Of a stretch of 31,538 bases of DNA, positions 1 through 31,538 are shown piece after piece. This stretch comes from a virus: IMG/VR virus record IMGVR_UViG_3300046010_005245, positions 1 to 31,538 of that record; one strand, 5' to 3'. The notes under the pieces are model-generated. The model was not told the DNA's origin. It searched no databases and was given only the letters and a program-made list of their open reading frames with translations. Within the stretch, counting starts at the first letter, position 1; each line of letters opens with the position of its first letter. Position numbers and translations under genes: made by a program.

Positions 1-1
1 G

Positions 2-1972
2 ATGGACAAACTCATAACCGGCTATAAGAAAGGTCGCACGGCCTTAGATGAATTCAGTGATGATATGTCTAAGGTAGGTGATGGCATTTCTGATACTTTT
101 GCTAACCTCACAGTGACCGTGGGGGCACTTGCAGGCAAGTTCATAAAAAATTATGATACCATGGCTGCGGAACCAATCAAAGCCGGTGCAGGCATATTAG
201 ACATGCTGAATAATGTAGCCGCCCAGGTAGCACATATTTTCGTAGATGTTGGTGTTGCCCTAGGTAAAGCAGCGGTGGGTTGGGTACCATTCATTGGTGC
301 TGGTTTGGCTGACGCTGTGCAAGGTCTAGGCGATGTAGGCAACACTGTTATTGATGTGATGAATCAGGTATTCAGCACGGTCAACCAGATCCTAGAAAAA
401 GAATTCCAAAAACGTGCCGATCAACTATTTTCATTTATGAGTGCAGGTGGTAGTTTTGCAGGTGGCATGGGCGAAATGGGTAGACTAGCTACCAGTTCAG
501 GCATAGGCATAGCAATGTTTACCAAATCAGTCGTGGCTGCAAGACCGTCTATCATCGCCATGGGCCTATCGGTTGGTAATGCTACTAAATTATTGTCAGT
601 GAACATGGCTGCTTTAGGTACCACAGTGGGAAGGAGTGGTAAGTTTGTGCGTGAGGAATTGCTGGCACTGGGCTACAATTACGAACAACAAGGCATAGTG
701 CTAGCACAATACATGGCACAGCTAAAGGCCACTGGAGTAAATTTGATGGCAGTGGCACCCGCTCAATTGGCTAGCCAGACAGCAACCTATGCCAAACATC
801 TAAAGGTCATCAGTGACATCACCGGACAGGATGCGGCTAGATTGATGGATCAAGCACGTGCTGAAGTACAACGCGGTGCACTGATGAATAGCCTAACAGC
901 TGCCCAAGCCAGAGCATTCCAAGATGCTTATGCTACCTTGGCTGCCATGCCTGGAGAGCAAGCACCAAAACTACAGGCCGCCTTAGCACAACTATTGGCT
1001 GGTGGAGTAGTCACTGACCCAGTGATCGCAAGCAATCGCATAATCATGGACATGTTGAGGACCACAGCTAGCCAAGTAGGTTCAGCCAATGTCAACATGG
1101 TCACTGCCACACAGCGAAATCTAGGTCAAGCGGCAGAGGCCTATAGAAATGCAGGTGAAAGTGCCACTGACTTTGCTACATTGATGAATCCTGGTGGTAC
1201 TAGTGCTGTAGCACAAGGTATGAGCCAATTTGGTAATGCCCTAAGGCAATATCGATATGATCCATCAGCAGCCGAAGCGAGCATGATAGCCGCAGAAGGT
1301 CAGGCCTCCGCCAGTGATGATTTAACCAAATCTTATGTGGGCCTGCAGAGAACCATGACTGATTTCCAAAATCAGATGGAAAGTCTTGCAGGCAAAGCAT
1401 TGCCGGACTATGCGGATGTCATGGCATACGCAGCAAATAAAACAGCAGGAGTAGTCACCACAGGAATCCAATTGGTATTAGGTCAGATTGGCATGCTAGA
1501 TGCTGTGGCTAAGATCACCGGGCTCGATCTAAGAAAGATTCCAGGATTTAGTGCGGTATTTGGTGGCACAGCACCAAAAGCTTCAGATGTGAAAAATACA
1601 GGATCTGGTGCTGGAGCAAGTCTGGCAGAAGCTCAAAGCTCATCAGTTCAGGCACCAACACAAGGTAAAACTGGTTCATTGGAAGGGTCATATGCACCAC
1701 CAAGTGCAGCAGAAGGCGGTATATTATCTGGATCTACAGCAGGATTCGCTGCGACCTTGCATGGCACAGAAGCAGTGGTACCCCTGCCAGATGGCAAAAC
1801 TATTCCAGTAGAAATTAGTACACCAAATGCTAACCAACCAATGGCCAGCGAAAATACATTTAAAAATCTAACAGCCGCAGTCAATCAACAAACTGGAGTC
1901 TTAAACCAAATTTTATCTAGCATGAATAAAAATAACAGCCTTACATCAGGAATTTTACAGCATACAATGTAA
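2..1972 (+). CDS. Tail tape-measure-like protein, 5' end outside window
   Basis: The frame is open from the first bases of the window, so the 656 residues seen are probably the C-terminal part of a longer protein. The ATG at position 2 is not a convincing start because nothing upstream can be inspected. The sequence is rich in Ala, Gly and Met, with hydrophobic helical stretches (about residues 35-115 and 165-205), as in tape-measure proteins that fill the tail tube and may insert in the host membrane. Near the C-terminus (about residues 570-600) is the pattern GGI-x-SG...LHGTEAVVPLP followed by IPVEI. From family knowledge this is a frequent signature at the end of phage tape-measure proteins. 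The gene ends just before the portal promoter. In T4 the tape measure (gp29) is not next to gene 20, so this adjacency differs from T4. The family call is likely; the exact T4 equivalent is uncertain. Confidence 0.65.
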   Translation: MDKLITGYKKGRTALDEFSDDMSKVGDGISDTFANLTVTVGALAGKFIKNYDTMAAEPIKAGAGILDMLNNVAAQVAHIFVDVGVALGKAAVGWVPFIGAGLADAVQGLGDVGNTVIDVMNQVFSTVNQILEKEFQKRADQLFSFMSAGGSFAGGMGEMGRLATSSGIGIAMFTKSVVAARPSIIAMGLSVGNATKLLSVNMAALGTTVGRSGKFVREELLALGYNYEQQGIVLAQYMAQLKATGVNLMAVAPAQLASQTATYAKHLKVISDITGQDAARLMDQARAEVQRGALMNSLTAAQARAFQDAYATLAAMPGEQAPKLQAALAQLLAGGVVTDPVIASNRIIMDMLRTTASQVGSANVNMVTATQRNLGQAAEAYRNAGESATDFATLMNPGGTSAVAQGMSQFGNALRQYRYDPSAAEASMIAAEGQASASDDLTKSYVGLQRTMTDFQNQMESLAGKALPDYADVMAYAANKTAGVVTTGIQLVLGQIGMLDAVAKITGLDLRKIPGFSAVFGGTAPKASDVKNTGSGAGASLAEAQSSSVQAPTQGKTGSLEGSYAPPSAAEGGILSGSTAGFAATLHGTEAVVPLPDGKTIPVEISTPNANQPMASENTFKNLTAAVNQQTGVLNQILSSMNKNNSLTSGILQHTM

Positions 1973-1975
1973 GCT

Positions 1976-1983
1976 GATAAATA
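1976..1983 (+). promoter_or_regulatory. Late promoter box GATAAATA before portal gene
   Basis: GATAAATA matches seven of eight bases of the T4 late box TATAAATA. It begins four bases after the upstream stop codon and ends 22 bases before the portal ATG. With T4 late spacing, transcription would start near 1989, giving a leader of about 16 bases containing AGAGGA as ribosome binding site. Confidence 0.75.
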
Positions 1984-2004
1984 CTGCATCTAGAGGAATT
2001 TAAT

Positions 2005-3735
2005 ATGGCTGGTTGGAAAAAATATTTTAAATCTGCAAATCCAAATACATCAGGAATGATGAGTCCGATCAGTGGAGGCAGTGGCAACATGCCTGAGACA
2101 GGCTATCGTAATTTTGCTAGCCAATTACCAGAAGTCTACATCGGACACCCAAATCGCACAGAACGTTACAATCAATATGAACAGATGGACATGGACAGCG
2201 AAGTCAACGCGGCCCTGGACATCCTAGCTGAGTTCATGACACAGACCAACACCGAAAACGGTACGGGATTTGATCTATTCTTCAAAGAAGATCCTACAGA
2301 CAACGAAGTCAACATACTCAAAGACCAACTACAACAATGGGTAAATCTAAACGATCTAAACAAGCGCCTATTCAGACTAGTGCGCAATACCATCAAGTAC
2401 GGTGATCAGGTATTCCTGCGTGATCCAGAAACATTCAAATTATACTATACAGAAATGTTCAAAGTAACCAAGGTCATAGTCAATGAAGCCGAGGGCAAAG
2501 AACCCGAGCAGTATGTGATCAAAGACCTAAACATCAACTTTCAAAATCTAACAGCCACAGCATTAAGTTCAAGCGATACGTTCATCAATCATCCACAGGT
2601 AGGTGGACCTCAAGGTAGTTATGTACAACCACAGACACCCTACAGCGGTGGATCACGATTCAGCCATGCGCAAAACGAAGCTGTACTGGATGCAGAACAC
2701 GTGGTGCACATCAGCCTGACAGAAGGTCTAGATTTGAACTGGCCATTTGGTACCAGTGTGTTAGAAAGTATCTTTAAGATATTCAAACAAAAAGAACTGC
2801 TCGAAGACGCTATCATCATCTACCGTATACAGCGTGCTCCGGAACGCCGTATCTTTACTATTGATGTAGGTAATATGCCCACACACATGGCCATGGCCTA
2901 TGTTGATCGAGTTAAAAACGAAATCCATCAACGTCGTATTCCTACACAGACTGGGGGCGGCCAGAATATGATGGATGCTACATATAATCCATTATCAACC
3001 AACGAAGACTATTTTTTCCCACAAACAGCAGATGGTCGTGGCAGTAAGGTAGAAGTATTTCCGGGCGGCAGTAATCTAGGTGAAATCACAGATTTGCGTT
3101 ACTTTACCAACAAGATGTTCCGTGGCTTACGTATTCCTAGCAGTTACTTACCAACAGGTACAGATGAGGGTGAACGTACTTACAGCGATGGTAAAACTAC
3201 AACGGCATTGATCCAAGAATGGAGATTTAACCAGTACTGCATACGATTACAGAACATGATAGTGGACAAACTAGATCAAGAATTTAAGATGTTCATGCGA
3301 TGGAGAGGTATCAACATAGACAACAATCTATTTGATCTACGCTTCAACGAGCCACAGAACTTTGCCAAGTATCGACAAGCAGAAGTTGATGCTACCCGCA
3401 TCCAAACATTCACTGCACTTGAGCCGATTCCATATCTTAGCAAACGCTTCCTATTAGAACGCTATCTAGATCTCAGCGAAGAAGAAATGACTCGCAATGA
3501 TGAACTATGGGCACAGGAAAATGGTACTGTTACGGATACAGATATTCCAGATGCAGGCCTGCGTGCGGTTGGAGTTACCAACGCTGGTATACAGCAAGAT
3601 CTTGACGCTGTAGCACCTCCCACAGATCTAGGAGTAGACGCTGGGGCAGTACCTGGTGCGGGTCCTGAAAGTGTCGGAGCTCCTGCTAGCCAACCCGCTG
3701 GTGCAGGTGCACCTGCTGGTGGATTAGGTTTATAG
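2005..3735 (+). CDS. gp20: Portal vertex protein (T4 gp20 family)
   Basis: This 576-residue protein (T4 gp20 is 524) forms the dodecameric portal through which DNA enters the head and to which the neck attaches. Recognisable gp20 features are the N-terminal LPEVYIGHPNRTERYNQYE region (about residues 41-60), followed by MDSEVNAALDILAEF. A central block EDAIIIYRIQRAPERRIF (about residues 272-290) and the region FPGGSNLGEITDLRYF (about 352-368) precede LRIPSSYLP; all are typical of T4-type portals. The C-terminal 50 residues are Ala/Gly/Pro-rich and probably disordered. AGAGGA lies upstream of the ATG. It heads the head-assembly group, whose order 20-core proteins-21-22-23 matches T4. Confidence 0.95.
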   Translation: MAGWKKYFKSANPNTSGMMSPISGGSGNMPETGYRNFASQLPEVYIGHPNRTERYNQYEQMDMDSEVNAALDILAEFMTQTNTENGTGFDLFFKEDPTDNEVNILKDQLQQWVNLNDLNKRLFRLVRNTIKYGDQVFLRDPETFKLYYTEMFKVTKVIVNEAEGKEPEQYVIKDLNINFQNLTATALSSSDTFINHPQVGGPQGSYVQPQTPYSGGSRFSHAQNEAVLDAEHVVHISLTEGLDLNWPFGTSVLESIFKIFKQKELLEDAIIIYRIQRAPERRIFTIDVGNMPTHMAMAYVDRVKNEIHQRRIPTQTGGGQNMMDATYNPLSTNEDYFFPQTADGRGSKVEVFPGGSNLGEITDLRYFTNKMFRGLRIPSSYLPTGTDEGERTYSDGKTTTALIQEWRFNQYCIRLQNMIVDKLDQEFKMFMRWRGINIDNNLFDLRFNEPQNFAKYRQAEVDATRIQTFTALEPIPYLSKRFLLERYLDLSEEEMTRNDELWAQENGTVTDTDIPDAGLRAVGVTNAGIQQDLDAVAPPTDLGVDAGAVPGAGPESVGAPASQPAGAGAPAGGLGL

Positions 3736-3742
3736 GCTTTTT

Positions 3743-3750
3743 GGTAAATA
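3743..3750 (+). promoter_or_regulatory. Late-type box GGTAAATA directly before small gene
   Basis: GGTAAATA keeps the TAAATA core of the other boxes and lies in the 20-base gap between the portal stop and the next ATG. It ends only five bases before that ATG. By T4 late-promoter geometry the first transcribed base would be the A of the start codon (3756). A chance match in AT-rich DNA cannot be excluded. Confidence 0.5.
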
Positions 3751-3755
3751 CTCTT

Positions 3756-3980
3756 ATGAACCTACTGGAAATTTTTAAACCTGAACCCAAGGGATACAGC
3801 ACCGAAAAAGACGATAATACGGCTCTTAAGCTCAGTGATCTGCGCAAGACCAAACTGACCATCAAACAGCTAAATCGTTTGAGAATCATGAATGATGTGC
3901 GCAAACTTGAACACGAAAAGAAAGTCAGCTCGGTACAACAACAGTACAAAGCTCCTGCAGCAGAAGCCCCGGTGATGTAA
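3756..3980 (+). CDS. Small basic protein between portal and core genes
   Basis: A 74-residue, Lys/Arg-rich protein beginning MNLLEIFKPEPKGYS. A Lys-rich middle (SDLRKTKLTIKQLNRLR, then MNDVRKLEHEKK) is predicted to be helical, and the tail is Ala/Pro-rich. The ATG at 3756 is preferred over the in-frame TTG at 3741, which lies inside the promoter-like box. No Shine-Dalgarno sequence precedes either. Position between gp20 and the protease matches T4 genes 67/68, which encode prohead core proteins, and marine T4-like phages often carry a short gene here. A role in the prohead core is inferred from position only; no homology to T4 gp67 or gp68 is claimed. Confidence 0.7.
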   Translation: MNLLEIFKPEPKGYSTEKDDNTALKLSDLRKTKLTIKQLNRLRIMNDVRKLEHEKKVSSVQQQYKAPAAEAPVM

Positions 3981-4036
3981 TTATCTGTCAAAACGATTCA
4001 AAAACATAGCATTTAACCTCTTTTTTCAATTTATTA

Positions 4037-4044
4037 TGTAAATA
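4037..4044 (+). promoter_or_regulatory. Probable late promoter TGTAAATA before core protein gene
   Basis: The 132-base gap between 3980 and 4113 is AT-rich. It holds TGTAAATA followed directly by overlapping TATATAAA (4043-4050), either of which could be the late box. The inferred leader is about 63 bases, longer than for most late genes here. AAGGAG is placed correctly before the ATG. No terminator hairpin was seen in the gap. Confidence 0.5.
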
Positions 4045-4112
4045 TATAAACATAATACATTTACTCTCAAGTATTAGTCCGGATTTAATATTAATTTTTA
4101 AGGAGTTCCTAA

Positions 4113-4976
4113 ATGAGCAACAAATACGAACAATTAGTTGAATTCATCATTAACGATGAAACAGATAAAGCTCGTGAACTTTTCCACACTATCGTTGTTG
4201 AAAAATCACGTGATATCTACGAAAGTCTAGTGTCTGAAGAAGATCTAGAAGAAACAATGGGCGGCAACGAAGTTGAAGATCTAGTTGACGAAGTTTCTTT
4301 AGACGAAGAAGGCATGACTGAAGAAGAAGAAGATGATGAAGATAACGGCGACATGGACAATATGGACATGGACAGTGAAGAAGATCATCATGCTGACGTT
4401 GGTGGTGAAGAAGAACTTGAAGATCGCGTGGTTGACCTAGAGTCAGCACTAGACGAACTTAAAGCTGAATTTGACGCATTAATGGCTGGCGAAGAATCTG
4501 AAGAAGAAGCTATGCCTGATATGCCTGGTAACGACGATGTTGAAATGGCAGAAATGCATAGCGGCATGAGTCATGATGCGATGCAGGAAGAAGAATTCTA
4601 CGAAGCTGAAGAAAAAGAAGAAGATGAAGACGCTGAAGAAGTTGATGAAACTATCGTTCGTGAATACGTTGAAAAAGTAGCTACACCAGCTAATTCAGAA
4701 GGTGCAGCAGTTGGTACAGGTAAAAGTGTAGCAGTTAACAAAAAATCAATAGTAGCTGGTAAGAATGACATGGGTGGCACAGCAGCTTTTAGTAAAGGCG
4801 GCAATGCTGATCAAGACGGTAATCGTCCTACAGCAACTGAAAAACCAAAAGGTACATTAGTATCTAACCCACAAAACAAACCAGGTGCTAATGCAGGTAA
4901 AGCATTTGCTAAGAAAGAAACAGCGGTTAACGCAGAAGTTGGTGGTGTTAACAAAACTAGCCCATTAGCAAAATAA
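4113..4976 (+). CDS. Acidic prohead core (scaffold-associated) protein
   Basis: This 287-residue protein has an extremely acidic middle (about residues 42-190, long runs of Glu and Asp plus several Met). A coiled-coil-like stretch, LEDRVVDLESALDEL (about 108-122), precedes residues of LKAEFDALMAG. The C-terminal third is Lys/Gly/Asn-rich and low complexity. The N-terminus YEQLVEFIINDETDKAREL resembles the start of small prohead-core proteins in T4-like phages. Its place between portal and protease fits the gp67/gp68 position, although it is larger than those proteins (80 and 141 residues in T4). Such acidic core proteins are usually digested by gp21 during maturation. Start chosen from AAGGAG seven bases upstream. 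The function is inferred from charge, position and weak N-terminal resemblance. Confidence 0.7.
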   Translation: MSNKYEQLVEFIINDETDKARELFHTIVVEKSRDIYESLVSEEDLEETMGGNEVEDLVDEVSLDEEGMTEEEEDDEDNGDMDNMDMDSEEDHHADVGGEEELEDRVVDLESALDELKAEFDALMAGEESEEEAMPDMPGNDDVEMAEMHSGMSHDAMQEEEFYEAEEKEEDEDAEEVDETIVREYVEKVATPANSEGAAVGTGKSVAVNKKSIVAGKNDMGGTAAFSKGGNADQDGNRPTATEKPKGTLVSNPQNKPGANAGKAFAKKETAVNAEVGGVNKTSPLAK

Positions 4977-4989
4977 TTAGGAAACTATA

Positions 4990-5631
4990 ATGGCATTTTA
5001 TCTTAAAGAGAACTTGACATTTGATGCAGCTCGCATGGAAGTCATCACTGAAGGTGCAGCTGACGGCAAAGGTAAGAATCTTTACATGAAAGGTATATTC
5101 ATCCAGGGTGGCGTTAAAAACCACAATGAACGTGTGTACCCAGTAAATGAGATTGAAAAAGCCGTTTCTAACTTAAATGAACAAATCAAGGGTGGTTACA
5201 GCGTCCTAGGCGAAGTAGATCACCCTGATGATTTGAAAATTAACTTAGATCGCGTCAGCCACATGATCATCGACATGTGGATGGATGGTCCTAATGGTTT
5301 TGGTAAATTAAAGGTTCTTCCTACTCCAATGGGTCTGTTGGTATCGACTATGTTGGAATCAGGAGTAAAACTTGGTGTTTCATCTCGTGGTAGCGGCAAC
5401 GTGAACGAGGGAGACGGCAAAGTAAGTGACTTTGAAATAGTCACAGTAGATGTAGTTGCGCAACCTAGCGCACCTAACGCATATCCAACAGCGATTTACG
5501 AAGGACTGATGAATATGAAGGGTGGCAGCAAGGTATTCGAAATGGCTAAAGAGGCCAGCGCAGATCAAAAGGTACAAAAATATCTAAGAGAAGCTGTAAA
5601 AGGCCTTATCAAAGATTTGAAAATTAAATAG
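4990..5631 (+). CDS. gp21: Prohead core maturation protease (T4 gp21 family)
   Basis: A 213-residue protein, the same size class as T4 gp21 (212). The enzyme is a herpesvirus-protease-like serine protease inside the prohead that cleaves scaffold and capsid proteins. Visible hallmarks are a leading block NHNERVYP (about residues 44-51), the histidine motif LGEVDHP with H78, and the serine motif GVSSRGSG, where S131 or S132 is the expected nucleophile. The following strand VTVDVVAQPSAPNA is the usual continuation. AGGA precedes the ATG. It starts 13 bases after the core gene and ends 9 bases before the scaffold gene, consistent with one transcript. Confidence 0.93.
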   Translation: MAFYLKENLTFDAARMEVITEGAADGKGKNLYMKGIFIQGGVKNHNERVYPVNEIEKAVSNLNEQIKGGYSVLGEVDHPDDLKINLDRVSHMIIDMWMDGPNGFGKLKVLPTPMGLLVSTMLESGVKLGVSSRGSGNVNEGDGKVSDFEIVTVDVVAQPSAPNAYPTAIYEGLMNMKGGSKVFEMAKEASADQKVQKYLREAVKGLIKDLKIK

Positions 5632-5640
5632 GAGATCGTA

Positions 5641-6735
5641 ATGTTAGATGCTATCAAACCATTGTTAGATAGTGGCATCATTAACGAAGAAACTCAAACT
5701 GCTTTAAATGAAGCTTGGGAATCAAAGTTAACTGAAGCACGTGAAACGATTCGCGCTGAATTGCGTGAAGAATTCGCTGGCCGCTATGAGCACGACAAAA
5801 ATGTAATGGTTGAAGCTCTAGACAAGATGGTTACTGAAAGTCTTACCGCTGAACTCAAAGAGTTCGCCGATGAGAAGCAGGCTCTAGCAGAAGACCGCGT
5901 GAAATTCAAACGTCACATGGTTGAAAGCTCAGGAAAATTTAATGACTTCATGGTCACTAAATTAGCTGAAGAGATCAAAGAGTTACGTGCAGATAAGAAA
6001 GTTCACAGTGAAGCAGTTGCTAAACTTGAAAAATTTGTTATCCATGCCTTAGCTGAAGAGATCAAAGAGTTTGATCAAGACAAGCAAGCAGTCGTAGAAA
6101 CTAAAGTTAAATTAGTAGCAGAAGCTAAGAATAAACTAGCTGAACTACAAAATAAATTTATTACTAAGAGTGCAAAACTTGTTAAAGAAGCAGTAGCACA
6201 AAATCTAGGCTCAGAATTGGCACAACTAAAAGAAGACATCCAACTTGCTCGTGAGAACATGTTTGGTCGTCGCCTATTCGAAGCATTCGCTACGGAATTT
6301 GCTGGTACTCATTTAAATGAGCACAAGGAAATTGCTAAACTTCAAGCAGAACTAGCTGAAAAAGAGCAAGTTATTGCAGAGAGTCAAAAAGTGGTTGCTG
6401 AAAAAGAAGCATTAGTTGAGTCTAAGAACCGTGAAGTTCGCGTAATCACAGAAGGTATTAACCGTAAGGAAAAACTTGATGGATTACTTAAGACATTAAA
6501 CAAAGAGAAAGCTGAAGTAATGAGCAGCCTACTCGAGAGTGTGCAGACTGAAAGACTACAAACTGCATATGAAAAGTATCTACCAGCAGTTCTAAACAAT
6601 ACTCCAGCAGTGAAGGCTCCTAAGGCCGTACTTGCTGAGTCACGTGTAGAAGTGACAGGTGATAAATCTGCTAAGACAAGCGAAGAATCCGAAACAAATG
6701 TTATCGAAATTCGTCGTCTAGCAGGGCTAAAATAG
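5641..6735 (+). CDS. gp22: Prohead scaffolding protein (T4 gp22 family)
   Basis: This 364-residue protein is almost entirely charged helix, with long predicted coiled coils (about residues 20-175 and 220-300), as expected of the main core protein around which gp23 assembles. A motif recurs: LTAELKEF (about residue 73), LAEEIKEL (about 109) and LAEEIKEF (about 138), an internal near-repeat of about 30 residues. The C-terminus ends NVIEIRRLAGLK, a tail I recognise from marine T4-like gp22 proteins. It is longer than T4 gp22 (269). Several L-x-E sites, the T4 gp21 cleavage pattern, are present, for example LLESVQ. AGGAG precedes the ATG. Located between protease and capsid as in T4. Confidence 0.9.
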   Translation: MLDAIKPLLDSGIINEETQTALNEAWESKLTEARETIRAELREEFAGRYEHDKNVMVEALDKMVTESLTAELKEFADEKQALAEDRVKFKRHMVESSGKFNDFMVTKLAEEIKELRADKKVHSEAVAKLEKFVIHALAEEIKEFDQDKQAVVETKVKLVAEAKNKLAELQNKFITKSAKLVKEAVAQNLGSELAQLKEDIQLARENMFGRRLFEAFATEFAGTHLNEHKEIAKLQAELAEKEQVIAESQKVVAEKEALVESKNREVRVITEGINRKEKLDGLLKTLNKEKAEVMSSLLESVQTERLQTAYEKYLPAVLNNTPAVKAPKAVLAESRVEVTGDKSAKTSEESETNVIEIRRLAGLK

Positions 6736-6763
6736 TAGTAATTTTTTTAAAGGAAAATAAGAA

Positions 6764-7933
6764 ATGACAACCCAACTATTAGAAGGCCGTTGGACAGAGA
6801 CCAAAGACGCCCTGTTAGAAGGTCTACAAGGTTCGAAAAGAACCACAATGGCTGTAATCTTAGAAAATACGAAGAAGCACTTGATGGAAACTGCAACTAG
6901 TGGCGCTACAGCAGTAGGTAACGTAGCTACATTAAATCGCGTGATCCTTCCAGTAATTCGTCGAGTAATGCCAACAGTTATCGCTAACGAAATCGTCGGC
7001 GTTCAACCAATGACTGGCCCAGTAGCTCAAATCCACACACTACGTGTACGTTATGCAGATGCTGTTACAGCAACTTCAGGCGACAGCACAGTTGGTGGTG
7101 ATGAAGCTCTAAGTCCATTCAAAATTGCAACTGCTTACTCTGGTACAACAGCTGGTAAGGCTGCTTCAACATCAACACTTGAAGGCACACCAGGTAACAG
7201 AATCAACGTTCAAATCTTGAAACAAGTTGTTGAAGCTAAAACACGTAAACTAAGTGCTCGTTGGACATTTGAGGCAGCTCAAGATGCACAATCAATGCAC
7301 GGTTTAGATGTTGAAGCAGAAATCATGGCAGCTTTAGCTCAAGAAATTACTGTTGAAATCGATCAAGAAATTTTAGCTAGTTTAGCTAGTCTTTCTGGTA
7401 ACACATTTAACTACAACCAAGCTACTGTATCAGGTACAGCTACGTTCGTAGGTGATGAGCATGCTGCTCTTGCTGTTTTAATTAACCGCGCAGCTAACTT
7501 GATCGCTCAACGTACACGTCGTGGTGCTGGTAACTGGGCTGTTGTAAGTCCAGAAGCATTAACAGTGTTACAATCTGCAACTACTTCAGCTTTTGCTCGT
7601 AGCACAGAAGGTACATTCGAAGCTCCAACAAACACTAAGTTTGTTGGTACATTAAACTCAGCAATGAAGATCTATGTAAACAGCTATGCTGGTACAGGTA
7701 CTTCAGTGTTAGTAGGTTACAAAGGTTCTAGCGAAGCTGATGCAGCTGCGTTCTATTGCCCATACGTACCTCTAATGTCATCTGGCGTTGTTTTAGATCC
7801 AAATACTTTTGAACCAGTAGTTGGCTTTATGACACGTTATGGTTACGCAGAGTTAACAAATACTGCTTCTTCTCTAGGTAATGCAGCTGACTACTTAGAA
7901 AGTATCGGTGTTTCTAATCTATCATTCCAATAA
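6764..7933 (+). CDS. gp23: Major capsid protein (T4 gp23 family)
   Basis: A 389-residue HK97-fold capsid protein, shorter than T4 gp23 (521) but close to other marine T4-like capsids. The core motif VILPVIRRVMPTVIANEIVG followed by VQPMTGP (about residues 61-87) is diagnostic of gp23. A likely gp21 cleavage site is HLME/TATSGA with E42 at P1, matching the family rule L/I-x-E. Later features include the block IDQEIL (about 201-206), RTRRGAGNWAVVSPE (about 247-261) and the C-terminal VGFMTRYGYAELTN. AAAGGA lies ahead of the ATG. The gene is followed directly by a strong terminator, so the head operon ends here. Confidence 0.96.
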   Translation: MTTQLLEGRWTETKDALLEGLQGSKRTTMAVILENTKKHLMETATSGATAVGNVATLNRVILPVIRRVMPTVIANEIVGVQPMTGPVAQIHTLRVRYADAVTATSGDSTVGGDEALSPFKIATAYSGTTAGKAASTSTLEGTPGNRINVQILKQVVEAKTRKLSARWTFEAAQDAQSMHGLDVEAEIMAALAQEITVEIDQEILASLASLSGNTFNYNQATVSGTATFVGDEHAALAVLINRAANLIAQRTRRGAGNWAVVSPEALTVLQSATTSAFARSTEGTFEAPTNTKFVGTLNSAMKIYVNSYAGTGTSVLVGYKGSSEADAAAFYCPYVPLMSSGVVLDPNTFEPVVGFMTRYGYAELTNTASSLGNAADYLESIGVSNLSFQ

Positions 7934-7961
7934 TATTAATTTATTGGTAGTTGATATATTC

Positions 7962-7983
7962 AAAAGCCCCGAAAGGGGCTTTT
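7962..7983 (+). terminator. Intrinsic terminator after capsid gene
   Basis: A perfect 9-base-pair stem, AAAAGCCCC and GGGGCTTTT, closes a GAAA tetraloop and is followed by TTTTGTTT. It sits 29 bases after the capsid stop and ends the head operon. Confidence 0.93.
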
Positions 7984-8007
7984 GTTTGGCTGGTATTTCT
8001 AATTTAC

Positions 8008-8015
8008 GATAAATA
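8008..8015 (+). promoter_or_regulatory. Late promoter GATAAATA for isolated virion gene
   Basis: GATAAATA follows the capsid terminator by 24 bases. Transcription is inferred to start near 8021, leaving a leader of about 75 bases before the ATG at 8096. Confidence 0.75.
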
Positions 8016-8020
8016 TTACT

Positions 8021-8095
8021 GTTCGCTCTTAAATGAGAGTTTATGCGGTCCCCACCGCGTAGGCCTAGAACGCCATAATATATAAGGAGAAACAA
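8021..8095 (+). promoter_or_regulatory. Long structured 5' leader
   Basis: The inferred leader contains a short stem CTCT/AGAG (8026-8029 with 8036-8039). A clear hairpin GCGGT-CCCC-ACCGC follows at 8045-8058, then a weak GGC/GCC pair (8062-8074), before AAGGAG and the start codon. A nine-codon reading frame (8033-8062, MRVYAVPTA) runs through the main hairpin, without a visible ribosome binding site. Other late genes here have 15-16 base leaders, so this may stabilise the mRNA or control translation. The role is inferred. Confidence 0.45.
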
Positions 8096-9064
8096 ATGGG
8101 ACGTCCAATTCCAGAAAGATTTTTTAACGGCACCGGCGGTGCTGGATCACCAGGCGGTGAAGGTATTTCTTCACTAATTGTTGAAGGTGGTAATAGCTTT
8201 TCAGCTGGTACTACTATTAGTTTTAGCGCAAGTCCAATTGGTGGAACAACAGCAACAGCTACAATTACTTTTGTTGCACCAGCAGACAATGCACCAGGTA
8301 ACGGTAACGTTGCTACTGCTAGTATTACAGAAGCAGGTAGCGGCTATACATCAGTTCCAACAGTGACATTCAACAAACCAGCTAACGTTGTGGTTGATGG
8401 ATTTACTCAAATTGCAGGTAAAGTATTTAAATTCTCAAGCGGTGTAACATCAGGCATTTTTGCAGGTATGGTTGCTAATGCATTCTTTACTACAACTACA
8501 TTAGGTAATCCAACTCGTGTTGTCAGTGTCGACGTTGCAAGCGGTAATATCACTATGTCAACAGCTAACACAGCGGCTATCAGTTCACCAATTAGCTTTG
8601 GTGATGTTGGTCGCTTAGGTGATATTTTACCAGTTCTTATCCCAGCAGTTACAACAGCTAATACAATCCAAGGTAATGCTTTTATTACATCAGGAGCAGG
8701 TGGTAGAGTGTGTGACATCCTTTCACAAAAAGGTTCACGTCGTTATAGAGTAACAAATGATCAAGGTACAGACACAGTTCGCCTAGTTCCAACAGGTATC
8801 AACGGTAACGAAGATGCTAATAATCCAACAGTGGCTGCAGTAACAGCTGCAGGTGGTCCAGTTGCAGCAGGACAGATGACTATCCAAGCTACAGACTCAG
8901 CAGGCGGTACATATTGGGTTGGTAAACTTGAAGGCCAAACAGCATTAGTATTCCCAGGTGGTACAGGTACTCCAGGTACAGAATTTGCTGCTAATACTCA
9001 TGTTATATGGACTATGAACACAGCAGTAGCAAGTACTTCAGTAAAACTAGCAACAAACGACTAA
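8096..9064 (+). CDS. Virion structural protein, possible capsid decoration protein
   Basis: A 322-residue beta-rich protein, strongly Gly/Thr/Ala-rich, beginning MGRPIPERFFNGTGGAGSPG. It has the pattern ITEAGSGYTSVPTVTF (about residues 76-92); similar GSGYTSxPTVTF motifs are common in phage head and appendage proteins. A charged segment, SQKGSRRYRV (about residues 210-220) followed by TNDQGTDTVRLV, resembles a block I associate with structural proteins next to the capsid gene in marine T4-like phages. It is a one-gene unit: own late promoter, structured leader, good Shine-Dalgarno (AAGGAG) and a strong terminator. That isolation suggests it is needed in large amounts. A head decoration role is an inference; a head fibre is an alternative. 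Confidence 0.6.
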   Translation: MGRPIPERFFNGTGGAGSPGGEGISSLIVEGGNSFSAGTTISFSASPIGGTTATATITFVAPADNAPGNGNVATASITEAGSGYTSVPTVTFNKPANVVVDGFTQIAGKVFKFSSGVTSGIFAGMVANAFFTTTTLGNPTRVVSVDVASGNITMSTANTAAISSPISFGDVGRLGDILPVLIPAVTTANTIQGNAFITSGAGGRVCDILSQKGSRRYRVTNDQGTDTVRLVPTGINGNEDANNPTVAAVTAAGGPVAAGQMTIQATDSAGGTYWVGKLEGQTALVFPGGTGTPGTEFAANTHVIWTMNTAVASTSVKLATND

Positions 9065-9077
9065 TTTTAGTCACAGT

Positions 9078-9105
9078 AAAAATAGCACCTTAGGGTGCTA
9101 TTTTT
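9078..9105 (+). terminator. Intrinsic terminator after virion gene
   Basis: A perfect 12-base-pair stem, AAAAATAGCACC and GGTGCTATTTTT, encloses a TTAG loop and continues into TT. It lies 13 bases after the stop codon and insulates the fibre genes that follow. Because the arms run A to T, it may also work for leftward transcription. Confidence 0.92.
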
Positions 9106-9122
9106 TTATCTAGTAATTAAGT

Positions 9123-9130
9123 GATAAATA
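9123..9130 (+). promoter_or_regulatory. Late promoter GATAAATA for first fibre gene
   Basis: GATAAATA ends 21 bases before the ATG at 9151. The inferred 15-base leader contains a modest ribosome site (TGGAAT). It lies 17 bases after the terminator stem. Confidence 0.75.
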
Positions 9131-9150
9131 ATAGAAATGGAATAATTTAG

Positions 9151-9822
9151 ATGGCTACAGTTAAAAGAACCAGCGGTAATTTAATAATTCAAACACCCGT
9201 CAAAACGGGAGTTAATGCTAATATTACCCTTGACACTGATTTTGTAATTATCACAGGTAATCTTAATGTCCGCGGCAATACCACGGTGATTAACAGTAAT
9301 ATACAGACTATCAGTGATAACATTCTTACTTTAAATAGTGGAGAAACTGGTAACGGTGTAAGCACATTAGGTACCACATCAGGTATTGAAATTGATCGCG
9401 GAAGTGCTGCGGGCGGTAACGTACAACTAATATGGAATGAAAGTACCAGCACGTGGCAAGTAAGCGGTATGTTTCCGGGTGCTCCTGGTGACGGAAGTCA
9501 ATATCTTAACATAGCAACTACTACAGGCGGCACTCCTATTTCAGCAGTAGTTGAAGATCCAAATCCTGTATTGGGCGGTAACTTAAATGTCAACGGTAAA
9601 ACGATTTATGCTAACGTAGCTGCAAATACCTACGTAACTATACAAGGTGTGATGTCGATCATAAATGCAAATATTACTCCTAATATAAATTCAGGCACTA
9701 CAGTATTTTATGCTAATACAGCAGGTGCAGGAACAGCAGGATTATATGTAGTAAATGATCAAGCTACAAATGAAGAATTAGTAACAAAACGAAGAGCGTT
9801 TGGCTTTTCATTAATATTATAG
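9151..9822 (+). CDS. Fibre-type virion protein
   Basis: A 223-residue Asn/Thr/Gly-rich beta protein. Residues 36-105 form a recognisable fibre module: ITGNLNVRGNTTV, then SDNILTLNSGETG, GIEIDRG and VQLIWNE...W. The same pattern recurs in the 16505 gene (about residues 43-112) and, more loosely, in the 13535 gene. From family knowledge such 'GNLxVxG' modules occur in trimeric tail fibres and appendages of marine myoviruses. A second GNLNVNGKTIYANV segment (about 142-155) suggests repeated beta layers. It leads a compact rightward group (9151, 9832, 10148). Attachment site on the virion is unknown. Confidence 0.65.
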   Translation: MATVKRTSGNLIIQTPVKTGVNANITLDTDFVIITGNLNVRGNTTVINSNIQTISDNILTLNSGETGNGVSTLGTTSGIEIDRGSAAGGNVQLIWNESTSTWQVSGMFPGAPGDGSQYLNIATTTGGTPISAVVEDPNPVLGGNLNVNGKTIYANVAANTYVTIQGVMSIINANITPNINSGTTVFYANTAGAGTAGLYVVNDQATNEELVTKRRAFGFSLIL

Positions 9823-9831
9823 GAAATAAAA

Positions 9832-10146
9832 ATGGCAATACAAAGCACTTCTCTCACATTAGGCCAAAGTAACATCTATGTTAGCTCTGGTAGCACGGTT
9901 GTATCCGTGATGTATTTCTGCAATCAAAATTCTTCAGCTGCAAATTTAAATGTTTGGGTGGTTGGGAACGGATCTGTTGCTGGGGGCACAAGCTCTGCAG
10001 CTAATTTGATCTATAGAGAAATACAATTGGCTGCCGCAGACACTTATGTTGTGGATATGGAGAAATTAGTGTTGTCCAATGGAGACTACATCAGAGCTAA
10101 TGCTGGTGGTACAGTAAGTGCTACCGTAAGCTACGTAGGAATCTAA
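9832..10146 (+). CDS. Small beta-rich virion-associated protein
   Basis: A 104-residue protein with alternating hydrophobic strands and no charged stretch. It opens MAIQSTSLTLGQSNIYVSSG, and its end (GDYIRANAGGTVSATVSYV) looks like the last strands of a small beta sandwich. I recognise this general shape from short proteins placed between fibre genes in T4-like phages, but no named family. AGGAAA precedes the ATG, 9 bases after the previous stop. Being co-transcribed with fibre genes, it is probably a fibre connector or accessory tip domain; that is inference. Confidence 0.55.
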   Translation: MAIQSTSLTLGQSNIYVSSGSTVVSVMYFCNQNSSAANLNVWVVGNGSVAGGTSSAANLIYREIQLAAADTYVVDMEKLVLSNGDYIRANAGGTVSATVSYVGI

Positions 10147-10147
10147 C

Positions 10148-10588
10148 ATGGGACACATGCTTAAGAATACAGTATTCCGCAGCGGCAGCCATGCCCTGGG
10201 AGTACCTGTAGGAACTAGTAGTATTGGTCCTGACAGTCCGGTTAACGGGCAAACACGCTATAATACCACCACAGGTAAATTAGAATTCTACGCAAACATC
10301 ACCGGCACACCCAGCTGGAATGCCGTTGGTCGTGAAGGTAATGTTGCGATCACCAGGGATAACTTTACCGGCAACGCTGTGGCCACACAATTCTGGCCTC
10401 TCAGCACCAATTTCCAATCAGGCGATGAAAATCAAGTGATCGTACATGTGGGCACGGTTTATCAGATTCCTACCACTAACTATACCTTTGACGGCACGGG
10501 AAACATATTATTCAGTTCAGCACCAAGCGGTGGTGCAGCAATAACAATCATCAGCGGATTTGCCAGCACGATTTCTACTCTAGCCTAA
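10148..10588 (+). CDS. Small fibre protein made of the shared two-domain cassette
   Basis: A 146-residue protein built from two modules seen inside larger neighbours. Residues about 28-62 have GQTRYNTTTGKLEFYANI followed by a W, a pattern common in phage fibres. Residues about 70-140 have DNFTGNAVATQFWPLS, ENQVIVHVGTVYQ, then NYTFDGTGNILF and SAPSGGAAITI. The same pair appears in the 13535 gene (about residues 239-345) and the 16505 gene (about 925-1048). The start follows the previous stop by one base, with AGGAATC upstream; an in-frame ATG at 10157 is an alternative. Likely a stand-alone fibre or tip component; its receptor or partner is unknown. Confidence 0.6.
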   Translation: MGHMLKNTVFRSGSHALGVPVGTSSIGPDSPVNGQTRYNTTTGKLEFYANITGTPSWNAVGREGNVAITRDNFTGNAVATQFWPLSTNFQSGDENQVIVHVGTVYQIPTTNYTFDGTGNILFSSAPSGGAAITIISGFASTISTLA

Positions 10589-10594
10589 AATACT

Positions 10595-10602
10595 GATAAA
10601 TA
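10595..10602 (+). promoter_or_regulatory. Late promoter GATAAATA for large fibre gene
   Basis: GATAAATA ends 21 bases before the ATG at 10623. The 15-base inferred leader includes TTGGAG as ribosome site. Confidence 0.75.
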
Positions 10603-10622
10603 GTAGAAAGGTTGGAGTTTAA

Positions 10623-13535
10623 ATGGCAATCAGTCGTGTCCCGGGGTTTTCTCTATTAGCTAATCTAGATCGTCAAGGTACGGATCTAAGCCTAACCTCT
10701 TCTGGTCAAACCCTATTCTATTGGGACGTAACCAACTATCGTGTAGGTATAAACAATCAAGCACCACAACACGAACTAGATGTCTCAGGTAATATCATCA
10801 CCAGTAATGGACATATATATACTGCTGCCAATTTATCCTATGATATAGGTAGCTATACAAATTATTGGCGCGCTGGATATTTTAGTAATTTATACGGAAC
10901 GCTATTAACCAACACCCAACCAAATATTACCACAGTGGGTAATATTACGAATCTTGTAGTCACAGGAAATTTAACTGTAAATGGTACAACATTCGCTAAT
11001 GTTTCCACTACAGGCAATCTAAACGCTGGTAATAATAGAATTATTTGGGTAGCTGATCCTCTTTCAAGCACAGATGCGGCTACTAAAAATTACGTAGATA
11101 ATCAAATTATAGCGGCAGCTGGTTTAGGTAATACTATACCACTAGGATCATCTGCTGATGGCAATTTGTCAGGTAACAATGCAGCCTATCAAGGGTTTAC
11201 AACCAACACCTTAGTTACTGATGCGATCGATATCCTTAATAGTGTAGCACAAAACTTATTCACTAACACTTTTGTCCGCAGTGTAAGTTTCTCAAGCAAC
11301 GTAACCGCAGGCGGTGTAGGACAGACTATATTATTGACCATGGTGCCACAAGGCAATGTTAATCAATACGAAGTCCAGTGGGGTGATGGTACATCAAACA
11401 CGACATCAAGCAGTTCAACTATCACACATACCTATGCTACCAATGTTGGCACACCTTATACAATTATCGTGACCGCTAACAATACCAACGGTGCTAGTCC
11501 AAGTAACGTTGCTGGTGCAGTAAGAACTAACTATATCACTATCTATGCAGCTGATCCAGCATTAGGCTTTGGATTATTCAGAGCTAACGTCAGCGCATCA
11601 CCATTAACGGGCAATGACCTCTATAGTATCCAAGGTAATGTGATATACTTACAGAATACAACAACAAACACTAATACAGCCACAGCAGTAACTTGGAGCA
11701 TCAATTGGGGCGACGGAACTTATGCCAATGTTCCTAATAACACATCGGCTGGTGGTACTATTGGGCCATATGCTAATAAAACTTATGTTACAAATACAGG
11801 ATCCGGAACACTTGCTGTGAATCTAGCCTTGCTAACTAGCGACATCACTAACCCAGCAATCTTGCCAAGGTTCACAGCTACTACATTAAAAGTTTATGGC
11901 AACAGTGTGAGCCCACCGGCTGGACTCAATACCAAAACGCTAACATTTACAGGTAGCGTTGGTACTAATGCTACACTAGCATCTGGTGCTACAGACAATA
12001 CGGGTGGAACAGCTTTAGCTGCTAACGCATCAGTGAGCAGAACCATAGCAACGGGATCAACACTGATATCAGCTAACTCAGGCAACGTAAGTTCAAGTTT
12101 CACTTGGAGCTCAAATATTGGTTATCTACAGGCAGTGGTAAATGGCCTAGTCTATGGCAATGCTAACATAGCCGCAACAACATCACCAACTGTTACAGGT
12201 AATCTTGGCATACTTGGATTTAGTGATTATAATTTATTAACGTCAGCAGGTGCCGCAACTACATTTGCCAGCTCAACATACTATCCGGGATATTATTACG
12301 GATTTAGAGCAAATATACTAGCTCGTGGTGACTTTATACCAATGGGTATCAATCGCTTTGGTATGAATCATTCCAGCACAGGTATCGTGGCTAATATTGA
12401 GTTCGTCAAAGATGATGTAACCACAGTGCCAACGGTCACGGCTGGAACACTGGCAATCAAAGCACCAGGCACTTACAGATATATTTCAGGCATACCATAT
12501 TTCAATACTGGTAGCCCACAACTATGGTGGCAGAATGTTACCATCAACAGTTGGATTGGACAGACTTGGAATAACACAGCCAACGTGGCATTTGTTGTAA
12601 CTGGCACAGTTAAAGAAGGATCCTCTGGTAATGTGATATTAGCCAATGCACACCCATACGCAAGTTTAAGTAATGTCAGCAGTCCGGCCTTGGCCAGTGG
12701 CACACCCATCGCAGGCACAGGCAACGTGTCGGCTTACAGCGCAGGCAACCTAACAATAGCTATTAATCAAGCAAGTGTGCGTAGTGTGGCCAACTTGAGA
12801 ATCGTAGTAACTAATGTAAATGGTACTAGTGCCTATGCTGAAACTGGAGTTAATGTCCAAGTGCATACAGCAAGCCAAAGTGGCATTAGCGAAATTGCTA
12901 TCAGTGCAAACACAAGTGCTAATACTAACCCAGCGGTGCGTAGCACATACTTCTTAGCCAACACCATACATACTCCACTGTATGCAAGATTAACAAACTT
13001 TATGACAGCACCAAACGTCTACACTGAAGCCAGTGATCCAGGCGTAGCAGGAACCAAAGAAGCAACTATCCGTATTGGTGTGTTAAAATGGTCAGCAAAT
13101 AATTACAGCACAGGGTATCTACCAGTAGGTCCAGATCGTTCAAGTGACGGTGGTAGTTATCAATACTTTACCATGGGCTTCCAACGCACAGGTGTTTCAA
13201 ACTTTAATTTAAACATCGTAGCACCAGCTGGTGTTGCAGGTGTGTGGGTAGCAGCCCCAGGTACAACTATTGATAACACTAGCGGACTTAACGGTTGGCT
13301 CGCAGCCACAACTAGCTATGCTGGTAGTGGTGTACCGGGAAGTAATACAGGTGCCGGCGGTAATGGCAGTGACGGATGTGGCAGCGGAGCATTGATCGCA
13401 GCCAACGTAGCCCTAAGTGGAACATTTACGATGACATTAGGAACAGTCAGCATGTCATCAGCGACCAACAATGTTGCATTAATTAGAATAGCTCTAGCAA
13501 GTGGACAAACAGTTTCCACATTGGCGGTGTCATAA
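10623..13535 (+). CDS. Large tail fibre or appendage protein with PKD-like domains
   Basis: A 970-residue fibre protein. The N-terminal part has YRVGINNQAPQHELDVSGNI (about residues 40-59) and the fibre motif TTVGNITNLVVTGNLTVNGT (about 104-123). DPLSSTDAATKNYVDNQI (about 147-164) is a segment widespread in phage fibres. Two PKD-like beta-sandwich domains follow: VQWGDGTSN with THTYAT (about 249-275) and INWGDGTYAN with a later KTYV (about 358-390). PKD domains often mediate protein or carbohydrate contact. The rest is Thr/Ser/Asn-rich beta sequence without named domains. It overlaps the next gene by one base (TAATG), so the two are translated together. Confidence 0.7.
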   Translation: MAISRVPGFSLLANLDRQGTDLSLTSSGQTLFYWDVTNYRVGINNQAPQHELDVSGNIITSNGHIYTAANLSYDIGSYTNYWRAGYFSNLYGTLLTNTQPNITTVGNITNLVVTGNLTVNGTTFANVSTTGNLNAGNNRIIWVADPLSSTDAATKNYVDNQIIAAAGLGNTIPLGSSADGNLSGNNAAYQGFTTNTLVTDAIDILNSVAQNLFTNTFVRSVSFSSNVTAGGVGQTILLTMVPQGNVNQYEVQWGDGTSNTTSSSSTITHTYATNVGTPYTIIVTANNTNGASPSNVAGAVRTNYITIYAADPALGFGLFRANVSASPLTGNDLYSIQGNVIYLQNTTTNTNTATAVTWSINWGDGTYANVPNNTSAGGTIGPYANKTYVTNTGSGTLAVNLALLTSDITNPAILPRFTATTLKVYGNSVSPPAGLNTKTLTFTGSVGTNATLASGATDNTGGTALAANASVSRTIATGSTLISANSGNVSSSFTWSSNIGYLQAVVNGLVYGNANIAATTSPTVTGNLGILGFSDYNLLTSAGAATTFASSTYYPGYYYGFRANILARGDFIPMGINRFGMNHSSTGIVANIEFVKDDVTTVPTVTAGTLAIKAPGTYRYISGIPYFNTGSPQLWWQNVTINSWIGQTWNNTANVAFVVTGTVKEGSSGNVILANAHPYASLSNVSSPALASGTPIAGTGNVSAYSAGNLTIAINQASVRSVANLRIVVTNVNGTSAYAETGVNVQVHTASQSGISEIAISANTSANTNPAVRSTYFLANTIHTPLYARLTNFMTAPNVYTEASDPGVAGTKEATIRIGVLKWSANNYSTGYLPVGPDRSSDGGSYQYFTMGFQRTGVSNFNLNIVAPAGVAGVWVAAPGTTIDNTSGLNGWLAATTSYAGSGVPGSNTGAGGNGSDGCGSGALIAANVALSGTFTMTLGTVSMSSATNNVALIRIALASGQTVSTLAVS

Positions 13536-15706
13536 TGGCTCAGAACGCATCAGATAGTCAAAAAGTAGACTTTCTTTGGAAGAAGATAGTCTACGGTGCA
13601 GCCAAGACTGATATCTCTGGCAACATTGACGCGACCAACGAACCTAATCCAAGTCCACTATTAATACGTGGCGATAAAATTTTACAACAATCTGATCTGA
13701 TCGCCAATGTTATTCCTGGCAGTAACAGCAGTGTTGTAACAGTTTATCCAACTACCTTTCCTATAGAATGTACTAGCACAGCAGGTATTCCAACACCGAC
13801 TTTAACTTGGCAAACAGGTCGTACATTTTGGGTTCCACCTGAGTTTGGATCAACATACCAGATCAAAGTTTATATCAGTCCAAGTGGCCAGGCAGCTAAT
13901 GTTTTAACCAAAGGTACACAGGTATTTGCCACAGGTAGTGGTAACAACGATCTATGGGTATTTGACTATCAAGCAGGTATTTTAAACTTTAACAGCAACA
14001 ACACACCATATGCTGGTGGAGGCCCAATTAGCTTTACTGGTAACAGCGTGTACATCAGTGGTGCTGTTTATTCTGGATTGTTTGGGTTACCTGGCACAGG
14101 TAATATTGGTAATTTACTTTTAGGTAATATCACATTTAACGGAAATACCATATCATCTAATCAAACCAACGGCAATATAATGATTGATGCACCAGGTACT
14201 GGTATCGTGCAGTTTGTTGGGCAAGATGCTATTGGTTTACCGGCTGGCAATGTTATAGCCAGACCATCTAGTCCCTATACTGGTTATATAAGATTTAATA
14301 CTGAAATATCTGATATTGAATATTGGAATGGTACTACCTGGACAACTCCAGCAGCGGGTGTTATATCATCAGATACGATTAATCCCGACGGTGTGGCTAA
14401 TGTATTTGTTCTAAGTTCAAACAGTAGTACACTAGGTGTTATGGTTAGTATTAACGGTACTCTACAACAACCATATACATCTTATACTATAGTAAACAAT
14501 AATCAAATCCAATTTACTGAAATACCTTTAACCACAGATATTGTTGAAGTTCGACATATTGTACCAGGCACACAAACAGTATCGGCTGAATCTTTAACAT
14601 TGGGAACTACTCGAGTTGATCTAGACACAGCCAATGTAAACGTCACTGGTAACATATTGCCAAGTGCCAACGTAACCTATAGTCTAGGCAGTGAAACGCT
14701 ACAGTGGAAAGATCTTTGGGTCAGCGGCAACACGGTTTATATTGGTGGGTCGGCTATTGCAGTGGTTAATGGACAATTATCTATCGGCGGTAACACAGTT
14801 GGTGCCGCAGATCCATATGGTAATATCAATGTCCAAGCCTATACTGAAACCATGGGATTCCAAAACTATAGCAATGTCAATGTTGCAGCCTATACACAAA
14901 CACAATCGTTTACAAACTATAGTAACGTAAATGTTGCGGCATATACACAAACACAAAGTTATACTAACTATTCAAACGTAAATGTTGCGGCTTATGTAAC
15001 TACAAATGGACTTACTAATTATAGTAATGTCAACGTCGCTGCCTATGTAACTACCAACGGATTGACTAATTATAGTAACGTAAATGTAATAGCCTATACA
15101 CAAACACAGAGTTACACTAACTATTCAAACGTCAATCTATCAGCGTATCTAGGTGGAGCAGTTACGATTGGTGGTAATTTAACTGTCAATGGTAACTTGT
15201 TTATCAACGGCAATTTAACAACTATCAATGCTAATAATTTAGTCATCAGTGACAGCATGATCTATCTAGCTGATGATAATCCAGCAGATACCCTAGACAT
15301 TGGCATAGTCAGTGCATTTACCAATGCTGTCCGTTATCAACACACAGGATTTGTTCGTGACGCCACTGATGGGGATTGGAAACTGTTTGCCAATGTAGTT
15401 GCTGAACCAACCACTACAATTGATTTTACTAATGCTAGTTATAGCAATTTACAAGTAGGAAATTTACGAACCATTGGCACAGTCAACGCATCAGGAAACG
15501 TGTTGGCATCAACCGGTGCATTTGGCACAGTGACAACCAGTGGCAATATTGCAGTCAGCGGCAATGTGGTATTCTCAGGATGGAGTATCCGTGAAACCGG
15601 CACTAAACTTTACTTTGCTTACAACGGTGTTAATAAAATGAGTTTAGACACAGGTGGTAATCTAGTAGTCACCGGTGACCTCACTGCGTTTGGTACTATT
15701 ACCTAG
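13535..15706 (+). CDS. Tail fibre protein with 17-residue tandem repeats
   Basis: A 723-residue fibre protein starting inside the stop of its predecessor. The N-terminus (MAQNASDSQKVDFLWKKIVY, then GAAKTD) is unlike the repeated parts and may be the attachment end. Residues about 239-345 hold the shared cassette (YIRFNTEISDIEYWNG..W, then VMVSINGTLQQPYTSYTI and IQFTEIP). Residues 427-545 are seven tandem 17-residue repeats, NYSNVNVAAYTQTQSFT and variants. Residues about 545-625 carry ISDSMIYLADDN, then YQHTGFVRDATDGDWKLF, shared with the 16505 gene. The C-terminus is again 'GNIAVSGNVVFSG'-type. The AGGA site for the next gene overlaps its end. Confidence 0.72.
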   Translation: MAQNASDSQKVDFLWKKIVYGAAKTDISGNIDATNEPNPSPLLIRGDKILQQSDLIANVIPGSNSSVVTVYPTTFPIECTSTAGIPTPTLTWQTGRTFWVPPEFGSTYQIKVYISPSGQAANVLTKGTQVFATGSGNNDLWVFDYQAGILNFNSNNTPYAGGGPISFTGNSVYISGAVYSGLFGLPGTGNIGNLLLGNITFNGNTISSNQTNGNIMIDAPGTGIVQFVGQDAIGLPAGNVIARPSSPYTGYIRFNTEISDIEYWNGTTWTTPAAGVISSDTINPDGVANVFVLSSNSSTLGVMVSINGTLQQPYTSYTIVNNNQIQFTEIPLTTDIVEVRHIVPGTQTVSAESLTLGTTRVDLDTANVNVTGNILPSANVTYSLGSETLQWKDLWVSGNTVYIGGSAIAVVNGQLSIGGNTVGAADPYGNINVQAYTETMGFQNYSNVNVAAYTQTQSFTNYSNVNVAAYTQTQSYTNYSNVNVAAYVTTNGLTNYSNVNVAAYVTTNGLTNYSNVNVIAYTQTQSYTNYSNVNLSAYLGGAVTIGGNLTVNGNLFINGNLTTINANNLVISDSMIYLADDNPADTLDIGIVSAFTNAVRYQHTGFVRDATDGDWKLFANVVAEPTTTIDFTNASYSNLQVGNLRTIGTVNASGNVLASTGAFGTVTTSGNIAVSGNVVFSGWSIRETGTKLYFAYNGVNKMSLDTGGNLVVTGDLTAFGTIT
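14813..15169 (+). repeat. Seven tandem 51-base coding repeats in fibre gene
   Basis: Units begin at 14813, 14864, 14915, 14966, 15017, 15068 and 15119, all in frame, each encoding 17 residues. The first and last units are the most diverged. Unit types alternate: TQTQS in units 2, 3 and 6, TTNGL in units 4 and 5. The repeat is of protein type, a probable beta-spiral or beta-prism shaft, not a CRISPR array: there are no unique spacers. Confidence 0.9.
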
Positions 15707-15715
15707 GAATAACTT

Positions 15716-16255
15716 ATGGCATTACCTAGTTCTGGTTCAATATCGATGTCACAGATCAATACAGAATTAACAAATAGTTCTACTGCAACACTCAACTTGG
15801 GTGCTACCACTGTCCGTAATTTATTTGGGGTATTCTCAAATCCTATAAAATTTAGCAACGGATACGGCAAACAAAGAGTTATCACTCAATCGATAAACGT
15901 TGTCCAAGGTGGGTTTGGTGAACTTTATTATACCTACGGTCCTTATAACATAGTTGGAAAAACGACAATCACAGGTACTAGCTTACAAACAGTCCAAGTT
16001 GAATGCGGTCCTGGTGGGTGTGAATTCCATAATGCTTGTATTTTTGATTTCTCATATGATAACATCAACTGGACCAGATTAGTTAACATTGGTGGAACCT
16101 GTTGGAATAACTGTGATCCCCATTTTAGAAGCTCTACAAATTCAACAGCTTTGGTTTCAGCGGCCGTCAGTGGCACAAACTTGTATCTAAGGATAGGTAC
16201 ATGGACGGAAAGAGGCGGACAAATGACAGTAACAGGTACAGTTACAATAACCTAA
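15716..16255 (+). CDS. Small appendage protein with MALPSSG N-terminus
   Basis: A 179-residue protein whose N-terminus, MALPSSGSISMSQINTEL, is a motif I recognise from minor tail or appendage proteins of many tailed phages. It is followed by VRNLFGVFSNPIKFSNGYGK (about residues 33-52). The remainder is a beta-rich domain with five cysteines (ECGPGGCEFHNACIF at about 97-111, then GTCWNNCD at about 127-134). The cysteines are unusual among these otherwise cysteine-poor fibre proteins and may bind metal. TAGGAA precedes the ATG, which lies 9 bases after the previous stop. Likely a tip or adhesin component; the specific function is unknown. Confidence 0.62.
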   Translation: MALPSSGSISMSQINTELTNSSTATLNLGATTVRNLFGVFSNPIKFSNGYGKQRVITQSINVVQGGFGELYYTYGPYNIVGKTTITGTSLQTVQVECGPGGCEFHNACIFDFSYDNINWTRLVNIGGTCWNNCDPHFRSSTNSTALVSAAVSGTNLYLRIGTWTERGGQMTVTGTVTIT

Positions 16256-16263
16256 ACAGATAA

Positions 16264-16271
16264 AGTAAATA
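16264..16271 (+). promoter_or_regulatory. Late-type box AGTAAATA before remnant frame
   Basis: AGTAAATA ends 21 bases before the ATG at 16292, the same spacing as the active-looking late promoters, and AGAGA lies between them. Confidence 0.55.
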
Positions 16272-16291
16272 CACTATAACAGAGACCAGCA

Positions 16292-16363
16292 ATGACAACA
16301 CAGGTAAATTCAACAGTATTAGGCACATTGGGTAACTTGGCGGTTACTGGTAGGTACTCGTAA
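16292..16363 (+). pseudogene. 23-codon frame, possible remnant of a fibre gene
   Basis: The frame reads MTTQVNSTVLGTLGNLAVTG then RYS and stop. 'LGNLAVTG' matches the 'GNLxVxG' strand motif of the neighbouring fibre proteins, and the frame has a late box at standard spacing. It looks like the start of a fibre gene whose body was lost, perhaps by recombination with the gene at 16505. A functional short peptide is the alternative. Confidence 0.4.
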
Positions 16364-16366
16364 ATA
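16359..16366 (+). promoter_or_regulatory. Possible late box CGTAAATA
   Basis: CGTAAATA overlaps the stop codon of the 23-codon remnant. No start codon lies at the usual 21-22 base distance, so if active it would give a long leader for the gene at 16505. Confidence 0.35.
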
Positions 16367-16407
16367 CACTAAATTTTACAATCGCTTGATAATTTTCTCC
16401 AATCTCA

Positions 16408-16415
16408 GCTAAATA
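16408..16415 (+). promoter_or_regulatory. Probable late box GCTAAATA for largest fibre gene
   Basis: GCTAAATA is the box closest to the gene at 16505 and would give a leader of about 84 bases. That leader holds a nine-codon frame (16450-16479, MEPQAVTIV) behind a GGGGAA site. A weak CCG/CGG and CAATA/TATTG pairing lies within 16456-16494. Confidence 0.45.
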
Positions 16416-16504
16416 CTAGTAACAACACACAAGTAAGCCCTAGGGGAATATGGAACCGCAGGCTGTAACAATAGTGTAATAATTATTATTGCGGAAACCA
16501 TAAC

Positions 16505-19500
16505 ATGTCAGCTTTAACCAGAATATTAAACAATCAGATCACCAACAGCACGATCATCGCTAGCCAGAAGATCGTCGCAGGATCTATTACTGGTAGTTTA
16601 TTTGCCAGCAACGTAACAGTACCAGGTGACTTCCTGATCACTGGTAACTTGTTTGTCCTAGGTACCAGTGCTTATACCACTATCGCCTCAACTAACACCT
16701 TTGTTAACGATCCCCTGATCGTGCTTAACAATGGTTTTGCGGGCACTAACACCTACGATGAAGGCCTGATATTTAATCGTGGATCAAGCCAAAATCGTGC
16801 ATTGATCTGGAGTGAATATTTCCAAGAATTCCGCCTCATAGGCACGACAGAAACTGGTACTGCTTATGGTAACGTAACGGTCAGCAACTATCAAAATTTA
16901 CATCTAGGTAATCTAACAGTTGATTATGATGCTAATGTAACAACAGCCCGTGCTTCAGGCAACATCACACAAACAGGTACAGGCTCACTACAAGGTGCAG
17001 ATTTTGCAGGTAACGTGGCCTTAAACGGTCCTTATGTAACGACCTCACAAGGATTGATTAATTTCTTAGATTCTGGTGTTACCACAGTTAATGTATTTGG
17101 CGCAGCCACAGCCATTGATCTAGGTGCTACGACTGGTACGCTAACCGTCAATAATCCAACAGTAGTTGGTACACAGTCAACACAAAACTTATATAACGCA
17201 GTTGCTACCACATTAAACTTTGCCAATGCAGCCTCTACATTAAACATTGGTGCTGATAGTGGTACATTGACTATTAGTAATCCTACAGTAGTTGGTGTAC
17301 TCGGTACACAAAACTTATATAACGCAGTTGCTACTACACTAAACTTTGCAGGTGCAGCCACAACATTAAACGTTGGTGCTAGCACTGGCACAGCTACGAT
17401 CAACAATCAGGTGCTGGCACTGCCTAATGCTTTCGCTCTACGTATCAATGGCGCTAATCCAACATTAGAGTCAACAGCCACCGGCACATTAAACCTATTC
17501 AATGCTAATATAACAACAGTAAACGCATTTGGTGCCGCAACTGATATTACCGTTGGTGCTACGACTGGTACAGCCAATATCAAGAATTTAATCACCAACA
17601 TCAGCGGGCAACTAAATGTCCTAGTTGGTACAGGTAGCACAACCACAGGCACTGGCGCAGTAGTAGTAACAGGTGGCGTGGGTATTAGCGGCAACTTAAA
17701 CCTTGGTGCAAACTTATTGGTAAATGGCCCCGCACTGTTTAATAACACAGTATCCACAGTAGGTATCTCCACATTCACTAATACCACTAACTCAACTGAT
17801 GCCAGCGGATCAACCGGTGCGCTAAGGATAGCGGGTGGTGCAAGTATTGCCAAGGACCTATGGGTTGGTGGTAATCTTTACGCAAGTAATATCTTTGGAG
17901 TCGTACATCAGGTCATCACTGTCCAAGATCCTTTGGTCTACTTTGATGCGGCCAATACATATCCTTACAACTATGATATTGGTTTCTACAGTAACTTCGT
18001 AGGACCAAACCCGATCGACAATACTGGCAATGTATATCAACACAGTGGTATTGTTCGTGATAATTCCGACAACACATGGAAATTCTTTAGTAATGTACGC
18101 AGCGAACCCGCAGGTACTGCTATATCGATTGATAGTGACACTATCTTTGACCCGATCCGTGCTGGTAATTTAACATTAACATATATACAAGAAGCAACAA
18201 CAGCTACTACTGGTGCGTTAATAGTAGGCGGTGGCGCTGGTATCGGTGGTAACATATTCCATACAGGCACACAGTTACAAACATCAGCACCTAATTATGT
18301 ATTTGCTACAACACCAACCACGGTTGATGCATTTAAAGCTGCGACTACATTAAATGTTGGTGCTAATAGTGGTACACTTACCATAGGTAATCCAACATTA
18401 GTTGGCACACAAACAACACAGGCATTATACAACACTGTCACTGACACATTAAACTTTGCTCGTGCAGCCAACATTACTATGGGTCATACGGATGGTACAA
18501 CTACACTACAAGGTAATGCTAACGTTCGTGCGGTAACACAGTCAACATCATTTACCAATGGTGCATTGGTAGTAGCTGGTGGCCTTGGTGTTGCAAGTAA
18601 TTTAAATATCAAGGGTGGTAGTTATTTAACTTTAGGTAAAGACCTAGCCGGTGGCGTGGTTTATCCAGAAGACGCAGTACAAGTCACGGCAAATGCCAAT
18701 TCAGCAAGTAGAATATCAATACAAAATCTTAGCAGTGATCAATCAGCTACTACAGAATTTATAGCGATGGCTGACAATGGATCTAATGAAGACAATTATA
18801 TTACTGTTGGTATAACCAGCAGTACATATAATTCAGCAGCACTTGCTCCTATTTTACAGCCAAACGATGGCTACACACGTTCTATTAGTAATTTAGTATT
18901 GATTGCCGGTGATGATGTTGTTATTGCAGCAAATGGAAGAAGCCAAGTTGGTGTTAGGATTAGTGCTAGCAATTCAAACGTTGGAGTACAATATTCTACA
19001 GAATCTACAACAGAAAAAACTGGTGCATTCACTGTAGTTGGCGGTGCGGGTATTGCTAAAGATTTGTATGTAGGTAAAGGCGCCACATTTAATAGTTTAA
19101 GAAGTACTAATCCGATTCAAGTCCTTAGCTCAACATCCGGTAACGTGGCGATATTTGCCAACGTAGCCACAACCTTAGCAGCATCAACAGAATACGTAGT
19201 CATTGGTGGTGGTAATACTGTAGTACAACCAGGTGTAACATTAAAAGTTGGCAGTATCACATCTATGATGATACCAACTGGTCCTACAGCCGGTAGACCA
19301 AGTAGCTTGTTTGGTGGTCCAGAATATGACGTACAAGGTATGTTCCGTTACAATACAACTATCAATAACATTGAGTTCTTTGATGGTACTAACTGGCAGT
19401 CTTCAGGTTCAACATTTACAGTTATCAGTGACAGACAGTTCAGTGGTAACGTAGCAGGCGGCTTTGGTAACGTTGACGGTACAAATACTAACTTTACTTT

Positions 19501-20128
19501 ACAAAGCTCAGCAACTACTGCTTCTACAATCATAAGTATTAACGGTGTCTTGCAGTTCCCAACTCTGGCTTACTCAGTAACTGGTTCAACATTGACATTT
19601 ACAGAACCACCAGCACCAAACGATGTAATTGATGCACGTGTATTAACAACCACAGCCACAGTTGCTTCGATCGCCAGCGGTAACGGTCTGAATCAATTTA
19701 TCGCTGATGATGCAGGGGCACAGATTTTTACTGGTACTAGCGCAACTACATTACGTGTAGAAGTCAACCCAGTGGGTGACATTGATATTAAAACTGGTAG
19801 TAAATTAACCTACGATCAGACAGCGGTTAATATTGCCGCTAATGCTACTCCATATGTGATCGCTACATTCTCGCAATCAACATATACCAGTGCAAAATAT
19901 CAAATACAAGTCAGGAAAGGCAGCACAAACTTCCAATCTATGGAAGCTCTGGTACTAACAGACAAAGCAGGTAATGCTTATGTAACAACTTATGCTGTGG
20001 TTAATAACGGTACAGAAATGGGCACACTATCAGCTAACGTATTATCTGGTAACGTTAACCTATGGTTTACTAGCGTAACTAACATGACCAATGCTAACGT
20101 TAAAGCATTTGGTACTTACATTATCTAA
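16505..20128 (+). CDS. Very large tail fibre protein with repeated beta modules
   Basis: At 1207 residues this is the largest gene in the window. The N-terminal region (about 43-112) has GNLFVLGTSAYTT, NDPLIVLNNGFAG and LIFNRG...ALIWSEYF, the module also seen in the 9151 protein. Residues about 190-300 carry tandem 42-residue repeats (QNLYNAVATTLNFA). Five copies of a 'TGAxxVxGGxGIxxxLxVG' motif follow at about 379, 437, 568, 682 and 840. Residues about 455-545 hold VYQHSGIVRDNSDNTWKFF, shared with the 13535 gene. Near the C-terminus (about 925-1048) is the shared cassette FRYNTTINNIEFFDGTNW plus IISINGVLQFPTLAYSV. Low complexity throughout, few charges. No Shine-Dalgarno better than CGGAAACC is seen. 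Probably a long trimeric fibre for host recognition. Confidence 0.72.
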   Translation: MSALTRILNNQITNSTIIASQKIVAGSITGSLFASNVTVPGDFLITGNLFVLGTSAYTTIASTNTFVNDPLIVLNNGFAGTNTYDEGLIFNRGSSQNRALIWSEYFQEFRLIGTTETGTAYGNVTVSNYQNLHLGNLTVDYDANVTTARASGNITQTGTGSLQGADFAGNVALNGPYVTTSQGLINFLDSGVTTVNVFGAATAIDLGATTGTLTVNNPTVVGTQSTQNLYNAVATTLNFANAASTLNIGADSGTLTISNPTVVGVLGTQNLYNAVATTLNFAGAATTLNVGASTGTATINNQVLALPNAFALRINGANPTLESTATGTLNLFNANITTVNAFGAATDITVGATTGTANIKNLITNISGQLNVLVGTGSTTTGTGAVVVTGGVGISGNLNLGANLLVNGPALFNNTVSTVGISTFTNTTNSTDASGSTGALRIAGGASIAKDLWVGGNLYASNIFGVVHQVITVQDPLVYFDAANTYPYNYDIGFYSNFVGPNPIDNTGNVYQHSGIVRDNSDNTWKFFSNVRSEPAGTAISIDSDTIFDPIRAGNLTLTYIQEATTATTGALIVGGGAGIGGNIFHTGTQLQTSAPNYVFATTPTTVDAFKAATTLNVGANSGTLTIGNPTLVGTQTTQALYNTVTDTLNFARAANITMGHTDGTTTLQGNANVRAVTQSTSFTNGALVVAGGLGVASNLNIKGGSYLTLGKDLAGGVVYPEDAVQVTANANSASRISIQNLSSDQSATTEFIAMADNGSNEDNYITVGITSSTYNSAALAPILQPNDGYTRSISNLVLIAGDDVVIAANGRSQVGVRISASNSNVGVQYSTESTTEKTGAFTVVGGAGIAKDLYVGKGATFNSLRSTNPIQVLSSTSGNVAIFANVATTLAASTEYVVIGGGNTVVQPGVTLKVGSITSMMIPTGPTAGRPSSLFGGPEYDVQGMFRYNTTINNIEFFDGTNWQSSGSTFTVISDRQFSGNVAGGFGNVDGTNTNFTLQSSATTASTIISINGVLQFPTLAYSVTGSTLTFTEPPAPNDVIDARVLTTTATVASIASGNGLNQFIADDAGAQIFTGTSATTLRVEVNPVGDIDIKTGSKLTYDQTAVNIAANATPYVIATFSQSTYTSAKYQIQVRKGSTNFQSMEALVLTDKAGNAYVTTYAVVNNGTEMGTLSANVLSGNVNLWFTSVTNMTNANVKAFGTYII
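17129..17380 (+). repeat. Tandem 126-base coding repeat in fibre gene
   Basis: Two strongly similar copies are about 126 bases (42 codons) apart; the shared run CACAAAACTTATATAACGCA starts at 17181 and again at 17307. Weaker copies lie upstream (from about 17080) and near 18310-18480. The near-identity at DNA level suggests recent duplication or gene conversion. Confidence 0.75.
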
Positions 20129-20138
20129 TAGGTAAAAT

Positions 20139-20879
20139 ATGCTCCAACTAGCTAGGAAATATAGAAGAAATTACACAGGCGAAGATATTATTGTTGAGCG
20201 CAAGCATGAAGGGCAGAAATGGTGGGACGTTACTGAAACTATCCCCAACATGGTCACTAATAACCAAATATCAAATCGAGCTGTGGTTATTGGTAACGGC
20301 CCCGGCCGTTTACCGTTTAATCTTAACAATCTAAAAACCCCACAAGGTCTATTAGGTGCTACAACTGTACAGACCTACGGTTGCAATGCTTTATATAGAG
20401 ATTTTACTCCTGACTTTCTGGTAGCCACAGGCAACAGCGGTATCATACCTGAAATTGCCGATAGTGCTTATGTAAATAATAATATTGTTTATACTAATGC
20501 AATTCATTTGCTAGAGCATCCTAGTAAGTTTTATTTAATCCCTCATGATCCTTATGCAGATGCGGGCACAGTAGCGGCTTATATCGCTGCATTCGATGGC
20601 CATACGAGGATTTACCTAATAGGATTCGATGGCTACGATTTAGAAGGGCATAACAGTAATATCTATGCAGATACCAATGGCTATGACCCAAAATGGACTG
20701 TTGAAATCAATGGCGATAAATTTATCAACAATAGAGCACAGCTATTTAACACATATACTGATGTTGATTTTGTGTGGGTTACTCAACATGGTAAAAGTAC
20801 AGTACCAGAAAAATTAAAATGGTGCAATAATCATAGACAAATTAGTTTTCGTGATTTAGTCTTAGAGTGTGATCTATAA
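20139..20879 (+). CDS. Putative nucleotide-sugar-binding or transferase-like enzyme
   Basis: A 246-residue soluble protein. Residues 49-56, VVIGNGPG, follow a predicted strand and look like a nucleotide-binding loop. YGCNALYRDFTPDFLVA (about 80-96) and HTRIYLIGFDGYDLEGH (about 155-171) complete a Rossmann-like pattern. The arrangement GNGP...CNALYRDF...IYLIGFDGY resembles DUF115-type proteins and family GT42 sialyltransferases, which share a GNGPS...IYLSGIDFY layout. That link is from memory and uncertain. It directly follows the largest fibre gene (10 bases) with weak AGGT upstream, so it may modify fibres or the host surface. Its stop overlaps the stop of the opposite Nudix gene by six bases. 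Confidence 0.5.
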   Translation: MLQLARKYRRNYTGEDIIVERKHEGQKWWDVTETIPNMVTNNQISNRAVVIGNGPGRLPFNLNNLKTPQGLLGATTVQTYGCNALYRDFTPDFLVATGNSGIIPEIADSAYVNNNIVYTNAIHLLEHPSKFYLIPHDPYADAGTVAAYIAAFDGHTRIYLIGFDGYDLEGHNSNIYADTNGYDPKWTVEINGDKFINNRAQLFNTYTDVDFVWVTQHGKSTVPEKLKWCNNHRQISFRDLVLECDL

Positions 20880-21326
20880 AACTGTTTCTAAAGTCTTAAT
20901 TTTTTTCATAACAGCAGTAAAATTAATAGTGCGCCAAACTCCAGGATGTAGGGGTTTTGGATGATCTTCTAGGCTCACCCATGAGTATCCACGGTGTTCA
21001 TAGTTCAATATGGGAACGAATTCTTCTTCTACAGGTATGAGAAAAGTATGATAGGCAAAATATCCGTTATCGCTGGTAAATTTTTCTATGGGTATGACCT
21101 TGACTTCCTGGAACTCATAGCCGAGTTCTTCCTTGAGTTCACGGGTTAGAGACCCAAGTATCTGTTCATTGGCATCGATCTTGCCACCAGCTAATCCCCA
21201 GGTGCCTGCATATTTGGTGCTGTTGCGCAGTAGAAATAGATAACGGTGAGTTGATATTGAATAGATGAAAGTGCCTACACCTTCTATATGACTAGAGTCC
21301 ACAGACCGTTTTTGTTTTTTTTGCAT
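20874..21326 (-). CDS. Nudix hydrolase
   Basis: Read from the ATG at 21326, the product has 150 residues. It contains a complete Nudix box, GX5EX7REUXEEXGU, at residues 48-70: G48, E54, then RELKEELGY (62-70). The glutamates of the REUXEEXGU helix bind the metal ions that hydrolyse a nucleoside diphosphate linked to another group. The preceding TKYAGTWGLAGG is also typical. A TTG start at 21368 would add 14 residues but would begin inside the neighbour and upstream of the likely transcription start, so it is disfavoured. No clear Shine-Dalgarno is seen. Substrate is not predictable; T4 NudE and marine phage Nudix (MazG-adjacent) enzymes are distant comparisons. Confidence 0.9.
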   Translation of the reverse strand: MQKKQKRSVDSSHIEGVGTFIYSISTHRYLFLLRNSTKYAGTWGLAGGKIDANEQILGSLTRELKEELGYEFQEVKVIPIEKFTSDNGYFAYHTFLIPVEEEFVPILNYEHRGYSWVSLEDHPKPLHPGVWRTINFTAVMKKIKTLETVL

Positions 21327-21331
21327 AAATA
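21324..21331 (+). promoter_or_regulatory. Late-type box CATAAATA before homing endonuclease gene
   Basis: CATAAATA ends 18 bases before the ATG at 21349, with AAAGGAAT between. It overlaps the start codon of the opposite Nudix gene. Confidence 0.6.
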
Positions 21332-21348
21332 ATAATAAAGGAATATAA

Positions 21349-22065
21349 ATGATATTTATAGATAACAAATATACTAAGATTTATTATAACATAATTAATT
21401 CTGCCAAAGCAACCTCACTAATGGATGGATATTTAGAACAACATCATATTATACCTAAATCACTTGGTGGGTTGAATACGGTTGATAATCTTATTAATTT
21501 AACAGCAAGACAACATTTTGTATGTCATTGGTTATTAACTAAAATGGTAGTTGGTAAAGATAAGAAAAAAATGATTTTTGCTATTAATAGGATGTTGTCA
21601 GCCACAATACATCAGCAAAGATATAAAATTACAGGAAGAAAATACGAATTGCTTAAAATACAATTTTCTAAAATTAATCCATTTAACGATAAAGATTGGC
21701 AAAAATTGCAAAGAAAAAATAATCATATTGGTAAAAAGAGATCAGAAGAATCCAAACAAAAACTTAGAGATGCTTGGGCAAAAAATAGAGAAAATAGAAT
21801 AGGAATTAACCACCCATCATATGGCAAAGTTAGAACTAAAGAAACTTTAAAAAAAATGTCAGAATCAATGAAAGGAAAATTAGTTAAAGAAAAGAATCCA
21901 ATGTATGGAAAAACTCACAGCATTGAAGTTAAAAATTTTCTGTCAGAACGACTATTAAAAAATCCTATTCCTAAAAAATATATCTATTGTGAGTATTGTG
22001 ACAGTACTATTGATGCTGGAAATTACAAAAGATGGCATGGTGATGTTTGTAAATTAAAGAACTAA
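21349..22065 (+). CDS. Free-standing HNH homing endonuclease with NUMOD3 motifs
   Basis: A 238-residue, Lys-rich protein. The HNH core is EQHHIIPKSLGG (H32, H33), then VDNLINLTARQHFVCHWLL (about 45-63) with N50 and H56/H60. Three NUMOD3-type DNA-binding repeats follow: GKKRSEESKQKLRDAW (about 128-143), NHPSYGKVRTKETLKKMSE (about 154-172) and NPMYGKTHSIEVKNFLSE (about 183-200). A C-terminal zinc-finger-like element has C214, C217, H230 and C234. Architecture matches phage homing endonucleases that move between genomes by cutting a site in a related phage. It is more AT-rich than its neighbours, a sign of transfer. It overlaps gp15 by 12 bases, tail to tail. No interrupted gene was found, so it is free-standing rather than intron-borne. 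Confidence 0.92.
   Translation: MIFIDNKYTKIYYNIINSAKATSLMDGYLEQHHIIPKSLGGLNTVDNLINLTARQHFVCHWLLTKMVVGKDKKKMIFAINRMLSATIHQQRYKITGRKYELLKIQFSKINPFNDKDWQKLQRKNNHIGKKRSEESKQKLRDAWAKNRENRIGINHPSYGKVRTKETLKKMSESMKGKLVKEKNPMYGKTHSIEVKNFLSERLLKNPIPKKYIYCEYCDSTIDAGNYKRWHGDVCKLKN
21353..21360 (-). promoter_or_regulatory. Late promoter TATAAATA (minus) for Nudix gene
   Basis: On the minus strand this is an exact match to the T4 late consensus. It lies inside the first codons of the HNH gene and 26 bases before the Nudix ATG. Predicted transcription start is near 21347. Confidence 0.7.
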
Positions 22066-23469
22066 CGTAAATGTTCCTGCTTTATACTCGCCTTCATAGC
22101 TTTTTATCCATTGAGATTGATTCCACTTGTATTGAGTTCCGGTATTGAGATTACTTACATATTGTAGCGTCGTGTCTGTGCGGCTGTCAAATGAAACAGC
22201 CCAATTTGTACCATTGTATTGTATGATATCGTTGGCATGGGCTACTAATTGCAGACCATCGATACCAGTCCAAATTGGAGCGCCATCTCCAGGAGCATTG
22301 TCAAAACTTCCGATATCATCCAAGATCAGATAACGTGTGCCATTGACTGCTGATTGAGCTAACGATACAGCGGAATCTTTGCGAGGATCAACGATGGCAT
22401 CGATCGGTGATAAGGTATTAGAGGGTTTGGTATCTATGTCAACATTGAAAATCAATAGGCTGTCATCGGTTGGGTGATAGCTGACCGTGCCAATGACTTC
22501 ATTGAGGCCATCTTCCTGCAGGAGTCGGACCTGGCTGACGCCATTCTGCAGTTCACCGTAGACACTGATCAAGCTACGCCATATGTCTTTGGTTCCTACC
22601 TTGGTTGGGGTTTCTAATGTTGGTGGATCTCTTGGGTCAGCAATCTCACTGATCTTGAGCAAGGTCAGCTGATTACCGATCAGCAATACTCCATACATCA
22701 GCGGAGTGAAATACTGTCTACGACCTAGTAGATTGTCTTCACTCATCACATCAGCACTGAGATTACCATCGCTGTCGTGTATGCTGGCGATGATCTTCTG
22801 TATGACTCCCAGCTTCTTGATCTTAGCTGGTGGGCTGATCCAAACGGGCAATTTAAATGTCAAGGTAGCCACATCGATAGGATTTTCAGTACCAATCGGC
22901 ACGCTACGGCTAGTCCAATTAGGTGATTCCAGATAGACCACACTTAGGCTGGTCCAGTCAATGTAGTTGTCTGTCGATTGTATTTCCAGTGCTGGGTTAA
23001 ACAGCACCATCAATTGTTCTAATAGCTGTAGTTTCTGTTTGGTGTTTGATGTCCATATATCTAATTTTAAATCTATAGTGTAAGGTACAGGCATCAGGCG
23101 TTCGATGCTGAAGGCATTACCTTGGCGATTTTCGTACTCCATGGTGTCTTCATTGTAATAGCGTTCTCTGATCTGCATCTTGCCAATAAAAGTAGGATCC
23201 TGTACGCGATCGCGATCATAGGTGATGTTATTGATCCAAGCAGCCATGGCTGGTACTGTGGGTAACATATTACCAGCGGTATTTTGGCTAAGTATGGTCT
23301 GCACCTGGCGACTGCTGTCGCCATAGTAAACAGGCACACGTTGTAGAGTAGTATTGCCTTGGCGATCCTGCCCGAACTCTACTTGGAATCCTGATACCAT
23401 CCTAATGAACTGCGCAAGGAATCGCTCTATCTGGGCATCATAAAAAAATTGAATATTAGCTGTGGCCAT
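22054..23469 (-). CDS. gp15: Tail sheath stabiliser and completion protein (T4 gp15 family)
   Basis: A 471-residue protein (T4 gp15 is 272) that caps the tail and joins it to the neck. The N-terminus, IQFFYDAQIERFLAQFIRM, parallels the FYNSSFRRY start of T4 gp15, and LQRVPVYYGD (about residues 43-52) matches its RVPITYAS. The middle has MPVPYTIDLKLDIWTSNT and QLLEQLMVLFNPALEIQ (about 126-162), matching the SPIKMIYELSIFT and VEQILPYFQP blocks. VATLTFKLPVWISPPAK (about 200-216) matches the family end of that domain. The extra C-terminal half, with SVYGELQNGVSQVRLLQEDG then a beta-rich tail, is as in marine relatives. It follows gp14 by two bases, so both come from one minus-strand transcript. 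Confidence 0.85.
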   Translation of the reverse strand: MATANIQFFYDAQIERFLAQFIRMVSGFQVEFGQDRQGNTTLQRVPVYYGDSSRQVQTILSQNTAGNMLPTVPAMAAWINNITYDRDRVQDPTFIGKMQIRERYYNEDTMEYENRQGNAFSIERLMPVPYTIDLKLDIWTSNTKQKLQLLEQLMVLFNPALEIQSTDNYIDWTSLSVVYLESPNWTSRSVPIGTENPIDVATLTFKLPVWISPPAKIKKLGVIQKIIASIHDSDGNLSADVMSEDNLLGRRQYFTPLMYGVLLIGNQLTLLKISEIADPRDPPTLETPTKVGTKDIWRSLISVYGELQNGVSQVRLLQEDGLNEVIGTVSYHPTDDSLLIFNVDIDTKPSNTLSPIDAIVDPRKDSAVSLAQSAVNGTRYLILDDIGSFDNAPGDGAPIWTGIDGLQLVAHANDIIQYNGTNWAVSFDSRTDTTLQYVSNLNTGTQYKWNQSQWIKSYEGEYKAGTFTLVL

Positions 23470-23471
23470 CT

Positions 23472-25130
23472 TTAGTTATCCGCTGAAGGACGTAGTGCTT
23501 GACTCAAGCTCTGACGTTCATTGACTACATTTGTGTAAATTGTATATTCTAACACACTGCCAATTGGCAATGGGCTTGCATCTGCTATAGTAGCACTTGA
23601 TACTACGCCAGTCAGGTTACCAGCTAAGGTATAACTCGCACTTGATGCATTGGCCGCAGTTACGATGTAACTGCCATTAAAAGCTGTGCTACCAGCTACA
23701 CCTGCTATCAAGATATCTTGACCTACTACGAACGGTGTAGTTGATTGGCTAGCGAATCGTATAGTAGCATTACCACCCGTGGCCGTAGCAGATGTTATCC
23801 TTAGCTTTCTTGGATACAGTGGACCAGTGATAGTAACAGCTATATTACCACTGCTGTTAGATATAGTATTAGTGATAGGTAATCCGTCTAGACGAGTTCT
23901 AGCACCATAGGTGCTGTTGTATGGAACTTTAACGACCACTGTCTTGGTAGATAGTGTAAACGATAATGTAGCCGCATTGGCAGCTGGAACGTATGAATTT
24001 GAGATACGTATAGCATCCCAAGCTGCACTGTTGCTCATGAACTGATTAGTGTCGTTGATAAATCCACTTAGTTGTGTTTGATTCTCCGTGCCCGGTGTTA
24101 GGTTAGTTCTCACTGAATCCTCTACTTTGACCCAACGGCGACCATCATATCGGAACAGCCTATTAGGTATGTAATCTAAACGTAGATGGTAGTCGCCTTG
24201 TCCTGGAGCAGCTGGGAACGCGATACCAGCGGCCACTGTGGCACCGTTTGGTGGTAGTGCATCTCCAGTGAGATAACCTTCTATCTTTACTGCTGACGTC
24301 AATGTCTGTGCGCTGGCATCTGCGATGTTTGAGCTGGCATCAGGACTCATGTCACTGGCATCTAGCGCACCAGGATCAACAGGTAATCCATGTGCGTTAA
24401 CATTTTCAGTATAGAACGTGCTGGTGTCATAGCCACTCTTAGGTACATCTTGTTCTGCACGAGTGACGATAGCATCATTGATCTCGATGTATTTGTTATA
24501 GGTGCTGATAACTTCGCCTAGAGTATTGGTATTTGTTTCGTCGTTGCTGGCTGGTAAATTATTAAGTATGTCTTTGTATTCTTGGCTGTCTACCAATGGT
24601 TGTAGTTTAACACGCCATAGGTGCGGCCACCAAGTCTGTGCGAATCCTTCCGCGGCACGGCTAGCGTCATTGACCACATAGAAGCGTTTGAGTGCGGCGC
24701 CAATACCTTCATCCAATGGATAGTAGTCTATTAGATTTGGTAGTTCTAGCACATCACCTACCATGAGCTTGCGTCCGATGACGTCAATCATGTCATCATA
24801 GTGGAACACAGAAAACATGGTGTCGCCAGTTAGGAATAGACCAAACTGCGTTAGATCAAAGTCATTGTCATTGATACGATAGATAGTTCGCATGGTATAG
24901 ATACTAGTATCATACTTGCGATCACGGTTTTCTAAAAACAATAGATCTTGGATACCAGTGATGCCCGTAGCACCCGTTTCTGTAGCACTGGCATTGGCCT
25001 GTGCCAATGGACCTAGATATTTGTGGACATAGACGTCAACGCCACCCACGGTGAACATTTCACTCATTGTCTTGTTGATGAATTTATCGTCGTTGCCTTT
25101 GGTTGGCTTGTATAAACTTAAACGTGGCAT
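23472..25130 (-). CDS. gp14: Neck protein (T4 gp14 family)
   Basis: A 552-residue protein, about twice T4 gp14 (256), that helps form the neck joining head and tail. Family-like parts are FINKTMSEMFTVGGVDVYVH (about residues 17-36), DFDLTQFGLFLTGDTMFSVF (about 91-110), VGDVLELPNLIDYYPLDEG (about 125-143) and RFYVVNDASRAAEGF (about 149-163) before WPHLWRVKLQPL. This resembles T4 gp14 (SNFGMQVQDEVTLSIN, EGDLIYFP). The extra length includes an Ala/Ser/Thr-rich beta domain (about 440-520) that may be an added surface or binding domain. The ATG is preceded by TAGGATT and a late promoter. It lies on the minus strand, opposite to gp13. Confidence 0.82.
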   Translation of the reverse strand: MPRLSLYKPTKGNDDKFINKTMSEMFTVGGVDVYVHKYLGPLAQANASATETGATGITGIQDLLFLENRDRKYDTSIYTMRTIYRINDNDFDLTQFGLFLTGDTMFSVFHYDDMIDVIGRKLMVGDVLELPNLIDYYPLDEGIGAALKRFYVVNDASRAAEGFAQTWWPHLWRVKLQPLVDSQEYKDILNNLPASNDETNTNTLGEVISTYNKYIEINDAIVTRAEQDVPKSGYDTSTFYTENVNAHGLPVDPGALDASDMSPDASSNIADASAQTLTSAVKIEGYLTGDALPPNGATVAAGIAFPAAPGQGDYHLRLDYIPNRLFRYDGRRWVKVEDSVRTNLTPGTENQTQLSGFINDTNQFMSNSAAWDAIRISNSYVPAANAATLSFTLSTKTVVVKVPYNSTYGARTRLDGLPITNTISNSSGNIAVTITGPLYPRKLRITSATATGGNATIRFASQSTTPFVVGQDILIAGVAGSTAFNGSYIVTAANASSASYTLAGNLTGVVSSATIADASPLPIGSVLEYTIYTNVVNERQSLSQALRPSADN

Positions 25131-25150
25131 TACAGAATCCTATTATCTAG

Positions 25151-25158
25151 TATTTATC
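25151..25158 (-). promoter_or_regulatory. Late promoter GATAAATA (minus) for gp14-gp15
   Basis: The minus strand reads CGATAAATACTAG. The box ends 21 bases before the gp14 ATG, giving an inferred 15-base leader with TAGGATT, the geometry of the plus-strand late promoters. Confidence 0.75.
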
Positions 25159-25162
25159 GACA

Positions 25163-25191
25163 TTGACAAGCTAGCCAAAATGTGTTATACT
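25163..25191 (+). promoter_or_regulatory. Sigma70 promoter TTGACA-N17-TATACT
   Basis: A perfect -35 element (25163-25168), a 17-base spacer and a TATACT -10 (25186-25191). It lies back to back with the minus-strand late box, only four bases away. Transcription should start at about 25197-25199, at the start codon of the next gene. Such promoters are read by unmodified host RNA polymerase and usually mark early phage genes. Confidence 0.88.
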
Positions 25192-25196
25192 GTATC

Positions 25197-25463
25197 ATGG
25201 CTGAAATTACTCAGAGTTTAGATTGGGCTAGAGTTCAAATTGAACTAGAAGCACCTGCACATAAAATGAAACGATATACTGGTGATATGCTGAAAATGAG
25301 CAGTGCTATAGGACACATGGTTAAACGGCTGTCAGAAGAGGAAATCAACTGCCGCAGACAGGGCAAGCAAACCCAACGACACAAGAAATTGCTAGAGCAA
25401 ATCAACCAGGAAATAGCCAATTATGAAGCTTATCTTACTTTTGGTGTGCTGTTAAATGGTTGA
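25197..25463 (+). CDS. Small helical protein of unknown function
   Basis: An 88-residue protein beginning MAEITQSLDWARVQIELEAP. It is mostly charged helix: HKMKRYTGDMLKMSSAIGHM (about 22-41), then a basic RRQGKQTQRHKKLLEQINQE (about 53-72), ending in a short hydrophobic YEAYLTFGVLL. The ATG at 25197 is preferred to a GTG at 25182, which lies inside the promoter spacer. There is no Shine-Dalgarno, and the promoter places the transcript start at or beside the ATG. The stop codon overlaps the -35 box of the next promoter. No family recognised; probably an early regulatory or host-interaction protein by context only. Confidence 0.7.
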   Translation: MAEITQSLDWARVQIELEAPAHKMKRYTGDMLKMSSAIGHMVKRLSEEEINCRRQGKQTQRHKKLLEQINQEIANYEAYLTFGVLLNG

Positions 25464-25488
25464 CAAAACACCCAAAAGATGCTATAAT
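25460..25488 (+). promoter_or_regulatory. Perfect sigma70 promoter TTGACA-N17-TATAAT
   Basis: Both hexamers are exact consensus (25460-25465 and 25483-25488) with the optimal 17-base spacer. The -35 overlaps the upstream stop codon. AAAGGAG follows before the ATG at 25512. Confidence 0.95.
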
Positions 25489-25511
25489 ACACATAATAAA
25501 GGAGTGACTAA

Positions 25512-25736
25512 ATGCATGATTTTATTAGAAAACTATGGGATAACAAGGCCACAATAGCTGTTATATTGTGGATAGCTGTATTTGCTTGGGTTTATAATTC
25601 TAACCCTACAAGAAAACCCATGATCCAACATAAACCTGCCGGAAAAACCATAGAAGAAATCATGGCCACTCCGGTAGATAAATCCCAAGACGCCGCCTGG
25701 GACAACGATTTTAAATCAACTGTGGAGCCTAGATAA
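25512..25736 (+). CDS. Small single-pass membrane protein, early
   Basis: A 74-residue protein. A short N-terminal amphipathic part (MHDFIRKLWDNK) is followed by one clear membrane segment, ATIAVILWIAVFAWVY (about residues 13-28), and a polar tail of about 45 residues. Charge distribution suggests the Lys-containing N-terminus stays inside and the tail may be periplasmic, but this is uncertain. AAAGGAG gives strong translation from a perfect sigma70 promoter, so large early amounts are expected. Phages use such proteins for membrane effects such as exclusion or inhibition of lysis; which applies here cannot be told. The next gene starts within its stop codon (TAATG). Confidence 0.72.
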   Translation: MHDFIRKLWDNKATIAVILWIAVFAWVYNSNPTRKPMIQHKPAGKTIEEIMATPVDKSQDAAWDNDFKSTVEPR

Positions 25737-25909
25737 TGAACTATAAATGGAGCCAACCTTATCCCGGCGAAAGCCGTTATGAACGATTGTTCCGTGCCCA
25801 ACGTATCCTACAGCTATCACGACATGTCATGCTGTTAGATACTGTTGAGCCAGTCAAAGATCTGTCACAAGCGGCTAAATATCTCATGAAGTTTAGATTG
25901 GAGCGATAA
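25736..25909 (+). CDS. 57-residue basic protein of unknown function
   Basis: This short frame begins at the last base of the upstream stop codon (TAATG), a usual sign of translational coupling. It encodes MNYKWSQPYPGESRYERLFR, then a predicted amphipathic helix (AQRILQLSRHVMLLDTVEPV) and LSQAAKYLMKFRLER. GTGGAG lies just upstream as a ribosome site, and the next gene follows after one base. The strict packing with neighbours and helix-like composition support it as a real gene despite its size. No family was recognised. Confidence 0.62.
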   Translation: MNYKWSQPYPGESRYERLFRAQRILQLSRHVMLLDTVEPVKDLSQAAKYLMKFRLER

Positions 25910-25910
25910 T

Positions 25911-26144
25911 ATGAGTACACCTGTATATATGGAAATTGAAGAAGCTCACAGCATAGTTAAATTCCATGGAGACGAATATGGACATCACAATCTATTTGGT
26001 GCTCTAAACAGCATGGAAGAACTTTGGGACGAACTAGACAGCATGGAACGCAGTGCTTACAAAATGGTCAAGCGTGAATTAGAAAAAGAGATATTAAATA
26101 AACTTAAAGTCGAAATTACCGAAGACGATGGACAACCAGATTAG
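25911..26144 (+). CDS. Small acidic protein of unknown function
   Basis: A 77-residue acidic protein, MSTPVYMEIEEAHSIVKFHG, with a His/Glu/Asp-rich first half and a charged helix (DELDSMERSAYKMVKREL). TTGGAG is placed well before the ATG, one base after the previous stop. It ends exactly where the next sigma70 promoter begins, so the three genes from 25512 form a small early operon. A chance GCTAAATA at 25874 could give late expression too. No function can be assigned. Confidence 0.65.
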   Translation: MSTPVYMEIEEAHSIVKFHGDEYGHHNLFGALNSMEELWDELDSMERSAYKMVKRELEKEILNKLKVEITEDDGQPD

Positions 26145-26172
26145 TTGACAGATAAAATAAATTCTGTATAAT
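26145..26172 (+). promoter_or_regulatory. Sigma70 promoter TTGACA-N16-TATAAT
   Basis: Exact consensus hexamers (26145-26150 and 26167-26172) with a 16-base spacer, starting immediately after a stop codon. AAGGAAC precedes the ATG at 26197. Confidence 0.9.
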
Positions 26173-26196
26173 TAAATGATTAACTAAGGAACTAGC

Positions 26197-27387
26197 ATGG
26201 CAATCAAGATTGACGGAATGAAAAAGAAAGCTAAAGTTACTAACATCAACTTCAGCGATGAAAAATATACAGGTAAAGAACCTACGTGGGATTATGATCG
26301 TGCTTTAACTTTTTCAGACGAAGAATTTGACCATCACCTACGTAAGAGCTTTGCCTACTATAACTATTACTATGGCCCTAGAGATTTAAAGAAATATGTA
26401 GTTGCTTGGTTGCGAGAGCATGAAGGTGACAGCGGAGTTCATAAGTTAGATAAAACAACCATTGATCGATATGCCCGTTCAGCAGACACCTTAACACCGT
26501 TTACAGTCTGTGCTCTAGTTAAAGCAAATGCGCAGGGCATGCCTTTGCGTGATAAACATGTAGAATATATCCTTGATGCTGTGCATCGTGTGTTAGAGAT
26601 GCGTGCTGACGATGAAGAAGTTGACGAAAAGAAAGACACAAAGAAACCTGAAGTAAAAATTCCTACCATCCAAGACCGTATGAATGAAGTAGCTAAGAAA
26701 CATATCTTATACTTTGAAATCTTAGAAGATGCACTATTCGCAGGTGAAACTGTAGATCCAAAAGCCTATGAATATCTAGTCAAGAACCTAGTACCACAGG
26801 CATTGATAGGTAAGATACAATCTGTATTCGAGCCACGCTATGCTGAACTCAAAGAAGCACGCAAAGGTGAGTGTGAACAACTTAAAGAAGCCTACGGTTT
26901 TATGAAAGCCGCAGACTATAAACGCTATGATGCGTTCTATGAAAAACTGTTCCAAGATTTGACCGCCTACAATCAGACTAAGAAAGCTACCAAGAAAGCC
27001 GCGGTACGTAAGCCACCACAAAAAGAAAAATTAGTTAAAAATTTAAAATATCTCAAACAAGACACAGCTCTTAAGATTGTCAGCGTCAATCCGGTAGACA
27101 TCGTTGGTGCCGAAGTCTTATGGGTTTACAATGTTAAATCACGTAAAATTGGTCGATATGTAGCAGAAGATCAAGGTGGCGCATTGGGTGTTAAGGGTAC
27201 TGCTATAACAGGGTTTAACGAGTCTAAAAGTGTACAAAAAACCCTGCGCAAACCAGAGGTGCAGCTAAAAGAATTCTTAGCCGCAGGAAAGATCCAATTA
27301 CGTAAGTTTTTAGATGATATTAAAGCAACTGATATTAAACTAAACGGTCGTATCAATCAAGATACAATTTTGCTAAAAGTACAATAA
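26197..27387 (+). CDS. Conserved phage protein of unknown function, early
   Basis: A 396-residue, Lys-rich soluble protein. The N-terminal half is helical with aromatic clusters (FAYYNYYYGPRDLKKYVVAW, about residues 51-70). A basic low-complexity linker (TKKATKKAAVRKPPQKEK, about 261-278) separates a C-terminal domain. That domain contains EVLWVYNVKSRKIGRYVAE (about 303-321), VKGTAITGFNESKS, VQKTLRKPEVQLKEF and LNGRINQDTILLKV. I recognise this C-terminal region from hypothetical proteins of marine T4-like phages but no function is known. The layout suggests nucleic acid binding, which is inference. It has its own sigma70 promoter, so it is probably made early and in quantity. Confidence 0.75.
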   Translation: MAIKIDGMKKKAKVTNINFSDEKYTGKEPTWDYDRALTFSDEEFDHHLRKSFAYYNYYYGPRDLKKYVVAWLREHEGDSGVHKLDKTTIDRYARSADTLTPFTVCALVKANAQGMPLRDKHVEYILDAVHRVLEMRADDEEVDEKKDTKKPEVKIPTIQDRMNEVAKKHILYFEILEDALFAGETVDPKAYEYLVKNLVPQALIGKIQSVFEPRYAELKEARKGECEQLKEAYGFMKAADYKRYDAFYEKLFQDLTAYNQTKKATKKAAVRKPPQKEKLVKNLKYLKQDTALKIVSVNPVDIVGAEVLWVYNVKSRKIGRYVAEDQGGALGVKGTAITGFNESKSVQKTLRKPEVQLKEFLAAGKIQLRKFLDDIKATDIKLNGRINQDTILLKVQ

Positions 27388-27390
27388 TTT

Positions 27391-28626
27391 ATGCCACTTT
27401 GTTATAGTTTCAACACTAATCTTAGCGTATCGATTAATCTAAATTTGGTAGAAAATGTGCCCTCGTTGCTCAAAGACTATAACAACCTAACAGATTTTGC
27501 AGAAGAGGAGCATTTACAAAGTCCGGGGTACTGTTTATTTTTAACATATACTTGGGAAATAACTAAAGATATTAATTCGTTTAATAATATGTTTAATAAA
27601 CTGATATCAGAAATTAAACATGAATATCCAAAAATTACAATACACGTTATATTAGATTCATGGTTTTTAGACGAAAAGTTGAATATTGATGCTCCTATAA
27701 CTTTTGTTGATTTTTTATTGTTTATGACTTGTTCTGAGAATAATAAACAAAAGTTAGTTGGTATAGATAATTGGAATTTTAATGCATCAAAATTTTTGTT
27801 TTTAACTGGAAAATGGGATAAAATTCAGAGAATACGATTGTTCTACAAACTACAGCAAGCAGGATTAATAACTGAAGAGGTATGTGAGTGGTCCCTCTTT
27901 GCCGTCGACAAGTCTATTATCTCATCTGAATATGTTCCAGAATTAAATAATTCTCTTCAAGAATTTCTTAAAGTATATGTGCGCTATCCTGACAAATATT
28001 CTCGAAATATTGAAAAAACTCAATGTGGCGGCGTATTTTATAATCCTCAACTTTTTCAAAATTCTTTATTTAGGTTAATATCTGAAACATATTTTTCTAA
28101 TAATAATAAGCCAGTGATTACAGAAAAAACATGGGACACCATTTTTAATCGCTTACCTTTTATAATAGCAGGTAATGTAAATACATTACGCCGTCTTAGA
28201 GATATGGGTTTTAAAACATTTGATCAATATCTGATAACAGAGTACGATAATATTACCACCAAAGAAGAAAGACTAAATGCGATTGTAGCTAACACTAAAC
28301 ATTGGATAAAAAATCTAAGACAGTTTAAAGATCAAGTAAACGCCGATATAGAACATAATAAAAAAAGACTTGACGAGTTGTACTTAAAAAATTTAGCACA
28401 GATTGAGCAACTTATAACAGGTTATAAATTAAATTTGACTCCCCTAGACATAGTAGACACACATTCATATATGATGTCTTCTTTTAATTTTAAAAAATGG
28501 TATAACTTAAGAAAAGGCTCAGATTGGCCAGATTGTCGGTTTGAAAGAGATTTATACACCCTGCCAGATCGTATTAAAGCTGAGTGTGAGAAATTTGGGT
28601 ATGTATTTAAAATAACAAAAGTATAA
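27391..28626 (+). CDS. AT-rich accessory protein, possibly glycosyltransferase-associated
   Basis: A 411-residue protein with codon use much richer in A and T than its neighbours, suggesting recent acquisition. The clearest motif is TEKTWDTIFNRLPFIIAGNV, then LRRLRDMGFKTFDQYL (about residues 244-281). I associate the pattern TEKTW..I....PFI......LR..GFKTF with viral and bacterial proteins often located in glycan or surface-modification clusters. Catalytic residues are not evident, so the role is unproven. It starts three bases after the upstream stop with no Shine-Dalgarno, and no own promoter was found, so it may depend on readthrough. It looks like a cargo gene placed between the early island and gp13. 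Confidence 0.62.
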   Translation: MPLCYSFNTNLSVSINLNLVENVPSLLKDYNNLTDFAEEEHLQSPGYCLFLTYTWEITKDINSFNNMFNKLISEIKHEYPKITIHVILDSWFLDEKLNIDAPITFVDFLLFMTCSENNKQKLVGIDNWNFNASKFLFLTGKWDKIQRIRLFYKLQQAGLITEEVCEWSLFAVDKSIISSEYVPELNNSLQEFLKVYVRYPDKYSRNIEKTQCGGVFYNPQLFQNSLFRLISETYFSNNNKPVITEKTWDTIFNRLPFIIAGNVNTLRRLRDMGFKTFDQYLITEYDNITTKEERLNAIVANTKHWIKNLRQFKDQVNADIEHNKKRLDELYLKNLAQIEQLITGYKLNLTPLDIVDTHSYMMSSFNFKKWYNLRKGSDWPDCRFERDLYTLPDRIKAECEKFGYVFKITKV

Positions 28627-28666
28627 AAGTACAAATAAACAATATATCCTCTTATACTACAAACAT

Positions 28667-28674
28667 AATAAATA
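28667..28674 (+). promoter_or_regulatory. Late promoter AATAAATA for gp13
   Basis: AATAAATA ends 22 bases before the gp13 ATG. The inferred 16-base leader contains CAGGATAA as ribosome site. Confidence 0.65.
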
Positions 28675-28695
28675 TAGTATAACAGGATAATTTAC

Positions 28696-29613
28696 ATGTC
28701 TGATTTACCAGCAAATGTTTCAGCAACCACAGGCCTAACAGCAAATCTCAGTCTCACAACTGAAAGCCTATTTAATCCAGCAACAGGCACAGGTGCTGGG
28801 CGCATTGCCTTTGATGCTAACCTACAGGCACAGTTAACCACGGTACAAAGCCTGCAAAATGATATCATTGATTACATCCGTCTACGTTTAGGCTATGGTA
28901 TGATCGATGTTGAAGCTGACAAAGAACACTTTGACATGGGAATCAAACAAGCCCTTATCCGCTATCGCCAAAAGAGCAGTAATTCAGTAGAAGAATCATA
29001 TGCATTCCTAGATATACATCCTGAAACACAAGAATACATCTTGCCTAATTACATCATGGACGTCAAACAGGTATTCCGCCGTGGTATTGGCAGCGTCACA
29101 GGTACGACTGCTAGTCAATTTGAACCATTTGCCAGTGGTTACTTGAACACTTATATGTTAGTAGCTGGACGTGTTGGTGGACTAACCAACTATGAACTAT
29201 TCGTAGACTATCAAAAACTAGCCATGCGTATGTTTGGTGGCTTTATGAACTTTACCTGGAACAAAGTAACCAAAAAACTTACCCTAGTACGCAAACAACC
29301 ATTTGGTGGAACTAGTCCAAACAATGCAGTCAGCGAAAGCGTCTTGCTTTGGGTCTATAACTATAAACCAGATATCATGTTGTTGAACGATCCGCAGGTA
29401 TTTCCATGGATACAAGACTATGCTTATGCATTAACATCTATGAGCATAGGCCAAGCACGTGAAAAATTCGCAAGTATCGCAGGCCCACAAGGTGGTACTA
29501 GCCTTAACGGTACTGCGCTCAAACAAGAAGGACAGGCCCTACTGGATAAACTTGATGAAGAGATCAAGAACTATGTAGACGGTGGTCAACCATTAACCTG
29601 GATAATGGGTTAA
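28696..29613 (+). CDS. gp13: Neck protein (T4 gp13 family)
   Basis: At 305 residues it is nearly the length of T4 gp13 (309). Family blocks are DYIRLRLGYGMIDVEADKEH (about residues 57-76), LIRYRQKSSNSVEESYAFL (about 85-103), PETQEYILPNYIMDVKQVFRR (about 107-127; key run YILPNYIMDVKQVF) and LWVYNYKPDIMLLNDPQ (about 223-239). The protein helps close the filled head below the portal and receive the tail. The first 40 residues are a Thr/Ala-rich extension. It keeps T4 orientation relative to gp18 and gp20-23, whereas its usual partner gp14 is inverted 3.6 kb upstream. A late promoter and AGGAT precede the gene. Confidence 0.9.
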   Translation: MSDLPANVSATTGLTANLSLTTESLFNPATGTGAGRIAFDANLQAQLTTVQSLQNDIIDYIRLRLGYGMIDVEADKEHFDMGIKQALIRYRQKSSNSVEESYAFLDIHPETQEYILPNYIMDVKQVFRRGIGSVTGTTASQFEPFASGYLNTYMLVAGRVGGLTNYELFVDYQKLAMRMFGGFMNFTWNKVTKKLTLVRKQPFGGTSPNNAVSESVLLWVYNYKPDIMLLNDPQVFPWIQDYAYALTSMSIGQAREKFASIAGPQGGTSLNGTALKQEGQALLDKLDEEIKNYVDGGQPLTWIMG

Positions 29614-29619
29614 AAACTC

Positions 29620-29648
29620 TAGACTTTCGCAGCGAATTCCCGTAAAAT
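29620..29648 (+). promoter_or_regulatory. Probable sigma70 promoter TAGACT-N17-TAAAAT
   Basis: Near-consensus hexamers (29620-29625, 29643-29648) with an ideal 17-base spacer lie between gp13 and the kinase gene. AAGGAG follows before the ATG at 29672. This fits early expression of a nucleotide-metabolism enzyme. Confidence 0.65.
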
Positions 29649-29671
29649 AGTATATCAACTAAGGAGTAGCT

Positions 29672-30376
29672 ATGAGTCAAGTCATTGGTATCTGTGGACT
29701 GATTGGTGCGGGCAAGGACACAGTAGCAGATTATCTGGTTAACCTACACGAATTCCGCAGAGAAAGTTTCGCCAACAGCCTCAAAGACAGCGTTGCCGCT
29801 GTGTTTGGATGGGATCGCGAACTATTAGAAGGCCGCACCAAACAATCAAGAGAGTGGCGAGAGCAAGTAGATCTATTCTGGGCTGATCGCTTGAAGATGC
29901 CCAAACTAACTCCACGCTGGGTCTTGCAATACTGGGGCACAGAAGTTTGCCGTAAGAACTTCCATGATGATATCTGGGTAGCCAGTCTAGAAAATCGTCT
30001 GCGACAGAGCAAAGATGACATTGTTATCACAGACTGTCGATTTCCCAACGAACTCAAAGCCATACGCAAAGCTGGAGGTAAGATCATACGTGTCAAACGT
30101 GGAGCAGAACCCGAATGGTATGATGATGCGGTCAGCATGAACAAAGGTCCCAGCCGCAATATGTCGTGGGCCCTAAGCAAGCATAACATTGAAAAACTTA
30201 AGATACATGCTAGTGAAACTGCTTGGATTGGTAGTAAGTTTGATGCAGTATTAGATAATAATGGCTCGTTAGATGACTTATACCTACAGATAGAACAAAT
30301 ATTAGTTAAAAATCAGGCACTAGATCTCCCTGCCGCCATCCTAGGCCCTCGCGAGCAACTTCAAATTGGCAGTTAG
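29672..30376 (+). CDS. gp1: Deoxynucleoside monophosphate kinase (T4 gp1 family)
   Basis: A 234-residue kinase (T4 gp1 is 241) that phosphorylates dNMPs, including modified ones, to dNDPs for phage DNA synthesis. The P-loop GLIGAGKDT is at residues 9-17. Further typical parts are REQVDLFWADRLKM (about 67-80), TPRWVLQYWGTEVCRKNFHD (about 84-103), DIVITDCRFPNELKAIRKAG (about 119-138) and the substrate-side KGPSRNMSW. AAGGAG precedes the ATG. The last 71 bases overlap the opposite HNH gene. The final 23 or so residues (QALDLPAAILGP, then REQLQIGS) look unrelated to the kinase core, which seems to end near EQILVKN. A late-only enzyme would be odd, which supports the sigma70 promoter. Confidence 0.93.
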   Translation: MSQVIGICGLIGAGKDTVADYLVNLHEFRRESFANSLKDSVAAVFGWDRELLEGRTKQSREWREQVDLFWADRLKMPKLTPRWVLQYWGTEVCRKNFHDDIWVASLENRLRQSKDDIVITDCRFPNELKAIRKAGGKIIRVKRGAEPEWYDDAVSMNKGPSRNMSWALSKHNIEKLKIHASETAWIGSKFDAVLDNNGSLDDLYLQIEQILVKNQALDLPAAILGPREQLQIGS

Positions 30377-30656
30377 CACAGACTGTTTTTAGATTGGTCA
30401 TGCTGGTATTGTTTAGATCACCATCGACGTGATAGACATATAACTGTTCTTTTAACTTAGCCTTGAACCCACACTTTTCACAGTGTGGTTTCTTTTTATA
30501 GCCTAGTTCCAACCAACGAGGCTTGGGTGCTGGCAAATTGCGCTTCTTCCTAATGCAACTATCACAGCGAGTCCTATAGTAAGTCTTGCCATGCATCTTA
30601 TAGTTAATTGCAACAGGTTTTTTACCACAGATTAGACATATTTTTCGGTATTCCAT
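30306..30656 (-). CDS. HNH endonuclease with paired zinc-binding cysteines
   Basis: Read from the ATG at 30656, the product has 116 residues. It has four CxxC pairs: C7/C10, C31/C34, C59/C62 and C93/C96. The HNH-like core is YHVDGDLNN (H76) followed by MTNLKTVCANC, as in small phage HNH proteins where the second and third zinc pairs hold a beta-beta-alpha metal fold. An upstream ATG at 30701 would add 15 residues but lies before the promoter box. The gene is opposite to its neighbours, overlaps the 3' end of the kinase gene by 71 bases and lies next to gp18, typical of a selfish free-standing endonuclease. Nuclease activity is inferred from the motif. Confidence 0.78.
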   Translation of the reverse strand: MEYRKICLICGKKPVAINYKMHGKTYYRTRCDSCIRKKRNLPAPKPRWLELGYKKKPHCEKCGFKAKLKEQLYVYHVDGDLNNTSMTNLKTVCANCQFEVAREGLGWRQGDLVPDF

Positions 30657-30661
30657 ATACC

Positions 30662-30669
30662 TATTTAGC
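30662..30669 (-). promoter_or_regulatory. Late-type box GCTAAATA (minus) directly before HNH gene
   Basis: The minus strand reads GCTAAATAGGTATATG. The box ends five bases before the ATG, so by T4 late geometry transcription starts at the A of the start codon. The same spacing is seen at 3743-3756. Confidence 0.5.
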
Positions 30670-30728
30670 TTACAGCAGTGGATGAACCTTTCAAAGGGCA
30701 CCTTAGAACACCAAAATTGCCAAATATC

Positions 30729-30736
30729 TATAAATA
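30729..30736 (+). promoter_or_regulatory. Late promoter TATAAATA for tail sheath gene
   Basis: An exact T4 late consensus box on the plus strand, 34 bases before the gp18 ATG. Expected start near 30742, with TTAGAGGA as ribosome site. Confidence 0.85.
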
Positions 30737-30769
30737 GTTTAAAGTAACCTATTTAGAGGAACAAATACT

Positions 30770-31538
30770 ATGGCATCATTAATTTCCCCAGGCGTCCAGG
30801 TAACGGTCATCGATCAAAGCCAATACGCACCAACCCAAGCTGGTTCAGTACCCTTGGTTATACTTGCAACAGCACAAGACAAATTATCTCCAGGTGATAC
30901 ACTGGCTTCAGGCACAACCATAGCTAATGCTGAAAAGATCATCACTGTGACTAGCCAACGTGATCTCGTTAATTTATTTGGTAATCCTTTCTTTGCAGTT
31001 GATGCAAGCGATAATCCAATTAACGGTGATGAACGCAACGAATATGGTTTATTAGCAGCTTATTCAGCACTGGGTGTGACTAATACCATGTATGTGCAAC
31101 GTGCTAATGTTGACCTAGCACAGCTAGAAGGTACTGGTACACGTCCAACAGGAACACCTCCTGATGGAACATACTGGTTAGATGTAGGCACTACTAACTA
31201 TGGTCTTTATGAGTGGTCACAAGATACTGGATTTACCCTAACAACACCATCAGTGATCACATCAACTAGTTATCTAAGTAGTGGTATACCACTAGCTTCA
31301 TATGGTAGCATTGGTGAGTATGCTGTGGTAGCCACAAGTTCAGCTAATCCAATCTATTACAAAGGTTTTGACAATGCGTGGAAATTAGTAGGCAGCGACG
31401 ATTGGAAATCAGTAGTTCCAACTGTTACAGGTAATATCGCAAGTCCCACAGTTACAGCCGGCCATAAGATGTTCATTAATGGTAATCTTGTTACTATGTC
31501 AGGCACGACAGCTTCTACTGCTGCAACTAACTTTCTCC
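30770..31538 (+). CDS. gp18: Tail sheath protein (T4 gp18 family), N-terminal part
   Basis: The frame stays open to the window edge, so only the first 256 codons are seen. The start MASLISPGVQVTVIDQSQYA is the classic N-terminus of marine T4-like sheath proteins. It is followed by AGSVPLVILATAQDKLSPGD (about residues 24-43), ITVTSQRDLVNLFGNPFF (about 58-75), NEYGLLAAYSALGVTNTMYV (about 90-109) and RPTGTPPDGTYWLDVGTTNY (about 125-144). The sheath contracts to drive the tube into the host. A consensus late promoter and TTAGAGGA precede the ATG. The gene is probably followed outside the window by the tube gene gp19, as in T4. Confidence 0.95.
   Translation, partial: MASLISPGVQVTVIDQSQYAPTQAGSVPLVILATAQDKLSPGDTLASGTTIANAEKIITVTSQRDLVNLFGNPFFAVDASDNPINGDERNEYGLLAAYSALGVTNTMYVQRANVDLAQLEGTGTRPTGTPPDGTYWLDVGTTNYGLYEWSQDTGFTLTTPSVITSTSYLSSGIPLASYGSIGEYAVVATSSANPIYYKGFDNAWKLVGSDDWKSVVPTVTGNIASPTVTAGHKMFINGNLVTMSGTTASTAATNFL

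Follow-up and report, generated by a model that had tools for sequence, protein, structure and literature searches.

Transcription in bacteriophage T4 and its relatives is divided between early and late promoters (PMC2988021; PMC1524935). The early promoters are near-consensus sigma70 sites, some with a TGn extended -10 element, that precede early genes and many novel small open reading frames (ORFs), and the late genes carry TATAAATA-type boxes (PMC2988021; PMC1524935), the first base of which is variable in T4-like phages (PMC1524935). In the promoter/stem-loop (PeSL) cassettes of T4-type phages (Arbiol 2010 and Comeau 2014, as cited in PMC4503421), an early promoter lies between small genes and variable cargo lies between conserved genes. 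Both promoter types and this cassette-like layout recur in the locus described here: an island of small genes that, judging from its sequence and from those of its relatives, is very probably an early transcription module of the T4 kind, flanked on both sides by late virion genes.

Gene order and promoters at the locus

The window (the whole 31,538-nucleotide stretch analysed, positions 1 to 31,538 of IMG/VR virus record IMGVR_UViG_3300046010_005245) is part of a T4-like myovirus late region from an uncultured group of freshwater phages. Comparison of positions 22000-31538 with phage records at the nucleotide level gave no match. From left to right, the window carries structural and fibre-like genes, gp15 and gp14 (both leftward), and the island; to the right of it stand gp13, the gene of a deoxynucleoside monophosphate kinase, and a gp18-like gene. 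Translations alone, without a profile scan, served to name the gp18-like gene and everything left of gp15; gp15 was identified by Pfam as the T4 tail sheath stabiliser (1.4e-23). A NUMOD3/HNH homing endonuclease gene (window positions 21349-22065, 27% G+C) adjoins a Nudix gene before the inverted gp15, and a small HNH-type gene (30306-30701, - strand), found in most relatives, overlaps the 3' end of the monophosphate kinase gene.

A first-pass annotation of this sequence had described five rightward genes between the inverted gp14 and gp13, driven by three near-perfect host-type promoters with spacers of 17, 17, and 16 nt and seemingly built as promoter-gene blocks, two of the -35 boxes overlapping or abutting the preceding stop codon. 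The ORF listing and promoter scores bear out this description: five rightward ORFs (P1 to P5) and three sigma70-type promoters are found between gp14 and gp13 (Table 1), with P_A upstream of P1, P_B upstream of P2-P3-P4, and P_C upstream of P5. The P1 stop codon (TGA, 25461-25463) falls inside the P_B -35 box (gg-TTGACA) and the P_C -35 box directly follows the P4 stop codon (TAG-TTGACA); P_A has no contact with a stop codon and adjoins the gp14 late box.

Table 1. Positions of genes, promoters, and late-type boxes at the island and its flanks.
Feature	Position	Strand	Description
gp14-like virion protein (left-hand late neighbour)	23472..25130	-	phrog_11591, annotated virion structural protein
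gp14 late-type box	25151..25158	-	GATAAATA, 20 nt upstream of gp14
Promoter P_A	25163..25191	+	TTGACA-N17-TATACT, 11/12, TGn extended -10
P1	25197..25463	+	88 aa, predicted three-helix bundle, no Shine-Dalgarno
Promoter P_B	25460..25488	+	TTGACA-N17-TATAAT, 12/12
P2	25512..25736	+	74 aa, single hydrophobic segment, Shine-Dalgarno present
P3	25736..25909	+	57 aa, basic (pI 10), start overlapping P2 stop
P4	25911..26144	+	77 aa, acidic (pI 4.6)
Promoter P_C	26145..26172	+	TTGACA-N16-TATAAT, 12/12
P5	26197..27387	+	396 aa, phrog_11903
P6	27391..28626	+	411 aa, 30% G+C; additional gene separating P5 from gp13
gp13 late-type box	28667..28674	+	AATAAATA, 21 nt upstream of gp13
gp13-like head-tail adaptor (right-hand late neighbour)	28696..29613	+	phrog_211, head-tail adaptor

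Sites were scored against the sigma70 consensus, this promoter preference being assumed for the host; a search for homologues in bacterial genome contigs, aimed at finding the host, gave two hits only, in metagenome bins, and was uninformative. Two sites in the window match at 12/12, both in the island, against 0.06 expected from dinucleotide shuffles, and none of 200 such shuffles of the whole window contained two. A scan at 9/12 or better gave 55 sites against 51.8 expected, which is chance level, so only near-perfect sites count. The window being only 31.5 kb, the abundance of this promoter class was tested in relatives: the pattern occurs at 35 sites in a 329-kb relative, against 4 in the reversed control, and is likewise present in the other six related records. 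In the stretches read, the genes that follow are mostly small genes of unknown function or enzyme genes, and mostly non-structural. The island promoters, with near-consensus -35 and -10 boxes 16 or 17 nt apart (16-18 nt in the T4-type early class), are not special: sites of the same type stand before dozens of genes in related genomes.

The flanking genes carry the other signal, a T4-type late box shortly upstream of both gp14 and gp13. Boxes of the ATAAATA type precede gp20, gp13, gp14, gp18, two fibre-region genes, and one HNH gene, 17-33 nt (mostly 20-21 nt) from the start, and none occurs within the P1-P5 block. These boxes were recognised by this placement and not by word frequency, as the bare word ATAAATA is not over-represented in the window (9 occurrences, 11.3 expected).

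Conservation of the island and its proposed transcription

The relatives examined are 80 IMG/VR loci found with P5, and all of the close ones are metagenomic contigs. Nearly every locus of sufficient length has the order gp15 and gp14 (leftward), P1, P5, and gp13 (rightward), a recognisable P1 being absent from a few distant relatives. Promoters missing from relatives that keep the genes, which the first-pass annotation had named as evidence against its reading, are not what we observe: the P1 promoter is present in 44/44 distinct upstream regions (10-12/12, spacer 17), the P2 promoter in 19/19 distinct relatives (11-12/12), and the P5 promoter, at 10/12 or better, in 45 of 50 (12/12 in 33), with the other 5 scoring 8-9. 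In two of these five exceptions (L056 and L059) P5 overlaps the end of P4, so it could be read from a promoter further upstream. This retention of promoters together with their genes favours functional promoters. P_A shows a clear footprint, its boxes being kept while half of the spacer drifts: across 36 distinct relatives, all box columns hold 1.3-2.0 bits and 9/12 are invariant, whereas the spacer shows nearly no base preference over its first half (0.1-0.5 bits).

P1 and P5 are the fixed, nearly constant parts of the module, and P2-P4 are optional cargo: P2-P3-P4 stand between P1 and P5 in 26 loci, nothing in 24, and partial or other sets in the rest. Where P5 directly follows P1, a separate P5 site is usually present at the stop codon of P1, and relatives in which P4 follows P1 and overlaps P5 have a good site in front of P4. 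Movement of P4 between unrelated phages was considered and rejected: all hits with readable context are at the same locus, and only the 329-kb relative (L089) has a P4-like protein elsewhere, with its own promoter (at 16643). P2 has one hydrophobic segment (residues 13-31, mean Kyte-Doolittle 1.49), a probable membrane anchor, in line with the membrane-type protein noted in the first-pass annotation. P6, which may resemble glycosyltransferase-like phage proteins, is outside the conserved module; among the loci examined, it occupies its position only in the window and in a contig of identical sequence (L001). Weak P6 relatives lie beyond gp13 in L005 and L056-L058, indicating that this spot gains and loses genes.

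The P_A -35 box and the gp14 late box are arranged back to back with a gap of 5-7 nt in 44/44 distinct relatives. A polymerase footprint is usually large enough, compared with this gap, that P_A and the gp14 box probably cannot be occupied simultaneously. At the onset of infection, P_A, P_B, and P_C would be used by host sigma70 RNA polymerase in its unmodified form, giving early mRNAs for P1, P2-P3-P4, and P5, respectively. Island transcription may continue towards gp13, because no rightward terminator was found (no terminator-like site on the + strand in 25163-28700). Later, a phage late sigma factor of the gp55 type would direct transcription from the two ATAAATA boxes, leftward into gp14 and rightward into gp13, and exclusion between P_A and the gp14 box would here amount to a simple switch from early to late transcription. 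Later use of P_A and P_B is also conceivable, a sigma70-like site being compatible with middle or constitutive activity. Part of what this locus adds is the fixed pairing of an early and a late promoter back to back.

Translation starts of P1 and other probable early genes

The predicted transcription start of P_A lies at or beside the A of the P1 start codon. Across 58 distinct relatives, the P1 ATG follows the -10 box by 5 nt (26 relatives), 6 nt (24), or 9 nt (8), and these one-base changes leave no upstream in-frame start common to all. No Shine-Dalgarno sequence precedes P1 in any of 39 distinct relatives, compared with 56/59 for P5, 39/39 for gp14, and about 94-100% for P2-P5, gp13, gp14, and the kinase gene. 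The ATG codons of P2 and P5, which have Shine-Dalgarno sequences, lie 23-24 nt past the -10 box. The P_A mRNA thus probably begins at the P1 AUG, its 5' end being predicted from sequence, and would be translated as a leaderless message.

The same spacing recurs elsewhere in related genomes. In three related records, the 91 sites at 11/12 or better are followed by 11 ORF starts at 5-7 nt and by none at 8-17 nt, with a second cluster beginning at 18 nt and peaking near 30-33 nt. The count of 11 compares with about 1.06 expected (Poisson tail 2e-8, an approximate figure because positions upstream of these very sites supplied the expected rate and the 11 include orthologues), and none of these 11 starts has a Shine-Dalgarno sequence. 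Only strong sites leave the 8-17 nt interval empty; with sites down to 10/12 included, a few starts fall inside it. Close relatives again gave 7 starts at 5-7 nt.

Two replication-related genes share this arrangement. Among 40 distinct relatives, the DNA primase gene has no Shine-Dalgarno sequence in any, and 30/30 with a site of 10/12 or better have it at 6-7 nt; thymidylate synthase has the leaderless design in 23/23 relatives with such a site, although a promoter is missing at that place from many thymidylate synthase genes that are more distant. The thymidylate synthase start codon is supported by a Pfam match that starts at residue 2 with profile position 1. The helicase is less uniform than either.

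We consider it likely that a group of freshwater T4-like phages, some of jumbo size, share a conserved class of leaderless early genes of which P1 is a member, and that the host-type promoters of these phages follow two designs. In one design, which would comprise P1, DNA primase, thymidylate synthase, and probably the gp41-type helicase and others, the AUG is at the transcription start and lacks a Shine-Dalgarno sequence; in the other, the AUG lies roughly 20-45 nt past the -10 box, mostly with a Shine-Dalgarno sequence. If true, this would amount to a genome-wide split in the initiation of early-gene translation, which might favour intact 70S ribosomes in the early phase of infection, and the shared design of P1 and core replication genes yields a simple, testable prediction about early translation starts. 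A literature search of partial coverage found no description of leaderless early genes in T4-like phages.

Other genes with starts at 5-7 nt and no Shine-Dalgarno sequence, in the G001-G003 and G005-G007 regions (L084-L090, L254-L264, L278-L286), include DnaJ-like, Nudix, and further genes. Leaderless-type promoters also precede a fatty acid desaturase gene of one relative (L264:2382-3197, - strand; Pfam 2e-11) and a gene for a 669-aa phage protein with CHASE2 (Pfam 3e-37) and adenylate/guanylate cyclase (1e-19) domains (L087:15697-17703, + strand), a phage-encoded sensor cyclase.

Function of the island proteins and comparison with known systems

P5 belongs to an old, widespread phage family and is not a recent weapon: it matches phrog_11903 over its full length (E 6.1e-68, residues 15-395 on profile positions 15-382 of 383) and has relatives of 25-42% identity in phages of Sinorhizobium, Stenotrophomonas, Pseudomonas, Caulobacter, Ochrobactrum, and others. 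Its predicted structure, weak overall (pLDDT 76, pTM 0.33), comprises three linker-connected regions, of which one is strongly basic; basic stretches lie at 1-20 and 263-290. The model had no reliable match in the PDB (a KTSC-domain match to 4rgi, of probability 0.41, was too weak to be used) and, in a viral library, matched only phage proteins without known function. The P5 homologue of PA5oct has a TTGACA-18-TACAAT site and is followed by a neck protein with AATAAATAG. The homologues of phiM12, YB07, and Ochrobactrum phage OC have such neighbours as the genes for RNase H, ligase, ribonucleotide reductase, and gp33; in the smaller isolates checked, no strong sigma70-like site was found at the homologue. 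From the basic stretches and these early-gene neighbours, we would tentatively guess that P5 is a non-virion nucleic-acid-binding protein. The family is now linked to host-type promoters and to a probably non-structural role. P1 gave nothing convincing against phage records and PHROGs, and its fold search returned only generic three-helix bundles; UvsY, AsiA, and gp33 were considered as identities and found no support.

The first-pass annotation had also suggested that the island serves host takeover or defence, its small proteins disabling host functions just after infection. Early promoters, tiny proteins, a membrane anchor, and the variable cargo P2-P4 would all suit such a role, but homology and structure comparisons gave the five proteins no function: Pfam, PADLOC, and solved structures produced no function-giving match for P1-P5, and PADLOC models no hit to P1-P6 up to E 1. 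P1 and P5 are, moreover, conserved core and not accessory, the relatives of P5 in smaller phages adjoin DNA-metabolism genes, and early timing by itself does not imply takeover. What stands of that interpretation is the host-type early promoters, the promoter-gene units, and the placement of early genes in a late region; a takeover or defence role we regard as unlikely. Somewhat less probable still is that P1 and P5 help neck assembly beside gp13 and gp14 and are only primed early. Nearly every relative does have both of them between gp14 and gp13, and P5 adjoins a neck gene in PA5oct too; however, the module lacks the late boxes that its neighbours have, the annotation of PA5oct notes mass spectrometric detection for the neck protein and does not so mark the P5 homologue as a virion component, and in other isolates the genes around P5 are of early type and the stretch read contains no neck gene.

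That the promoters are chance look-alikes in AT-rich phage DNA is highly improbable: weak 9/12 sites are indeed as frequent as in shuffled sequence, but the two perfect sites far exceed their expectation, and the sites stand just before genes and are conserved in dozens of relatives. An early transcription module of the T4 type accounts best for the island, and the T4 plan, in which early modules with host-like promoters are set among late genes with ATAAATA boxes, would hold in this uncultured freshwater phage group as well.

The locus departs from each known system in some respect. The -35 box is GTTTAC in T4 and TTGACA here, and in the 100 kb of T4 tested none of 25 strong early sites has a start at 5-7 nt past the -10 box, unlike this lineage. 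The island differs from PeSL cassettes in lacking a terminator-like stem-loop on the + strand. PA5oct-like jumbo phages (Pseudomonas aeruginosa, Arenbergviridae) share a small membrane-type gene, a P5 homologue with a sigma70 site, and a neck protein with a late box, but show no P1, other upstream neighbours, and only one start of the leaderless type (in PA5oct), with no leaderless class. The lambda cI mRNA likewise has its AUG at or near the predicted 5' end without a Shine-Dalgarno sequence (PMC9031893); here, by contrast, the predicted leaderless genes form a conserved early-gene set that includes P1, DNA primase, and thymidylate synthase.
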